This document shows, piece after piece, positions 1-64,000 of a stretch of DNA of 64,000 nt. Position 1 is the stretch's first letter. Each line of letters begins with the position of its first letter. The notes beneath the pieces were generated by a model, which saw nothing but the letters and a program-made list of their open reading frames with translations, ran no database searches and had not been told where the DNA came from. Source of the stretch: Glutamicibacter sp. JC586. GTDB lineage: Bacteria; Actinomycetota; Actinomycetes; Actinomycetales; Micrococcaceae. The DNA is taken from assembly GCF_009805585.1 (NCBI RefSeq), contig NZ_VHIN01000009.1, positions 186,001 to 250,000 of the forward strand, written 5' to 3'. The position numbers and the translations under genes were made by a program.

Positions 1-1370
1 AGCGCCTCAAACTTGCTGCGAACGAGATCGTCGCTAGCCTTGTCTTCCTTATTGGCCGCTTCAAGCAGCGAGTCGTCTAGGCCATCTTCGTCCTTGGAGC
101 CTTCACGGTCCAAGGCATGGTCGCGCTCAACTTCCATCTCGTTGGCCAGGGCCATCAAAATGGGCACCGAAGGAAGGAAGACGCTGGCAACTTCTCCGCG
201 TTTACGGCTACGCACGAAGCGTCCGACGGCCTGCGCGAAGAACAATGGGGTTGAGGTACTTGTGGCATATACGCCAACGCACAGACGCGGCACGTCCACG
301 CCTTCAGATACCATGCGCACCGCGACCATCCACCGTGAATCAGATTCCGAGAAGTCGTCAATTTTCTGCGAGGCTTTGGGATCATCAGAAAGAATGGTGG
401 TGACCTTTTCACCACAAATCGCTTCCAACTGAGCGGCATAGCCACGCGCGTCTTCATGATCGGTCGCGATGATCAAGCCGCCAGCATCCTTCACGGTACG
501 GCGAACTTCTGACAAGCGTCGATCAGCGGCTTGTAACACCGAAGGGATCCAGTCGCCGTGCGGGTCTAGCGCGGTGCGCCAGGCATGGGCGGTGATGTCT
601 TTGGTGAATCCTTCACCAAGGTTTGCTTCCATCTCTTCGCCGGCCGCGGTGCGCCAACGCATATTGCCCGAGTAAGCCATGAAGAGCACGGGACGAACCA
701 CATGGTCGGCCAGCGCGTTACCGTAGCCGTAGGTGTAGTCGGCTTTGGAACGTCGAATCCCGTCGCCTTCATCTACGTACTGAACGAAGGGAATCGGAGC
801 AGCGTCGGAACGGAACGGAGTACCGGTCAACGCCAGACGGCGTGCGGCAGGTTCAAAGGCTTCGCGAATGCCATCGCCCCAAGAAAGGGCATCACCTGCG
901 TGGTGAACCTCATCCATGATGACCAGGGTCCGACCGCCCTCGGTCTTGGCACGGTGTACCGCTGGCTTCAGCGATACTTGGGCATAGGTGACAACCACAC
1001 CCATGTAGTGCGAGCCGTGGCGCCCGTCAGAGTTCTTGTAGTTCGGATCCAAGGCAATGCCCACGCGTGCTGCCGCATCCGCCCACTGCTTTTTCAGGTG
1101 GTCGGTCGGTGCGACAACGATCATGCGGTTGATCTTGCCCGAGTCAATCAAAACCTTAGCAAGTCGCAGTGCGAAGGTGGTTTTACCTGCACCAGGGGTT
1201 GCCACTGCCATGAAGTCTTTGGGTTCAGTCTCAAAGTACTGGGCTAGGGCTTCTGCCTGCCACGCACGAAGCTTGGGGCCGGTGCCCCAGGCAGTACGTT
1301 CCGGATACGCTAAAGGGAGTTTGTCTTCCAGTGGAAGCTTGTCACCAAAGTCAAAAAGTGTCTCGGTCAT
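1..1370 (-). CDS. DEAD/DEAH-box helicase (superfamily 2), C-terminus cut by the window edge
   Basis: Reading leftwards from an ATG at 1370, about 456 codons are open to the window edge, so the C-terminus is missing. Residues 57-65 give a Walker A motif (ATPGAGKTT), residues 153-156 give DEVH, and the RecA2 half has a motif VI-like QAVGRFVRSR preceded by SEGVDVPR. This is an SF2 ATP-dependent nucleic acid translocase related to the helicase part of type III restriction/UvrB-like enzymes. In actinobacteria this protein is usually stand-alone with no methylase partner, and none is seen here. It is followed upstream by the DUF3039 gene on the same strand. The substrate is unknown; a DNA repair role is only inference. 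Confidence 0.85.
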   Translation of the reverse strand, partial: MTETLFDFGDKLPLEDKLPLAYPERTAWGTGPKLRAWQAEALAQYFETEPKDFMAVATPGAGKTTFALRLAKVLIDSGKINRMIVVAPTDHLKKQWADAAARVGIALDPNYKNSDGRHGSHYMGVVVTYAQVSLKPAVHRAKTEGGRTLVIMDEVHHAGDALSWGDGIREAFEPAARRLALTGTPFRSDAAPIPFVQYVDEGDGIRRSKADYTYGYGNALADHVVRPVLFMAYSGNMRWRTAAGEEMEANLGEGFTKDITAHAWRTALDPHGDWIPSVLQAADRRLSEVRRTVKDAGGLIIATDHEDARGYAAQLEAICGEKVTTILSDDPKASQKIDDFSESDSRWMVAVRMVSEGVDVPRLCVGVYATSTSTPLFFAQAVGRFVRSRKRGEVASVFLPSVPILMALANEMEVERDHALDREGSKDEDGLDDSLLEAANKEDKASDDLVRSKFEA

Positions 1371-1425
1371 ATACCTTTTCCCGGCCGCGTGCTGTGTGTG
1401 AAGTAGTGCTAATAAATCTTGGGCA

Positions 1426-1677
1426 CTACCCCATCAAGGATTCGTAAACTTCCTTGCACTCAGGGCATACCGGGAATTTCTTGGGGTCTCGGCCCGGAGT
1501 CCAGACCTTGCCACACAACGCGATCACTGGTTCACCGGACAGCGCCGATTCCATGATCTTTTCCTTCTGGACGTAGTGCGCAAAACGCTCATGATCCCCG
1601 GCCTCGACACTCTGGGTTGTCTCGGTACGTTCGATCGTTGCTGTGCCGCCACGGGTTTCTTCAGACTGTTCCACCAT
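1426..1677 (-). CDS. DUF3039 domain protein, small zinc-ribbon-like
   Basis: The gene encodes an 83-residue protein. The C-terminal half carries the hallmark of the actinobacterial DUF3039 family (HERFAHYVQKEKIMESAL, then CGKVWTPGRDPKKFPVCPEC). The cysteines (one in ALCGK, then CPEC) suggest a small metal-binding knuckle. I chose the ATG at 1677 rather than the longer reading to 1806. A TAGACT hexamer lies 7 nt before it, the pattern of a leaderless actinobacterial gene, and the extra 43 residues look like non-coding sequence. The function is unknown. It lies 55 bp upstream of the helicase gene and could be co-transcribed with it. Confidence 0.85.
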   Translation of the reverse strand: MVEQSEETRGGTATIERTETTQSVEAGDHERFAHYVQKEKIMESALSGEPVIALCGKVWTPGRDPKKFPVCPECKEVYESLMG

Positions 1678-1684
1678 GCCATCA

Positions 1685-1690
1685 AGTCTA
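1685..1690 (-). promoter_or_regulatory. -10 element for leaderless DUF3039 gene
   Basis: TAGACT on the minus strand ends 7 nt before the ATG at 1677. No Shine-Dalgarno sequence is present, so transcription probably starts at the start codon. Confidence 0.5.
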
Positions 1691-1831
1691 ATACGTTTTG
1701 AACTCACAATGGGTCGATCAACCATGGGAGCTTGTCCACACACCCGAGCCAAAACTCGCGGTAACCGGCTGTCACCTGCCCGATCTACACCCACAGCACG
1801 AGGCATAATTCACCGGGTTTTAACATCAAAA

Positions 1832-1882
1832 ACGACACGGGATCATCAACCAAAAAGCTTGACGGTGATGTTCCCGTGTCGT
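1832..1882 (-). terminator. Rho-independent terminator after the ABC permease gene
   Basis: An 11-bp perfect inverted repeat (ACGACACGGGA / TCCCGTGTCGT) is followed on the minus strand by TTTTT. It lies 16 bp past the stop codon of the ABC permease gene that ends at 1898. Confidence 0.8.
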
Positions 1883-1897
1883 GTGGAGGCGATGCTG

Positions 1898-3463
1898 CTA
1901 TTTGTTCACCATAACCGCTTGCATCAGTTCCGGTGCACGCTTTTCGTACCACTTGCCACCAAGAATAATTCCAAGGATCAGCAATCCGATGCCTTCAACT
2001 AGACCGACGGCCAGGGCAACCAGGCCAAGGGCCTGCGACTTTTGAAACCACCCCATCAAGTATGGAATCAGGACCGGCAGTAGCAAGATGGCCATAGAAC
2101 CAATGGTCCCGAGCTGGGTCAGCGCCACGCGCATTCCGTTACCCGGAGGAGTTTTCATCGGGTTGTCCCCCGGCAAAGGAACCGCGTAAATATACCGGGC
2201 CGAGGCCAGTGAAGAGACGCCCAAAGCGATGAGCAAGGCGGCCAAGGAGATTCCCAGATCGCCAGCGATCCGCCAGGTTTCTCCCGCTATTGCTCCGGGC
2301 AAAATGGCGGCCAGCAGCACCGGAATGATCGACAGCGCAAAACAAGCAAAGGCTCGCCCAGCCCTGTCCGCCCTGCCCTGAACACCGGTGAGAACATGCA
2401 ACGCAAAAGCGGTGTTGTCATAGGAAATATCTGCCGAAATGGAGAATCCCAGCAGGATGCCAATCAACGGGCCAATCAAATACATCATGGTGTAATCGCC
2501 GGACTGATTGCCGGTGAACCAGAAAATCAGGGGAAGCACCGGTACCATCAGCACACCGATGGCATAGCGCGGATCTTTGAACCAGTAGGTGAGCGCACGC
2601 GCCGTCACAGCGCCCGTAGGAGTTGCGGGCACAAACTTGAAAAAGCCCAAACCACTTTGTTTCGCCGCGCGTTGTTCTGGTGGTGGGGTCACGGTGGCCT
2701 CCGCTGTAGCCCTAGCCACCAAGAAGTACAGTCCGCCGAGGTATATCACGGCGAGTAGCAGACAGATGGCGAACTTCGCGAAGTTTGACTCGGATAAAGC
2801 TCCCGGTAGTGCCGCGGCAGCTCCAAATGGCGTGTAGGACAGTACATTGCTCAGTGGCGAGAGCCAGTCCGTCATGCTCTGCGCAGCACCGGCCACTGAA
2901 GAGATGATCGGTCCAAGGCAGATCAGCACCAGGAACAACAGCGCGAAGGTCAATTCGCGGAATCGCCGCTTAGCCCGCAATGCGGTGGAGACAATAGTCA
3001 GGTACTGACATACGAGCACTGCCATGGCCGCGGTGACCAGTGCGGCAAGTACCGCCGCCACCATCGGCCCAGCTTCAAAACGCCAGAGTAGAGTTCCGCC
3101 GAGCAAACCAATGATGGTCAGAATGGCTGGCAAGGAGATAAACCCGGAGAGCACCAAGGCTGGAGCCAGAATCTTTTGTGAGATCCCAAAGTGCACAAAG
3201 CGAGAAGGCTCAAGGGTAAGATCCACGCCGGTCAACAGCGGTGGAACGATCGCCCAACCCAGTACCACCACCGAGGCAAGTACGATGCTCAGTTCGGCAG
3301 CGTTCTGCGTTTGCCCCGCCGAATAGAAAGCGGCCAAGGTGAGCATGACGATCATCCCTAAGGCGTACACGCCACCGATGATTACACCGATCAGTTGTCC
3401 AGTGGAACGCTTAAAACCGTTGCCCAGGAGTCTGAGTTTTAGTTTGAGGATGTGCGCAACCAT
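1898..3463 (-). CDS. ABC exporter permease, polytopic membrane protein
   Basis: The protein has 521 residues and is mostly hydrophobic, with about 12 predicted membrane segments in two halves separated by a hydrophilic loop near residues 255-290. It has no ATPase motifs. Its start overlaps the 3' end of the ABC ATPase gene by 25 bp, which fits translational coupling, and the two should form one exporter of the ABC-2/antibiotic or daunorubicin-export type. Long (500+ residue) permeases of this style are common in actinobacteria and are often named multidrug or polyketide exporters without experimental support. The substrate cannot be read from sequence. A terminator follows at 1832-1882. Confidence 0.8.
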   Translation of the reverse strand: MVAHILKLKLRLLGNGFKRSTGQLIGVIIGGVYALGMIVMLTLAAFYSAGQTQNAAELSIVLASVVVLGWAIVPPLLTGVDLTLEPSRFVHFGISQKILAPALVLSGFISLPAILTIIGLLGGTLLWRFEAGPMVAAVLAALVTAAMAVLVCQYLTIVSTALRAKRRFRELTFALLFLVLICLGPIISSVAGAAQSMTDWLSPLSNVLSYTPFGAAAALPGALSESNFAKFAICLLLAVIYLGGLYFLVARATAEATVTPPPEQRAAKQSGLGFFKFVPATPTGAVTARALTYWFKDPRYAIGVLMVPVLPLIFWFTGNQSGDYTMMYLIGPLIGILLGFSISADISYDNTAFALHVLTGVQGRADRAGRAFACFALSIIPVLLAAILPGAIAGETWRIAGDLGISLAALLIALGVSSLASARYIYAVPLPGDNPMKTPPGNGMRVALTQLGTIGSMAILLLPVLIPYLMGWFQKSQALGLVALAVGLVEGIGLLILGIILGGKWYEKRAPELMQAVMVNK

Positions 3464-4203
3464 GACAACCCTTCATTGTTTCCGCGTCCGCCGACAAGAT
3501 CTACGAATCGATCCTCAAGGCTCATGTCGCCACGTACTTCATCCACCGAGCCCTGTGCCTTAAGCACACCACCGGCAATGACTGCCACGTGCGTACACAT
3601 GCGCTGTACCAAATCCATCACGTGCGAGGAAACGATCACGGTACCACCGTAGGCCACGTAGTCGTTGAGAATGTCTCGAATGTTCGCTGCGGAGACTGGG
3701 TCTACGGCCTCGAACGGTTCATCAAGGACCAAAAGCTTGGGCGAATGGATCATCGCGGTGGCCAGCGAGATCTTCTTGGTCATACCGGCCGAATAGTCCA
3801 CCACCAGCTTGTCGCCGTCGTTGGACAAGTCCATCACTCGAAGGAGGTCCTCGGTGCGTTCGGTCACCTCGGCTCGCTCCATGCCCCGCAACAACCCGGA
3901 ATAGGTCACCAGCTGTCGTCCGGTGAGCCGGTCAAATTGTCGAACACCGTCGGCGAGTACGCCCAAAGTGGACTTGGCGGCCTGTGGCTGCGCCCAGATA
4001 TCTAGGCCATTGACCAGTGCTTGACCTGCGTCCGGTCGAAGTAGACCGGTGGCCATAGACAGCATCGTTGTTTTACCTGCGCCATTGGGCCCGACCAATC
4101 CATAAAAAGAACCGGTAGGCACCTCCAAGCTGACATTGTCTACTGCAACTTTGGGACCAAATTGTTTGGCGAGGCCGCGGATATCAAGTGCGATCTGATT
4201 CAT
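3439..4203 (-). CDS. ABC transporter ATP-binding protein (ABC-2 exporter type)
   Basis: The protein has 254 residues from the ATG at 4203. That ATG is preceded by GAAGAA, and a longer reading to 4242 adds non-conserved residues. Walker A is GPNGAGKTT at residues 38-46. Walker B is in LLVLDEPFEAVD. The signature motif is unusual (YSAGM in place of LSGGQ), which is common in this exporter subfamily. The H-loop is seen as SSHVMD. The protein would power export by the permease encoded immediately downstream (overlap 25 bp). No solute-binding protein is present, so this is an exporter rather than an importer. Confidence 0.9.
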   Translation of the reverse strand: MNQIALDIRGLAKQFGPKVAVDNVSLEVPTGSFYGLVGPNGAGKTTMLSMATGLLRPDAGQALVNGLDIWAQPQAAKSTLGVLADGVRQFDRLTGRQLVTYSGLLRGMERAEVTERTEDLLRVMDLSNDGDKLVVDYSAGMTKKISLATAMIHSPKLLVLDEPFEAVDPVSAANIRDILNDYVAYGGTVIVSSHVMDLVQRMCTHVAVIAGGVLKAQGSVDEVRGDMSLEDRFVDLVGGRGNNEGLSWLRTSSN

Positions 4204-4269
4204 TTCTTCAGCGTAGCAATAGCCCAAGTCAGTAAGCATCATCCTTTGGAATTACCCTTGGATACGACA

Positions 4270-4313
4270 AAGCGCCACGGTCCGGAAGTTCCTTACCTTG
4301 GACCGCGGCGCTT
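4270..4313 (-). terminator. Hairpin between thioredoxin/TPR gene and ABC exporter operon
   Basis: An imperfect inverted repeat (AAGCGCC.CGGTCC / GGACCG.GGCGCTT, one internal mismatch) lies 13 bp beyond the stop of the TPR gene. It has no good U-tract, so it is a plausible but weak terminator or attenuator. Confidence 0.5.
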
Positions 4314-4325
4314 GATAGCCGTGAT

Positions 4326-5237
4326 TTAGAACAGTACGCGCGCCAATTTCTGGCGGGACGCAGCCACGCGCGGATCAGTATTACCGACCACTGCATAGAG
4401 CTCAATGAGACGACGGCGAACGCGCTCACGCTCATCGTCGGCCAAGCGCGCAATGAGTGAAACTAAGCGAGCAAACGCGTCTTCCACGTGCCCACCGATG
4501 ACATCTAGATCAGCCACGTCCAACTGGGCAGCAAGATCCTCGGGATTCTGTGCAGCCAGTTCGCGGGACTTGTTCAGATCCAGATTCTGCGTACGTGAGA
4601 GCAAACGAACCTGATAGATGCCAATCTGAGCTTCGTGATCGTTGGGCTTTTCATTTAACGCTTCATGGTACGCAGCTTCAGCCGCAGCGTAGTCTCCCGC
4701 ATCGATGGCGTCGACAGCCTTCTGATGCAATGGAGGCAGCGCTGGCTCGGTCTGCGTTGGCGTGCCGGAGAACGGAGGAACCGTGCCGGTCAATCCCTGC
4801 TGGATAGCCAACTGCTCAAGCTGTACCAGGAGCTGACTGATTTGTTCTTCGGCGGCAGGGCCTTGGAACAGTGGCACTGGCTGACCCTTGACCAACGCAA
4901 CAACCATCGGGATTTGCTGGGCTTGGAAAGCCTGAGCAATCTGCGGGTAAGTTTCTGCGTCAACCAAACCAAGAACAAACTTACCGTCCTTGGCATCAAC
5001 TAAACGGGTCAGCGTTGCGTCAAGATCGGCCGATACTTGCACACGAGGCGAACCCAAGGAGACGATGGCGGCAACACTTTGGGACAGGCCCACAAATTGC
5101 TGGAATGCCGCTTCATCTAACTTGGTGGTCCAACTGGCAGCGGTTGGGGCCGGGCTATCGGTGGCCTGCGGTGCCTGGTTAGCCAGTGCCGACAGGTCCA
5201 CCGCGCCACGAGTCGATGGGATGTTCTCTTGTGTCAT
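4326..5237 (-). CDS. CnoX/YbbN-like thioredoxin-fold protein with TPR domain
   Basis: The protein has 303 residues. About residues 38-148 look like a thioredoxin fold (FVGLSQSVAAIVSLGSPRVQ, later QIPMVVALVKGQPVPLFQG). About residues 165-303 are helical TPR-like repeats (AVDAIDAGDYAAAEAAYHEAL). The position where thioredoxins carry WCxxC is LGSPRV here, so no redox-active cysteine pair exists and disulfide chemistry is excluded. E. coli CnoX (YbbN) is a holdase with this architecture that hands substrates to chaperones. A chaperone or protein-protein adaptor role is therefore the best guess. It starts 5 bp after the stop of the upstream membrane protein gene, so the two are co-transcribed. Confidence 0.85.
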   Translation of the reverse strand: MTQENIPSTRGAVDLSALANQAPQATDSPAPTAASWTTKLDEAAFQQFVGLSQSVAAIVSLGSPRVQVSADLDATLTRLVDAKDGKFVLGLVDAETYPQIAQAFQAQQIPMVVALVKGQPVPLFQGPAAEEQISQLLVQLEQLAIQQGLTGTVPPFSGTPTQTEPALPPLHQKAVDAIDAGDYAAAEAAYHEALNEKPNDHEAQIGIYQVRLLSRTQNLDLNKSRELAAQNPEDLAAQLDVADLDVIGGHVEDAFARLVSLIARLADDERERVRRRLIELYAVVGNTDPRVAASRQKLARVLF

Positions 5238-5242
5238 GGGTA

Positions 5243-6952
5243 CTAGTCAACTTCTTTCACGCTGAGCAGGACCTGGTCAGCCGAGATCAGCTGGATCTTA
5301 TCGTCGGAATCGGCAGCTGGAATGTAGAACATCACCGGTTCGGCATAGGTGCTCTCCACATTGCCAGTGGATTCATTCTTACCCAACAATTGCTGGGTGA
5401 GCTTATCCGAGCTCTTGAGCGGATCAGCATCCTTGGTGCGTTCGAACAATGCCTTGTTCTCCAGCTTGCCTGCAACAATTGCTCCGCCATCTGGGGTGGA
5501 AACAGCGTACGTGTCGGTCTTGGTGACCGAGCGCTTGTAACTCACATCGGCCTCATTGGCGTCCTTGGACTCGGTCTTCTGAGCTGCGTGGATAGCCTTG
5601 ATGAAATCGGAATCAGCAAACTTATCGGCCTGCTTCGACTTCTCGTTGGTCAACACATCACCTAAGGCATCCAGTGCCTTTTCTGGGGAAAGCAGTAGAT
5701 CCTTGGCATTGGCGGTCAGCTGCTTGGTTGCTGGGTCACCAACGGCGATACCTGGGAAGGAAGAGCTAGGCAGCATCTGTCCGGCAAAGACGACCTGATA
5801 GTTTTCGCGCGCGCTCTTCTGTACCAAGGTCAAAGCCTGTGGAAGGGTATTAGCATCGTTGTCCTTGGCAGTGACAACGGAGATTACACGAGGGAACTTT
5901 GCCTCACTTGCGTTAGGCACCGCTGCCGAGCGCAAAACCTGGGTGTTCAAGGTCTGTGGCTTGTCCACGCGGAACTTCTTCTTGAGCATGTCATAGCGCT
6001 GCCCACGAAGGTACTTGAACGCTCCAGCGGCGCGAGACTCCAAGGCCTTCGCATCGTTCTTCTCATCGGCGGCTTCCACCTGCTTCTGAACATCCGCTAG
6101 GACGTTCTTCAGCTGTTCTTCGGTCAGCACTGGGAACTGGGTAGTTTCCTTCGCGCTGCTTGAAGTTGGGGCAGATTCATCAGCAGACTGCGAAGCCGCT
6201 GGGCTGGAACTAGCATCGGCGGACTTGGAAGCAGACTCCGAAGGTGACGCGCTGGCATCATCCGATGGCTGCATTGGCAGGGTCACCCCGGAAATCGCCA
6301 GGGCAACAACGGCAGCTGCTGCTACCGAGTGCTGAGTGTTAGCGCCCTTGGTCTTTGGCTTGTTCGGGCGCATGACCAGCAGGGCCAGTCCGAAGACTAG
6401 CAACAAGGCGCCGGCAATGATCAGCGGCAAGGCGAATGGCATCGCGTCGTCGTTAGCGTAGGTTACGGAAATATCCACGGGAGCGGCGTCCTTTCCGTCA
6501 GCAGCCAAAAGTAGCGACCAATCACCGGAATCTGGAGCAGTCCAACGGTAGGTCATGGTGCCATCGGCCTTCTGGGAATCGAAGAAGATGTCATCACCAG
6601 CAGGGTTTGGAACCTGCGCGTCGCCCTTGACGTATTCGGCGATCATCTTGTGGTTCTCGGTATCGATACCGGTCAGCGACACGTGCGCTGCCTTATCTAC
6701 CCAAGCGTCAACATCGTAGCTACGGCCGAGAGACGCGGTGAATTCACCTTTGCTCTTGATAACTAGATCAATGGGGTCAAGATTAGAGTCATCGATCGAT
6801 GGTTCGATCAATGTCAGCGGCGCCTCACCGTCCAATTGCGGCATTGAAGCGGTGACCGTTTCGGGCGGGGCCCAAAAGGTCTTCTGTCCGATGCCTACAA
6901 CAAGGGCCGCGGCCCCCAGAAGCATCGCGATCACGGAGATTACTTTTCGCAC
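5243..6952 (-). CDS. Unknown actinobacterial membrane protein with Ser/Ala-rich linker
   Basis: The protein has about 569 residues and no recognised family. The first membrane helix lies near residues 4-22. It is followed by a soluble domain of about 150 residues with a beta-rich look, and then a hairpin of two helices with a basic loop (RPNKPKTKG). A Ser/Ala/Asp-rich linker with several SPSES/SADASS runs comes next, then a C-terminal domain of about 300 residues. This predicts a protein with large extracytoplasmic parts. I prefer the GTG at 6952, which has AGGTGA 4 nt upstream, over a GTG at 6979 with no ribosome site. A TAGACT box lies further upstream, at 6995-7000. The gene is coupled to the CnoX-like gene. 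Function unknown. Confidence 0.7.
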   Translation of the reverse strand: MRKVISVIAMLLGAAALVVGIGQKTFWAPPETVTASMPQLDGEAPLTLIEPSIDDSNLDPIDLVIKSKGEFTASLGRSYDVDAWVDKAAHVSLTGIDTENHKMIAEYVKGDAQVPNPAGDDIFFDSQKADGTMTYRWTAPDSGDWSLLLAADGKDAAPVDISVTYANDDAMPFALPLIIAGALLLVFGLALLVMRPNKPKTKGANTQHSVAAAAVVALAISGVTLPMQPSDDASASPSESASKSADASSSPAASQSADESAPTSSSAKETTQFPVLTEEQLKNVLADVQKQVEAADEKNDAKALESRAAGAFKYLRGQRYDMLKKKFRVDKPQTLNTQVLRSAAVPNASEAKFPRVISVVTAKDNDANTLPQALTLVQKSARENYQVVFAGQMLPSSSFPGIAVGDPATKQLTANAKDLLLSPEKALDALGDVLTNEKSKQADKFADSDFIKAIHAAQKTESKDANEADVSYKRSVTKTDTYAVSTPDGGAIVAGKLENKALFERTKDADPLKSSDKLTQQLLGKNESTGNVESTYAEPVMFYIPAADSDDKIQLISADQVLLSVKEVD

Positions 6953-7100
6953 GAGTTCACCTATTCGCCTACGTCTCACAGCAGTTCTGTCCCAAGTCTA
7001 ACGAGTCCGGCGCGATCATGGTTCCGTTCTTTGGTTGTGAAGTGACTCATGAGGTATTGCACTCGGTGTCTTGAAGCACAAAATCGTGCCGAACCCGCGA

Positions 7101-7106
7101 TATGCT
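7101..7106 (+). promoter_or_regulatory. -10 element for leaderless AI-2E family transporter gene
   Basis: TATGCT ends 7 nt before the ATG at 7114. No Shine-Dalgarno sequence is present. Confidence 0.5.
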
Positions 7107-7113
7107 CAGTGCC

Positions 7114-8430
7114 ATGGAGCCAGATCAGCCGGAAGAACGTCGTGATCCTCGCAGGAGCGACGAAGCCACTAACGCGCCACAATCCGGTGCAGAATCATCA
7201 ACGCCCGAACCACAGACTCACGGTACTTCCGCCCAGAGTGACTCCGCTACTTTGCCGACGCAAGCGCTATCGGCGCCGAGCGGCCTGTTGCAACGGTTTG
7301 GCACAACGCTGAACAAATTCTTTAATGTTCCTGCGCGCGCCGCGGCATTGGGCGAGGAACCGGAGCACCATTCGGATGAGGTCTTTGATCCTTTCCCTAT
7401 GCTTCATCCGATCTCCATGGGCTTCCTTGCCACTATTGGCGTGGGTTTGGCCCTTGGCGGCTACTATGTCCTGGCCAATGTTGGCTCCTTGCTCACATGG
7501 ATCGCCATTGCCCTGTTTATCGCTCTGGGTCTAGATCCAGTGGTTCGATTCTTGGTTCGTAAGGGGCTCTCGCGGCCACTGGCTGTTGTGGCCACCATGG
7601 TGGGGTTGTTGCTAATTTTTGGCGGCTTCATGGCTTTGATCATCCCTACCTTGGTCAATCAAATCTCCACGTTCATTGCGCGGGCACCTGAGATAGTGGC
7701 CGATTTTTTGAACACACAGTGGGTGCAGGACATCGACACCCAGTACGCGCTCACCGAAAGAATTACCGAAGAGGTGGATCGTTTCTTTGGTGACTCGGGC
7801 GCCGTCACCAACGTTTTTGGTGGCGTTCTCGGCGTGTCGCAAACGGTCGCGCAATCCATGTTCGGTGTGCTGATCGTTTTGGTGTTGGCCATTTACTTCC
7901 TGGCGTCATTACCCGGCATGATGGGCTTCTCGTTGCGCCTTGCCCCACGTTCCAAGCGTGAACGCGTGACCGAATTGGCCGAACGCATTACTCGTTCGGT
8001 GGGTAACTACGTAATGGGTCAGGCCACCGTGGCGATACTCAATGCGCTGGTGGCACTGCTATTGATGACAATTCTGGGCGTCCCATTCACTGCCTTGCTG
8101 ACCTTGCTCGTCGCGGTTCTAGCCTTCATCCCGTTGGTCGGTGGAGTGATCGCCGGCATTCTGGTCACCTTGGTGACTTTGTCACTGGGTTGGCAAACCG
8201 CGGTGATTTATGCGGTGTGCTACTTCGGCTACCTGCAGGTTGAAGCCTATTTCGTCTCCCCACGCATCATGCGTCGAGCCGTTGCGGTGCCAGGTGCCGT
8301 TGCGGTGATCTCCGTGATTGCGGGTGGAACTCTGGCGGGTGTGACCGGTGCGTTGATGGCTATCCCGGTGGCGGCCAGCGCCATGATCCTATTACGCGAA
8401 GTATTTATCGCACGACAGGACCGGCGTTAA
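7114..8430 (+). CDS. AI-2E family transporter (PerM/TqsA-like permease)
   Basis: The protein has 438 residues. A hydrophilic, low-complexity N-terminus of about 75 residues is followed by roughly eight membrane helices arranged as in the AI-2E transporter family: paired helices near residues 90-130 and 150-175, a soluble loop of about 60 residues, then four or five helices. The conserved end includes PLVGGVIAGILVTLV and YLQVEAYFVSPRIM. Members export small molecules or exchange ions (TqsA, and Na+/H+ exchange in some). The physiological substrate here is unknown. I chose the ATG at 7114 over an in-frame ATG at 7102 because 7102 falls inside the TATGCT box. Confidence 0.9.
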   Translation: MEPDQPEERRDPRRSDEATNAPQSGAESSTPEPQTHGTSAQSDSATLPTQALSAPSGLLQRFGTTLNKFFNVPARAAALGEEPEHHSDEVFDPFPMLHPISMGFLATIGVGLALGGYYVLANVGSLLTWIAIALFIALGLDPVVRFLVRKGLSRPLAVVATMVGLLLIFGGFMALIIPTLVNQISTFIARAPEIVADFLNTQWVQDIDTQYALTERITEEVDRFFGDSGAVTNVFGGVLGVSQTVAQSMFGVLIVLVLAIYFLASLPGMMGFSLRLAPRSKRERVTELAERITRSVGNYVMGQATVAILNALVALLLMTILGVPFTALLTLLVAVLAFIPLVGGVIAGILVTLVTLSLGWQTAVIYAVCYFGYLQVEAYFVSPRIMRRAVAVPGAVAVISVIAGGTLAGVTGALMAIPVAASAMILLREVFIARQDRR

Positions 8431-8458
8431 TCCTGACTTTCACCGCCGAGATGAAGTC

Positions 8459-8821
8459 CTAATAACGATATGAGCGGGTATCCCAGCAATGCGGATGCCA
8501 GTGTCGTCTGGCGTTGGCTGCGGCGTCATCACCAGACCAATGGTCCGCTCGCCACGCCACCAGATGCCCTACCCCAACGCCGATCTGTCGGTTACATCCC
8601 GGGCAAGTGTAAACCTTGCTGGCATTCATCGGTGAAATTTGGCGTACGTGCCATTGGCCGTCGGGCGCATCTTGCAGGCGAACCACACCAAAGCGGGCTT
8701 TCTGCAGCCAATCATCACTGCCAGCTTCATACTCTGATTCTTCGTTATAATTCCGCGCCTTGTTCACACGTGAGCTCTTAGGGCGGCGAGGTCGATTTGA
8801 ACGAGGCATGTCATTAATCAT
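8459..8821 (-). CDS. Conserved actinobacterial small protein with Cys/His cluster
   Basis: The gene encodes 120 residues. The N-terminus is short and very basic ([13 protein letters not shown]). The C-terminal half has YTCPGC, then about 33 residues later HWHPHCW, a spacing that suggests a treble-clef or HNH-like metal site. Homologues in actinobacteria are sometimes labelled ATP/GTP-binding, but no P-loop is present, so I do not follow that name. The start at 8821 has GGGAG 7 nt upstream; an ATG at 8809 (MPRSNRP) is an alternative. It is divergent from nucS with only 47 bp between the two starts. That position and the basic tail suggest nucleic acid binding, but this is inference. Confidence 0.7.
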
Positions 8822-8855
8822 GCCGTATCTCCCAGCTCTTTACGCAACCACCTAG

Positions 8856-8861
8856 TAAAGT
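8856..8861 (+). promoter_or_regulatory. -10 element for leaderless nucS
   Basis: TAAAGT ends 7 nt before the GTG at 8869, which matches the conserved N-terminus ([12 protein letters not shown]) of NucS. Confidence 0.5.
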
Positions 8862-8868
8862 GTGTGAG

Positions 8869-9564
8869 GTGCGTTTAGTGGTTGCAAAGTGTTCAGTAGA
8901 TTATGAGGGCCGTCTTCGTGCCCACCTCCCGTTGGCGACTCGTCTGGTGATGGTCAAGGCCGACGGCTCGGTGCTCATTCACTCAGATGGTGGTAGTTAC
9001 AAGCCATTAAACTGGATGAATCCCCCATTAACTCTTCACGAGATTGAACCCGATGAAGATGCAGCGGCTATGGGTGCAATCGCCACGTGGACCGTGTCCA
9101 GCGCGAAGACCGATGATAAGTTAACCATCAACTTCCATAGCTTCGAGCACGACTCGGCGCACATTCTTGGCACCGATCCAGGGCTGATCAAAGATGGCGT
9201 TGAGGCAGACCTGCAGCGATTGCTGGCCGAGCAAATTGAACTGCTCGGAGAGGGTCATAAGCTTATCCGGCGCGAATATATGACCCCGATTGGTCCGGTC
9301 GATATCCTTGCCCGCGATCATCAAGGCGCAACCGTGGCAGTCGAGCTTAAGCGCCGCGGCGACATTGACGGTGTTGAACAGCTAACTCGTTATCTCGAAC
9401 TGCTCAATCGTGATCCCCTGCTACGCCCGGTGACCGGAATCTTTGCAGCCCAGCAGATTAAGCCACAGGCCCGCACCTTGGCAGAGGACCGCGGAATCCG
9501 TTGCCTCACTTTAGATTATGATGCCATGCGTGGTGTCGATGACTCGGCCGGTCGCCTGTTCTAA
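8869..9564 (+). CDS. nucS: Endonuclease NucS (EndoMS), mismatch-specific
   Basis: The protein has 231 residues. The N-terminal DNA-binding domain includes the family block [13 protein letters not shown] at about residues 38-50. The C-terminal RecB-like nuclease domain has D145 (PVDILARD), E159 and K161 (VAVELKRRG), the catalytic D-ExK set. It ends in GRLF, like the short tail NucS uses to bind the DNA sliding clamp. In actinobacteria lacking MutS/MutL, NucS cuts both strands at mismatches and keeps mutation rates low. The GTG at 8869 is preferred over the GTG at 8860 by alignment with the usual N-terminus and by the -10 box. Confidence 0.95.
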
Positions 9565-9663
9565 TCTCCCTATCCCCTCAAGTTCGATTCACTGCTACTG
9601 TATTTTGCACCAACACCTGATTCTGGTGCTGCAATAGATCAGTATTCCGATTCAGGAGGAACT

Positions 9664-10386
9664 GTGGATCCGCTGACCGCTTCACTTATGGCCATTGGTA
9701 GCGGCTCTGCCGCAGGCCTTCGACCCTATTTCACTGTTTTGGCATTGGGGCTGGCCGGGCTTCTGATCCCTGATACCGCTCCCGATTGGCTGGCAACAAC
9801 GGCCAACCAGATCCCCCAGAGCCTGTCTAACCCTTGGGTCCTAGGAATCTGTGCGGTGCTTGCCATTGGTGAAGCCGGCCTAGATAAGATCCCTTTTCTG
9901 AATCTGTCTATGGAAACCGTTTCCGTGTGGCTGCGCCCGATTTTCGGCGCCCTGGTGGGCGTAGGTCTAGGGGCCAATTCCAGTGTTGAAGTGGCGGTGC
10001 TCACCGGGCTGCTCGGAGGCGGTTCGGCCCTGAGCGTGAGCTTGGGCAAATCTTCGGTGACCGCGGCAAGCAATGTCGTCCTGGAACCGCTCACGCAGTG
10101 GGTGCGTAGCCTCATCGAGGATTTTGGTGCCCTCGTTCTTGTCTTTGCTGCAGTACTGCTACCGGTCCTCGCTGCGCTGCTAGGTATTCTCGCCATAGTC
10201 ATTGGATTCTTGCTCTACCGCATGTTCCGGCGGGTCTACCGCTCGCTCAAGCAGAGTTTCGGCAACGTTGCACAAGGCCGACAGACTGCTCGCAACGTGC
10301 GTGAGGCACAGCCAGAGACCGTCCAGAGCCCTACAGCGATGCAAACCCTGCGACAACTCGCTGCACACCCCGAAAACGCTGACTAA
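9664..10386 (+). CDS. DUF4126 family membrane protein
   Basis: The protein has 240 residues and five or six membrane helices. Glycine-rich segments (GSGSAAGLRPYFTVLALGLAGLL at the start, LLGGGSALSVSLGKSSVTAASNV in the middle) are typical of DUF4126. The C-terminal 40 residues are hydrophilic and cytoplasmic. The GTG start at 9664 has a strong AGGAGGA 5 nt upstream, which is rare in this window. The function of the family is not established. It stands alone between nucS and nagA. Confidence 0.8.
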   Translation: MDPLTASLMAIGSGSAAGLRPYFTVLALGLAGLLIPDTAPDWLATTANQIPQSLSNPWVLGICAVLAIGEAGLDKIPFLNLSMETVSVWLRPIFGALVGVGLGANSSVEVAVLTGLLGGGSALSVSLGKSSVTAASNVVLEPLTQWVRSLIEDFGALVLVFAAVLLPVLAALLGILAIVIGFLLYRMFRRVYRSLKQSFGNVAQGRQTARNVREAQPETVQSPTAMQTLRQLAAHPENAD

Positions 10387-10453
10387 ACTGCCCCAAGTCG
10401 ATTTGCAGAAATTCATTTGTCTTCAAGCCGGTGACTAGATGCAATCTCTCTTC

Positions 10454-10459
10454 TAAGCT
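10454..10459 (+). promoter_or_regulatory. -10 element for nagA
   Basis: TAAGCT ends 6 nt before the ATG at 10466. The intervening GGGAAC could act as a very close ribosome site, but leaderless initiation is the better fit. Confidence 0.45.
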
Positions 10460-10465
10460 GGGAAC

Positions 10466-11674
10466 ATGACTACAACGCGCTATGCACTTTTCGCCACCCT
10501 AGTTTCCGATGGACTTGAGGTGACTGACGGCGTGTTGGCCGTTGACGGTGACCGCATCAGATTCGCTGGAAACGTTGATGACTTCACCGCCCTGCCTGAT
10601 TCGGCAGACTACGAGGTCCGCAAGCTCGACGCCGGGTCGATCATCATCCCAGGCCTTGTTGATTTGCACTGCCACGGCGCCATGGGTGCAGATTTCTCCG
10701 CCCCTGATCATGCAACCATCACCGATGCCCTTGAATTTTTACACCGTAGTGGAACCACAACGCTGCTCGCATCCTTAGTCACTGCCGAACCGGATGCCAT
10801 GGTTGCCTCCGCGGAGATACTGGCGGAGTTTGCTGAAAGTGGCAAGATTGCTGGAATCCACGCTGAAGGCCCGTTCCTATCCTCTCAGCGTTGTGGCGCC
10901 CAAGACCCATTTTCACTTCGCGACCCGGATCCAGAGTTGGTCTCACAGTTGGTCGCTGCCAGCCGCGGTCAGTTGCGCACCATGACCTACGCACCAGAAT
11001 TGCCAGGCAGTGAAGATCTCATCGAACAGCTCGTCTCCCACGGTGTAGTCCCTTCCCTGGGCCATACCAACGCCAGTGCCCAGGTGGCCGCCGATTCGCT
11101 GCGATTCGCCCGCGAAGAACTGCGTAGCGCTGGGGTGGATGGCTTCACCGAACGCCCCACTGTCACTCACCTGTTCAATGCCATGCCATCCCTGCACCAC
11201 CGGGAACCGGGTCCGGTTGCCGCCTGCCTTGAGGAAGCCGCGAACCACAATGCCTTTGTGGAACTGATCGCTGACTCAGTGCATCTATCCCCCGATACAG
11301 TTCGGTTGGTATACCGCCTGGTGGGTGCGAACAATATTCTGCTCGTCAGCGACTCCATGGCTGCCACCGGCCTGCAAGATGGCGCCTATACGCTGGGTCC
11401 TCAAGACGTGAACGTGGTAGAAGGTCAGGCCCGGCTGGCAAAAGATGATTCATTGGCCGGTGGCACCAGTACCTTGCTTGAAATTCTTCAGCACACCGTG
11501 GCCGCCGGTGTTCCACTGGTGCAGGCAGTAACTTCTGCGACCAGCATTCCAGCCTCGCTCATCGGTCTGGCCGATGAAGTTGGGTCACTGCATTATGGAT
11601 TTGCTGCGGACGCACTAATCTTAGATTCTCATCTGCAACTTGCCCAGAGCATCCGAAAGGGCGACTACCTCTAG
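10466..11674 (+). CDS. nagA: N-acetylglucosamine-6-phosphate deacetylase
   Basis: The protein has 402 residues, the usual NagA length. It belongs to the amidohydrolase superfamily. The HxH metal motif is in LVDLHCHGAMGADFS (H68, H70), the bridging Glu is in HAEGPFL (E134), the later metal/substrate histidines are in PSLGHTNAS and THLFNAM, and the catalytic Asp is in LLVSDSMAATG. It converts GlcNAc-6-P to glucosamine-6-P plus acetate in amino-sugar catabolism or cell wall recycling. No nagB, PTS or ROK gene lies beside it, so it probably serves recycling or a pathway encoded elsewhere. It ends at a bidirectional terminator. Confidence 0.93.
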   Translation: MTTTRYALFATLVSDGLEVTDGVLAVDGDRIRFAGNVDDFTALPDSADYEVRKLDAGSIIIPGLVDLHCHGAMGADFSAPDHATITDALEFLHRSGTTTLLASLVTAEPDAMVASAEILAEFAESGKIAGIHAEGPFLSSQRCGAQDPFSLRDPDPELVSQLVAASRGQLRTMTYAPELPGSEDLIEQLVSHGVVPSLGHTNASAQVAADSLRFAREELRSAGVDGFTERPTVTHLFNAMPSLHHREPGPVAACLEEAANHNAFVELIADSVHLSPDTVRLVYRLVGANNILLVSDSMAATGLQDGAYTLGPQDVNVVEGQARLAKDDSLAGGTSTLLEILQHTVAAGVPLVQAVTSATSIPASLIGLADEVGSLHYGFAADALILDSHLQLAQSIRKGDYL

Positions 11675-11701
11675 GCAGATCCACTGATTGAGGATACGTG
11701 A

Positions 11702-11733
11702 AAGCCACCGTGAGCCTTGGTTCACGGTGGCTT
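11702..11733. terminator. Bidirectional terminator between nagA and the atp operon
   Basis: A 12-bp perfect stem (AAGCCACCGTGA / TCACGGTGGCTT) with a short loop lies between two convergent genes. It ends both nagA and the ATP synthase/DUF2550 transcript. Confidence 0.8.
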
Positions 11734-11747
11734 CTTCGTATCAAGTT

Positions 11748-12176
11748 TTAGATCTGCCAGCTTCCGGCAATCGGCCCGGCTTCAAGCCATGCCGAAAAAC
11801 CAGTGTAGTCACGATAGTCCATGGCTAGCAGTAGCTCTTCCCCGTTTCTGGTGAGCATCACGATAATAAATCCTGGCGGGATGCGTGAGGATTCATCATC
11901 GGTGGCTCGCCGGGTTCCGGAAATATCCAAACCCCGTCGGTTCAGTTGGAACCGTGGTACCGGCGAAACAGAGAAAAACCGCAACAGATCTATATGTCCG
12001 CCGCCGTAGCGGCCGATGACCATCATCCATTTGCCCTGAGGCGTTTGAATGGAGGCATCAAAGGTGCCCAGCGTGCGCCGCAATTGAATGCGGCGCACAG
12101 CCATGGCGCCAAAGAACATTGCAATGCCGATCAAGATCAGCAGAGCGATTAGAACTGGTGCGGTTATCTCAAACAA
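11748..12176 (-). CDS. DUF2550 family membrane-anchored protein
   Basis: The protein has 142 residues. One N-terminal membrane helix (about residues 6-27) is followed by an RRIQLRR stop-transfer and a soluble domain of about 105 residues ending in AWLEAGPIAGSWQI. DUF2550 proteins sit immediately after atpC in many actinobacteria (in Mycobacterium, the gene after atpC), and here the start is 8 bp past the atpC stop. The conserved linkage suggests an accessory role for ATP synthase or the membrane, but no function is known. It is the last gene of the operon and runs into the terminator at 11702-11733. Confidence 0.85.
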   Translation of the reverse strand: MFEITAPVLIALLILIGIAMFFGAMAVRRIQLRRTLGTFDASIQTPQGKWMMVIGRYGGGHIDLLRFFSVSPVPRFQLNRRGLDISGTRRATDDESSRIPPGFIIVMLTRNGEELLLAMDYRDYTGFSAWLEAGPIAGSWQI

Positions 12177-12184
12177 TTCATCGC

Positions 12185-12454
12185 CTACGCTGCGGTACCA
12201 AGCACAGCGTTGTCAGCAACGATCACGACGCGGTCAGATTCAACGGAGAAGAATCCACCGTCAACCTGAACCGAGAAGCGTGACTCGGACACTGGATCGA
12301 TTTCCAGGTCCCCAGCGGCAAGCACCGAAAGCATCGGAACGTGACCAGGCAATACGCCGATCTCGCCGTCTACCGAGCGAGCCTTGACCAGCTTCGCAGC
12401 GCCGGACCACACGAAGTGATCCGCCGCGACGATTTCGACCTGAAGCTCAGCCAT
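12185..12454 (-). CDS. atpC: ATP synthase F1 epsilon subunit, short form
   Basis: The protein has only 89 residues. The whole length corresponds to the N-terminal beta-sandwich (ELQVEIVAADHFVWSGAA through GFFSVESDRVVIVADNA). The two-helix C-terminal domain found in the ~130-residue bacterial epsilon is absent. The stop codon is clear, and no remnant helix sequence follows before the DUF2550 start. Epsilon belongs to the rotor stalk and couples F1 to the c-ring. Without the C-terminal helices it cannot insert into the F1 cavity to block ATP hydrolysis, so inhibition must come from elsewhere. It follows atpD by 2 bp. Confidence 0.93.
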   Translation of the reverse strand: MAELQVEIVAADHFVWSGAAKLVKARSVDGEIGVLPGHVPMLSVLAAGDLEIDPVSESRFSVQVDGGFFSVESDRVVIVADNAVLGTAA

Positions 12455-12456
12455 AA

Positions 12457-13938
<1,482 letters not shown>

Positions 13939-14832
13939 TTAGCTGTTCAGCGCGTCTGCGCCGGCAATAATTTCCGATAGCTCCTGGGTGATTTCAGCCT
14001 GACGGGCATTGTTGAGCAATCGTGTGTACTTCTTGATCAGTTCGCCGGCGTTGTCGCCTGCAGCCTTCATCGCGCGCTGACGTGCAGCAAGCTCCGAGGC
14101 TGCGGACTGCAGCTGGGCGTTGAACAAGCGGGACTCGATGTAGCGTGGAAGCAGTGCGTCAAGCACTTCTTCCGCCGATGGCTCAAACTCGTACAGTGGC
14201 AAAAGCTCGTCGGTTGGAGTCTCGGATTCATCCTCGACAACCTCCAACGGCAACAGACGGATGACCGTCGGTTCCTGCGTGACCATCGACTTGAACTGGG
14301 TGTAAACGACGTGAATTTCTTCTACGCCACCCTCTTCATAATCGGTGTCGAAGTCCTCTAGGAGAACGTCACGCAGCTCGCGTGCGGTTTCGAAACGCGG
14401 AGAATCAGTTTCTCCGGTCCACACTCGTGCGTACTCTCGTGAACGGAAATCAAAGTAAGCCTGAGCCTTACGGCCGACCAAGTAGGTCTTGACTTCTTTG
14501 CCTTCTTCACGCAGGAGTTCCACAAGGTGCTCTGCCTGCTTCAGAACGCTGGCGGAGTAGGACCCGGCAAGTCCTCGGTCCGAGGTCATCACCAAGACCG
14601 CGGCGCGGCGTACCTGCGCCGGCTCGGTGGTCAGTGGATGCTCGACATCGGCCTGGGACGAGACGGCGGTTACTGCACGGGTAATCGCATTGGCGTATGG
14701 CAGTGATGCCGCGACACGCGTACGTGCCTTACCAATGCGGGATGCAGCGATCAGTTCCATCGCCTTGAAGATCTTGCGCATCGACTTGGTCGATCCGATC
14801 TTCTGGCGGTAGACCCGAATCTGGGCTCCCAT
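13939..14832 (-). CDS. atpG: ATP synthase F1 gamma subunit
   Basis: The protein has 297 residues. The N-terminal coiled-coil helix begins [21 protein letters not shown], and the C-terminal helix ends with [25 protein letters not shown], the two helices of the central rotor shaft. An acidic insertion (about residues 193-212, rich in E and D) lies in the globular part, as is common in actinobacteria. The gene is separated from atpA by 76 bp that contain a very strong 12-bp hairpin. Confidence 0.96.
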
Positions 14833-14862
14833 GTGTGTCCTTTCCTTATCCCCTGTGCTGTT

Positions 14863-14890
14863 GTTGCGGCGCCGTTACCGGCGCCGCAAC
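14863..14890 (-). other. Strong intercistronic hairpin between atpA and atpG
   Basis: A 12-bp perfect, GC-rich stem (GTTGCGGCGCCG / CGGCGCCGCAAC) with a 4-nt loop lies in the spacer. No U-tract follows, so partial termination, RNase blocking or processing is more likely than full termination. Confidence 0.75.
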
Positions 14891-14908
14891 TTCAGCACAA
14901 GAAAATTG

Positions 14909-16546
14909 TCAGCGCTTCTGCTTGACGATCTGTTCCTGGTCAACGGACTCGGCGTTCAGAGCGTCATGCTCCTCGTGGCCAGCGGCAACCAGCTGGTCGC
15001 TGCCTGCACCGAAGAAGCCAGCCTTGAAGTCGGTGATACCGGACTTCATAGCTTCCAGGGTCTCGTTCTCCAACTTGCCGGTCTGGCCGATAACGGTCAG
15101 CACGTCGGTGCGGTGACGCAGGTAGTCAATGAACTCAGCTTCGAAACGGCGTACGTCCTCAACTGGAACATCGTCCAGGTAACCGTTGGTGCCGGCCCAG
15201 ATCGAAACGACCTGATCCTCAACGGCGTAAGGGGTGTACTGACCCTGCTTAAGCAGTTCCATCAGGCGTGCACCACGGGTCAGCTGCTGCTTGGAAGCGG
15301 CATCCAGATCCGAAGCGAACATGGCGAATGCCTGCATGTCGCGGTACTGAGCCAATTCAAGCTTCAAAGTACCGGAGACCTTCTTCATTGCCTTGACCTG
15401 TGCCGAACCACCAACGCGGGATACCGAGATACCCACGTCGACAGCTGGACGCTGGTTAGCGTTGAACAGGTCCGACTGCAAGAAGATCTGACCGTCGGTG
15501 ATCGAGATCACGTTGGTCGGGATGAACGCGCCCACGTCGTTTGCCTTGGTTTCGATGATTGGAAGACCAGTCATCGAACCTGCACCCAGCTCGTCGGACA
15601 GCTTGGCACAACGCTCAAGCAGACGGGAGTGTAGGTAGAAAACGTCGCCCGGGTATGCTTCGCGTCCTGGTGGACGGCGCAGCAACAGCGACACGGCGCG
15701 GTAAGCTTCAGCCTGCTTGGACAGATCATCAAAGACGATCAGTACGTGCTTGCCACCGTACATCCAGTGCTGGCCGATGGCCGAGCCTGCGTATGGTGCG
15801 AGGTACTTGAAGCCCGCTGGATCAGATGCTGGGGAAGCCACGATGGTGGTGTATTCCAGGGCACCCTGCTCTTCGAGGGTCTGGCGTACGGCAGCGATGG
15901 TCGATGCCTTCTGGCCGATTGCCACGTAGATGCAACGAACCTGCTTGGTTTCATCACCGGTTGCCCAGTTATCGCGCTGGTTCAAGATGGTGTCAACCGC
16001 GATCGCGGTCTTACCGGTCTGGCGGTCACCAATGATCAGCTGACGCTGGCCACGGCCGATCGGGATCATGGCGTCGATAGCCTTCAGACCGGTCTGCATT
16101 GGTTCGTGAACGCTCTTGCGCTGGGTAACGCCTGGTGCCTGAAGTTCCAGTGCACGACGTCCCTCGGCCTCGATTGGGCCAAGGTTATCCAGTGGTTCAC
16201 CCAGTGGGTCAACAACGCGACCTAGGTAACCGTCGCCGACTGGAACCGAAAGGATCTCGCCGGTGCGCTCTACCTTCTGGCCGTCTTCGATGCCGGTGAA
16301 GTCACCAAGCACAACGACACCGATTTCACGGGTATCGAGGTTCTGGGCCAGGCCCAGGGTGCCATCTTCGAACTTCAGCAACTCGTTGGCCATGACGGAA
16401 GGAAGACCTTCCACCTTGGCGATGCCGTCGCTCGCGGCGACGACGCGTCCCACCTCGGTGCGCTCTGCCTTACCCGGTTCGTAGGAAGATGCGAACTCGT
16501 TTAGGGCATTGCGGACGTCGTTGGCATTGATGGTCAAATCGGCCAT
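14909..16546 (-). CDS. atpA: ATP synthase F1 alpha subunit
   Basis: The protein has 545 residues from the ATG at 16546 ([15 protein letters not shown]). A longer reading to 16585 adds 13 residues that are not family-like. The non-catalytic nucleotide site P-loop GDRQTGKT is at residues 173-180, and the arginine-finger region is [11 protein letters not shown]. The C-terminus has an extension (about residues 510-545, rich in acidic and His residues) typical of actinobacterial alpha, which in Mycobacterium acts to suppress ATP hydrolysis. That extension may compensate for the short epsilon. It is preceded by a 123-bp spacer with two hairpins. Confidence 0.97.
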
Positions 16547-16572
16547 CTGCAGTCCCTGCTCTCCTAAATTGT

Positions 16573-16597
16573 GATCCACCCTCAAGAACGGTGGATC
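16573..16597 (-). other. Hairpin in atpH-atpA spacer (proximal to atpA)
   Basis: An 8-bp perfect stem (GATCCACC / GGTGGATC) with a 9-nt loop ends 26 nt upstream of the atpA start. Confidence 0.55.
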
Positions 16598-16640
16598 GAT
16601 GTGAATGAAGTCTGTGTTGGTCCCGGAAAGCCGGAACCTC

Positions 16641-16663
16641 TGCCAGGAGTTAGCCTCCTGGCA
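16641..16663 (-). other. Hairpin in atpH-atpA spacer (just after atpH)
   Basis: A 9-bp perfect stem (TGCCAGGAG / CTCCTGGCA) with a 5-nt loop lies 6 bp past the atpH stop, without a U-tract. It could protect the 3' end of an atpBEFH segment or reduce read-through. Confidence 0.6.
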
Positions 16664-16669
16664 AAAGTT

Positions 16670-17482
16670 CTAGCCAACCAGTGTGCGGCGCAATTCGGCC
16701 ACACGTGATGCCACGGAAGCGTCGACTACTTCGTCGCCAACCTTGACTACCAGTCCACCGACAATCGATGGGTCGATAGTGGAGTTGAGCTTAAGCTGAC
16801 GACCGTATAGCTTGTTCAGGCTGGTCTGCAGACGCGAACGCTGCAGTTCCGAAAGCTCTACAGAGCTGGTCACCGAAGCGATCCAACGCTGCTGGCGCTT
16901 GGCCACAAGCTCTACGAAACTTTCAACCAGCGTTGCAGGCTTCAAACCACGTGGGTTTGAAACAGCCTGAGCGATCAAAACCTGCGAGGTCTGCGACGCG
17001 GTAGGCACAAGCTTCAGCGCAAGATTGCGCTTAGCTTCAACTGGGGCCTGTGCATCATCCAACGCACGCTGTAGCTCGTGGTTACCACGCACTACCTCGA
17101 TGAAGGAGAACAGATCCTGCTCCAGCTTGTTCAGTCCTGAAGCGCCGTTGTTCTGTTCAGCCACTGCGGTCACCGCAGTCACTGCCAGCGTTTCCAGCGC
17201 ATCGCTAATGTCGCGTTCCGAGCTCCAGCGGGTTGAAGCCAACTGAGCGACGGTTTCCTCGGCAGTAGCCGAAACCTTACCGCGCAACAGCTGAGCCAAA
17301 AGGCTTGCCTTTTCGGCATCTTCACGGGCAGGATCAGTCAATGCTCGGCGAAGACCGGCATTTGCATCCAGTACTTCCAGGACCGCGAACAGTTCCTTTG
17401 GCAACTCAATAGATGCCAGTGCCAACTTGGGTTCCAAGAACTCCAAGGCCTTTGCCAATGACTCGCTCGATACACTTGCCAT
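16670..17482 (-). CDS. atpH: ATP synthase F1 delta subunit
   Basis: The protein has 270 residues, longer than the ~180 of E. coli, as is normal for actinobacteria. It is predicted to be all helical. The conserved C-terminal part (KLNSTIDPSIVGGLVVKVGDEVVDASVASRVAELRRTL) is the delta/OSCP signature. It joins the peripheral stalk (b subunits) to the top of F1. Its start codon overlaps the atpF stop by 1 bp, so translation is coupled. Confidence 0.95.
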   Translation of the reverse strand: MASVSSESLAKALEFLEPKLALASIELPKELFAVLEVLDANAGLRRALTDPAREDAEKASLLAQLLRGKVSATAEETVAQLASTRWSSERDISDALETLAVTAVTAVAEQNNGASGLNKLEQDLFSFIEVVRGNHELQRALDDAQAPVEAKRNLALKLVPTASQTSQVLIAQAVSNPRGLKPATLVESFVELVAKRQQRWIASVTSSVELSELQRSRLQTSLNKLYGRQLKLNSTIDPSIVGGLVVKVGDEVVDASVASRVAELRRTLVG

Positions 17483-18036
17483 TAGTTCGATGCACCTGCG
17501 CTCTGCTGAGATTCCAGATCATTCAGGAAGCGATCAACCACGTGCTGTGCACGGGCGTCGTCCTTCAGAGCTTCGTCAACGATCTTGCTTGCAAGCTCGG
17601 TGGCCAAGGTGCCCACGTCGGTGCGAAGCGATGCCTGAGCAGCTACGCGCTCAGCCTGGATCTGACGCTGAGCCTGCTCGCTGATGCGAGTAGCCTCGTC
17701 GGTTGCTTTGGTCTTCAGATCTTCAAGGATCTGAGCGCCTTCGCTGCGAGCTTCCTCGCGGATGCGGTTCGCTTCGGTGCGTGCTTCTAGAAGCTGAGCC
17801 TTGTACTGTGCCAAGGTCTCCTCTGCTTCCTTCTGCGCTGCTTCGGCCTTCTCCAGGCCACCCTCGATCGCGGTAACGCGATCTTCATAAGCCTGCTCGA
17901 ACTTCGGAGCAATCACCTTGATGACGATGAACAGGAGCACCGCGAAGCCAACGCCTGTGGCGAGAATTTCCCACGGGTTAGGCAGCAGCGGATTGACCGA
18001 TTCTTCCGCAGCGAGGATGAAGTCAGTGCTATTCAT
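17482..18036 (-). CDS. atpF: ATP synthase F0 b subunit
   Basis: The protein has 184 residues. A single N-terminal membrane helix (WEILATGVGFAVLLFIVIKVI, about residues 23-43) is followed by a long, charged, Ala/Glu/Lys-rich coiled coil (YEDRVTAIEGGLEKAEAAQKEA onward), giving the peripheral stalk. I chose the ATG at 18036 over 18045. An AAGGA abuts 18045 with no spacing, while 18036 has GGTGAGA upstream. It lies 81 bp after atpE. Confidence 0.95.
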   Translation of the reverse strand: MNSTDFILAAEESVNPLLPNPWEILATGVGFAVLLFIVIKVIAPKFEQAYEDRVTAIEGGLEKAEAAQKEAEETLAQYKAQLLEARTEANRIREEARSEGAQILEDLKTKATDEATRISEQAQRQIQAERVAAQASLRTDVGTLATELASKIVDEALKDDARAQHVVDRFLNDLESQQSAGASN

Positions 18037-18116
18037 TCTCACCATTCCTTATCTAATAGTTTCCACTTGTGTGTATGCCTCGCGATAGTGGCGAGGCCAC
18101 TACAGCCGGGAAGGAC

Positions 18117-18323
18117 TTACTTGATAACGAAGGCGAAAACCAGGCCAAGGATGGCCAGTGCTTCAGCAAGTGCGAAGCCAAGCATTGCGATTGGCTGCAG
18201 GATGCGCTGTGCTTCTGGCTGACGTGCAACACCATTGATGTAAGCAGCGAAGATCAAGCCCACGCCGATAGCCGAACCAATTGCTGCCAGACCGTAACCG
18301 ATCATGTTCAGGGAGCCGCTCAT
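18117..18323 (-). CDS. atpE: ATP synthase F0 c subunit
   Basis: The protein has 68 residues and forms a two-helix hairpin. The polar loop is ARQPEAQR (about residues 33-40), and the ion-carrying carboxylate is E54 in FALAEALAI. No Gln/Ser pattern typical of Na+-binding rings is evident, so a proton-driven ring is expected. This is the subunit hit by diarylquinolines in mycobacteria. It follows atpB by 105 bp. Confidence 0.96.
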
Positions 18324-18428
18324 GCGATTTTTCCTTTCAAGATACCGTGCTTCTTAGCCGGTAGGTTGTGGAGGTTTTCCTTGAAGGTCCAAGGAAGAAC
18401 TTTTGGGATTTAGTAAATAAGAAATGGC

Positions 18429-19241
18429 CTAGTGGGCGTCAGCTTCAATTGCACCCTGGATGTAGATCGCGGTCAGCAGCGTAAAGACAAACGCCTGCAG
18501 AACCATGATCAACAATTCAAGGAAGTACATTGCTACGTAACCGACGATTACCAGAACACCAACACCATTCAGTGCCAGCTGGTCCTGGACGACGATCAGG
18601 TAACGAGCACCTGAGGCTGCCAGCATCACAATGATATGGCCTGCCAGCATCGTTGCCATCAAACGCAGCGAGTGCGTCAGCGGGCGAACGATGAAGTTAG
18701 AAATGATTTCCAAAGGCACCAGCAGGATCAACATCACTGGGCTGACACCTGGTGGGGTGACTGCCAACTTGAAGTAACGGATACCGTGGTTCTTCAGACC
18801 TACAGCAATCCAGGTGCCGTAGATGATGATGGCCATCGCGTATGCAGAACCAGCGTGTGAGAACGATGGAAGCTGCAGGAACGGAATCGCACCGAAGAGG
18901 TTGTTGAGCAGTACGAAGAAGAAAGTCGCGAACAGCAGCGGAATCCATGGGCGGAAGTTCTTCTCGCCGATGATGTCGCGGCCGATGCCGTTACGCACAA
19001 AGGCGTAACCGGACTCAGCGAGGTACTGCATCTTGCCTGGAACCAATTTCGGGTTCTTGATGGCCGTGGTGAAGAACCAAGAGATAAGCACAACCGACAA
19101 AGCGATCATGAGCATCTGCTTGCCGAAACCAGTACCGTACTCAGCTGCCCAAGGGAAAATCTCAGGTAGGTGGGTATCATGCACGGTTGGCGGGATAAAG
19201 CCGCCTTCTTCGGAGGCCATTGGGAGCGCAAACGCGAACAA
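18429..19241 (-). CDS. atpB: ATP synthase F0 a subunit
   Basis: The protein has 270 residues from a TTG at 19241. The TTG has AGAGGA exactly 7 nt upstream and gives the expected N-terminus (LFAFALPMASEEGG..HLPEIFPW). An ATG at 19220 has no ribosome site, and the longer reading to 19307 is not family-like. Five or six helices are seen. The essential arginine lies in THSLRLMATMLAGH. It forms the half-channels that pass protons to the c-ring. First gene of the atpBEFHAGDC block, 265 bp after the atpI-like gene. Confidence 0.93.
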   Translation of the reverse strand: MFAFALPMASEEGGFIPPTVHDTHLPEIFPWAAEYGTGFGKQMLMIALSVVLISWFFTTAIKNPKLVPGKMQYLAESGYAFVRNGIGRDIIGEKNFRPWIPLLFATFFFVLLNNLFGAIPFLQLPSFSHAGSAYAMAIIIYGTWIAVGLKNHGIRYFKLAVTPPGVSPVMLILLVPLEIISNFIVRPLTHSLRLMATMLAGHIIVMLAASGARYLIVVQDQLALNGVGVLVIVGYVAMYFLELLIMVLQAFVFTLLTAIYIQGAIEADAH

Positions 19242-19506
19242 CGCGCTGTCCTCTCTGCAGTAACGGTCACGGGCAAAAGGCGGTGACTGGCGGAAACTGC
19301 CTCTCACCGTGTGAAGAAAAGATCAAACGGGATCTCATCACAGCCGTTGCCAGAGGCATCAACCCTGATGAGGCGCCATCAGCAGGTTTCCCTGCGAAAG
19401 CATTTAGTATCCAGCCTTACGCTTTAATGCGCTCAGCTAAAAATGACCCGTAGTAAGCTTATCAAACTCACAGCATTCCTTGAGACATATCGCCTTCGGG
19501 AAATCT

Positions 19507-19941
19507 CTAGTCCTCGTTGTAGATAGCAAGACGAGCCTTCATGAAAGCTCGCACTTCACCAATCTGCCAGGCAACGAGTGAGATTGCTGCTGCAAGAACG
19601 AATCCCTGTCGGTTGACCCATTCGGGCAAACCCAGGTTCAACAACACGAAGGCGATACCAAAAACCTTGATGACATATGCGCCCAAAAACGCGGGCATAG
19701 CCCACGTGCGGCGAATTCGTCCCGCTGCTTCGGCGATCAAGATGCCTATAGCAAAAAAGCTAATGACTATCCCTGCCGCCAATGCGCCCGACTGCGCGTA
19801 TCGAAGATCTGCAACCAACCACGAAATCAGGAAAAATGCGGCGGTGGCAATCAGCGAATACACCAGTGACAAAGCCAGAATCGGCAACCAGATGGACTTC
19901 TCAGCTGACGAAACACTGATGCGGGCAGAACCAGAAGTCAT
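19507..19941 (-). CDS. ATP synthase subunit I-like membrane protein
   Basis: The protein has 144 residues and four membrane helices (near residues 18-40, 48-68, 80-101 and 110-130), with a polar N-terminus. Its location directly before atpB and its four-helix plan match AtpI-like proteins, which assist c-ring assembly or ion supply. Sequence identity to AtpI is not obvious by eye, so the call rests mainly on position and topology. The start has AAAGG 8 nt upstream. Confidence 0.7.
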   Translation of the reverse strand: MTSGSARISVSSAEKSIWLPILALSLVYSLIATAAFFLISWLVADLRYAQSGALAAGIVISFFAIGILIAEAAGRIRRTWAMPAFLGAYVIKVFGIAFVLLNLGLPEWVNRQGFVLAAAISLVAWQIGEVRAFMKARLAIYNED

Positions 19942-20109
19942 GTCCGCAACCTTTCTTCGTCAAATTCGAGGAACCATCATGCACCAACGATGCTGATGAA
20001 ACTTGAAACTTCCGCTCACCCAAAAAGAGCGTCCGGAAGAAGATCCATTCTGAATTCTACACGAGATAGAAAGCCCTTGCTTGCGGGTTACATGGCCAAC
20101 CGGCCAGGA

Positions 20110-21228
20110 TCAGGCCTTGCCTAGACGCTTGCGTAATGCAACAAATCTGCGCAAGACCAGGGGCCACCAGGTGCCAACCGCAGCGGCAAGGAAGAGTAGC
20201 AAGGCTACAGGCGCCACGAGCACCACTGGAATGAAGGCAACGGACACCACCGATACGGCAATTACGGCCGCCCAAATGTAGAGCAAGATCACTGCACGGC
20301 GCACCGAATGGCCCTGAGCCAACATGCGATGGTGAATGTGTTTGGAGTCCGGGGAAAAGGGTGAGCGTTTGTTAGCCAGCCTGCGGAACACCGAGAGTAC
20401 AAGGTCTAGTACTGGTAGGAAGACGATAACCATCGGCAAAACCACTGGCATATAGGCGGGAATGTTGCGGAAGCGCTGTGCTTCAAGTCCACGCACGTCA
20501 CCAGTGACCGCGATGGCAGCTACCGAGAGAATCAACCCGATGGTCAGCACCCCGGTCTCCCCCATGAAGATATTCGCGGGGTTGAAGTTATGCGGCAAGA
20601 ATCCTAAGCACGCCCCCAAGAGCAAGGCACATAACAACGCGCCGACATTCGCGTAGTCATCGGCGCTGACGTGGGTGGCCAGCACGTAGGAATAAACAAA
20701 GAACGTTGCCGCACCTATGGCGGCAAGGCCCGCAGCCAATCCGTCCAGTCCGTCAGAGAAATTGATGGCATTCATCGTAAGTACAACCAAAAAGACTGTC
20801 AGTACAATCTGTAGCCATTGTTCGTGGATCTGCCATGACCCCACTGGGAGCGACTGAATCAATACCCCATGGGTGGCCATGATGAAACCGACGAGAATTT
20901 GCCCTAGCAGCTTGATCCACCACCGTAGGTCAAACATGTCATCGGCCAGGCCGAGGATCAAAATGACCAGTAATGCAAAACTGAGGCCTTGCGGCACGCT
21001 GCCGCTAAAAACTCCCCTGAAGAAGTGGAAGTTCCCGGCGAACCATAAACCCATGCTGAAGGCAGCGATGATTGCCACCCCGCCGAATTTCACAATTGGC
21101 ACCTGATGCTGATCGCGATCACGCAACAGCTGGTTGCTGGTAAACCGGTGCCCTACCGAGCGCACAATGGGAGTCAGCACATAGGAAGAGGTGAAGCTAA
21201 AGGCGATCAGCAGTAGGTATATTCTCAT
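20110..21228 (-). CDS. wecA: Polyprenyl-phosphate GlcNAc-1-phosphate transferase (WecA/TagO type)
   Basis: The protein has 372 residues and about 10-11 helices. Motifs of the MraY/WecA family are clear: GGVAII near the start, the DD motif in GLADDMFDLRW, NFSDGLDGLAAG, and the HIHH box in DSKHIHHRML that marks WecA/TagO over MraY. It transfers a sugar-1-phosphate (GlcNAc-1-P in studied actinobacterial homologues) to a polyprenyl phosphate carrier, the first step of arabinogalactan-, teichoic acid- or other cell-surface glycan synthesis. Its ATG overlaps the tsaC stop by 4 bp. Confidence 0.9.
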   Translation of the reverse strand: MRIYLLLIAFSFTSSYVLTPIVRSVGHRFTSNQLLRDRDQHQVPIVKFGGVAIIAAFSMGLWFAGNFHFFRGVFSGSVPQGLSFALLVILILGLADDMFDLRWWIKLLGQILVGFIMATHGVLIQSLPVGSWQIHEQWLQIVLTVFLVVLTMNAINFSDGLDGLAAGLAAIGAATFFVYSYVLATHVSADDYANVGALLCALLLGACLGFLPHNFNPANIFMGETGVLTIGLILSVAAIAVTGDVRGLEAQRFRNIPAYMPVVLPMVIVFLPVLDLVLSVFRRLANKRSPFSPDSKHIHHRMLAQGHSVRRAVILLYIWAAVIAVSVVSVAFIPVVLVAPVALLLFLAAAVGTWWPLVLRRFVALRKRLGKA

Positions 21229-21908
21229 GCGTCCTGGCCCGGGGCATCCTGTCCCAAGTCGAGCACTTCAGGAACAACAACGCGCAACTCCTGAATGGAA
21301 ATAGCGCCGGCACGGACAACCTTCAAAAATTCACCGGTGCAGTCGATAATGGTGGACGGTGCCACGTCGTCTCCGATTTCGCCGCGTGACCCGCCATCTA
21401 GGTAGACATCTACCGATTCACCGAGTTGTTCTAGGGCGGAGTCAACATCCAAGGCGGCTGGTTGCCCAGTACGGTTCGCCGAAGACACAGCCAACGGACC
21501 AGTTTCTCGCAACAGTTCCAATGCGGTGTCATCGTTGGGCACACGCAGACCAACCGTTCCGCGGGTCTCCCCCAAATCCCAGGTCAATGAAGGCTGGGCC
21601 TGCAAGATCAGGGTGAGTCCACCAGGCCAGAATGCCTCAGCCAGCTTGCGCGCTGCATCTGGAATATCACGGGCCAGCCCGTCCATGGTGGCGCTCTGGG
21701 CAATCAGTACTGGCGGGGGCATCGTGCGTCCACGACCCTTCGCAGCCAAGAGCATCGCTACACCCTGCGGGCTAAAAGCATCAGCACCGATTCCATACAC
21801 GGTGTCCGTAGGCAAGACGATGCATCGCTTCTGGGCCAAGGCGGTTTTCGCCGCAGCAATGCCTTCGGCGTGTTCTTGCTCGTTGCTTACCAAAAATCTT
21901 GTGCTCAC
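21225..21908 (-). CDS. tsaC: L-threonylcarbamoyladenylate synthase (Sua5/YwlC/TsaC family)
   Basis: The protein has 227 residues. The YrdC-fold motif LPTDTVYGIGADAF is followed by AAKGRGRTMPPPVLI, the KxR-type nucleotide-binding segment, and by AVSSANRTGQPAA. The enzyme makes threonylcarbamoyl-AMP from Thr, bicarbonate and ATP for the universal t6A37 tRNA modification. The C-terminus is shorter than in Sua5 proteins with an extra domain. It starts with GTG at 21908, 42 bp after prmC, and overlaps the wecA-like gene. Confidence 0.93.
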   Translation of the reverse strand: MSTRFLVSNEQEHAEGIAAAKTALAQKRCIVLPTDTVYGIGADAFSPQGVAMLLAAKGRGRTMPPPVLIAQSATMDGLARDIPDAARKLAEAFWPGGLTLILQAQPSLTWDLGETRGTVGLRVPNDDTALELLRETGPLAVSSANRTGQPAALDVDSALEQLGESVDVYLDGGSRGEIGDDVAPSTIIDCTGEFLKVVRAGAISIQELRVVVPEVLDLGQDAPGQDA

Positions 21909-21950
21909 GGGATCATTCTTTCATGCACTTAGCGTGCTCGGTGGTACTAC

Positions 21951-22811
21951 TTAACGGTGTGGTGCGTATCCACAGGTTGCGCGGGCTCGCCCGGTGAGGT
22001 CCTCATGTCCGGTAACCTCGACGAATCCGGCGTCGCTGAGCATCGCAGCGGCGGCATCTTTCTGCACCTCTGCATGCTCCATGACAAAAAATCCACCAGG
22101 ACGCAGGAGCTTCATCGCCTGTTCGGTGATGGCCCGAGGGATTTGCAGACCGTCCTGACCCAATCCATACAGCGCCATTTCCGGGTCGTAGTCGCGAACC
22201 TCAACTTCTCGCGGAATCGCATTCGGTGGGATGTAGGGAGGATTTGAAACCACCAAATCCATGGTGCCCTCCAGCTGAATGGGAAGTTTGGTGGCGTCCT
22301 GATGCAGCACCGTCACCTGATGTGCCTGCGCGTTGGCTCGGGTGTACTGAATCGCGTCATCGGAGAGCTCAACGGCCCAGACTTTTGAACCAGGGATTTC
22401 GCTAGCCAACGCGGCCGCGATGGCTCCAGAACCCGAGCACAAGTCAATGCACTGTGGTGTCCTAAGACCCTGTTGCGCCACAAAATCCAGCCCCAACTGA
22501 ACTACAGATTCAGTTTCCGGACGAGGGGTAAAGACCCCCGGTCCGACCTTCAGTTCCAAATATCGGAAATGGGCTACACCAGTTAAATGCTGCAACGGCA
22601 CACGGGTTCGCCGTGCAGCCACCAATTCGGTGAATTCTTCACGGGCTCCAGTCTCGAATTCTTCGCCACGCAGCTCGCGGAGTTTAAGTTCGGAACGATT
22701 GATGCCCAAAACGTGGCAGAGCAGTAGGTCGACGTCGACGCCGGGGCTTGGTACCCCGGCGTCGGCCAATGCCGCAATCGCCTGACGACGTACGACAGAT
22801 AGTTCTTCCAA
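21951..22811 (-). CDS. prmC: Peptide chain release factor N5-glutamine methyltransferase
   Basis: The protein has 286 residues: an N-terminal helical domain, then an SAM-dependent methyltransferase domain with IDLCSGSGAIAAAL (motif I) and the glutamine-binding NPPYIPP at about residue 190. It methylates the Gln of the GGQ loop in RF1 and RF2. It starts 8 bp after prfA, its substrate gene, so the enzyme and target are made from one transcript. Confidence 0.95.
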   Translation of the reverse strand: MEELSVVRRQAIAALADAGVPSPGVDVDLLLCHVLGINRSELKLRELRGEEFETGAREEFTELVAARRTRVPLQHLTGVAHFRYLELKVGPGVFTPRPETESVVQLGLDFVAQQGLRTPQCIDLCSGSGAIAAALASEIPGSKVWAVELSDDAIQYTRANAQAHQVTVLHQDATKLPIQLEGTMDLVVSNPPYIPPNAIPREVEVRDYDPEMALYGLGQDGLQIPRAITEQAMKLLRPGGFFVMEHAEVQKDAAAAMLSDAGFVEVTGHEDLTGRARATCGYAPHR

Positions 22812-22819
22812 TTCTGTTC

Positions 22820-23893
22820 TTACTCGCCCAGCGCTGCCAAGCGCTCTTCCTCATCCATCTGAATGCAGGATTCGATAACCGGCTGCAGTTCGCCGCCCAT
22901 TACTGCGTCAAGGTTGTAGGCCTTGTACCCGGTGCGGTGATCAGCAATGCGGTTTTCTGGGTAGTTGTAGGTACGAATACGCTCGGAACGATCCATAGTG
23001 CGGATCTGGCTGGCACGCACTGCCGAGTTTTCCTCGTCAATGATCTGCTGCTGGTGAGCCAATAAACGCGAACGCAAGACGCGCATCGCGGCTTCACGGT
23101 TCTGGATCTGTGACTTTTCGTTCTGCATGGCCACCACGATGCCGGTAGGCAGGTGGGTAATGCGAACGGCGGAGTCAGTGGTGTTCACCGACTGACCACC
23201 AGGACCCGAAGAACGGTACACATCGATCTTCAGATCGTTCTGGTGGATATCAACTTCTTCTGGCTCATCAACTTCTGGCAATACCAGTACGCCGGCGGCC
23301 GAAGTGTGAATACGGCCCTGGGACTCGGTCACTGGCACACGCTGCACGCGGTGTACGCCACCTTCGAACTTCAGCTGGGCGTATACGCCTTCTGCTGGAT
23401 CGTTGGACTTGCCCTTGATCGCCACCTGGGCATCTTTGTAACCGCCAAGGTCGGACTCGTTATAGGAGATCATTTCGACCTTCCAGCCCTTGTGCTCCGC
23501 GTAACGGGTGTACATGCGCAAGAGGTCGGCGGCGAACAGTGCTGCCTCATCGCCACCTTCACCACCCTTAACTTCGAGGATGACGTCACGGGCATCATTC
23601 TCGTCGCGTGGGATCAACAGACGGCGTAGCTTTTCTTCCAGCTCAGGCATCGCTGCGGTGAGGGTTTGCACCTCTTCTGCAAAATCTGGATCTTCGTCAG
23701 CCATTTCCTTGGCTGCTTCCAGATCTTCGGTGGCGCTGTGCCAGCGGTTGTAGGCCTCAACGATGCCGTTGAGCTGTGCGGAACGGCGGCCGAGCTTGCG
23801 GGCCAGCGATTGGTCGGCGTACACCGCCGGATCCGAGAGCTGCGCCTGGATCTGGGCATGCTCTTCTAGTAGCGTCTTGACGGATTCGAACAT
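22820..23893 (-). CDS. prfA: Peptide chain release factor 1
   Basis: The protein has 357 residues from the ATG at 23893, which has AAGGAAAG 9 nt upstream. The GGQ motif is at residues 232-234 ([15 protein letters not shown]), and the stop-codon recognition tripeptide is PVT at residues 187-189 ([10 protein letters not shown]), the RF1 type that reads UAA and UAG. Fully standard length. First gene of prfA-prmC-tsaC-wecA. The actinobacterial neighbour rpmE, often between rho and prfA, is missing here. Confidence 0.97.
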
Positions 23894-23996
23894 GGTGATG
23901 TGCTTTCCTTGTCGGCGGTGCCCGCGCAGTGAGACCAAAGGGCCTAACGGGCTGCTGAGATTAAATTCTAGTGGGTCAAACTCTCACTACGCGCCG

Positions 23997-24044
23997 ATGG
24001 CGTCCAGCCAGCAGCCCGAGGTGGGCATACTGGCTGGACGCCAT
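23997..24044 (-). terminator. Long hairpin after rho
   Basis: A 15-bp perfect stem (ATGGCGTCCAGCCAG / CTGGCTGGACGCCAT) with an 18-nt loop starts 14 bp past the rho stop. No U-run follows, as is common for actinobacterial terminators. Confidence 0.65.
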
Positions 24045-24058
24045 GGCGGGTAGAGCAA

Positions 24059-26332
24059 CTAATCCTTGTTTGGGGTGGTCTTGTTGACCAGCATCAAGAA
24101 TTCCGCGTTGGATTCGGTTTCGCGAATCTTTCCGGTGAGCACTTCCAGAGCCTGCTGTGGATCAATGCCCGAAAGCATACGACGCAGACGCCACATGATG
24201 CGCACCTCTTCGGCACTCATCAGCTGCTCTTCACGGCGGGTGGAAGAAGCGTTAACATCAACGGCTGGGAAGATGCGCTTCTCGGCCAGCTGACGTGAGA
24301 GGCGAAGCTCCATGTTGCCGGTGCCCTTGAATTCTTCGAAGATGACCTCGTCCATCTTGGACCCGGTCTCCACCAGTGCGGTGGCAAGGATGGTCAGCGA
24401 GCCACCGTTTTCGATGTTGCGGGCAGCACCGAAGAAACGCTTTGGTGGGTACAGTGCAGCCGAGTCGACACCACCTGAGAGGATGCGACCCGAAGCTGGG
24501 GCTGCCAGGTTGTAGGCACGACCCAGGCGAGTCATCGAGTCCAGCAGAACGACAACATCCATGCCCATTTCCACCAGGCGCTTGGCGCGCTCGATAGCGA
24601 GTTCAGCCACGGTGGTGTGGTCATCGGCTGGGCGGTCGAAGGTCGAAGCAATAACTTCGCCCTTGACGGTGCGCTGCATATCGGTAACTTCTTCGGGACG
24701 CTCATCAACCAGAACCATCATCAGGTGGACTTCTGGGTTGTTGGTGGTAATCGCGTTGGCAATAGCCTGAAGGATCAGGGTCTTACCGGCCTTAGGAGGC
24801 GAAACGATCAGACCGCGCTGGCCCTTACCGATGGGCGAAACCAGATCGATAACACGTGGGCCGACCAGTTTTGGATCGGTTTCTAGGCGCAGGCGCTCGG
24901 TTGGGTACAGCGGTACCAGCTTGTTGAACTCAACACGTTCACGGTTATCTTCTGGCTTCTTGCCGTTGACCGAAGTCAGCTGCACCAGGGCATTGAACTT
25001 CTGGCGTGGGTTCGGGGTCTCGCCCTCGCGTGGCTGGCGGATCGCACCAACGATGGCGTCGCCCTTGCGCAGGTTGTACTTCTTGACCTGACCCAGGGTG
25101 ACGTAGACGTCGCTTGGGCCGGGCAGGTAGCCGGAGGTACGAACAAAGGCGTAGTTCTCCAGTACGTCCAAGATGCCGGCGATCGGCAATACGACGTCGT
25201 CTTCGCTCAGCTGTGGCTCGTCGTCATCACGGCGGTTGCGGCGGTTGCGGTTATTACGATCGTTGCGGTCGTTGTTGCGTTCGCGACGGTTATTGCGATC
25301 ATTACGATCATTGTTGCGCTCACGGCGGTTGCCACGATCATTACGATCGTTGCGATCCTCGTTCTCGTTCTCGCCGGAGTCGTTGCGATCGTTGTTGCGA
25401 TCGTTGTTGCGGTCGTTACGATCGTTGTTGCGGTCGTTACGATCGTTGTTGCGCTCGCGGCGGTTGCCACGTTCACGACGCTCTTCGCGACCCTCGGAGT
25501 TATTCTCCGACTCGGCTGCCTCATTGCGCTCGTTGCGGTCATTACGATCGTTGTTGCGCTCGCGGCGGTTGCCACGTTCACGACGCTCTTCGCGGCCCTC
25601 GGTGTTATTCTCCGACTCGGCTGCCTCGGTGCGCTCGTTACGGTCGTTGTTGCGCTCGCGACGGTTGTTGCGATCACGGCGATTGTTATTACGCTCACGA
25701 CGCTCTTCGCGTGCATCGGTGTTGTTCTCGGTGGCTTCTGCCTTTGGCTCTGCCTCCAGAGCTACTGGCTGCTCAGCGTTTGCTTCGGCCTTGGCCTTGG
25801 AGTTGCGGCGCTGGCGTGGGGCCTTCTGCTCTACCGGTGCTGCCTCGGCCGGTTCTGCAACTGCTGGTGCTTCAGCACTTTGAGCTGGCGCTTGAGCAGC
25901 TGGGGCCTTACCGGAGTCGGTCACGCGACGCGATGGACGACGAGTGCGTGCTGGCTTCTGCGCTGGTTCAGCGTCGCTGGCAGGCTGAGCAACCGGCTGT
26001 TCAGCAGGTGCTTCTTCAGCTTCTGCTGCCGGAGCGCTCTTTGGTGCACGGCGGGAGCGAGCCTTGGTTTCGGTTGGTGCGGCATCGGTGGCTGGTGCCG
26101 TTGCGGTTTCAGCCTTTGCTGATTTTGCTTCCTTTGCGGCAACGGAGCCGCCGCGCTGATGATCGCCGATGGCCTTAACCAGATCAGCCTTGCGCATCCG
26201 CGATCCGCCGGTAATTCCCAGCTGCGAAGCCAACTGCTGAAGCTGGGTCATCTTCAAAGAGGCCAGACCGGCGCTCTTGTTTTCGGAAGTCTTGGTGTCC
26301 ACGCCTTCGTTGAGGCTCGTGGTTTCGGTCAC
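24059..26332 (-). CDS. rho: Transcription termination factor Rho with large disordered insertion
   Basis: The protein has 757 residues, against about 420 in E. coli. Residues 22-62 form the Rho N-terminal helical domain. Residues 65-200 are Ala/Pro/Lys-rich. Residues 201-370 consist almost wholly of Arg, Asn, Asp and Glu (units such as [12 protein letters not shown]). Residues 373-757 are the RNA-binding OSF fold and RecA-type motor with P-loop SPPKAGKT. A similar Arg/Asn-rich insert is known in Micrococcus luteus Rho, where it aids termination on GC-rich RNA. A 35-residue unit is tandemly duplicated (residues 236-270 and 271-305). The GTG start has AAGGA upstream. Confidence 0.97.
25418..25627 (-). 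repeat. 105-bp in-frame tandem duplication inside rho
   Basis: Two adjacent 105-bp units encode EAAESENN(T/S)[10 protein letters not shown] and a further near-identical RN-rich run. They sit within a 510-bp stretch (about 25222-25732) of many short AAC/GAT/CGT-type repeats. The period was measured from the protein positions 236 and 271. Confidence 0.8.
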
Positions 26333-26671
26333 GAAAGTTCCTTCTGACTCGTAGGATGGGCCGCTTCAAGGCAGGCCCACTATGCCGTAAATGATGTGTT
26401 GTAGCCGAAGAATTCATGGCTACCGCACCTTCCGCCGAGCGTGCCCAGAAACCAGGTCACTAAACTGCGGTGGAATATATAAGAGGTCTGATATCTCGAC
26501 GGCACGAGGCTGTGCATAAGTGTGGGATATCAAAATTGCTGTGAACGGCAGGAAGATCCGGAACGGCTGGACGAACAATGTGGGGTTCAAGAACCGAACT
26601 TGTCCGTATCAACACTGGCCAAAAGAGATTTGAACCGTGCTAGGACCCAACAGTTCTTGCCTGCCCTAGTG
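26333..26671. other. 339-bp spacer between thrB and rho (rho 5' region)
   Basis: No gene is seen on either strand. The stretch is less GC-rich than its surroundings, and on the minus strand it contains AT-rich TATATATT (about 26475-26482) and TTGATATC (about 26527-26534) motifs that could belong to a rho promoter. This would leave a long 5' leader of over 100 nt, as expected for autoregulated rho genes. No known riboswitch was recognised. Confidence 0.5.
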
Positions 26672-26694
26672 TTACAGCACTTCTACTGTAACAC
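26669..26694 (-). terminator. Hairpin overlapping the thrB stop codon
   Basis: A 9-bp perfect stem (GTGTTACAG / CTGTAACAC) with an 8-nt loop spans the last codons and stop codon of thrB. No U-tract follows. It probably marks the end of the lysA-hom-thrC-thrB transcript. Confidence 0.45.
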
Positions 26695-27604
26695 CGTTGG
26701 TAGCAAGCTGAGGAACTTCTGCACGCCACGACACTGTAGATTCCGCAGAAAACTCTTGGATCATCGCCAGGGCCTGCTCCACCTGTTCTTGGCCGGAGAC
26801 CAAAATTAGTACCGTGGGACCTGCACCTGAGACCACAGCTGCCAGTCCGGCCTCACGCAAGGTGGTGATCAACGACGCACTTTCAGGCATCGCCGCGGCG
26901 CGGTAATCCTGATGCAGGTAGTCCTTGGTGCCGGCCAACAAGACCGAAGGATCGTTACTCAGCGCATGAATCAGCAAGGCCGCGCTGGCACTATTGGCAG
27001 CCGCGATACTGTGTTCAACCTGCGCTGGCAGTGCACCGCGGGCAACTTCGGTGGACAAACCGTTGGAAGGAATCGCCAGCACTGCCTGAAGATCGCTATG
27101 CAGTGGTACCTGTACCGAATCAAAACTGCCATCGGTTTTGGTCGAGGAAATGCTCAAGCCACCAAAGACCGCCGGGGCCACATTATCCGGATGTCCTTCC
27201 CACGCGGCGGCCGCCTGAAAAATACCTTCTGTTCCACAACGCGCACCCACTGGCAAGAGTGCATCGGCCGCAGCATAGGCGGCAACAATTGCCGCGGCTG
27301 AGGATCCCATGCCGCGAGCGTGAGGAATGTTGTTCTCGGCTTCTAGCTGAACACCGACCGGCTCAAAACCTGCCTGCCTCCAGTAATGGTGCATCTCTTT
27401 GATGATCAGATGCGATTCGTCCTTAGGCAGCTCATCGGCGCCGTCCCCAGTAATTTCAACCCTGCTGAGTGCAGCTGTCCGCACCACCAGACGGTCCCGG
27501 TATTCCAGGGCCAGACCCAGTGAGTCGAAGCCTGGGCCAAGGTTGGCGGAGGTGGCAGGTGGGCAAACGATCAGGTGTTGTCCCAAGGCGATCTGCTGCG
27601 TCAT
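26672..27604 (-). CDS. thrB: Homoserine kinase
   Basis: The protein has 310 residues from the ATG at 27604, which has AAGGA 4 nt upstream; the longer reading adds 42 unlike residues. It is a GHMP kinase. The N-terminus has PPATSANLGPGFDSLGLAL, the ATP-binding loop is ARGMGSSAAAIVAAYAAAD, and the C-terminal motif is AVVSGAGPTVLILV. It phosphorylates homoserine for threonine synthase. It lies 131 bp downstream of thrC and is the last gene of the Asp-family run. Confidence 0.95.
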   Translation of the reverse strand: MTQQIALGQHLIVCPPATSANLGPGFDSLGLALEYRDRLVVRTAALSRVEITGDGADELPKDESHLIIKEMHHYWRQAGFEPVGVQLEAENNIPHARGMGSSAAAIVAAYAAADALLPVGARCGTEGIFQAAAAWEGHPDNVAPAVFGGLSISSTKTDGSFDSVQVPLHSDLQAVLAIPSNGLSTEVARGALPAQVEHSIAAANSASAALLIHALSNDPSVLLAGTKDYLHQDYRAAAMPESASLITTLREAGLAAVVSGAGPTVLILVSGQEQVEQALAMIQEFSAESTVSWRAEVPQLATNGVTVEVL

Positions 27605-27735
27605 GGTTCCTTCAGTGTCGAAACAGGAATAAAGAAAATGGACAATGGCCCGCCACCCCCGGTCAGGCATCCGAACTGGAAAACCTGCCAAGGCGCGACG
27701 GGCCAGGATCAGCCGGTGAATCACCGGCAACGGTT

Positions 27736-28836
27736 CTAGGCCAGGCCCAGTGCGCCAGCTACCTCAACAACGTCGAAGCCGACCTTCTTGGGAGTGACAG
27801 CTGAACCATCAGCCTGTTTCAGGGCCCAGTCCGGATCTTTCAGGCCATGGCCGGTGACGGTGATGACAATTTTCTTGCCGGTTGGAGCATTGCCAGCGGC
27901 GTGGTGCTTGAGCAACCCGGCAACGCCGGCGGCCGAGGCAGGCTCCACAAAAACACCTTCGCGGCTTGAGAGCCAACGGTGTGCTTCCAAGATCTGCTCG
28001 TCGGAAACCGAATCGATCTGTCCGCCGGACTCATCGCGTGCTGCTTCAGCTTGCTCCCATGATGCAGGGTTGCCGATACGGATCGCGGTGGCGATGGTAT
28101 CTGGTTCGGTGATCGGATGGCCGGCCACGATCGGAGCGGCCCCTTCAGCCTGGAAGCCCCACATGATCGGAGTCTTGGTGGCTACCGGCTCAAGGACCTT
28201 GCCTGCTTCGTTGGTGAACTGCGAGGAGTACTCCTTGTAGCCCTTCCAGTACGCGGTGATATTTCCCGCGTTGCCCACTGGCAGCATGTGGTAATCCGGG
28301 GCGTCACCCAAGAAGTCAACGACCTCAAACGCACCGGTCTTCTGCCCCTGGATACGGGCCGGGTTTACCGAGTTCACGAGGAAGACCGGGTAGTTTTCCG
28401 AGAGCTTGCGCGCGACCTCAAGGCAGTTATCAAAGTTGCCGTCGATCTGGATAATGTCAGCACCGTGGGCGATCGCTTGGGAGAGCTTACCCATGGAAAT
28501 CTTGCCGTCCGGAACCAATACCGCACACTTCAGGCCTGCCTGGGTGGCGTAGGCGGCGGCCGAAGCCGAGGTGTTACCGGTGGAAGCACAAACCACTGCC
28601 TTCGCGCCGGCGGCTACCGCGGCGGTCATCGCCATGGTCATACCGCGGTCTTTAAAAGACCCGGTGGGGTTCATGCCTTCAACCTTGAGGTACACCTCGT
28701 TGCCGGTGTGTGCCGACAGGGCTGGGGCGTACACCAAAGGGGTGCCACCTTCGCCCAGGGTGATGACCTTGGTGTTTTCATCTACTGGTAGACGATCGGC
28801 ATATTCGCGGATTACCCCGCGCCACTGGTGAGCCAC
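27736..28836 (-). CDS. thrC: Threonine synthase
   Basis: The protein has 366 residues from the GTG at 28836, which has AAGGA 7 nt upstream. It is a fold-type II PLP enzyme. The PLP lysine lies in [14 protein letters not shown], the phosphate-binding loop is in [13 protein letters not shown], and the SAAAYA block follows CASTGNTS. It converts phosphohomoserine to threonine. It starts 1 bp after the hom stop, which indicates a tightly coupled operon. Confidence 0.96.
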
Positions 28837-28837
28837 G

Positions 28838-30124
28838 TTAGTTTCCTTCAACTCGCATAACGGATAGTACACTGTGCACAGCGTCCAAAGCCTTCAGGGC
28901 TTCGACGGTGCTAGCCAGGGCTGATTCGGTGCCCTGGTGGGTGAGGATGCGCAGCTGCGCACCGGAATGTTCGTCGCCCTGCTGGCTCATCGACTCGATC
29001 GAAACCCCATGCTCACCAAAGACGGTGGCGATGGATGCCAGTACCCCAGACTGGTCCTTGACCGACAGGCCGATCCAGTAACGGGTGGTGATCGCGTCAA
29101 AGTCGAGCATTTGTGGGCTGCGCTGGATGGAACCGTGTGGCAAAGGTGCGCCAGCAGCAATCTGTCGGGCCACGGCCACAACATCGCCCATCACGGCACT
29201 AGCGGTGGCGTTGCCACCAGCTCCAGCACCGTAGAACATAAGGTCGCCGGCGTTTTCTGCTTCAACGAAGACTGCATTAAAGGCACCACGGACGGTGGCC
29301 AGCGGGTGGCTGCGGCGGATCAGTGCCGGGTAAACGCGCACCGAGATTCCAGCCTCGCTCTGCTCTGCGATAGCCAAGAGCTTGATCACATAACCGGCAG
29401 CCGCGGCAGCAGCTACATCTTCTGCGCTGACCTCGGTGATGCCTTGGGTAGAAACTTGCTCCGAAGAAACAGTGGTGTGGAATGCCAGCGAAGCCAAGAT
29501 GGCAGCCTTGGCCGCCGCGTCATGTCCGCCTACGTCGGCGGTGGGGTCGGCCTCCGCGTAGCCCAGCGCTTGGGCTTCGGCGAGAACATCGTCGAAGGCT
29601 GCGCCGGTGGAATCCATGGCGTCCAGGATGAAGTTGGTGGTGCCGTTGACGATGCCCATGACCTTGGTGATGTGATCCCCGGCCAGCGAGTCAGCGATCG
29701 GACGCAAGATTGGAATTGCCCCGGCCACTGCGGCTTCGTAGCGCAATTGCGCGCCAGAAGAGGCGGCAACGTCGTTCAGCTCGGCACCCTGAAGCGCGAT
29801 CAACGCCTTGTTACCGGTAATCACGCTGGCGCCCTTGGACAGGGCCGCAGCGATGTACTGGCCTGCGGGATCCAGGCCGCCGAGCAATTCGATGACCACA
29901 TCGGCCTGCTCGATCAGTTTCAACGCGTCGGTGGTGAAAAGCTCTTGAGGCAAGTCAACGTCGCGCTTGGTCTCCAGATTGCGCACGGCAATACCGATCA
30001 GCTGCAGACCGGCACCGGAACGCGATGCCAGTTCGTTGGCGTCTTCCAATAGGATTCGGGCCACTTGGGCTCCGACCGTACCGCAACCCAGTAGGGCTAC
30101 CTTCAGGTTCTTTTCGCCGCTCAA
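28838..30124 (-). CDS. hom: Homoserine dehydrogenase with ACT domain
   Basis: The protein has 428 residues. The N-terminal Rossmann fold begins [17 protein letters not shown]. The catalytic core includes [14 protein letters not shown] and [21 protein letters not shown]-terminal ACT domain (about residues 350-428, [21 protein letters not shown]) is the usual site of threonine feedback inhibition in actinobacteria. The start is a TTG at 30124, directly after the lysA stop. GGGAG inside the end of lysA serves as ribosome site. Confidence 0.95.
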
Positions 30125-31546
30125 TTAAACTCCCATGTCGCGGGCTAGCAAGTCGTCTTCGGTTTCCCTGCGTACGATCAAACGGGCTTGGCCATCGCGT
30201 ACAGCTACCACCGCGGGGCGGGTGAGGTAGTTGTAGTTGCTCGATAGGGCCCAGCAGTAGGCGCCGGTGGCCGGAATCGCGAGCAAGTCGCCAGCCGCCA
30301 CGTCTTCGGGCAGGTAAACGTCCTTCACGACTATGTCACCTGACTCGCAATGTTTCCCAACTACGCGAGAAATAATTGCGTCGCTTTGCGTCATACGACT
30401 AGCCAGAACGGCGGTATATTGCGCGTCGTAGAGCACCGGACGAGGGTTATCACTCATGCCGCCATCCACCGCAATATAACGACGTGGGTGCAGCTGACCT
30501 TGTGCGTCTTCGACCTGAACGTCCTTGAGCACCCCGGTCTCATACAGGGTGAAGGTCGTCGGGCCAACGATGGCGCGGCCTGGCTCGATGGAGATCCGTG
30601 GGCAGGCCAGTTCTAGCTCCGCGCAGGTTGCCGATACGACCTCTGCCATCTGCCCGGCCAACTTACCCGGGGTGGAGGGATGGTCCTCGGAAGTGTAAGC
30701 AATACCGTAGCCACCGCCCAAGTCCAGTTCGGGCAATTCGATGCCGTGGATCTCACGGATATGCGCCAGAAGGCCCAACATGGTACGAGCGACCATGGCG
30801 AAGCCTTCGGCCTCAAAAATCTGCGACCCGATGTGGGCGTGTAGACCTAAGAGGTTCACGTTGTTCGCTTCAATAGCACGAGCAACTGCGCGCAACGCAG
30901 GCGAGGTGCCACTGGCATCGGCCAGGATCGAGAGGCCGAATTTCTGGTCCTCGTGGGCGGTGGCAATGGCCTCGTGGGTGGAGGCATGAACCCCGGGAGT
31001 AATGCGCAGCATGACCTGCGCGGTCAGCTTTGAGGCATCGGCTAAGGCAATGACGCGTTCGAGTTCATCGAGTGAGTCAATGACAATTCGCCCCACGCCC
31101 ATTTCTAGGCCACGGATGATTTCCGCCTTGGACTTGTTGTTCCCGTGCAGCGAAAGATTCTCGGCGGGCACGTTGGCTGCCTTGGCCACGGCCAGCTCAC
31201 CGCCGGAGCAGGTATCTAGGCGTAGACCTTCTTCGGTCACCCACCTGGCAACCTCGGTGCAGACAAAAGCCTTGCCGGCGTAGTAGACGTCTACTCCCCC
31301 GCACAGGTCCTTAAACGCTTCATCAAAAGCAGACTTAAAGCCTCGTGCGCGGGCGCGGAAGTCGTTTTCGTCCAGCACAAACAGCGGGGTGCCAAATTCT
31401 TGTGCCAGTGCAGAGACCGCAATGCCCTGGACGGACAGTTCACCGCCAGCCTCGCGGGTAACCCCCGAAGCCCATTCGATCTCTCGTAGTGCGTTAACGT
31501 TCTCGGGGAATTGCAGCCATTGCGGGGCCAGCGGCGATACAGCCAT
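30125..31546 (-). CDS. lysA: Diaminopimelate decarboxylase
   Basis: The protein has 473 residues from the ATG at 31546 (MAVSPLAPQWL); the longer reading is rejected. It is a fold-type III PLP enzyme. The PLP lysine is in VYYAGKAFVCTEVARW, followed by LDTCSGGEL. The HIGSQI block and the late signature CESGDIVVKD complete the site. It makes lysine from meso-diaminopimelate, and so links lysine to peptidoglycan precursor supply. It is 5 bp downstream of argS and abuts hom. Confidence 0.96.
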   Translation of the reverse strand: MAVSPLAPQWLQFPENVNALREIEWASGVTREAGGELSVQGIAVSALAQEFGTPLFVLDENDFRARARGFKSAFDEAFKDLCGGVDVYYAGKAFVCTEVARWVTEEGLRLDTCSGGELAVAKAANVPAENLSLHGNNKSKAEIIRGLEMGVGRIVIDSLDELERVIALADASKLTAQVMLRITPGVHASTHEAIATAHEDQKFGLSILADASGTSPALRAVARAIEANNVNLLGLHAHIGSQIFEAEGFAMVARTMLGLLAHIREIHGIELPELDLGGGYGIAYTSEDHPSTPGKLAGQMAEVVSATCAELELACPRISIEPGRAIVGPTTFTLYETGVLKDVQVEDAQGQLHPRRYIAVDGGMSDNPRPVLYDAQYTAVLASRMTQSDAIISRVVGKHCESGDIVVKDVYLPEDVAAGDLLAIPATGAYCWALSSNYNYLTRPAVVAVRDGQARLIVRRETEDDLLARDMGV

Positions 31547-31551
31547 ACCAG

Positions 31552-33195
31552 TTACATCCTCTCTGGGGCCGAAACGCCCAGCAGTTCCAATCCATTGGCC
31601 AAGACGGTGGTGGCCGCGTCGTTCAGCCACAGGCGGGTGCTGTGTACTGGTGCGATCGCTTCATCTTCACCGACCGGGGTAATACGAGTTGCTGCGTACC
31701 AGGAGTGGTACGCGCCAGCTACCTGCTCGAGGTAACGGGCAATGCGGTGTGGTTCGCGGAATTCTGCGGCACCTGCCACCACCGATGGGAACTGGCCGAG
31801 CACTGCGAGCAGTTCGTTTTCGGTTGCGTCGGTGAGCATGGTGGCGTCGAACTCGGCACGGGTAACCCCCTTGGCAGCAGCATTGCGGGCTGCGGCTGCC
31901 GAGCGGGCGTGAGCGTACTGCACGTAGAAGACCGGATTATCGTTGGTGTTCTTTTTCAGCTGCTCTGGGTCTAGCGCGATCGGCGAATCGGCTGGGAAAC
32001 GCGCCAGCGAGTAACGCAGGGCGTCGGCGCCGATCCAGTTGATCAAATCGCGTAGCTCAATGATGTTGCCAGCGCGCTTAGAGAGCTTGGCACCGTTGAC
32101 GGAGATCAGCTGCCCGATCAACACCTCGATGTTCTTCTCCTTGTCATCTCCGGCGCAGGCGGCGATGGCCTTAAGGCGGTTGACGTACCCGTGGTGATCG
32201 GCGCCGAGCAGGTAGATCTTCTCTTCGAAGCCGCGGTCCTTCTTGGATAGGTAGTAGGCGGCGTCGGCAGCAAAGTAGGTTGGTTCACCGTTGGCACGGA
32301 TCAGCACACGATCCTTGTCATCACCGAAGTCGGTGGTGCGTAGCCAGACGGCACCTTCCTGATCAAAGATATGTCCCTGTTCGCGCAGACGAGCTACGGC
32401 ATCGGCTACCGCGCCGCCCTCGTGTAGCGCGGTCTCTGAGAAGAAGACATCAAAGCTGACACCAAAGTCAGCCAAGGTGGCCTTAATGTCTGCCAGCTGA
32501 GCCTTGTAGGCAGCTTCACGCAGCGCAGGAATGGCTTCGGCTTCCTCCAGCTTGCCCAATTCAGGATTCTCGGCGAGCACAATGTCGCCCAGTTCCTTAA
32601 TGTATTCGCCCGGGTAGCCGCCCTCTGGCACAGGCAAACCGTGAATTCGGTTGTAAACCGAGCGCGCGAAGACGTTCATCTGGTTGCCGGCGTCGTTGAT
32701 GTAATACTCGCTGGTCACTTCTGCACCCGAAGCACGCAGCACACGGGAAATTGCGTCACCCAGTGCGGCCCAACGGGTGTGACCGATGTGCAACGGTCCG
32801 GTAGGGTTCGCCGAGACGAACTCCATATTAACTACGTGGCCGGCCAGGGCCTGGTTGTTACCGTAAGCGGCACCAGCGTCAACGATGGTGCGGGCCAGTT
32901 CGCCGGCAGCTCCAGCTTCGAGGGTGATGTTCAAAAAGCCTGGACCTGCGATGTCTACGGCTGAAACTCCTGGAACCTCAGCCAGGCGTCGAACAAGAAT
33001 CTGCGCAAAATCGCGCGGGGCCATGCCGGCCTTTTTGCCCAGCTGCAGAGCGATGTTGGTAGCCCAGTCACCGTGTTCACGGCTCTTTGGACGATCAACA
33101 CGTACGTTCTCAGGTACCTCGACCGAGATTTCACCAGCGCTTACGGCTTCGGTGAGGCATGCGGATATTGCTGCGGAGAGTTCTTCAGGAGTCAC
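31552..33195 (-). CDS. argS: Arginyl-tRNA synthetase
   Basis: The protein has 547 residues. It is a class I synthetase with the HIGH motif in NPTGPLHIGHTRWAALGDAI and the KMSKS equivalent in GAKLSKRAGNIIELRDL. An N-terminal Add-1 domain and a C-terminal DALR anticodon-binding domain are present. The start is GTG at 33195. A TATTCT box lies 6 nt upstream and no ribosome site is seen, so the operon mRNA is probably leaderless. It heads argS-lysA-hom-thrC-thrB, an order known in Corynebacterium (argS-lysA) and other actinobacteria. Confidence 0.96.
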   Translation of the reverse strand: MTPEELSAAISACLTEAVSAGEISVEVPENVRVDRPKSREHGDWATNIALQLGKKAGMAPRDFAQILVRRLAEVPGVSAVDIAGPGFLNITLEAGAAGELARTIVDAGAAYGNNQALAGHVVNMEFVSANPTGPLHIGHTRWAALGDAISRVLRASGAEVTSEYYINDAGNQMNVFARSVYNRIHGLPVPEGGYPGEYIKELGDIVLAENPELGKLEEAEAIPALREAAYKAQLADIKATLADFGVSFDVFFSETALHEGGAVADAVARLREQGHIFDQEGAVWLRTTDFGDDKDRVLIRANGEPTYFAADAAYYLSKKDRGFEEKIYLLGADHHGYVNRLKAIAACAGDDKEKNIEVLIGQLISVNGAKLSKRAGNIIELRDLINWIGADALRYSLARFPADSPIALDPEQLKKNTNDNPVFYVQYAHARSAAAARNAAAKGVTRAEFDATMLTDATENELLAVLGQFPSVVAGAAEFREPHRIARYLEQVAGAYHSWYAATRITPVGEDEAIAPVHSTRLWLNDAATTVLANGLELLGVSAPERM

Positions 33196-33201
33196 CGTTC
33201 A

Positions 33202-33207
33202 AGAATA
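33202..33207 (-). promoter_or_regulatory. -10 element for leaderless argS operon
   Basis: TATTCT on the minus strand ends 6 nt before the GTG at 33195. Confidence 0.5.
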
Positions 33208-33362
33208 CCGGTAATAACTTTGCTTTAAGGGCATTCATGACTCCCCGAAGACTGTGAGACTTTCTTGTTCTGGTGACTTTTGCAACACATCAGCGACCGT
33301 AATCGCCAATTGCGCAGATCAACGCACCACCTGATAGTATTTTTTCTGTTGCTCAGCAACCC

Positions 33363-33438
33363 GCCTCTGTAGCTCAGTGGATAGAGCGTCTGCCTCCGGA
33401 GCAGAAGGTCGAAGGTTCGATTCCTTTCAGGGGCACCA
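33363..33438 (+). tRNA. tRNA-Arg (anticodon CCG)
   Basis: A full cloverleaf can be drawn. The acceptor stem is GCCTCTG/CAGGGGC (one T-G pair), the D stem GCTC/GAGC, and the anticodon stem TCTGC/GCAGA with loop CTCCGGA, so the anticodon is CCG and reads CGG. The T stem is GAAGG/CCTTT. The discriminator A is at 33435 and a CCA is encoded at 33436-33438. A terminator follows directly. It lies near argS, the enzyme that charges it, but on the opposite strand. Confidence 0.95.
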
Positions 33439-33440
33439 GC

Positions 33441-33479
33441 AAATTGCAGGATCTGGTTTTCCAGACCTGCAATTTTTTT
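33441..33479 (+). terminator. Rho-independent terminator of tRNA-Arg
   Basis: A stem of about 15 bp (AAATTGCAGG.TCTGG / CCAGACCTGCAATTT, one bulge) with a TTTT loop is followed by a run of T. Confidence 0.9.
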
Positions 33480-33537
33480 ATGTCCCCTCGCGTAGCGTCA
33501 CTAACCTGGACAAGCATCCAAGTGATTATCTTGGATC

Positions 33538-34260
33538 ATGACTGATTCTATTAAGGCCCACCCCGATGAACCGCATGATCAGAACTTCGCCGAACGTCTG
33601 AACTGGTTGCGTGCTGGCGTGCTCGGGGCGAATGACGGCATCGTCTCGGTAGCAGCCACGGTGGTTGGCGTTGCCGGTGTCACCAACCACACCGCCCCGA
33701 TCTTCACTGCCGGGATGGCGGCGGTGATCGGTGGAGCGATCTCAATGGCACTGGGTGAATATGTGTCGGTCAGCAGCCAACGCGATTCTCAGCACGCACT
33801 GATTGAAAAGGAACGAGCGGAGCTCATCGATGATCCCGAAGCCGAGCTCACCGAATTGGCCGGAATCTACCAGGCCAAAGGTCTGAGCGAACAGACAGCG
33901 ATGCAGGTCGCGACGGAACTTACCGAACACGATGCCCTCGCCGCGCATCTTTCCGCGGAGCTGAATATCGACGAAGAAGAAGTCGTGAACCCATGGCATG
34001 CTGCCTATGCTTCGGCGGCGGCCTTCATTATCGGCGCGATCCTGCCCATGCTGGCGATCTTGCTGCCGCCGGAACAGATCCGTATTCCAGTAACCTTTGT
34101 AGCGGTCCTCGTTGCCCTCGCGCTCACCGGAACGCTTGGCGCCTACATCGGTGGAAGCTCCAAACGCGTGGCAACATTGCGGCTGGTCATCGGTGGTGCC
34201 CTGGCCTTGGCCGCAACCTTCGCCATCGGCTCTCTGCTTGGCTCCAGCGGGATCATCTAG
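33538..34260 (+). CDS. VIT1/CCC1-family iron/manganese transporter-like protein
   Basis: The protein has 240 residues and five predicted helices. The family start is obvious (WLRAGVLGANDGIVSVAATVVGVAG), followed by GAISMALGEYVSVSSQRD, then a hydrophilic, Glu-rich loop (about residues 85-150) that in VIT proteins binds metal, and three C-terminal helices. Family members move Fe2+ or Mn2+ across membranes; bacterial copies are mostly untested. A TATCTT box ends 5 nt before the ATG, hinting at a near-leaderless mRNA. Confidence 0.9.
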   Translation: MTDSIKAHPDEPHDQNFAERLNWLRAGVLGANDGIVSVAATVVGVAGVTNHTAPIFTAGMAAVIGGAISMALGEYVSVSSQRDSQHALIEKERAELIDDPEAELTELAGIYQAKGLSEQTAMQVATELTEHDALAAHLSAELNIDEEEVVNPWHAAYASAAAFIIGAILPMLAILLPPEQIRIPVTFVAVLVALALTGTLGAYIGGSSKRVATLRLVIGGALALAATFAIGSLLGSSGII

Positions 34261-34275
34261 CCCACGACCACCGTC

Positions 34276-34281
34276 TAGGAT
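34276..34281 (+). promoter_or_regulatory. -10 element for leaderless GNAT gene
   Basis: TAGGAT ends 7 nt before the ATG at 34289. Confidence 0.5.
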
Positions 34282-34288
34282 TCTATTC

Positions 34289-34777
34289 ATGGACTACCAA
34301 TCGGTAACTTTTGCTCAAGTCACACAGCAGGATTCGAAGCCCGTCCATGGCGTTGCAAAGATTTGGGCGCTGGCTGTCGCCCGACGAGACCACCAGCCCC
34401 AGCCTGCCGACGGTGCCCGCGCACTGGCCGGTGTCCAACGTCGTTTGGCATTGCCCGATGCCAGGCTCATGGTCGCATCCAAGGCCGGAGTGCTGGCGGG
34501 ATTTACCCTCTGCGCCCCGCATGATGGATATCTGGAGATCTACTACGTTGCTGTTGCACCGGATTTCTGGGGACAGGGTCTGGCACACGAGCTCTTGGCC
34601 GAAGTGGACCGGTATGCGCGGAAAACCGGCTTCCAAGAGACACGTTTATGGGTCATCGCCGAGAATTCGCGGGCTATCAAGTTGTATCAGGCCAACGGCT
34701 ATCGACCTACCGGCGAGGAACTCATAGATGAAGCCTCGGGACGAGTAGAAGTGCTGCTGGCCAAGGCATTGCTCTAG
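34289..34777 (+). CDS. GNAT family N-acetyltransferase
   Basis: The protein has 162 residues. It has the GNAT acetyl-CoA binding core: strand IYYVAVAPDFWGQGLAHELL (motif A, with the Q/RxxGxG/A loop as WGQGLA), followed by ETRLWVIAENSRAIKLYQANGYRPTGEE (motif B), typical of RimI-like and small-molecule acetyltransferases. The substrate cannot be assigned. The start is the ATG at 34289, because it starts the recognisable domain and carries the leaderless -10 box; a longer in-frame reading to 34112 overlaps the VIT gene and is rejected. Confidence 0.9.
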   Translation: MDYQSVTFAQVTQQDSKPVHGVAKIWALAVARRDHQPQPADGARALAGVQRRLALPDARLMVASKAGVLAGFTLCAPHDGYLEIYYVAVAPDFWGQGLAHELLAEVDRYARKTGFQETRLWVIAENSRAIKLYQANGYRPTGEELIDEASGRVEVLLAKALL

Positions 34778-34844
34778 AAAGTTTCCAACGAAACGCCGGT
34801 TGCGACTTCCCAAGATTCGGCCCAGTTCTACCGGCCCATACCGA

Positions 34845-34850
34845 TACGCT
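34845..34850 (+). promoter_or_regulatory. -10 element for MFS transporter gene
   Basis: TACGCT ends 6 nt before the GTG at 34857. Confidence 0.4.
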
Positions 34851-34856
34851 GGGAGC

Positions 34857-36056
34857 GTGGCAACTCAACGCGGATTCGCAGCCCTGTGGGCAGCATCTTC
34901 GCTGTCCAACCTTGCCGATGGGGTGGCTTTTGTAGCGGTTCCGTTGATCGCGTCATCTTTGACCCAAGATCCCCGCCTGATAGCCGGACTGTCACTGTGC
35001 TACTCGACGCTGCGTTTATTCCTTGCCTTGCCCACGGGGGTATTGGTCGACAGATTCGATCGGCGCACCTTGCTGAGCTGGGCAAATATTTTGCGTGGAA
35101 TCGCCTTGCTGGTGCTAGCTACATCTTTTTATTTCTCCGGCCCGAATCTGTTGGCTCTTTACCTGGCCATGGCGTTCATTGCCATAGTGGAGGGTACGGC
35201 AGACACGGCGGCGATCGCTTTATTGCCGCAAGTGGTAAGCCCAAAAAATCTGGATCGAGCCAACAGTAAGATCGCTGCCACGCAATTGGTCACCGATGAA
35301 TTCGCCGGCCCTCCCCTCGGAGGTTTCCTTTTCGCTTTCGCCGCGGCCATTCCCTTATATGCGTTGGGAGGGCTTTGGACCCTTGCTGGTATGTTGGCTC
35401 TGGCTTTACCTCGTAGCGCACGTCCGGCAGTAGGTTCCGGCGAGCGCCAGCATATCTGGGTTGAGGCTAGTGCGGGAATTCATTGGCTTAAGAAGCACCG
35501 CTTGGTTGGGACTTTGGCAATGATCAGCGGATTAGCCAGCGTCGGGTACATGATGGCATTTTCAATTCTGGTGTTATTTGCCAAGGAACGACTCGGCCTG
35601 GATTCCTCCGGCTATGGGCTTCTGCTCGCGTTTTCAGCGCTTGGCGGTCTTGCCGGAAGCGCCACGGCGCCAAGGCTTCGCCGCATTCTGGGCTACCGCA
35701 AGGCGATACTGGGAAGCCTTGTGCTGGGATCGCTGAGCCTGGGGATACTCGCAATTAGCACGTCGGTGTTACTGGCCGGCTTCATGCTGGCTTTGTACAT
35801 CATGCATGCCGTGATCTGGAATGTCTGTTCAATTTCCTTGCGCCAACGGCTTGTGCCGGAACAACTCATGGGCCGGGTCAGCGCAGCAAGCAGGGTGCTC
35901 GGTTTAGCCGGTCTTGCATTGGGTTCCGTAGCAGGAGGACTCTTAGGAGGTATCAACCTCACGGTGCCGGTTGTTGCTGGAGCATGTGTCTTAGCACTCT
36001 GTGTGGCATTGGCGTCGCTGGGCCTTGGCAAAGAACCAGAGGCACTCGCTCAGTGA
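34857..36056 (+). CDS. MFS transporter (enterobactin-exporter/EntS-like group)
   Basis: The protein has 399 residues with 12 membrane helices. The cytoplasmic motif between helices 2 and 3 reads PTGVLVDRFDRRTLL, the MFS signature. The first helix (FAALWAASSLSNLADGVAFVAVPLIASSL) resembles the MFS_3 group that includes EntS and macrolide-efflux-like proteins. An export role is likely, with unknown substrate. The GTG at 34857 is chosen because the 19 codons before it are not membrane-protein-like and the -10 box fits. Confidence 0.85.
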   Translation: MATQRGFAALWAASSLSNLADGVAFVAVPLIASSLTQDPRLIAGLSLCYSTLRLFLALPTGVLVDRFDRRTLLSWANILRGIALLVLATSFYFSGPNLLALYLAMAFIAIVEGTADTAAIALLPQVVSPKNLDRANSKIAATQLVTDEFAGPPLGGFLFAFAAAIPLYALGGLWTLAGMLALALPRSARPAVGSGERQHIWVEASAGIHWLKKHRLVGTLAMISGLASVGYMMAFSILVLFAKERLGLDSSGYGLLLAFSALGGLAGSATAPRLRRILGYRKAILGSLVLGSLSLGILAISTSVLLAGFMLALYIMHAVIWNVCSISLRQRLVPEQLMGRVSAASRVLGLAGLALGSVAGGLLGGINLTVPVVAGACVLALCVALASLGLGKEPEALAQ

Positions 36057-36171
36057 AGGCCAGCAAGTAGACTTCCCGGCCAATCCTCTCGGCTCTCTTC
36101 TTGCAAACGTCTGCTGACCAGCGCATCTGCGACTTCCGAGCCCGCCAGGTACGGCTATTTGCGCGGCCCCG

Positions 36172-36177
36172 TAGGCT
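36172..36177 (+). promoter_or_regulatory. -10 element for leaderless unknown gene
   Basis: TAGGCT ends 6 nt before the ATG at 36184. Confidence 0.5.
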
Positions 36178-36183
36178 ATGTCC

Positions 36184-36666
36184 ATGCCACGCATAGATTC
36201 AGCGCCAATGGATCTAACCATCGCTACGCACCGCGGGGTGGATTGTCGTTTTGAAGGTCTCAACCTGAGAACAGATCTGCCCTATTCGAGATATGTCACG
36301 GGCGACAATACTGGTTTCGAATTCCATTTGAGGGCTATCACCAACGATGAAACCCGACGGTTGGACGCAAAGTTCTACGAGTCCTTGGATTCTTGGGGTG
36401 CAAGAGCGCAAGAACAGGGTGCAAGCCCAACAAATCATGCGCCGCAAATGTCCAGCGTTGATGTTCTCGAACCCATCAAGGCGAACATTACCGATGACGC
36501 AGGAACTAGCTATATCTGCATCTGTGGGCGAACTGGCGGCACTGGTACGGATTGGGACGCCACGTGGATCTACTACCCGGTCCCACCAGCCGAGGCAGAG
36601 TCATTGACATTGGAATTCACCATTTCCGGTATTCCAACGGGCCATTCGTGCGTCATCGAGTTGTAG
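36184..36666 (+). CDS. Hypothetical protein, probably beta-sandwich
   Basis: The gene encodes 160 residues that I do not recognise. There is no signal peptide or membrane helix. The sequence alternates hydrophobic and polar residues with many Thr, Asp and Gly, and the last third (ATWIYYPVPPAEAESLTLEFTISGIPTGHSCVIEL) looks like beta strands ending a sandwich domain. Two cysteines occur in SYICICGRTGG. I prefer the ATG at 36184 because the ATG at 36178 directly abuts the -10 box. It converges on the ABC importer genes across a terminator. Confidence 0.7.
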   Translation: MPRIDSAPMDLTIATHRGVDCRFEGLNLRTDLPYSRYVTGDNTGFEFHLRAITNDETRRLDAKFYESLDSWGARAQEQGASPTNHAPQMSSVDVLEPIKANITDDAGTSYICICGRTGGTGTDWDATWIYYPVPPAEAESLTLEFTISGIPTGHSCVIEL

Positions 36667-36756
36667 GCGTCGAGACCGGACTCTGCCCAATGCCAATTAC
36701 CGATTCAGCAAACTTGTGGCCATTGAGTTCTCAGCGCCTCGTGCCCTTAAACCACT

Positions 36757-36792
36757 GCGGGCCTCGAACCTAAAAATAGGTGCGAGGCCCGC
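36757..36792. terminator. Bidirectional terminator between unknown gene and ABC importer
   Basis: A 10-bp perfect stem (GCGGGCCTCG / CGAGGCCCGC) carries an inner AACCTA/TAGGTG extension and lies between convergent genes. Confidence 0.75.
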
Positions 36793-36806
36793 TGGGAGCA
36801 TTTTCG

Positions 36807-37598
36807 TTATTGGAGCATGGTCTTGTCGTCCAGCTGCGCGCCCTTGATCTTCCCGAACTCGTCGAGCAGATCTTTCACTGTCATCTGAGATTTTTCTTCC
36901 TGGTTCAAGTCCAAGATGATCTCTCCGTCATGCATCATGATCAGACGTGTTCCTAATTGCAGCGCCTGTTCCATATTGTGTGTGACCATCAGCGTGGTCA
37001 GCTGATGGCGTTCGACAATCTCCTTGGTCAAGCGGGAAACCAGCGCTGCTCGCTGAGGGTCCAGCGCCGCGGTGTGCTCGTCAAGCAGTAGGATCTTCGG
37101 CTGCGAGAAGGTCGCCATCAACAGGCTCAACGCCTGACGCTGGCCACCAGAGAGCAGACCAACCTTGGTTTTCAGGCGCTTCTCCAGACCCAATTCCAAG
37201 CTCTTGAGCTCTTGAACAAAAAGCTCTCGACGCTTAGACCCCACGCCAAGGCCCAGACCACGAAAGCGTCCTCGAGCGTAGGCTAGGGCCATATTCTCTT
37301 CGATGGACATGGTGGGTGCGGTACCGGCCATTGGATCTTGGAATACCCGCCCAATATATTTGGCGCGGCTGTAGTCAGCCAATTTGGTCACGTTTTTACC
37401 GGCGATGCTCACCGTACCGACATCCGGTTGAAGTTTGCCAGCCACCATGTTGAGCACGGTCGACTTGCCAGCACCGTTGGAACCAATCACCGTGACAAAT
37501 TCGCCATCGGCCAGTTCCAGATTGATATTGCGCAGTGCTTTGCGTTCGTTGACCGTTCCCGGGAAGAACGTGCGCGACAGGTTCTTGATACTAAGCAT
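36807..37598 (-). CDS. ABC importer ATP-binding protein (TrpXYZ-like system)
   Basis: The protein has 263 residues. Walker A is GSNGAGKST (about residues 39-47), the signature is LLSGGQRQALSLLMA, Walker B is ILLLDEHTAALDP, and the switch is VTHNMEQAL. The DEH after Walker B is characteristic of the ATPases that accompany PF04392-type binding proteins. It provides energy for the permease encoded just upstream, which its start overlaps by 8 bp. It is the last gene of the operon, before a convergent terminator. Confidence 0.9.
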   Translation of the reverse strand: MLSIKNLSRTFFPGTVNERKALRNINLELADGEFVTVIGSNGAGKSTVLNMVAGKLQPDVGTVSIAGKNVTKLADYSRAKYIGRVFQDPMAGTAPTMSIEENMALAYARGRFRGLGLGVGSKRRELFVQELKSLELGLEKRLKTKVGLLSGGQRQALSLLMATFSQPKILLLDEHTAALDPQRAALVSRLTKEIVERHQLTTLMVTHNMEQALQLGTRLIMMHDGEIILDLNQEEKSQMTVKDLLDEFGKIKGAQLDDKTMLQ

Positions 37599-38508
37599 TG
37601 GTGCGCTCCCCTTCCTTGGCAGTCACAACTGCGGGCGTACGCTTGAAGGTTTTCACGATTTTCTGGAATCCCTTCCACTTCGGTAGCAGTAGCGCCACCA
37701 CCACCAGCACCGCAGAGATCAGCTTCATGTCGTTGACTTCCAGGCCAGCTGAGAGCGCCAGCTGGATCACCAGGCGGTAGATCACTGCGCCGAAAACCAC
37801 GGCCAAGGCCGCCAACCAGATATACCGTTGGGTGAAAATTGCCTGTCCCACGATCACCGAAGCCAGACCAATTAGAATCAGGCCGATACCCATGCCTACG
37901 TCGGCAAAACCCTGGTATTGCGCAATGATGGCACCCGAGAGCGCCACCAGTCCGTTGGACAGCGCCAGTCCCAAGATCTTTTGGTTATCGGTGCTCACGC
38001 CGAAGGAGCGGATCATCTCCTGGTTATCACCCGTGGCGCGCATGGCCATGCCCAACTCGGTGTGCAGGAACCATACGATGGCGCCAACAAACAACAAGCA
38101 AATGACAAAGAAGATCGCAATCGATGACCATGAACCGAGTAGACCCGCTGTACGCAACGGGCTGATCAATGTGTCTTCGCCCAATAAGGGGGTATTGGCT
38201 TTGCCCATGATGCGCAGGTTGATCGAATACAACGCGATCATGGTCAGAATGCCGGCTAACAAACCATCGATTTTTCCCTTGGTATGTAGCAGGCCGGTGA
38301 TAGTGCCAGCGACCATGCCGGCGAAGAAGGCTAGCACGGTGGCAAGCCACGGATTCATCCCGCCAACAATACTCACCGAGGCGACCGCCGCACCGGTGGT
38401 GAAGCTGCCATCAACGGTCAGGTCGGGAAAGTCCAGAATACGGAAGGTCAGATACACGCCGAGCGCCATAATGGCGTAAATCAGGCCGAGTTCAACCGCT
38501 GTGATCAT
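37591..38508 (-). CDS. ABC importer permease (TrpXYZ-like system)
   Basis: The protein has 305 residues with about eight or nine helices. It belongs to the LivH/BPD_transp_2-like permease class that pairs with ABC_sub_bind (PF04392) proteins; the loop EQ...LGMAMRATGDNQEMIRSFG is the ATPase-contact region. The start is the ATG at 38508, with AAGGA 7 nt upstream; the GTG at 38535 lies closer to the hairpin and lacks a good site. A single permease gene implies a homodimeric channel. Confidence 0.9.
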   Translation of the reverse strand: MITAVELGLIYAIMALGVYLTFRILDFPDLTVDGSFTTGAAVASVSIVGGMNPWLATVLAFFAGMVAGTITGLLHTKGKIDGLLAGILTMIALYSINLRIMGKANTPLLGEDTLISPLRTAGLLGSWSSIAIFFVICLLFVGAIVWFLHTELGMAMRATGDNQEMIRSFGVSTDNQKILGLALSNGLVALSGAIIAQYQGFADVGMGIGLILIGLASVIVGQAIFTQRYIWLAALAVVFGAVIYRLVIQLALSAGLEVNDMKLISAVLVVVALLLPKWKGFQKIVKTFKRTPAVVTAKEGERTNA

Positions 38509-38536
38509 TTGTGGATCCTTGAGTTGTAGAGTCACA

Positions 38537-38576
38537 AGACAAGGCGAGGCATCAGATCATGCGCCTCGCCTTGTCT
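38537..38576 (-). other. Strong hairpin between binding-protein and permease genes
   Basis: A 14-bp perfect stem (AGACAAGGCGAGGC / GCCTCGCCTTGTCT) with a 12-nt loop and no U-tract lies 17 bp after the binding-protein stop. It likely lowers read-through or protects the upstream mRNA, so that the binding protein outnumbers the membrane parts. Confidence 0.75.
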
Positions 38577-38593
38577 CGTGGGGTCTTGCTGGT

Positions 38594-39589
38594 TTAGTAG
38601 ACCTCGACGGCCTTGGACTTCTGATCCTCGGTGAATTCGATGCCAACCTTTTTAGCAGCATCTTCATTCAAGTAGAGGTCCACCTGGGAGATGGTTTCTA
38701 CCGGTAGCTCGCCGGCTTTGGCCTCACCCTTGAGTAGTTTCACAGCCATGGTCGCGGTCTGTTCGCCCAACTTCTCGTAGTTAATACCGTAAGTGGCGGT
38801 GGCACCGCGCTTCACCGACTCACCGTCAGCGGAGATCACTGGAACCTTCTTTTTATCTGCAGTTTGCAGCAGACCCTCAAGCGCCGAAACCACGGCGTTG
38901 TCGGTCGGAACGTAGTAGGCGTCAACATCCAGCGAACCAGCAGCCTGCTGGACTTCACTCGATGCGGAGATCGCAGCCTTCTCTATGGTCAGGCCCAGAT
39001 CCTTGGCAGCGTCTTCGGCCATTTTGACCTGAACAGCTGAGTTAGTTTCACCCGAGGAGTAAACGATGCCGACTTTCTTGGCATCTGGCTTCAACTCCTT
39101 GAGCAGGGCCAACTGCTCGTCCACCGGATTCATGTCTGAGGTTCCGGTGACGTTGGCACCGGGCGCTTCATTTGAAGCAACCAATTTAGCAGCCACCGGA
39201 TCGGTCACTGCCGAGAACAGAACGGGAATCTTGGTGATGCTCTGGGCTACGGCCTGGGCCGATGGAGTGGCAACGGCCAACACGAGGTCAATGTCCGAGT
39301 CGGCTGCGAGCTTGCCCGCAATCGAGGTGTTGGTGGCCTGGTCAGCTTCGGCGTTGTTCTCGTCATAGGAAATCTTGTCGCCCGAATACCCGGCCTTTTC
39401 CATTCCGGACTTAAATCCGTCGACCACTGCGTCCAGTGATGGGTGCGAGACGTACTGTGCGATACCAATCTTTACTGGTCCGTCGCCAGCCGCCGAATCG
39501 CCTGATCCGTCGCTGCCGCCACAGGCGGTAAGTGCCAAGGCACTAGCTGCCACAACCGCTGCCAATTTCATTGCGGTGAAACTCTTCAT
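38594..39589 (-). CDS. ABC importer substrate-binding lipoprotein (PF04392/TrpX type)
   Basis: The protein has 331 residues. It has a lipoprotein signal peptide with lipobox LTAC (Cys near residue 22) followed by a flexible GGSDGSGDSAAGDG linker. The fold has two lobes, and the sequence KIGIAQYVSHPSLDAVVDGFK with later TKIPVLFSAVTDPVAAKLV matches ABC_sub_bind proteins, whose characterised members bind tryptophan or other aromatic amino acids. The ligand here is unproven. The ATG at 39589 has AAAGGG upstream; an in-frame TTG at 39604 is rejected. First gene of the three-gene importer operon. Confidence 0.92.
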   Translation of the reverse strand: MKSFTAMKLAAVVAASALALTACGGSDGSGDSAAGDGPVKIGIAQYVSHPSLDAVVDGFKSGMEKAGYSGDKISYDENNAEADQATNTSIAGKLAADSDIDLVLAVATPSAQAVAQSITKIPVLFSAVTDPVAAKLVASNEAPGANVTGTSDMNPVDEQLALLKELKPDAKKVGIVYSSGETNSAVQVKMAEDAAKDLGLTIEKAAISASSEVQQAAGSLDVDAYYVPTDNAVVSALEGLLQTADKKKVPVISADGESVKRGATATYGINYEKLGEQTATMAVKLLKGEAKAGELPVETISQVDLYLNEDAAKKVGIEFTEDQKSKAVEVY

Positions 39590-39988
39590 TGAAATCCCTT
39601 TCAAGTCCCCGAGGTGCGAGTGAAGTCATCGATCTAGCTGGTTGTTGGGGCTGCATGACCACAGGTGTTATGCATCCGGGAACTGCTCCAACACCGTCTC
39701 GATGATTACCCACGATCTTACATGTGAACGACCTCACCTTGCTCATCAGAAAGGCTGTTTAGCAGACGTTTTAATCTTGATTTCGATTTGAATGGACACT
39801 ATTTCATTCTGCGGGGACAAAATTGCTACGTTTTGTATTTTGTCACCACAAGTTGTCGACATTTACTTAGACGGTCTGAAAATTTGACTCGGCGTGATGC
39901 ATCATTTTTGACCCGCCTGGGACGCAGATTTCGTTCTCGGCTCGGCGGCCACCGGAATGTGCCGACCACGAATAGAATGGATTACATC
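39590..39988. other. ~400-bp divergent regulatory region between ABC importer and hrpA
   Basis: No gene is seen. The importer side (39600-39730) could fold as a structured 5' leader: GTGTTGG (near 39690) can pair with CCCCAACA (near 39645). The hrpA side (39760-39880) is clearly AT-rich (TTTTAATCTTGATTTCGATT and similar). On the minus strand TAAGAT (39716-39721) is a candidate -10 box, which would leave a leader of about 115 nt. I could not match a known riboswitch or T-box. Confidence 0.45.
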
Positions 39989-42900
39989 ATGGCGCTTAGC
40001 ATTACGTATCCAGAAGCCCTTCCCGTCTCGGCCCGTCGCACAGACATCCTTAAAGCAGTGCGCGAAAATCAGGTGGTTGTCATTGCCGGCGAAACCGGCT
40101 CGGGCAAAACCACCCAGCTGCCCAAGATGCTCATCGAGCTGGGTCTGGCTGAGAAGGGCATGATCGGGCATACCCAGCCTCGACGCCTAGCCGCACGGAC
40201 CGTGGCCGAACGTATCGCCGAGGAACTGGGGACACAGATCGGTGATGAGGTGGGCTTCCATGTGCGTTTCACTGGTGAGGTCTCACGCAATACCAAGCTC
40301 AAGGTCATGACCGACGGCATTTTGCTTGCCGAAATCCAGCGCGACCGTCTGCTGAAAAAGTACTCAGCGATCATCATCGATGAGGCCCACGAGCGCAGCT
40401 TGAATATCGACTTCCTGCTTGGCTACCTCAAACAGATCATGCCTCGGCGCCCAGACCTTAAGATCATCATCACTTCGGCTACCATCGACCCGCAGCGCTT
40501 CGCCGAGCATTTCGGTAAGAGCTTGCCCTCCGGTGAACTGCAGCCAGCACCAATTCTTGAAGTCTCCGGTCGCACGTTCCCGGTTGAACTGCGCTACCGG
40601 CCGCTACAGGCTGAAGCCGAGCTTGATGTCCAGGACGCGGACGAGAATTCACTGGAAGAAGAACGAGATCCGCTTGATGCGGTCACCGACGCGGTGAAAG
40701 AACTCAGCGGTGAAGCGCCGGGCGATATCCTGATCTTCTTCTCCGGAGAACGCGAAATCCGCGACGCCGCCGAAGCGCTGCGAGCCATGGTCACCGCCAA
40801 TAAACGCCTGCCACGCTACGAAGTCCTGCCGCTGTTTGCTCGCCTCTCGCTGGCCGAACAGCACCGAGTCTTCCATCCAGGAGGCAATCCGCGCATCATC
40901 TTGGCCACCAACGTGGCTGAAACATCGCTGACGGTACCGGGGATCAAGTACGTCGTCGATACCGGCACCGCGCGTATCTCGCGCTACTCGCACCGCACCA
41001 AGGTGCAACGGCTGCCCATCGAACGCGTCTCCCAGGCCAGCGCTAATCAGCGCTCGGGCCGTTGTGGTCGTGTGTCCGAGGGCATCGCTATCCGCCTGTA
41101 CGCAGAGTCGGACTATCAGGCGCGCCCCGAATTCACCGACCCCGAAATTCTGCGTACCAATCTGGCCAGTGTCATCTTGCAGATGATCTCCATGGGTGTT
41201 GTGTCTTCCGCAGCGGAAGTTGGGAAGTTCCCCTTCGTTCAGCCCCCGGAAGCCAAAGCCATCACCGATGGTGTGAACCTGCTACGAGAACTAGGTGCGC
41301 TGGAATCCAATAAGGCCGCCAAGCTCACCAGCATCGGTCGCAAACTAGCGCAGTTACCGTTGGATGTTCGCCTCGGGCGCATGATCGTTGAATCCGCCGA
41401 TCGCGGCGTGGCCAAGGAAGTGATGGTGCTCGCCGCCGGGCTGAGCATCCAAGATCCTCGCGAGCGGCCCAGCGAAGACACCGGAGCGCGCGAACGTGCG
41501 GTGGAACTGCACAAACGCTTCACCGACGAGAAATCCGACTTCATCGCCCTACTCAACCTGTGGGCCTACTTGCAAGAGCAGCAGAAGGAACTGTCCTCTT
41601 CGGCTTTCCGCCGGCTGTGCAAGGCAGAGCACATCAACTACCTGCGCGTGCGTGAGTGGCAGGATTTGTTCACCCAGTTGCGCCAGCTGGCCAAGCCCTT
41701 GGCAATCACCGTGGCTGCCGCCCCGATTGACCCTGCGGCCAATGAGGATCAAGTTCACAAGTCCTTGCTAGCCGGATTGCTCGGACACATCGGCTTCTAT
41801 GATGAACGCAAGCGCGATTACCTCGGTGCACGTGGGACCCGTTTTGCCATCTTCCCCGGCTCCGGTCTGTTCAAAAAGTCTCCGACCTGGATCATGTCCG
41901 CTGAGTTGGTAGAAACCTCGCGCTTATGGGCTCGGATGAACGCGGCCATCGCCCCCGAATGGGTCGAGGAGATCGCCCCTCATCTAGTCAAACGCACTCA
42001 CTCAGAGCCGCATTGGTCCAAACGTACCGGCTCAGTTATGGGCTATGAGAAGGTCACCCTTTTCGGCCTGCCGATCATCCCGCGCCGCCAGTTCCACTAC
42101 TGGCGTGTTGATCCAATTTTGGCACGCGAACTGTTCATTAGGCATGCCCTAGTTGAAGGCGATTGGCGAACCCACCACAAGTTCTTTGCTAAAAACCGGG
42201 CGCTGCTCGAAGAAGTTGAAGAGCTGGAAACTCGCATGCGCCGCCATGACCTGCGAATCTCCGATGAAGACCTGTTCACCTTCTATGATGCCCGCGTGGG
42301 CTCCGAAGTTTACTCCGAGCGGCACTTTGATCGTTGGTGGAAAAAGGCACGCGCTACCGACCCGTCGCTCTTGGATTTTGACCCCGAAGCACTCTTGGCC
42401 GACGGTGATTCCCTGGACGAGACTGACTTCCCTACAACCTGGCAACTAGGCAATATTCACCTGCCGCTGAGTTACGAATACAACCCTGCTGCCGGCGCTG
42501 GCGAGGGCGACGGGGTAAGCCTAAAGGTCCCCGTGGTCTTCCTGAACCAGTTGGATCCTGCCCGCTTTGCATGGCTGATCCCCGGGCTAAGACATGAGCT
42601 TCTCACTGCCCTGATTCGTTCGATGCCCAAGGCTGTACGAAAGAACTTTGTTCCCGCCCCGGATGTGGCTTCAAAAGCATTGGAGATGCTGGAGCAAGAC
42701 TTCGATCCAAGCACCGATGATTTAGCCGAATCCCTAGCTTTGGTCTTGCGACGGTTGCGTGGCATGGTGGTGGATCCAGCGGTCTTTGATTTCTCTGCGC
42801 TGCCAGCCCACCTACGCTTCGGGTTCACCGTCACCGATGCCTCGGGCAAGGTTCTGGGCCAAGGCGATGACTTGGCTGCACTGCAGTACAAGTTCGCCGC

Positions 42901-43936
42901 AGCCAATCGAGCCGCGCTAGCTAGTGGCGTGAACAGCCCCGGCAAACCTACCGCCCCTTCCTCCCCATCCGCCCCAGCCAAAAACAAGACCAAGAAGAGC
43001 GCCAAAGGTCCTGGCAATCAGTCCGCCGCCGGCGCATGGGATCAGCAGGCTCTGGATCATTGGCCACAGCTTGAATCTTCGGGTGATACCCTCGGGGACA
43101 CGTTGCCCACTAAGGTCACCACCACCGTGATGGGTCAAGAGATCACTGCGTTCCCGGGCCTTAATGACACGGGCTCGTTGGTCGACCTCACGGTATTCCG
43201 CAGCCAGGTGGAACGCGATGCGGCCCACCGTGCCGGTGTCATCCGATTGCTCATGCTGCGCCTACCATCGTCGGCAAAATTTGTGATTTCACACCTGAAG
43301 AATGCCGAAAAGCTGGTCTTCACGCAGAACCCACATGGATCGATCGACAAGCTCATCGCCGACTGCACTATGGCGGCCGTCGATCAGCTGGTTCCGGAGA
43401 AATTGCCGATGAACCGAGCCGACTTCGAGGCACTTTATGAAACTGTGCGCGCGGAGCAGATCGATACGGTCTTCACCATCACCGCTGTGGTAGCAAAGGT
43501 GTTCGGCTCGTCCACAAGAATCAACAAGGACCTGAAGAACACCAAGTCGTTGGCGATGTTTGCAGCTGTGACCGATATTCGCTCGCAACTGGAGCAGTTG
43601 ATTTATCCCGGCTTCATTGCTGCTACCGGTGCTGCAAACCTGATGCGTTTGCCTCGCTACATGCAGGGCATTGAGGTTCGTTTGGAGAAGCTTCGTGGCG
43701 GAGCTCTCACTCGTGATTCACAAGCCCTGGTTCTCATCCAGAAGTTGGAGGACGAATACGACACCGCGCTGAACAAGGTGCCTCAGGGTGCCCGCGTTCC
43801 GGCCATGTTGGCCCAGGTGAAGTGGATGCTGGAAGAAATGCGCATCTCGTTGTTCGCCCAAGAATTAGGCACCGCCTATTCGGTCAGCGAGAAGCGGATC
43901 CGGAAGGCGATGAAGGATGGGCTGGCTCAGCTATAA
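39989..43936 (+). CDS. hrpA: ATP-dependent RNA helicase HrpA
   Basis: The protein has 1315 residues. It is a DEAH/RHA helicase: Walker A GETGSGKTT (about residues 34-42), DEAH in IIIDEAHERSLNIDFLL, SAT in ITSATIDPQ, and motif VI QRSGRCGRVSEG. The HA2 and OB-like regions and the long DUF3418 C-terminal half then follow. In E. coli HrpA rescues stalled ribosomes. A Pro/Ser/Lys linker (PGKPTAPSSPSAPAKNKTKK) occurs near residue 995. I chose the ATG at 39989; the ATG at 39977 is an alternative. The 67-codon longer reading is not conserved-looking. The stop overlaps azlD by 6 bp, tail to tail. Confidence 0.95.
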   Translation: MALSITYPEALPVSARRTDILKAVRENQVVVIAGETGSGKTTQLPKMLIELGLAEKGMIGHTQPRRLAARTVAERIAEELGTQIGDEVGFHVRFTGEVSRNTKLKVMTDGILLAEIQRDRLLKKYSAIIIDEAHERSLNIDFLLGYLKQIMPRRPDLKIIITSATIDPQRFAEHFGKSLPSGELQPAPILEVSGRTFPVELRYRPLQAEAELDVQDADENSLEEERDPLDAVTDAVKELSGEAPGDILIFFSGEREIRDAAEALRAMVTANKRLPRYEVLPLFARLSLAEQHRVFHPGGNPRIILATNVAETSLTVPGIKYVVDTGTARISRYSHRTKVQRLPIERVSQASANQRSGRCGRVSEGIAIRLYAESDYQARPEFTDPEILRTNLASVILQMISMGVVSSAAEVGKFPFVQPPEAKAITDGVNLLRELGALESNKAAKLTSIGRKLAQLPLDVRLGRMIVESADRGVAKEVMVLAAGLSIQDPRERPSEDTGARERAVELHKRFTDEKSDFIALLNLWAYLQEQQKELSSSAFRRLCKAEHINYLRVREWQDLFTQLRQLAKPLAITVAAAPIDPAANEDQVHKSLLAGLLGHIGFYDERKRDYLGARGTRFAIFPGSGLFKKSPTWIMSAELVETSRLWARMNAAIAPEWVEEIAPHLVKRTHSEPHWSKRTGSVMGYEKVTLFGLPIIPRRQFHYWRVDPILARELFIRHALVEGDWRTHHKFFAKNRALLEEVEELETRMRRHDLRISDEDLFTFYDARVGSEVYSERHFDRWWKKARATDPSLLDFDPEALLADGDSLDETDFPTTWQLGNIHLPLSYEYNPAAGAGEGDGVSLKVPVVFLNQLDPARFAWLIPGLRHELLTALIRSMPKAVRKNFVPAPDVASKALEMLEQDFDPSTDDLAESLALVLRRLRGMVVDPAVFDFSALPAHLRFGFTVTDASGKVLGQGDDLAALQYKFAAANRAALASGVNSPGKPTAPSSPSAPAKNKTKKSAKGPGNQSAAGAWDQQALDHWPQLESSGDTLGDTLPTKVTTTVMGQEITAFPGLNDTGSLVDLTVFRSQVERDAAHRAGVIRLLMLRLPSSAKFVISHLKNAEKLVFTQNPHGSIDKLIADCTMAAVDQLVPEKLPMNRADFEALYETVRAEQIDTVFTITAVVAKVFGSSTRINKDLKNTKSLAMFAAVTDIRSQLEQLIYPGFIAATGAANLMRLPRYMQGIEVRLEKLRGGALTRDSQALVLIQKLEDEYDTALNKVPQGARVPAMLAQVKWMLEEMRISLFAQELGTAYSVSEKRIRKAMKDGLAQL

Positions 43937-44254
43937 GGGCCAGCTAAGGATCCCGACGTAAACGGCGGTGCCGGCCAGGACGCTGAGCACGGCGTTGGAC
44001 TTGAATAGGTGCAAGACCACCGTTGTCGTCAGCGCCACCGCTACCGGCCAAGCCACATTTGGGTTCAAGACGTCTTGTGGGATAGTGGAAGCGGCCAGCA
44101 CGATCATAATTCCCAGAGGCATGCGTTGGGCTAGATAGTTGATCAAGTCACTGCGACGTAGCGCCTTGATGAAGGCGAACGGCAATGCCCGCAGACCGAA
44201 GGTCACCAAGGCACTGAGCGCAATCGCCGAAAATAGGTAGAGATTATTCGCCAT
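43931..44254 (-). CDS. azlD: AzlD-family branched-chain amino acid export subunit
   Basis: The protein has 107 residues and four short helices. It has the AzlD family pattern (LFSAIALSALVTFGLRALPFAFIKALRRSDLINYLAQRMPLGIMIVLAAS). AzlD pairs with AzlC to export branched-chain amino acids or analogues. Its start overlaps the azlC stop by 11 bp, so translation is coupled. It converges with hrpA, overlapping by 6 bp and leaving no room for a terminator. Confidence 0.9.
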   Translation of the reverse strand: MANNLYLFSAIALSALVTFGLRALPFAFIKALRRSDLINYLAQRMPLGIMIVLAASTIPQDVLNPNVAWPVAVALTTTVVLHLFKSNAVLSVLAGTAVYVGILSWPL

Positions 44255-44993
44255 GTTGCCCCTCCTTTACAGAGCGGTGTTTGCGCACCAGATACAGCGC
44301 CGAAAGCCCGAGTAGATACATTAGCATCGCCACTACCATCATGCTTTGTGGAGCGATCAGATTGGCCACTACGACACTAAGCAACGCCAGCATAGTGAGC
44401 GGCACACTTTGGTACTCCTTGTAGGCCTCGATCGACAAAACAACAAACAAAGCGGTCACTGCGAATTCGAGTCCTTTGACGGAATCTGGGATCAGGCCCC
44501 CGAGCAGTGCACCGGCGAACACGCTGAGGATCCAACTGGCATGAAACAAACTTTGGATGCTCAGAATTCGGATAGCGCTGTAGTTCCTGCGTTCAGCATG
44601 CAGGGTGAGTGCGTATGCTTCATCGGTCAGCGCAAACATGCTATAGATTTTTGCCCCTTTGTGCCTCACCCGATGCAGGGGAAAAGAAATCGCATAGAAC
44701 ACATGCCTAAAGTTGACCAGCAACGTGGTCAGCGCGATGTGCGAAAGAGGAGCTACCGCAACGACGAGGCCAATCAATAGAAATTCCAGCGAGCCTGCGA
44801 AGACCAAACCGGCAAGTAATGGTGCAGACCACCAAGGCAGCCCCACTCGTACCAAGAGCACGCCCAGGGCCAGTCCCAACGGAACTACTGCAACGGCCGC
44901 CGGCAATACATTTTTGGCTCCCAAGCGCACCTGGTACCAGCGATTATCACCCACCTCGTGAACCGCTTCTTTAATTGCTAGATTTTCTGCCAT
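44244..44993 (-). CDS. azlC: AzlC-family branched-chain amino acid exporter
   Basis: The protein has 249 residues and seven or eight helices. The AzlC/BrnF block (GAKNVLPAAVAVVPLGLALGVLLVRVGLPWWSAPLLAGLVFAGSLEFLLIGL) and NFRHVFYAIS are plain. With AzlD it forms a secondary exporter known as BrnFE in Corynebacterium (Ile, Leu, Val, Met). A TAAAAT box lies 6 nt before the ATG, so the mRNA is probably leaderless. It is divergent from an Lrp-type regulator, exactly as brnFE is divergent from lrp in Corynebacterium, which supports regulation by intracellular branched-chain amino acids. Confidence 0.92.
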   Translation of the reverse strand: MAENLAIKEAVHEVGDNRWYQVRLGAKNVLPAAVAVVPLGLALGVLLVRVGLPWWSAPLLAGLVFAGSLEFLLIGLVVAVAPLSHIALTTLLVNFRHVFYAISFPLHRVRHKGAKIYSMFALTDEAYALTLHAERRNYSAIRILSIQSLFHASWILSVFAGALLGGLIPDSVKGLEFAVTALFVVLSIEAYKEYQSVPLTMLALLSVVVANLIAPQSMMVVAMLMYLLGLSALYLVRKHRSVKEGQHGE

Positions 44994-45074
44994 GAAGCAA
45001 TTTTAGGTATAAAATGACCAAATATGATTGCCAATTGACGCGAGGAATGGCTCAAGATCGGCAATAATAGGAAC
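44994..45074. promoter_or_regulatory. Divergent azlC / lrp promoter region
   Basis: 81 bp separate the two starts. On the minus strand TAAAAT (45000-45005) ends 6 nt before azlC. AT-rich half-sites (GCAAT at 44997-45001 and ATTGC at 45027-45031) form a spaced inverted repeat suitable for an Lrp-type protein. TTGACG (45036-45041) may be a -35 element for the regulator gene. Confidence 0.5.
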
Positions 45075-45509
45075 ATGGATGATCTCGATCGAGCAATTAT
45101 TGCCGAGCTGGAAAAAGACGCTCGAATCAGCAACTTGGAACTATCTCGTAGGGTTGGGCTCACACCCGCCCCGTGCCTGCGCCGCGTACAAAAGCTAGAG
45201 TCCGAGGCCATTATCAGCGGCTACAAGGCAATCATTAACCCCAAGGCCTACGGCCGCGGGTTCGAGGTGACCGTAGCCATTGACGTCGAGATGAACAACG
45301 AGCACAGCCTCGATGAGTTTGAGACGGCCGTGCACAACGTCGAAGGTGTTACCGAAATTCGCCGGCTCTACGGACAGCCAGACTACTTTCTAAGAATTCA
45401 GGTTGCCGACGCCGAAGCCTACGACCGAGACCTCATTCCGAAACTGACTGCGCTTCCCGCAGTACGACGGGTCACCTCTCATATGACCATGCGCCGAGTC
45501 AAAGGTTAA
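45075..45509 (+). CDS. lrp: Lrp/AsnC-family transcriptional regulator
   Basis: The protein has 144 residues. The N-terminal winged helix-turn-helix (LDRAIIAELEKDARISNLELSRRVGLTPAPCLRRVQKLE) is followed by a RAM domain (FEVTVAIDVEMNNEHSLDEFETAV...VTEIRRLYGQPDYFLRIQVAD) that binds amino acids and drives oligomerisation. Being divergent to azlCD, it most likely activates the exporter when branched-chain amino acids or Met accumulate. Its end overlaps the convergent unknown gene by 4 bp. Confidence 0.93.
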   Translation: MDDLDRAIIAELEKDARISNLELSRRVGLTPAPCLRRVQKLESEAIISGYKAIINPKAYGRGFEVTVAIDVEMNNEHSLDEFETAVHNVEGVTEIRRLYGQPDYFLRIQVADAEAYDRDLIPKLTALPAVRRVTSHMTMRRVKG

Positions 45510-45886
45510 GGAACCACCGGGGTCGCGAGGACTTGGAACTCGTCTTCGTAGACGATGCGCCCCGGATGATCGCTTTCTAGTTTCTCCCACGGCACTTGGT
45601 GCGCGTCGAGCAACACCAAATATTGCTCAACGCGCTCTAGTAGATGCCGGGCACTGCTTTTGAACCAGGCTACTGCCCCAGGGTTGATCTGGTGATCGTA
45701 GACATCTGGATACCGATCGCTCGGATCGGGATAAGCCTCGTTGTACCAGTCGTTCCCGGTTCGCCATACGACCTGCTGGGTGGCGCTGAACTTTCCATCG
45801 CGACCAAGGACATTGGCCAACCCAAAAATCCCGGGGTGCACCCCACGCGAATTGGGCCGAGTCGACTGGTACCTTACAAATTTCAC
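45506..45886 (-). CDS. Conserved hypothetical protein
   Basis: The protein has 126 residues, soluble, with no signal peptide. It is rich in Trp, Tyr and charged residues. The middle block (INPGAVAWFKSSARHLLERVEQYLVLLDAH) is helical, and the end (PGRIVYEDEFQVLATPVVP) is strand-like. I do not recognise a family. It starts with GTG at 45886, only 6 bp after the HIT gene stop, so it is the last gene of the MBL-sulfurtransferase-HIT-unknown run and may share their process. Confidence 0.7.
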   Translation of the reverse strand: MKFVRYQSTRPNSRGVHPGIFGLANVLGRDGKFSATQQVVWRTGNDWYNEAYPDPSDRYPDVYDHQINPGAVAWFKSSARHLLERVEQYLVLLDAHQVPWEKLESDHPGRIVYEDEFQVLATPVVP

Positions 45887-45892
45887 CTACTG

Positions 45893-46321
45893 CTAATCCT
45901 GCGGCACAAATTCGCCGTGCCCGTCAGCAACCAATCCTTCACGCAAGCGCTGCGCGTTGCGATCCATGGTTGCCGGGTCGGGGTTCTCGCTCGCGTTGGA
46001 TAGATCAAAGTCCGCCAGCGAATTAGTGGGCCAGACGTGCACATGCAGATGCGGCACTTCAAAACCTGCGATCATTAAGCCCGCACGCTGCGCCTCAAAT
46101 ACTCGCTTCTGGGTCTGTCCAATCTTTCTGGCGACCAAGGTCAGGTGAGTGACTAGCTCTTCGGAGGCGTCGGTGAACTCATCCACTTCCTCACGAGGCA
46201 CCACGAGGGTGTGCCCGTCGGAGAGCGGACCAATGGACAAGAAAGCCACACAGGTCTCGTCTTGCCACACGAAGCGTCCCGGAATCTGACCATCAATAAT
46301 CTTGCTGAACAGCGTACTCAT
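45893..46321 (-). CDS. HIT family protein (nucleotide hydrolase/transferase)
   Basis: The protein has 142 residues. The histidine triad is HLHVHVWP (near residues 96-103), and the N-terminus has FSKIIDGQIPGRFVWQDETCVAFLSIGPLSDGHTLVVPREEV, typical of Hint/HIT hydrolases acting on nucleoside phosphoramidates or dinucleotides. The exact substrate is unknown. It follows the sulfurtransferase gene by 24 bp, with GAAAGG as ribosome site. Confidence 0.93.
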   Translation of the reverse strand: MSTLFSKIIDGQIPGRFVWQDETCVAFLSIGPLSDGHTLVVPREEVDEFTDASEELVTHLTLVARKIGQTQKRVFEAQRAGLMIAGFEVPHLHVHVWPTNSLADFDLSNASENPDPATMDRNAQRLREGLVADGHGEFVPQD

Positions 46322-46345
46322 TGCTGCCTTTCTTTTGCGAAAATT

Positions 46346-47182
46346 CTAGTTTCGATGCTTTTCGTCGCTGGTTGCCACCGGCGCTTGCGGGTAGGAACAG
46401 TATTCTGACCAGCTGCCCGGATAGAGCCCGAGTTCAATACCCGCACTGGCCGCGGCGAGCACCTGATGGGCAGCCGTAATACCCGAGCCACAATAAGCCG
46501 CCGAGCCCTGTTGCTGCACTCCCAACTTGGTGAAACGTGCCAGCAGTTCTTCGCTACTGCGGAAGTTGGCCTGCGCGTCCAAATTATCGGTGGTCGGCCG
46601 ATTCACAGCACCCGGAATATGGCCTGCGACCGGATCGATCGGTTCTTCAATTCCCAGATAGCGTGCGGTGGCTCGGGAATCGATCAATACCCCGGTCAGC
46701 GTGCCTAATTCGTCAAATTCCACCACCGACATGCGCCCCCAAGATAGTGCTACGGTTCCAGGTTGAGCCGTTTCAGGGCCAGTGGCAAGTTGATACCCGG
46801 CACGCTTCCAGGCCTCTAAACCGCCATCAAGCACCTGAACATTTTCGAACCCTGCATGACGCAATAGCCACCAAGCCCGAGCCGCTGCCAGCGCACCGGA
46901 ATCGTCGTAGACCACGACCGAGCTGCCGGCACTTATCCCCCAACTTTGCGCAGCAGCCTCAAATTCTGCTGGCAGTGGCAAGGGGTGGCGCCCGGTGTGC
47001 TTCCCCACGCTGCCCGAGAGCTGGGATTCCAGGTCTACAAAGGCTGCGCCCGGAATATGACCTTCCCGATACTGTGCTTCTCCATCGTCGCGACCTAGAA
47101 CCCAACGAACATCCAACAGCACCAACGAGTCGTCCTCGCGCACAAGACTTTCTAGGTCCGCAACGGAAATCAATGGGTTCAT
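46346..47182 (-). CDS. Sulfurtransferase, two-domain rhodanese
   Basis: The protein has 278 residues and two rhodanese domains. The C-terminal domain holds the active cysteine in AAYCGSGITAAHQ; CGSG(I/V)T is typical of 3-mercaptopyruvate-type enzymes, while thiosulfate rhodaneses usually show CRKGVT. The N-terminal domain (VLLDVRWVLGRDDGEAQYREGHIPGAAFVDLE) is inactive. The start is the ATG at 47182, with GAGG 8 nt upstream; a GTG at 47188 would overlap the preceding stop. Confidence 0.93.
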   Translation of the reverse strand: MNPLISVADLESLVREDDSLVLLDVRWVLGRDDGEAQYREGHIPGAAFVDLESQLSGSVGKHTGRHPLPLPAEFEAAAQSWGISAGSSVVVYDDSGALAAARAWWLLRHAGFENVQVLDGGLEAWKRAGYQLATGPETAQPGTVALSWGRMSVVEFDELGTLTGVLIDSRATARYLGIEEPIDPVAGHIPGAVNRPTTDNLDAQANFRSSEELLARFTKLGVQQQGSAAYCGSGITAAHQVLAAASAGIELGLYPGSWSEYCSYPQAPVATSDEKHRN

Positions 47183-47187
47183 GTGCA

Positions 47188-47883
47188 CTACCTCGCTAGG
47201 AGTTCTTCAACCTTGTATTCATTACCTACCACTAACCGCTGATATGAGCTGCCCGCACTCTGCCCGATAGTGCCAAGCTGGCGGTCGAACAGTCCGACGC
47301 CAGTTTCGTTGAGCAGTCCATCGTGGATCGGAACCCAGGTGGTCGCGTTAACCGCCACCGCAAAGTCGGCAGCTTCGGACATCTTGCCCCACGGTGCCAT
47401 CACCGGCAGTAGCAAGAGATCAACCGGCACGTCCACCGGCACTTGATAGCTATCCCCCGGATGGAAGACGATCGGCTGGCCAACGGCCCGATCACCGAGC
47501 ACGTAGCCCACATTGGCCACCAGATCGATGGAGCGGTGGATCGTTGCATGAGTACCGCCTACCGCGCGTACTCGAATCCCACCGACGATGAAGTCGGCGC
47601 CGGCGCACACCTGGTGCACCTGTGAAGCGGTGGCCGCGGGGAGTTTCTCGCGCAGAGTCTTGACCAATGCCAAAGGCGCGTAAACTTCCAACACCGGGTT
47701 GGCGAGCAACGCCTCGACGATGGCTTGCGGGTGGGCATGGTCCATATGTTCGTGAGTGATCAGCACCGCCGACTTTCTCTCGAACGCCCCAGTCAGATCC
47801 GAGAAACCGCCTGGATCCAGCAGCAGAGAACCGTCGATGGTACTCAGCTCAATACACGAATGGCCCCTAGTTTTGATGCGCAT
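47188..47883 (-). CDS. MBL-fold metal-dependent hydrolase (UlaG-like)
   Basis: The protein has 231 residues. The metallo-beta-lactamase motif THEHMDHAHPQA is present with a later His (GGTHATIH) and Asp (HPGDSYQVPVDVPVDLLLLPVMAPWGKM). This matches the COG2220/UlaG-like class whose substrates are mostly unknown. A TAGGGT box lies 6 nt before the ATG, so the mRNA is probably leaderless. It heads the four-gene run that continues with the sulfurtransferase; a link to sulfur or thioester chemistry is speculation. Confidence 0.92.
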   Translation of the reverse strand: MRIKTRGHSCIELSTIDGSLLLDPGGFSDLTGAFERKSAVLITHEHMDHAHPQAIVEALLANPVLEVYAPLALVKTLREKLPAATASQVHQVCAGADFIVGGIRVRAVGGTHATIHRSIDLVANVGYVLGDRAVGQPIVFHPGDSYQVPVDVPVDLLLLPVMAPWGKMSEAADFAVAVNATTWVPIHDGLLNETGVGLFDRQLGTIGQSAGSSYQRLVVGNEYKVEELLAR

Positions 47884-47889
47884 ATCTTT

Positions 47890-47895
47890 ACCCTA
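47890..47895 (-). promoter_or_regulatory. -10 element for leaderless MBL hydrolase operon
   Basis: TAGGGT on the minus strand ends 6 nt before the ATG at 47883. Confidence 0.5.
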
Positions 47896-47950
47896 GGCTT
47901 CGCGCCCCGCCAGTGCCAGCGCCAGACACGCATCCATGAGAAAAATTGGC

Positions 47951-47956
47951 TAAAAT
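47951..47956 (+). promoter_or_regulatory. Candidate -10 element of the Zur-like gene
   Basis: TAAAAT sits 77 bp upstream of the ATG at 48034, which would give a leader of about 70 nt. Confidence 0.35.
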
Positions 47957-48033
47957 TGAATGAAAGTACAGGTGATCACCCGGCAGTTTGGGTCGAACCG
48001 GTCCGCCACGAAGTCAAGGAATGGTGCACGTCG

Positions 48034-48441
48034 ATGTCCCAGCCAGAAACCCGGATTACCAAGCAACGCTTAGCTGTCGCGCAAGCGCTGAGCGAGATCG
48101 ATGATTTCGCCACCGCGCAGCAGCTACACCGTTGGCTGCAGGACTCCGAGAAGAAGGTTTCACTGGCGACGGTGTACCGTCTTTTGCAGTCTATGGCCGA
48201 CGACGGCTTAGTCGACGTGTTGCGCAGCGGGGACGGCGAGGCTCGCTTCCGCCAGTGCGTTACCGATACCCACCACCACCATCTGGTTTGCCGTTCTTGC
48301 TCAAAAACCGTGGAAGTCCAGGCCCCATCGGTCGAACGTTGGGCAGCCCGCGTCGCTGCAGAGCACGATTTCTCTGAACCTGAACACACCGTTGAAATCT
48401 ATGGCGTCTGCGCCGACTGCAGGGCAAAGAATAACGCCTAA
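48034..48441 (+). CDS. zur: Fur-family regulator, probably zinc-responsive Zur
   Basis: The protein has 135 residues. The N-terminal winged helix (RITKQRLAVAQALSEIDDFATAQQLHRWL) is followed by the dimer domain with the Fur His cluster (TDTHHHHLVCRSC) and two CxxC pairs (CRSC and CADC) that hold structural zinc. The metal site and the nearby metal ABC transporter genes (50165-51868) favour Zur over iron-sensing Fur. The ATG at 48034 is the only credible start; longer readings are shadows of the MBL gene. The upstream AAGGA is 13 nt away, so initiation signals are weak. Confidence 0.85.
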   Translation: MSQPETRITKQRLAVAQALSEIDDFATAQQLHRWLQDSEKKVSLATVYRLLQSMADDGLVDVLRSGDGEARFRQCVTDTHHHHLVCRSCSKTVEVQAPSVERWAARVAAEHDFSEPEHTVEIYGVCADCRAKNNA

Positions 48442-48560
48442 ACCTGAACCAGCAACAGGTCCAGATCGCCTCAATTCAGTGCTTGACCTGCAGCTCAATC
48501 GAGTTCTAAAAGTTATCCACTTGTCACCAAATATTCGAAGACATTTTCTATTAATCAGCG

Positions 48561-48566
48561 TAAACT
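48561..48566 (+). promoter_or_regulatory. -10 element for leaderless HNH nuclease gene
   Basis: TAAACT ends 6 nt before the ATG at 48573, inside an AT-rich stretch. Confidence 0.5.
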
Positions 48567-48572
48567 GATGTC

Positions 48573-50033
48573 ATGTCCGAAGCAAAGACGCCCGGAAGTG
48601 GCCTCTCATTTCAAGCGGATCAGCCGGATCTCGAAGTCCAGCTGATCCAGCTGCAAAAGACTTTGTCGTGGATCCAAGACCACGGCAATAAGGAAGACTG
48701 CGCTCAGGCCATCGAATCCATCGAAGGTGTCATTTCATCCCTGAACTGCTCGCAAGCAGGCCTAGCTCACCAGCTAGAGAAAGACGTTCTACGCGAGAAT
48801 GAAGAGCGCGGTACCAATCTTGATGATCAGGTACGCGGTGCGGCCAGTCGCGTTGCCATTGCCCGCAAGCGTTCCCAGCACGGTTCAAGAAACTACATGA
48901 CGAACTGTCGCATCCTCTTCGAAGACACACCTAACATTCTCGCCGCATACTCACGCGGCGAATTCACCGAAGCACAGATCCAAGCAATGCTGACTCCTCT
49001 GCAGGATGTTCCGCCACTGCGCCGGGCTGAGTTTGACTCGGTTTACGGACAGCATCCGGACATGTTTGAATCCATGGGACCCAAGCGGATCAAGGAAACG
49101 GTTGCCAATTACACCGTCAAATACGCCTCTGACCGGGAAGACAAGAAGCTCAAGGAAGCGAACGAGCATCGCTATGTTCGTTTCCGTACGGACCGTGAAG
49201 CCGGATGCGTTTTCGTCCAAGCACGCCTGCCCATCGTAGGTGGGCTCGGATTACAGATGTCGTTACGACAGCAGTCTTACAAGATCAAGAGCAAGGGCGA
49301 CCCTCGCAATCGAACGCAGATCCAGGCGGATCTGCTCTCCCGGTGCATGTTCATCGATGAAAACGGTGAAGAAACGATCAACGTCCAGCTAGGTCTGATC
49401 ATGACGGATAAGGCTCTGTTCATGGGTGATCGGGAACCTGCCTATTTGGAAGGTTACGGCTACATTCCAGCACAGACAGCGAGGGAATTGATTAGCGGAC
49501 AGTCCATTCCTAACGAGATGACTTTCGAAGAAATGGATGCAAATCTGACTCCAGAGAACATTGAGCGGATCGAAGTGGTCACTGAGATCATGCGCCTCTA
49601 TACGGCTCCGGGGGATCAAGAACTGATCGCAATGGATTCAAAAGCAAGGTTCTTCCCACCAAAACTCAAGAAGTTCATCAGAATTCGCGACCGGCACTGC
49701 CGCACCCCGTTCTGTGACGGGTTGGTCGAGGAAACGGACCATGTCACTCAGTTCGCACGCGGGGGCAAAACCAACGCGTCTAATTCCTTAGGCCGTTGCG
49801 AAATATGCAACAAGGCAAAGCAGGCCACCGGATGGTACGAGTACTCCGCGTTTAATGATCGCCATTCGATACTAATCTGCCCTGGTTCCAGCATGTCTTA
49901 CCGGTCCACCGCCCCGCCGGCGACTGGATACTTACATGAATCATTCCCACAACTTATGTGTGAATCCCAGTGGTTCAACTACTTCAAGGAACGACTTCAT
50001 CGACCTGTGGAGTTACGTTTGGTGGAGGCCTAG
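48573..50033 (+). CDS. DUF222 / HNH endonuclease domain protein (13E12-repeat family)
   Basis: The protein has 486 residues. The long helical DUF222 part (about residues 40-340) precedes a C-terminal HNH domain with IRDRHCRTPFCDGLVEETDHVTQFARGGKT, where the DH pair is the catalytic core, and the later C..C pair (CEICNKA) closes the zinc site. These proteins occur in many copies per actinobacterial genome (13E12 REP family in Mycobacterium), and their role is unknown; some are thought to be mobile. Codons such as AAG/GAA-rich runs and the AT-rich promoter differ from neighbours. It sits between zur and the metal transporter genes. Confidence 0.9.
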   Translation: MSEAKTPGSGLSFQADQPDLEVQLIQLQKTLSWIQDHGNKEDCAQAIESIEGVISSLNCSQAGLAHQLEKDVLRENEERGTNLDDQVRGAASRVAIARKRSQHGSRNYMTNCRILFEDTPNILAAYSRGEFTEAQIQAMLTPLQDVPPLRRAEFDSVYGQHPDMFESMGPKRIKETVANYTVKYASDREDKKLKEANEHRYVRFRTDREAGCVFVQARLPIVGGLGLQMSLRQQSYKIKSKGDPRNRTQIQADLLSRCMFIDENGEETINVQLGLIMTDKALFMGDREPAYLEGYGYIPAQTARELISGQSIPNEMTFEEMDANLTPENIERIEVVTEIMRLYTAPGDQELIAMDSKARFFPPKLKKFIRIRDRHCRTPFCDGLVEETDHVTQFARGGKTNASNSLGRCEICNKAKQATGWYEYSAFNDRHSILICPGSSMSYRSTAPPATGYLHESFPQLMCESQWFNYFKERLHRPVELRLVEA

Positions 50034-50164
50034 CCCTCAAATCATTAGTCGTGCGCTGTTCTTGCGTGACCGTATATTTGTCCCGCCCCGCACCGTTTTG
50101 CCCCCTACTTGGCGCCCGAGGACTATTCTCTGGCGCGGCAGGAGGTCAGCGGAGAGACAGTCAG

Positions 50165-51025
50165 CTAAACCTGATGACGACGTCGCGGCGAACGTACGTA
50201 TTCGATGCCACGGCACACTACATAAATCAAGAACGAAATAGTTGTGACATACGGGCTGATTGGCAATGAACCAGCCAGAGCCAGCAGGATGCCACCGACT
50301 ACGGCCAGTTCTGCAAACGCTATTGATAGTACGACGGTAAGTACTGGATTCGACGTCACTCTCATCGCCGCTGCAGCCGGAGTAATCAGCAATGCTAGGA
50401 CAAGCAGAGCACCTACCACCTGGATAGTCACTGCCACTGCCAAGGCCAAGATGACCATGAAGAAAATCGATAGCCCTGAAGTGCGCACGCCTCTAGCGTT
50501 GGCCACGACGGGATCAACCGATGCAAATGTCAGTGGTCTCCATACCAGGAGCAAAGCGAGAACCACAACGAGTGAGAGCACCAACATGCCGGTGAGTTGA
50601 ACGTTATCTACTGCGACAATTTGTCCGGTCAGCAGGCCGAATTTATTCGCACTCCTGCCCTCGTAGAGAGACAAGAACAAGATGCCTAGTCCCAAGCCGA
50701 AAGGCATCAGTACACCGGTAATGGAGTTTCGATCGCGCGCTCGGGTTCCCAAAAATCCAAGAATAAGCGCTGCAACCAGGGAGCCCAGCACAGAACCTGT
50801 GACCACGTCGGCGCCGATTAGCAAGGCAAACGCGGCGCCCGCGAATGACAGTTCGGCAATTCCATGAACGGCGAAGGCCATATCGCGCATCATGATAAAG
50901 ATGCCGATCAGTCCCCCAACAACGCCCAAAACTGCGCCGGCGATCAGTGAATTGGAGACCAAAGGCAGAAGTAACCCATAGTCGTCAAAATTAAATGCTT
51001 TATCGATGAAGTCCGAAAAGTTCAT
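50165..51025 (-). CDS. znuB: Metal ABC transporter permease (ZnuB/MntB-like)
   Basis: The protein has 286 residues and eight or nine helices. It belongs to the ABC-3 family: GAVLGVVGGLIGIFIMMRDMAFAVHGIAELSFAGAA is the signature loop region that contacts the ATPase, with LITPAAAAMRV late in the protein. Zn2+ or Mn2+ uptake is expected. It starts 9 bp after znuC. The neighbouring Fur-family gene with zinc CxxC pairs favours zinc. Confidence 0.88.
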   Translation of the reverse strand: MNFSDFIDKAFNFDDYGLLLPLVSNSLIAGAVLGVVGGLIGIFIMMRDMAFAVHGIAELSFAGAAFALLIGADVVTGSVLGSLVAALILGFLGTRARDRNSITGVLMPFGLGLGILFLSLYEGRSANKFGLLTGQIVAVDNVQLTGMLVLSLVVVLALLLVWRPLTFASVDPVVANARGVRTSGLSIFFMVILALAVAVTIQVVGALLVLALLITPAAAAMRVTSNPVLTVVLSIAFAELAVVGGILLALAGSLPISPYVTTISFLIYVVCRGIEYVRSPRRRHQV

Positions 51026-51034
51026 GTTTAGCCT

Positions 51035-51868
51035 CTACTTTCCGGTCTCTAGTTCGATGTCGTGTGCGTGATCGTGACCGTCGGCCGGCAATGGACCTGA
51101 GCCTTCTCCAGCAACAACCACAATCCGACCATTCACGCGCAGCACCTCAACCGGTGCACCGTAGAGATCAGTGAGCACTGAGCTCTGCATGACCTCATCG
51201 ACCGTGCCCAAATGGAACTTGCCCTGAGCCAGGTACAGTACTCGGTCAACATAAGGCAGAATTGGATTGATTTCATGCGTGACAAAAATTGCGGCGCTAT
51301 TACGTTCCACTGCCTGTCGATGTATTACTTCGCTAATGGCCTGCTGATGATGCAGGTCTAAGGACAGTAGAGGCTCGTCGCACAGAAGCACTCGAGGATT
51401 CCCAGCAAGTGCTTGAGCTGCACGAAGACGCTGCTGCTCGCCACCGGAGAGGTCCGATACCGCCCGATTGGCATAACCACTAGCGCCGACCATGTCCAGC
51501 AATTGATCAACTTGCTTGCGCACCGAGTTCCGCCCAATGCGAATACCCAACTTCGAACCGTCCAGACCCAGGGCAACGAGGTCCCGGGCACGCAACGGTA
51601 CGTTGTCGCCAAAGGGTCGTTGTTGCGGGATGAGGCCTACTTCAGCCGAACCACGACGTACCGGCGCGCCAGCAATTGATACCGACCCTCGGTTCAGTGA
51701 CGTGGTGCCGAGCATGGTGTTGATGAAGCTGGTTTTACCCGAACCATTAGGACCCAGCACAGCAAGAAATTCACCTGCATCGATGGAGAGGTTCAGTTCA
51801 TCCCAAAGCACACGGGACCCGTAAGCCAAGCGTGCGTCCTCAAAACGGACTATCGGGGTAGATGACAT
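51035..51868 (-). CDS. znuC: Metal ABC transporter ATP-binding protein (ZnuC/MntA-like)
   Basis: The protein has 277 residues. Walker A is GPNGSGKTSF (about residues 38-47), the signature is DLSGGEQQRLRAAQALA, Walker B is VLLCDEPLLSLD, and the switch is VTHEIN. The C-terminal tail is His/Asp-rich (ADGHDHAHD), a common metal-handling feature of zinc transporter ATPases. No gene for the periplasmic-type binding lipoprotein (ZnuA) is adjacent, so it must be elsewhere. A promoter-like TTGACG/TTTAGA pair lies between the start and the upstream terminator. Confidence 0.9.
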   Translation of the reverse strand: MSSTPIVRFEDARLAYGSRVLWDELNLSIDAGEFLAVLGPNGSGKTSFINTMLGTTSLNRGSVSIAGAPVRRGSAEVGLIPQQRPFGDNVPLRARDLVALGLDGSKLGIRIGRNSVRKQVDQLLDMVGASGYANRAVSDLSGGEQQRLRAAQALAGNPRVLLCDEPLLSLDLHHQQAISEVIHRQAVERNSAAIFVTHEINPILPYVDRVLYLAQGKFHLGTVDEVMQSSVLTDLYGAPVEVLRVNGRIVVVAGEGSGPLPADGHDHAHDIELETGK

Positions 51869-51912
51869 GGGCTGCTTTCTAAACTGCGCCGATCATCAGC
51901 GCGTCAACGACG

Positions 51913-51946
51913 AAAAAACTGCGGTGCCCATATCGGGCACCGCAGT
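51913..51946 (-). terminator. Rho-independent terminator between corC-like gene and znuC
   Basis: A 12-bp perfect stem (ACTGCGGTGCCC / GGGCACCGCAGT) with a 5-nt loop is followed on the minus strand by TTTTT. It separates the CorC-like operon from znuCB. Confidence 0.9.
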
Positions 51947-51999
51947 CAATGTTACCAGTTGCGATTCATTCGCAATACGCTCTCATAGGTGAGCTTCGC

Positions 52000-53073
52000 C
52001 TAGTTTCCCTGCTTCTCTGAACGAGGCGGCATAGCGCGCTTTCGAGTGGTGTCGGTAATTTCGCCGACCAGCACCTCGATCACGTCTTCCAAGAAGACCA
52101 CGCCAAGAGCTGCTCCGGAATCGTCAACGACCACCGAAAGGTGGTTGCCTTCCTGGCGCATTTCCTCCAGCGCGGCTTCAATTTCGGTATCCTGCCCCAG
52201 CTGACCCAACGGGTGCAGCGGAAGGTCCAAAAGAGGCTGAGTCGAATGCGCGTCGTCAATGAGCATGACATCCTTGACGTGCCAATAGCCCACGGGAATC
52301 TCATTCTTGGTGATCAGCATGCGCGAGAAGCCAGTCTTGCCGACTTTCTTCTCAAATTCGCGTGCCGTGGTCTGTCCCCATTCCAGCGTGAACAGATCAT
52401 CCAGCGGAACCATACAGTTGCGGGTAGTCACCGAGGAGAATTCCAGTGCCTTGGTCAAACGCAGTGCGTTGTCTTCATCCAAGGTACCTTCCTCCGAGGA
52501 GGTATCGATGATCGAACGCACTTCGTCGGCAGTGTATGAGCTGCTTACTTCATCTTTCGGCTCGATGCCGAAGGCGCGAAGGACAATATTTGCCATGCCG
52601 TTGAGCATCGCTGTGATCGGCGTGAGCACCTTGGAAAGTCCAACCAGCGGCATCGCCAAAAGCATCACAGCTTTGTCAGCCACAGAGACCGAAATGTTCT
52701 TCGGCACCATCTCACCAAAGGTGACGTGTAAGAAGGTCACCAGGACCAAAGCGATCAGGAACGCAACCGTGTCCGCTACCGACTCGGCCATGCCTAGATG
52801 AATCATCGGCTCGGCCAACAAGTGGTGAATCGCTGGTTCGGAAATATTCAGGATCAGCAACGAACATACGGTAATGCCCAACTGGCACACCGCAAGCATC
52901 ACCGAAACGTGTTCCATGGCGTACAAGGCGATTTTCGCGCGCTTGTTTCCTTCATCTGCCAACGGTTCGATCTGTGAACGGCGTGCGCTCATCACCGCAA
53001 ATTCGCCGGCAACAAAAAACGCGTTGGCGAGCAGCAAAACGACTAGCCAGATTAGGCCCATAAAATCATGCAT
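52000..53073 (-). CDS. DUF21/CBS membrane protein (CNNM/CorC-like), lacking CorC_HlyC domain
   Basis: The protein has 357 residues. The N-terminal DUF21 (CNNM) domain has four helices (LIWLVVLLLANAFFVAGEFAVMSARRSQIEPLADEGNKRA at the start). A CBS pair follows (about residues 200-335), ending FLEDVIEVLVGEITDTTRKR. The terminal CorC_HlyC domain of the longer paralogue is absent. The family is implicated in Mg2+/Co2+ transport or efflux. It overlaps the upstream paralogue by 8 bp and uses GGAGG about 10 nt before the ATG at 53073. Confidence 0.9.
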   Translation of the reverse strand: MHDFMGLIWLVVLLLANAFFVAGEFAVMSARRSQIEPLADEGNKRAKIALYAMEHVSVMLAVCQLGITVCSLLILNISEPAIHHLLAEPMIHLGMAESVADTVAFLIALVLVTFLHVTFGEMVPKNISVSVADKAVMLLAMPLVGLSKVLTPITAMLNGMANIVLRAFGIEPKDEVSSSYTADEVRSIIDTSSEEGTLDEDNALRLTKALEFSSVTTRNCMVPLDDLFTLEWGQTTAREFEKKVGKTGFSRMLITKNEIPVGYWHVKDVMLIDDAHSTQPLLDLPLHPLGQLGQDTEIEAALEEMRQEGNHLSVVVDDSGAALGVVFLEDVIEVLVGEITDTTRKRAMPPRSEKQGN

Positions 53074-54388
53074 TGTCGGCCTCCGATTCTGGTGCCGATG
53101 GTTCAAAGCGGACCTGGGCGATGCGTCGACCGTCCAACTCGGTCACGGTGAAAGTACCGTGCTCGGTGACAGCTTGGTCGTTAAGTTCAGCCAGACGGCC
53201 CAGCTCGGCGAGCATGAACCCGCCGATAGTTTCGTACGAGGATTCTTCGGGAATAACCTCACGATCGAAGTTTTCGTTCACCTGATCGGGTCGGAACATT
53301 CCGGGGAACAGCCAGCTACCGTTTGGCTGGGTGACTGCCTCTTCTTCGTCCTCGTCGTGTTCGTCGGAAACTTCGCCGACGATCTCTTCAACTAGGTCCT
53401 CAAGGGTCACCAGACCCGCGGTTCCACCGTACTCGTCCATTACGATGGCAATCTGGAACTCAGCGGCACGCAGTTGTTCCAGAAGCACATCGAGGTGAAT
53501 GGTCTCCGGAACGTAGAGTGCATCGCGAGCGAATTCGCCTACCTGCAAGGCTGCCCGGCGTTCACGCGGAACCGAAACAACGGCCTTGACGTGGCAAATC
53601 CCCTGAATCTCGTCACTTGAGCCCTCGATTACGGGGAAGCGTGAGAATCCGGTATCGGCGCTGACCTCAATCAGTTCCGATAATGGCGCCTGTGAATCGA
53701 TGGTCGACATCGAGGTGCGCGGAGTCATAACATCGGCCGCGGTGCGTTCGGAGAATTCAATGGTGGACTGAACAAAACGTGCAGTTTGCACGTCCAAGGT
53801 TCCCAGCTGTGCCGAACGACGCACGAGCGAGGCCAGCTCCTGTGAAGAACGCGCTGCAGAAATTTCTTCCTTGGCTTCAAGTCCGAAAAAACGATGAAGT
53901 ACGGCGTTGGAGAAACCGTTCAGCACCACGATCGTAGGTTTGAAGATTGCGGTGAATACCAATTGTGGTCGAGCCAGCAACTTACCTACGCGCATCGCTT
54001 GAGCGATGGCCATGTTCTTTGGAACCAATTCGCCAATGAGCATCGAAAGCAAGGTGGCCAGCACCAGAGCAACGATGACAGCAATGGCCATCGAGCTTGC
54101 TTCTGGAACACCGATCTTTTCCATCAAAGGTTCCAGCAAAGAGCTGATGGCTGGTTCAAGCACGTAACCGGTAAGCAACGTGGTCAGCGTGATGCCCAAT
54201 TGGCAGCTAGAAAGCTGAGTGGACAGTGAAGTTAAACATTGTAGAAGCGGCTTCGCACCAGCTTCTCCCCGATCAATGGCACTTTGTACGGTGCTTTTAT
54301 CGAGTGCAACCAGGGAGAATTCCACGGCCACGAAGAATCCTGTGCCAAGAATGAGCAACAGGCCAAAAAGAATGTAGAGCCAATCCAT
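53066..54388 (-). CDS. DUF21/CBS/CorC_HlyC membrane protein (CNNM/CorC-like)
   Basis: The protein has 440 residues. DUF21 helices ([32 protein letters not shown]) are followed by a CBS pair ([13 protein letters not shown]... and [26 protein letters not shown]) and a C-terminal CorC_HlyC domain ([18 protein letters not shown]...[18 protein letters not shown]). This is the full architecture used by magnesium-efflux or transport proteins, often named hemolysins without haemolytic activity. It is the first gene of the pair, and the shorter paralogue overlaps its end, so a heterodimer is possible. Confidence 0.92.
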
Positions 54389-54817
54389 CGGTGGTTACCG
54401 CCACCTGTTCATTGACATCAAGAAGTGAGGTTCAGTGCCGCTAAAACGGCAACTAGAAGGCTCCAATAGGGAGCTAGAACCTGTTGAACATGGACTGTGT
54501 TGGCCGGCACTGCGCCCGTGGGCGGCACGCCGGCTTGGAGAGTGTGATTCCATAGTGCGATTAAGTCTATCGAACGATCACCTTTTGTGCACCACATTGA
54601 AATTGTGTCTTTTAGCGGTAGCGGAATCACGCTGAGTGGAATGTTATACATGACACTTTCGTGAGATTACATACGTGCCGTGGCCAAGCGGGCACAAAAG
54701 TCACTAGACTGGTGCGCAGGTCTAGAAATCTTGTGAGCCGAAGTGGTCGATTCACGTCCTCGGAAGACCATCGGCTCAAGCTAGAACAACGTAGAAATCA
54801 GGGAAGAGGCGTTGCAC
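54389..54817. other. 429-bp divergent region between corC-like gene and kgd
   Basis: No gene is seen. A TAGACT box (54705-54710) in a promoter-like context lies about 107 bp before the kgd start and would give a leader of about 100 nt. An imperfect hairpin (GAGCCGA.TGGTC / GACCA.TCGGCTC) occupies about 54735-54777 within that leader. The 54560-54670 part is AT-rich and probably carries promoter elements for either side. Confidence 0.5.
54705..54710 (+). promoter_or_regulatory. Candidate -10 element of kgd
   Basis: TAGACT precedes the kgd start by about 107 bp. It is the best -10-like box in the region. Confidence 0.4.
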
Positions 54818-57800
54818 GTGCCAGAGCAAGCACACCACCGACTTACTGAAGAGTTTGGTGGAAACGAGTGGCTAGTAGACGAGCTGTTCGAACAGTATCT
54901 CGTCGACAAGAACTCGGTAGATAAGAAATGGTGGGATATTTTCGAATCTCTCGCCGCCGACAAAAAGGCACCGGCAGCGCAGCCGAAGCCTGCGGCGCAA
55001 GCAGCACCGGCCAGCAAGGGGCAAGCCGAACCACGCGCTGCAGCCCAGGCTCGACCAGCTGAGCCAGCTCCCGCGCCGGCGTCCAAGCCAGCACCCGATC
55101 CAGCACCAGCAGCTGAAGAAAAGAAAGCTGAACCAGCACCGAAGACCACGCCAATTCCGGCGCAGGCTCCCAAGGCTGCACCTTCCACCGAACTTTTCGG
55201 TGAGGAAAAGCGCACCCCACTGCGCGGGCCAATGAAGGCCATCGCCACCAACATGGATGCCAGCCTCACCGTGCCAACCGCAACCACAGTGCGCGCGGTT
55301 CCAGCCAAGGTGATGATCGACAACCGCATCGTCATCAACAACCACCTCAAGCGTGCGCGCGGTGGCAAGATTTCCTTCACCCACTTGATCGGCTTCGCCG
55401 TGATTCGTGCGTTGAAGCAGATCCCTTCGATGAACGTCACCTACGATGTGATCGACAAGAAGCCAACCGCCATCCAGCCGGCACATGTGAACTTTGGTAT
55501 CGCCATCGACATGCCAAAGCCAGATGGCACCCGCATGCTGGCAGTGCCAAATGTCAAGGCTGCCGAAACCCTGAGCTTCAACGAGTTCTGGGCTACCTAC
55601 GAAGATTTGATCAAGCGCGCGCGTGGCAACAAGCTGACCGCTGATGATTACGCAGGTACCACCGTCTCGCTGACCAACCCAGGTGGCATCGGTACCGTTC
55701 ACTCGGTTCCACGTCTGTCCAAGGGCCAGGCAGCGATCATCGGTGTTGGCGCACTTGAATACCCAGCTGAATTCCGCGGCTCTTCGGAGAAGACCGTGGC
55801 AAGCCTGGGCATCGGTAAGCACATCACCCTGACCTCCACCTACGACCACCGCGTGATTCAGGGTGCAGGTTCGGGCGAATTCCTGAAGCTGGTTGAATCG
55901 CTGTTGCTCGGTGAGCAGGGCTTCTACGACGAGATCTTCGAGCAGCTTCGTATTCCTTACGAGCCGGTTCGCTGGGCCGTTGACAACCAGGTCGACATCG
56001 ACCTGCAGGTCAACAAGGTCGCTCGCATTCAGCACCTGATCAACTCCTACCGGGAGCGCGGCCATCTGATGGCCGACATCAACCCACTGGAATACGTTCA
56101 GCGCAAGCACCCAGATCTGGACATCAACAACTACGGCCTGACCCTGTGGGATCTGGACCGCGAGTGGATCACCGGCGGACTGGGCGGCCGCGATCGCGCA
56201 CTATTGCGCGATATCCTCGGCACCCTGCGTGATGCCTACTGCCGTACCATCGGCACCGAGTACATGCACCTGCAGAACCCGGTCGAACGTGAATGGTTCC
56301 AGGACAAGCTGGAGTCACGCTACGCCAAGCCAACCCGCGAAGAGCAGCTACGCATTCTCTCGAAGCTGAACTCCGCTGAGGCTTTTGAGACCTTCTTGCA
56401 GACCAAGTTCGTGGGACAGAAGCGCTTCAGCCTTGAAGGTGGCGAGTCGCTGATTCCACTGCTGGACGCCATCATTTCCGATGCTGCCGATGATCAGCTG
56501 GACGAGGTAGCCATCGGTATGGCTCACCGCGGACGCCTGAACGTACTGACCAACATTGCTGGCAAGACCTACGCACAGGTCTTCCGCGAATTTGAAGGCA
56601 CCGCTACCCCAGGTTCGGTCCAGGGTTCGGGAGACGTGAAGTACCACTTGGGTACCGAAGGTTCCTACACCTCGGATGCCGGCAACCAGACCAAGGTGTA
56701 CTTGGCTGCCAACCCATCGCACCTAGAAGCGGTTGACCCAGTACTTGAAGGCATCACTCGTGCCAAGCTTGACCGCTTGGGATCGAAGAACGAAGTACTG
56801 CCAATTTTGGTTCACGGCGACGCGGCCTTCGCAGGCCAGGGTGTGGTTTCCGAGGTGCTGGCGATGAGCCAGCTGCCTGGTTACAAGACCGGTGGTACCG
56901 TGCACGTGATCGTGAACAACCAGATCGGTTTCACCACCGCGCCAAGTTCATCGCGCTCTTCGGTGTACGCCTCGGATGTTGCTCGCACCGTTCAGGCACC
57001 GATCTTCCACGTCAACGGTGATGATCCAGAGGCAGTGGTCCACGTGGGCCAGCTGGCTTTCGAGTACCGCCAGAAGTTCGGCAAGGACGTCGTCATCGAT
57101 CTGGTGTGCTACCGCCGCCGCGGTCACAACGAAGGCGACGATCCTTCGATGACCCAGCCGATCATGTACAACCTGATCGAAGCCAAGCGCTCCACCCGCA
57201 AGCTGTACACCGAAGCCCTCGTTGGTCGCGGTGACATCACGCAGGAAGAAGCCGAGCACGTTTTGGCCGAGTACAAGGAGAACCTGGAGCGCATCTTCGC
57301 TGAGACGCATGCCGCCCAGACTTCCCCGATCCCGATCATCACCCCGGGCTCGACCATCAACGACCTGGAGAAGCCATTCGCTCAGGCTGCCGACGAAAAC
57401 ACCGTCGATGGCGCCCGCGGTTCGGCCATCTCGGCTCAGACCTTGGCACATATCGGCGCAGCTCACCTTCAGTTCCCTGAGGGCTTCACCATGCACACCA
57501 AGCTGAAGTCCTTGCTGGAGCGTCGCGAGAAGATGTCCCGTGAAGGAGGCATCGACTGGGGCTTCGCTGAAATCGCTGCCCTGGGCTCGCTGTCCATGGA
57601 AGGCGTGCCGGTTCGTCTAGCTGGCCAGGACTCACGTCGTGGCACCTTCGTTCAGCGTCACTCGGTCTTCCACGACCGCGAGAATGACAACGAGTGGTAC
57701 CCACTGCACAACCTCTCCGAGGACCAGGCGCCACTGTGGATCTACGACTCACTACTCTCCGAATACGCGGCGTTGGGCTTCGAATACGGTTACTCGGTAG

Positions 57801-58570
57801 AGCGTCCAGATGCGCTGGTTATGTGGGAAGCTCAATTCGGTGACTTCGTCAACGGCGCCCAGACCGTAATCGACGAGTTCATCTCCTCGGCTGAGCAGAA
57901 GTGGTCGCAGTCCACCTCACTGGTGATGTTGCTGCCACATGGCTACGAAGGTCAGGGCCCGGATCACTCCTCGGCCCGCATCGAGCGCTTCCTGCAGCTG
58001 TGCGCAGAGAACAACATGGTAGTGGCTCAGCCTTCCACCGGCGCTAATCACTTCCACCTGTTGCGCCGTCAGGCCTACGCCCGTCCACGCAAGCCACTGA
58101 TTGTCTTCACCCCGAAGCAGTTGCTGCGCCTGAAGGCTGCAGCAAGTTCGGTGGAGGAATTCACCACCGGTGGTTTCCAGGAAGTTATCGGCGATAGCAC
58201 CATCACCGATGCCAACGCCGTGGACAAGGTGCTTCTGTGCTCGGGTCGTGTGTACTACGATCTTGTCGCTACCCGCGCCAAGGCTCAAGACACCAAGACC
58301 GCGATCGTGCGTGTTGAGCAGCTCTACCCGGCCCCACTGGAACAGATTGCCCAGCAGCTGGCCAAGTACCCGAACGCTAAGGCATCGTGGGTACAGGACG
58401 AGCCAGCTAACCAGGGTCCATGGCCGTTCTTTGGCCTGTACGTTGCGCCGCAGCTTGAGCAGAAGATCGATTTGGTCTCCCGCCCGGCCTTGGCAGCAAC
58501 CTCCGCTGGTACCGCAAAGCGCCACGAAGCAGAAAACGCAGTGCTGATGCAGCAGGCTTTCGCCCGCTAA
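54818..58570 (+). CDS. kgd: Multifunctional 2-oxoglutarate metabolism enzyme (E2-E1 fusion, Kgd)
   Basis: The protein has 1250 residues. The start (PEQAHHRLTEEFGGNEWLVDELFEQYLVDKNSVDKKWW) is the Kgd/SucA N-terminal helix. Then come an Ala/Pro/Lys-rich linker (residues 45-125), a succinyltransferase (E2) catalytic domain with TYDHRVIQGAGSGEFLK, and a ThDP-dependent 2-oxoglutarate dehydrogenase E1 (GMAHRGRLNVLTNIAGK, GDAAFAGQGVV). There is no lipoyl domain. In actinobacteria this fused protein serves the 2-oxoglutarate dehydrogenase complex and can decarboxylate on its own; GarA/OdhI usually controls it. I prefer the GTG at 54818 over the TTG at 54812. Confidence 0.96.
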   Translation: MPEQAHHRLTEEFGGNEWLVDELFEQYLVDKNSVDKKWWDIFESLAADKKAPAAQPKPAAQAAPASKGQAEPRAAAQARPAEPAPAPASKPAPDPAPAAEEKKAEPAPKTTPIPAQAPKAAPSTELFGEEKRTPLRGPMKAIATNMDASLTVPTATTVRAVPAKVMIDNRIVINNHLKRARGGKISFTHLIGFAVIRALKQIPSMNVTYDVIDKKPTAIQPAHVNFGIAIDMPKPDGTRMLAVPNVKAAETLSFNEFWATYEDLIKRARGNKLTADDYAGTTVSLTNPGGIGTVHSVPRLSKGQAAIIGVGALEYPAEFRGSSEKTVASLGIGKHITLTSTYDHRVIQGAGSGEFLKLVESLLLGEQGFYDEIFEQLRIPYEPVRWAVDNQVDIDLQVNKVARIQHLINSYRERGHLMADINPLEYVQRKHPDLDINNYGLTLWDLDREWITGGLGGRDRALLRDILGTLRDAYCRTIGTEYMHLQNPVEREWFQDKLESRYAKPTREEQLRILSKLNSAEAFETFLQTKFVGQKRFSLEGGESLIPLLDAIISDAADDQLDEVAIGMAHRGRLNVLTNIAGKTYAQVFREFEGTATPGSVQGSGDVKYHLGTEGSYTSDAGNQTKVYLAANPSHLEAVDPVLEGITRAKLDRLGSKNEVLPILVHGDAAFAGQGVVSEVLAMSQLPGYKTGGTVHVIVNNQIGFTTAPSSSRSSVYASDVARTVQAPIFHVNGDDPEAVVHVGQLAFEYRQKFGKDVVIDLVCYRRRGHNEGDDPSMTQPIMYNLIEAKRSTRKLYTEALVGRGDITQEEAEHVLAEYKENLERIFAETHAAQTSPIPIITPGSTINDLEKPFAQAADENTVDGARGSAISAQTLAHIGAAHLQFPEGFTMHTKLKSLLERREKMSREGGIDWGFAEIAALGSLSMEGVPVRLAGQDSRRGTFVQRHSVFHDRENDNEWYPLHNLSEDQAPLWIYDSLLSEYAALGFEYGYSVERPDALVMWEAQFGDFVNGAQTVIDEFISSAEQKWSQSTSLVMLLPHGYEGQGPDHSSARIERFLQLCAENNMVVAQPSTGANHFHLLRRQAYARPRKPLIVFTPKQLLRLKAAASSVEEFTTGGFQEVIGDSTITDANAVDKVLLCSGRVYYDLVATRAKAQDTKTAIVRVEQLYPAPLEQIAQQLAKYPNAKASWVQDEPANQGPWPFFGLYVAPQLEQKIDLVSRPALAATSAGTAKRHEAENAVLMQQAFAR

Positions 58571-58599
58571 ACTGCACAAACGTTGATCGCTGGGCCCTA

Positions 58600-58656
58600 G
58601 TTGCCGGCGAGCATTCCTCATTGAACAAGAGGTCTGCTCGCCGGCAACGGCGTTTT
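58600..58656 (+). terminator. Rho-independent terminator of kgd
   Basis: A 14-bp perfect stem (GTTGCCGGCGAGCA / TGCTCGCCGGCAAC), extended inside by CCTC/GAGG, is followed by GGCGTTTT. It lies 29 bp past the kgd stop. Confidence 0.85.
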
Positions 58657-58753
58657 AACAGCAACGGTGGACTGCAGGGTAACTTGTGGGCTTTATCCAG
58701 CATGAATCTCCCCGATTCCCCAGCGTGCGACTGCTAAGGTGGGGAACGATTCA

Positions 58754-58759
58754 TATTCT
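58754..58759 (+). promoter_or_regulatory. Candidate -10 element of SGNH-like gene
   Basis: TATTCT lies 24 bp before the TTG at 58784, leaving a short leader that includes AAAGG. Confidence 0.4.
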
Positions 58760-58783
58760 TTGAGCCAACGAAAGGTCGCCCAG

Positions 58784-59389
58784 TTGGAGTTACGCACAAT
58801 CCGAATTACCGCAATCGGAGATGAGCTACTGGCCGGTCATGGGGACCCCCGGGGACTAGGCTGGTTTGGCCGGGTTCTGGCTCGAACCCAAGACCCTGCC
58901 TTGCGACTGCAATCCTTCGTCCTGGCAGCCCCGGCCGAAGGCTCCGAGTCGCTCGCCGAGCGCTGGATGGGAGAAGCTTCTCGTCGCTTCAGTGACCAGT
59001 ATGAGAACCGCCTGGTCATTGCGCTTTCAGATCGCGATGTTGATCTGGATGTCTCCACTGCCCGCAGCCGACTGAATCTGGCCAATATCCTAGATTCGGC
59101 GTCACAAATGAGCATCAAGGCCTTATTGGTTGGTCCTGCCCCAGGTTTGGACGATGCCCGAAACCAGCGCGTAGCTGAGCTGAACCGGGTGTACTCGGAC
59201 GTGGCTCTGCGCCGCAACCACCACTATGTGGATACCTTCACTCCCCTGCGCTCTCACGCCCAGTGGCGCGCTGATCTGAACGCTTCCGGGGGTGTCCCGG
59301 GCCAAGCCGGTTACGGCCTGATGGCCTGGTTGGTGCTTCACCGTGGCTGGTACTCGTGGCTGGACTTGCCGGAGCCTGGCGAGGGCTAA
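58784..59389 (+). CDS. SGNH/GDSL-like protein with altered catalytic motifs
   Basis: The protein has about 201 residues. The fold and order of blocks resemble SGNH hydrolases, but the GDSL block reads GDELLAGHGD (Glu in place of the nucleophilic Ser), and the C-terminal block that should read DxxHP is DLNASGGVPGQAGY, with no histidine. The Asn block is ALSDRDVD. I infer an inactive or altered SGNH member; a GDELVAG-type variant exists across Micrococcaceae. The TTG at 58784 has AAAGG 8 nt upstream; a GTG at 58739 is the alternative but lies upstream of the likely transcription start. Confidence 0.75.
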   Translation: MELRTIRITAIGDELLAGHGDPRGLGWFGRVLARTQDPALRLQSFVLAAPAEGSESLAERWMGEASRRFSDQYENRLVIALSDRDVDLDVSTARSRLNLANILDSASQMSIKALLVGPAPGLDDARNQRVAELNRVYSDVALRRNHHYVDTFTPLRSHAQWRADLNASGGVPGQAGYGLMAWLVLHRGWYSWLDLPEPGEG

Positions 59390-59487
59390 ACCAGCTTTGC
59401 GCGTTAGGAAATTAGGCGCAAAGTATGAAAGACTATTAGTCGGCCCGAACTATCGGGAGTAACCATTGATCCCTTAAAGGAGTCACC

Positions 59488-59562
59488 ATGTCGAAGCGCG
59501 CTCGTAAGCGTCGCGATCGCAAGCGTGGCGGTGCCAACCACGGCAAGCGCCCAAACAGCTAA
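59488..59562 (+). CDS. 50S ribosomal protein bL37 (24 residues)
   Basis: The protein has 24 residues: MSKRARKRRDRKRGGANHG followed by KRPNS. It matches the tiny actinobacterial ribosomal protein bL37 (AURKAIP1/COX24-like motif) seen in mycobacterial 50S structures. AAAGGAG lies 5 nt before the ATG, one of the best ribosome sites here, which suits a highly expressed ribosomal gene. A bidirectional terminator follows. It is easily missed because of its size. Confidence 0.93.
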   Translation: MSKRARKRRDRKRGGANHGKRPNS

Positions 59563-59581
59563 GCGAAGCGAACATAAAAAG

Positions 59582-59625
59582 AACCCCGTACCATTCGAGT
59601 TTGGCTCGAACGCTACGGGGTTTCT
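59582..59625. terminator. Bidirectional terminator between bL37 and rsrA
   Basis: A 9-bp stem (AACCCCGTA / TACGGGGTT) has an inner TTCGAG/CTCGAA stem. It is T-rich after the stem on the plus strand (TTTCTCTTT) and has CTTTTT on the minus strand. Confidence 0.85.
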
Positions 59626-59634
59626 CTTTACCTG

Positions 59635-59895
59635 CTAGTGGCCCGACTCTAGGCGAACCTGCGAGATCTTCGCAAAGATACTGGCCTTCAGATTTTGTGG
59701 CGCCTGTTCCTGACAGCTGCGTCGCACCACCGAACGGATAATGCACTCAAGGTCATACTCCTCGGTGCATTCCGGGCAGCCATCAAGGTGCGCCTTGACC
59801 TCTTTGATGTCGTTGAGCGTCAACGCACCATCGAGGTATTCATAGATGCGTACGATGCGGTCATCGGCGCAATCACCTAGTGAATTGCAATCCAT
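59635..59895 (-). CDS. rsrA: Zinc-binding anti-sigma factor RsrA (mycothiol system)
   Basis: The protein has 86 residues. The redox zinc site is HxxxCxxC in VKAHLDGCPECTEEYDLE (H36, C40, C43), plus an N-terminal Cys (C9 in LGDC) matching C11 of Streptomyces RsrA. Oxidation of these cysteines releases zinc and frees SigR. An extra Cys (VVRRSC) corresponds to later RsrA cysteines. I chose the ATG at 59895, which has GAGGAG 9 nt upstream. It begins 1 nt after the sigR stop, so the two are made together. Confidence 0.93.
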   Translation of the reverse strand: MDCNSLGDCADDRIVRIYEYLDGALTLNDIKEVKAHLDGCPECTEEYDLECIIRSVVRRSCQEQAPQNLKASIFAKISQVRLESGH

Positions 59896-59896
59896 G

Positions 59897-60550
59897 TTAT
59901 TTCGCTCCTCCATCAGCTTTCGCGGCGCTCTTGGCGCGAGCTGAGCTGGAAATTCCACGCTCTGCCGCGTAATCAGCCAGCAGTTCCCTCAAATTCTTAC
60001 GTCCACGGTGCAACCGTGACATGACGGTGCCGATCGGCACACCCAGAATGTCGCTGGCTTCCTTGTAGCTGAAACCTTCAACATCGACGAAGTACACGGC
60101 CATCCGGAAATCTTCGCCGATGGACTGTAGCGCGGCCTTCACATCCGAGTCCGGTAGGTGATCCAGCGCCTCCACCTCAGCGGAGCGCAAACCCGTAGGT
60201 GAATGTTCCATGGCTGAAGCCATCTGCCAGTCCTCAACCGTATCGGTGCTGGTACGCAACGGCTCACGCTGGCGCTTGCGATACAGGTTGATATAGGTGT
60301 TTGTTAGGATTCGGTACAGCCAAGCCTTGAGGTTGGTCCCTGGCTTGTACTGGTGGAAGGCCGAGTACGCCTTGGTATACGCCTCCTGCACCAGATCTTC
60401 AGCATCGCTAGGATTACGAGCCATGCGCAGGGCAGCCGAATACAGCTGGTCCACGTACACCATGGCATCGCGCTCAAATCGTTCGCGACGCTGTACCTCG
60501 GACTCAGTGGCCACATCGGGCAAATTCTCGTCCACACTCTTGTTGTTCAT
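59897..60550 (-). CDS. sigR: ECF sigma factor SigR/SigH (thiol stress)
   Basis: The protein has 217 residues. Region 2 includes [23 protein letters not shown] and [19 protein letters not shown]; region 4 includes [30 protein letters not shown]. It directs the disulfide/thiol-oxidation regulon (thioredoxins, mycothiol genes) and is held by RsrA encoded downstream. The main start is the ATG at 60550, preceded by TAGACT. A longer in-frame form can start at the GTG at 60688, just after a SigR-type promoter at 60698-60724, as with Streptomyces sigma-R'. That form would add 46 residues. Confidence 0.95.
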
Positions 60551-60558
60551 CACGCCTG

Positions 60559-60564
60559 AGTCTA
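60559..60564 (-). promoter_or_regulatory. -10 element for the short SigR form
   Basis: TAGACT on the minus strand ends 8 nt before the ATG at 60550. No ribosome site is seen, so a leaderless housekeeping transcript is likely. Confidence 0.5.
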
Positions 60565-60697
60565 CGCGGTTACCGGTGTTATTGCGCGAATTCGGGCGCG
60601 ACCGGCTCACTGTGCGGGGTCCACGAGGTTCCGGATCCACCACGCAGGTGGTGCCGCTGGCTGTTGAAGTATCCTGTCTGATCGTCACACTAGGTAC

Positions 60698-60724
60698 AAC
60701 CACAAGGTCTAAAACCTTATTCCC
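60698..60724 (-). promoter_or_regulatory. SigR-dependent (autoregulatory) promoter of sigR
   Basis: On the minus strand GGGAAT, an 18-nt spacer and GTTG match the known SigR/SigH consensus GGGAAT-N18-GTT. The predicted start lies about 7-10 nt downstream, at or near the GTG at 60688. Confidence 0.75.
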
Positions 60725-60749
60725 CCAGAGATCTCGGCTAAGATTTAAC

Positions 60750-60755
60750 TAAAAT
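60750..60755 (+). promoter_or_regulatory. Candidate -10 element of aroA
   Basis: TAAAAT lies 22 bp before the proposed ATC start at 60778, leaving a leader that includes AAGGA (60767-60771). Confidence 0.45.
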
Positions 60756-60777
60756 CGCACGAGCCTAAGGATCAGCA

Positions 60778-62151
60778 ATCAACACCGCAAGCGCCTCTGG
60801 AAGCCAGCACACGCAACCGCACACGAACATCGAGAACTGGTGGCCCGCACCATTTACCGGCGCACCGGTTCACGCGACCGTAAACGTGCCGGCCTCCAAG
60901 TCGCTCACCAATCGCTATCTGATCCTTGCGGCACTGGCCAGCTCCCCGTCGACCATCCACAACACGCTGATCAGTCGGGATACCGAGCTGATGCTCGCTG
61001 CCTTGGAAACCTTTGGCGTGGGCATCAAACGCACCGAACAGCCCGATGGATCCACCACCGTTGTGATCACTCCTGCCGATCAGCTCAACCAGGCGCAGCC
61101 TGATGGATCGGCCCTGCGTATCGAGTGTGGCTTGGCTGGCACCGTGATGCGCTTTGTTCCCCCGTTAGCTGCCGTCGCCAAGGCTCGGGTCCACTTTGAT
61201 GGCGATCCGGCCGCCCGACTGCGTCCCATGGCCCCGGTTCTTGATGGGCTAGGTGCCCTGGGCGCAACATTCGATTACCCACAAGCCAAGGGCATGCTGC
61301 CCTTCACCATCGATGCCAGTGACGTGCGCGTATCGGATACGGTCATCGTTGACGCCTCAGGTAGCTCCCAATTCGTTTCGGCACTGCTGCTGGCCGGGCA
61401 TGCACTACCGGGCGGACTTCGTCTTCGTGCGGCTGACGGTCCGGTGGCCTCCCCCGATCACATCATGATGACCGTGCAGACCTTACGTGAGATGGGCGTG
61501 GAAATTAGTGTGGACGCCGATTCTCGCGGATGGCGGATCTCTGAGGGCAGCATCGATGGCTTTACCGTAACGGTTGAGCCGGATCTATCCAACGCCGGAC
61601 CATTTTTGGCGGCCGCACTAGCCAGCAATGGTAGCGTCGGCATTCGATTCTGGCCACAACAGACCACCCAAGTCGGCGGCAAGTGGGTGCAAATCCTCAA
61701 GAGTATGGGCGCAGAGGTTGAACACGGAGCCGATTCGGTGCTCACGGTGCGCGGCACCGGGAAGATCAAGGGCATCACCTACGCCGATGCTTCGGAACTA
61801 GCGCCAACTTTGGCGGCCCTGTGCGTTTTGGCTGACTCGCCAAGTAAGCTCACCGGCATCGGCCACCTGCGTGGACACGAAACCGACCGACTGGCGGCGC
61901 TAGAAACCGAGCTGCCCAAGGTCGGGGCCACGGTGAAGGCCACCGAGGACACACTTGAAATCATCCCGGGTTCCTTACACGCCGCCGATCTGCACAGCTA
62001 CGAAGATCACCGCATGGCCACCGCCGGCGCCTTGCTGGGCCTGGCCGTCGACGGGATTCGAGTCGAAAACATTGCCACCACTGCCAAAACCATGCCCCAA
62101 TTCCCCCAACTCTGGGCGCAGATGGTCGACACTTCTAAGGACCGTGGTTAA
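60778..62151 (+). CDS. aroA: EPSP synthase (3-phosphoshikimate 1-carboxyvinyltransferase), non-canonical start
   Basis: The protein has 457 residues if begun at an ATC at 60778. The conserved EPSPS N-terminus is ENWWPAPFTGAPVHATVNV, then PASKSLTNRYLILAALA; the phosphate loop is CGLAGTVMRFVPP and the end RMATAGALLGLAVDG. The only ordinary in-frame start is a GTG at 60886, which would remove the first strand; upstream of it no ATG, GTG, TTG or CTG occurs before the stop at 60766. The ATC has AAGGA 6 nt upstream. It makes EPSP in the shikimate pathway. Its stop overlaps the rsgA start by 1 bp. Confidence 0.9.
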   Translation: MNTASASGSQHTQPHTNIENWWPAPFTGAPVHATVNVPASKSLTNRYLILAALASSPSTIHNTLISRDTELMLAALETFGVGIKRTEQPDGSTTVVITPADQLNQAQPDGSALRIECGLAGTVMRFVPPLAAVAKARVHFDGDPAARLRPMAPVLDGLGALGATFDYPQAKGMLPFTIDASDVRVSDTVIVDASGSSQFVSALLLAGHALPGGLRLRAADGPVASPDHIMMTVQTLREMGVEISVDADSRGWRISEGSIDGFTVTVEPDLSNAGPFLAAALASNGSVGIRFWPQQTTQVGGKWVQILKSMGAEVEHGADSVLTVRGTGKIKGITYADASELAPTLAALCVLADSPSKLTGIGHLRGHETDRLAALETELPKVGATVKATEDTLEIIPGSLHAADLHSYEDHRMATAGALLGLAVDGIRVENIATTAKTMPQFPQLWAQMVDTSKDRG

Positions 62152-63242
62152 TGCACTACTCAGACTACGACGAATCCTCGGTTCGCGTTCGCCCCAATAA
62201 GCGTGGCTCGCGTCCGCGCACCAAGGATCGCCCGGCCTACGACAAGGCGGTTATCGGCCGCATCATTACCGTGGACCGTGGCAGGTATACCGCGATCCTC
62301 GATGAGGATACTGCCAACGAACGCATCGTCATCGCCGCCCGAGCCCGCGAGCTGCGTCGTCAGGCGATTGTGCCCGGAGACTTGGTCGCGCTGGTCGGCG
62401 ATACTACCGGCAAACCAGATACCTTGGCCCGGCTCGTGCGTATCGAAGAACGCACGACCCTGTTAAGACGCAGCGCCGACGACACCGACGCGACCGAACG
62501 AGTTGTGGTGGCCAACGTCGACAAACTGGTGATCGTGGTGGCCGCGGCCAATCCCGAGCCGCGCACCGGCTTCGTTGACCGTGCGTTGGTCGCTGCCTTC
62601 GACGCGGGAATCCAGCCGATCTTGTGCGTGACTAAGGCCGATGTGAAGGATCCGGCCGAGTTCCTCGAACACTATGAGGGGCTGGACTTCCCCGTGGTCA
62701 TCTCCCGCACTACCACCGAAGAAGCCTCGGGTGTTGACGCACGAGGTGCCGATGGCTCTAGCGCTAGGCTCGATGCGAACGCCCTGGCCGAACTTGAGCA
62801 GTTACTCGGCGGATGTGTTTCGGTGGTTCTGGGCCATTCAGGGGTCGGGAAATCTACCTTGGTCAACGCGCTGACCGGGGCAACACGCGCCACCGGGCAC
62901 GTCAATGCGGTGACCGGACGCGGACGGCACACCTCTTCGAACGCCCTAGCGCTACGCCTAGGACAGGTACCAGGATCGTGGCTCATCGACACCCCCGGAA
63001 TTCGTTCCTTCGGCCTGGGCCTGGTCGATCCGGATAATATTCTGGCTGCCTTCGAGGATCTGGCACAGATCGCCACCGCATGCCCGCGCGGTTGCACCCA
63101 TGCGGCGGCAGAGGCTGGTTGTGCACTAGAAGCCTGGGCCAAGGATGCCGAGGGTAGCCAACCGGCAAATCGTTTGGCCTCCTACCGCCGGCTAGTGACT
63201 ACCGAGGAAACCACGCACGAAAAGGAGCTCGGCGCACTGTAG
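62151..63242 (+). CDS. rsgA: Ribosome small subunit-dependent GTPase A
   Basis: The protein has 363 residues. An OB fold (VIGRIITVDRGRYTAILDED) comes first. The circularly permuted GTPase domain follows, with G4 (CVTKAD) before G1 (GHSGVGKSTLVNAL) and G3 (DTPGIRSFGL). The C-terminal zinc domain is CPRGCTHAAAEAGCAL. It acts late in 30S assembly. It is translationally coupled to aroA, an order common in Micrococcaceae, and hisN follows after 15 bp. Confidence 0.95.
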   Translation: MHYSDYDESSVRVRPNKRGSRPRTKDRPAYDKAVIGRIITVDRGRYTAILDEDTANERIVIAARARELRRQAIVPGDLVALVGDTTGKPDTLARLVRIEERTTLLRRSADDTDATERVVVANVDKLVIVVAAANPEPRTGFVDRALVAAFDAGIQPILCVTKADVKDPAEFLEHYEGLDFPVVISRTTTEEASGVDARGADGSSARLDANALAELEQLLGGCVSVVLGHSGVGKSTLVNALTGATRATGHVNAVTGRGRHTSSNALALRLGQVPGSWLIDTPGIRSFGLGLVDPDNILAAFEDLAQIATACPRGCTHAAAEAGCALEAWAKDAEGSQPANRLASYRRLVTTEETTHEKELGAL

Positions 63243-63257
63243 GGCGCTGTACACACC

Positions 63258-64000
63258 ATGGCAGAATTTAGCTTGCAGCAAGATCTTGAGTTCGCGTTAG
63301 AACTGGCCGACAAAGTTGACGCACTCACCTTGGCCCGGTACGGCTCCAATGATCTGGTAGTTGAGTCCAAACCGGATATGACACCTGTTTCTGACGCCGA
63401 CCGTGGCGCCGAGCAGCTGATCTTGAACGAACTGGCAAAACACCGACCCGAAGACTCTGTGCTTGGCGAAGAATTTGGCGTGCATGGATCTGGATCACGC
63501 CGCTGGGTGATTGACCCGATCGATGGCACCAAGAACTTTGTGCGCAGGGTCCCGGTCTGGGCTACCTTAATCGCATTGCTCATTGATGACGAGCCGGTGC
63601 TCGGCGTCATCTCCGCTCCCGCCCTGTCCCGACGCTGGCACGCCGCGACGGGTCTGGGTGCCTTTGTCACCGAACCAGGCACCAGCGTGGGCTCAATAAC
63701 CACCCGGGCGATCTCGGTCTCCTCGGTGTCCGAACTCGCCGATTCCTCCTTGGCCTATGCCTCGCTGAGCGGTTGGAAAGAGGCCGGAAAACTCGATGGT
63801 TTCCTGGACCTTTTGGACACCGCTTGGCGCACGCGTGGTTACGGGGACTTTTACTCCTACGCACTACTAGCTGAGGGGGCCGTGGACGCGGCGTTTGAAC
63901 CGGAGCTTGAACTGTACGACATGGCTGCGCTGGTACCGGTAGTCCGCGAAGCTGGCGGTCGCTTCACCTCCGTGGCCGGAGTTGAAGGCTGCCACGGGGG
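63258..64000 (+). CDS. hisN: Histidinol-phosphatase, inositol monophosphatase family (3' end cut by window)
   Basis: About 247 codons are visible before the window edge. The inositol monophosphatase fold has its metal motifs: [21 protein letters not shown] and [15 protein letters not shown]. Members next to aroA and rsgA in actinobacteria act as the missing histidinol-phosphate phosphatase (HisN), which is the basis for the name; a general inositol phosphatase is the alternative. The ATG at 63258 is chosen because the family N-terminus begins there. The C-terminal ~15-25 residues lie outside. Confidence 0.88.

Follow-up and report, generated by a model that had tools for sequence, protein, structure and literature searches.

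A conserved AUC or AUU codon as the probable translation start of aroA in Glutamicibacter

The window analysed here is a stretch of 64,000 nts from one contig (NZ_VHIN01000009.1) of Glutamicibacter sp. JC586. Close to its end, the gene aroA, encoding the EPSP synthase, an essential enzyme of the aromatic amino-acid pathway, extends on the forward strand from 60778 to 62151 and comprises 457 sense codons when it is read from an ATC at 60778, the stop TAA occupying 62149-62151. Downstream lies rsgA (62151-63242, forward strand), the ATG of which overlaps the aroA stop (TAATG, 62149-62153), and upstream lies the divergent gene sigH (59897-60550, reverse strand; TIGR02947), encoding a SigR-type ECF sigma factor. 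In a profile search, the AroA protein read from 60778 scored 356.3 bits against the NCBIfam aroA equivalog TIGR01356 (cut-off 287.25), with residues 34-450 aligned on positions 2-413 of a profile of 415, which places it in this family as a whole enzyme. Each of the 18 genomes of the genus contains exactly one strong EPSP synthase match, the second match being weak (23-26% identity, E-values from 2e-7 to 1e-5) and probably MurA. With a single strong match per genome, the gene at 60778 should be the working aroA.

The aroA frame is closed upstream by a TAA at 60766-60768, after which the sequence reads GGA TCA GCA and then ATC (60778-60780), the proposed start codon. The preceding stop in the same frame is found at 60739, and no ATG, GTG or TTG stands between the two stops. 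The original prediction, which placed the start of aroA at this ATC, held that no ATG, GTG, TTG or CTG separates the stop at 60766 from a GTG at 60886, that the conserved N-terminal segment of EPSP synthases lies upstream of this GTG and that an AAGGA precedes the ATC by 6 nts. These readings were confirmed in the aroA frame: the GTG at 60886-60888 (Val37) is the first ordinary in-frame start and the only codon of these four kinds between the stop at 60766 and the PASKS motif, the conserved segment (WPAP) precedes it, and the Shine-Dalgarno-like AAGGA occupies 60767-60771. Two in-frame ATC codons are present upstream of the PASKS motif, at 60778 and 60829.

The comparison with close relatives that had been suggested as a test of the ATC covered 17 further genomes of the genus, each with an aroA. 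It yielded ATC or ATT at the same place in 16 of them (ATC in 12, ATT in four), in support of the predicted start. With the genome of the window included, frame reading and DNA alignment gave ATC in 13 of 18 genomes, ATT in four (L012, L013, L015 and L018), neither in one and ATG in none, L032 being excluded from the counts as the same contig stretch as L006, together with ten relatives from other genera (L033-L042). Such retention of ATC or ATT, in 17 of the 18 genomes, exceeds what chance would give. The one genome with neither, L019, has no ATH at this position, GTG and ATG being present instead. Within the 45 codons upstream of the PxSK motif, and no farther downstream than the conserved W, the 13 ATC genomes contain no ATG, GTG or TTG; the remaining five genomes (the four with ATT and L019) contain one or two in that stretch. 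For 10 of the 13, no ordinary start is found all the way back to the in-frame stop, while one or two ordinary codons stand far upstream in the open aroA frame of L011, L014 and L017. The reading of the start is less certain in the four ATT genomes, in which an in-frame GTG follows the ATT by 9 nts (i.e., three codons); the two codons together are perhaps a transitional or dual start.

A GGA core is found 6, 7 or 8 nts before the ATC or ATT in all 17 genomes that carry one of these codons. This spacer varies by 1 or 2 nts, while behind the codon, where the distance to the PxSK motif is 111, 105 or 87 nts, length changes only in multiples of three. The frame is thus preserved only downstream of the ATC or ATT, close to which the coding region probably begins. 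The pairing of the site with the anti-Shine-Dalgarno tail was computed at -4.8 to -6.4 kcal/mol in the 17 genomes. In some of the species, other in-frame codons equal or surpass it: L009 and L011 have a CTG that pairs at -6.6 and -6.5 (spacing 11), L004-L007 a GTG (codon 27) with values of -4.9 to -5.6 at a spacing of 10-11, and L005 and L007 an ATC with -5.7, located at -12. In the four ATT genomes, the GTG that follows the ATT reaches -4.5, but at a spacing of 11. Because the better-pairing rival codons are not common to the ATC genomes, it is conservation and not pairing that singles out the ATC at 60778.

The substitution pattern was examined in the seven genomes out of 18 that align without gaps. 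Variable sites at the first, second and third codon positions numbered 10, 11 and 13 in codons 2-20, 8, 6 and 12 in codons 21-37, and 33, 27 and 62 in codons 38-120. As codons 2-20 show no third-position excess, the evidence that this tail is coding rests on frame-keeping and conservation, not on synonymous change. In the seven nearest genomes, the nucleotides from -30 to about codon 8 (window 60748-60801) are more conserved than those of codons 12-23, a conservation that could have another cause. From the start to the W motif, stops occur in none of the 17 genomes in the aroA frame, in six in the second frame and in one in the third, numbers too small to discriminate between the frames.

In the family, aroA was found in all 100 genomes (32 genera) sampled evenly from a larger group. 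Outside the genus, which accounts for 95 of these genomes, 85 loci covering all 31 other genera were read, those left unread being G029, G057, G059, G060, G065, G082, G088, G096, G103 and G104. At all 85 the open frame contains an ordinary start; in 83 an ATG, GTG or TTG lies at most 45 codons from PxSK and no farther downstream than the W, and in L073 and L125 the ordinary start lies farther up. A simple Shine-Dalgarno-like match precedes such a codon in 54 of the 85 loci, so that the ordinary codon need not be the start in every case. In each of the ten relatives L033-L042, an ATG precedes the region of the W or C-like motif. Within the sampled family, an ATC or ATT start without ordinary alternative thus appears in a single genus. 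In a tree of AroA proteins, the 18 rows of the genus form one group (100/100), the base of which is unresolved, so that the tree does not order the ATC, ATT and ordinary starts.

As a control, 53 syntenic ORF pairs of the window and G014 were compared for how deep in the frame the first ordinary start lies, a comparison that gives first-start depth only because the alignments ran into conserved untranslated DNA. The deepest first start in both genomes belongs to window 33228-33497 (codons 47 and 54), followed by aroA (40 and 40) and by window 3-1433 (22 and 19). The deepest case, on the reverse strand, is antisense to a tRNA-Arg gene (33363-33438, forward strand) and is a likely false gene call. 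At window 14912-16669, encoding a protein of the F1 ATP synthase alpha/beta family, the first ordinary start is codon 29 in one genome and codon 5 in the other, and an ATG at codon 42 precedes the first Pfam domain, which begins at residue 72.

AUC and AUU starts elsewhere belong to proteins that are kept scarce and under the control of translation factors. In E. coli, pcnB has an AUU start that is thought to keep its enzyme scarce; it shares the rare AUH start with aroA but is a different gene. In Glutamicibacter, the codon at the start position of infC is ATC in all 18 genomes (loci L128-L145, which lie outside the window, L139 being that of the window's own genome). The sequence reads (AGGAG)-TAG-CAC-ATC-AGC in 17 of them, the stop being located a few codons farther up in L128, and in all 18 no ATG, GTG or TTG precedes the RVPEVRL motif, the V of which is encoded by GTG in 16. 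From this position, and from the statement that infC starts with ATC in Streptomyces and with ATT in E. coli (PMC5472188), we infer that infC of the genus starts at the ATC. The likeness to aroA lies in an AUH start placed behind a good ribosome site and conserved across species. However, infC controls itself, whereas aroA is a metabolic gene with no known role in translation.

Other genes offer further parallels. Of 34 Streptomyces species, 32 are stated to have GTC at the start of sigR and two GTT, and IF3 is stated to repress the GTC start (PMC5472188). This genus-wide non-canonical start, with its alternation of GTC and GTT, parallels the ATC and ATT of aroA, but concerns another gene and another codon; the SigR-type sigH, which is the divergent neighbour of aroA in the window, seems to start with ATG. 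Six conserved genes of Listeria are described as starting invariably at non-canonical codons; confirmation is claimed for two of them, infC (ATT) and, by experiment, rnhC (ATC), and a reporter gave the ranking ATG > ATA > ATT (PMC13068326). The rnhC of L. monocytogenes is, like aroA, a conserved gene other than infC with a fixed ATC start, but it is a different gene from another phylum (PMC13068326). In vitro, IF3 is reported to disfavour start-codon pairs that are weak at the third base, including AUU with the CAU anticodon (PMC10158994).

The best explanation is that aroA is translated from a conserved AUC or AUU codon, at which initiation would be weak and repressed by IF3, with AroA kept low and following the ratio of IF3 to 30S subunits (probability of about 0.85). 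The GGA site would hold 30S subunits on the aroA mRNA, where they would initiate at the AUC or AUU with initiator tRNA, presumably giving formyl-Met as the first residue. IF3 would then reject most of these complexes, such that AroA would be made at a low rate, and synthesis would be expected to rise when IF3 is short. On the precedents of infC and sigR, the aroA start is probably repressed by IF3, and its IF3 dependence is made more likely by the ATC at the infC start position in all 18 of these genomes. Restraining the enzyme may be what the weak codon is for. The proposed start is of a known kind and is unusual for the gene carrying it. Apart from infC, few genes have a well-supported AUC or AUU start, and annotation programs restricted to ATG, GTG and TTG will truncate such genes or place their starts wrongly. 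In a central metabolic enzyme and genus-wide, such a start would extend the genes likely to be discriminated by IF3 to the shikimate pathway. In the open-access literature, no paper was found that brings together Glutamicibacter and aroA, nor one that joins aroA with an AUC or AUU start codon and infC; two papers that combine aroA or EPSP synthase with Arthrobacter and an initiation codon concern glyphosate, judging by their titles.

It is conceivable, if rather doubtful, that the AUC start serves no regulation and that drift fixed a weak codon, for which the ribosome site compensates. Drift would agree with the restriction of the ATC or ATT start to one genus within the sampled family. However, the codon is kept in 17 of 18 species even though ATC is a single base change away from ATG, and AUG starts are stated to be favoured by selection in prokaryotes (PMC5622118). 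According to the same source, switches from AUG to AUU are very rare, a survey of 36 genome triplets having yielded one case from 61,358 ancestral AUG starts (PMC5622118). The genus offers a natural series (ATC; ATT plus GTG; ordinary start) for testing the cost and the use of weak starts.

The junction with rsgA suggests another, improbable reading, in which the AUC start of aroA would act as a sensor of ribosome quality with feedback via rsgA, in parallel to infC. IF3-poor or immature 30S subunits would initiate more readily at the aroA AUC, and the overlap of the aroA stop with the rsgA start would pass the extra initiation on, raising the level of the 30S-maturation GTPase RsgA. If true, this would tie the supply of aromatic amino acids to translation capacity. 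RsgA is described as acting late in 30S maturation and as keeping initiation factors off the subunit (PMC10486304). In all 17 ATC or ATT genomes, the final A of the aroA stop is also the A of the rsgA ATG (TAATG or TGATG), the junction being ATGA in L019. Among 25 loci of other genera the junction varies, and the same overlap is found in L049, L064 and L066; the overlap is thus not peculiar to the genus. Translation of rsgA is possibly coupled to the aroA AUC start, and the data allow the speculation that this start serves the control of RsgA.

Translation could also begin at an ordinary downstream codon, either GTG 60886 or, in some species, a GTG near the WW motif, giving a shorter enzyme, which is very unlikely. 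The solved chain 7m0o aligns from its residue 2 to AroA residue 35, i.e., it begins near the place of Val37, which indicates that short EPSP synthases exist; the GTG at codon 27 in L004-L007 and the GTG three codons after the ATT in the four ATT genomes also speak for a downstream start. Yet GTG 60886 pairs only weakly with the ribosome-site tail in the window (-2.2 at spacing 11), its homologue is missing in the ATC genome L014 as well as in L013 and L018, and no downstream GTG is common to all 13 ATC genomes. The protein argues in the same direction. The solved structure 2o0b, the EPSP synthase of M. tuberculosis, can be aligned from residue 3 of its chain onwards and has WPAP at residues 4-7, and the W, A and P of the WxAP segment are invariant in 16 aligned sequences. 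An AlphaFold model of the AroA read from the ATC, built with 10 sequences, has a mean pLDDT of 86.1, with a low-confidence tail at residues 1-18 (pLDDT under 50) and with two strands (residues 21-23 and 32-35) that precede GTG 60886. Translation from GTG 60886 (residue 37) would leave out the WPAP segment and both modelled strands, and this GTG is an unlikely start of aroA.

There is little chance that another codon, such as ATC 60829, serves as the start, or that the ribosome enters from an upstream frame by frameshifting or stop readthrough. ATC 60829 stands in the aroA frame but was rejected, since it lacks a ribosome site and no other genome of the genus has it at the same place. Against an upstream frame, no ordinary start lies between the in-frame stops at 60739 and 60766, and the upstream spacer differs in length by 1 or 2 nts among the genomes. 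A sequencing error hiding a true ATG, named in the original prediction as the main alternative, would take a single base change in a draft genome of 26 contigs, but is refuted by the relatives, none of the 17 having ATG there against 12 with ATC and four with ATT, and three of the ATC genomes (G004, G007 and G015) being one-contig assemblies.

In addition to the start codon, the original prediction pointed to a TAAAAT behind which the ATC would lie as a -10-like element. This TAAAAT (60750-60755) is found in only two of the 18 genomes of the genus (L002 and L003), with TAAAAC in five more, and was set aside as the aroA promoter box. The conserved box is instead TAAGAT at 60739-60744 on the forward strand, present as TAAGAT, TAGGAT or TAGAAT in 17 of the 18 genomes, and it may represent the promoter -10 of aroA. 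On the other strand, the start of sigH is likely the ATG at 60550, judging from conservation. The sequence CGCGTAGACTC (window 60558-60568, reverse strand) is located exactly 7 nts before this ATG in 17 of 18 genomes, its last base differing in L019. The region upstream of sigH shows little sign of a ribosome site, and CGCGTAGACTC is possibly the -10 box of a leaderless transcript. Farther upstream of sigH, GGAAT-N18-GTT (window 60698-60723, reverse strand) resembles a SigR/SigH-type promoter. The -35 of this candidate sigH promoter overlaps the region in which the -35 of aroA is expected.
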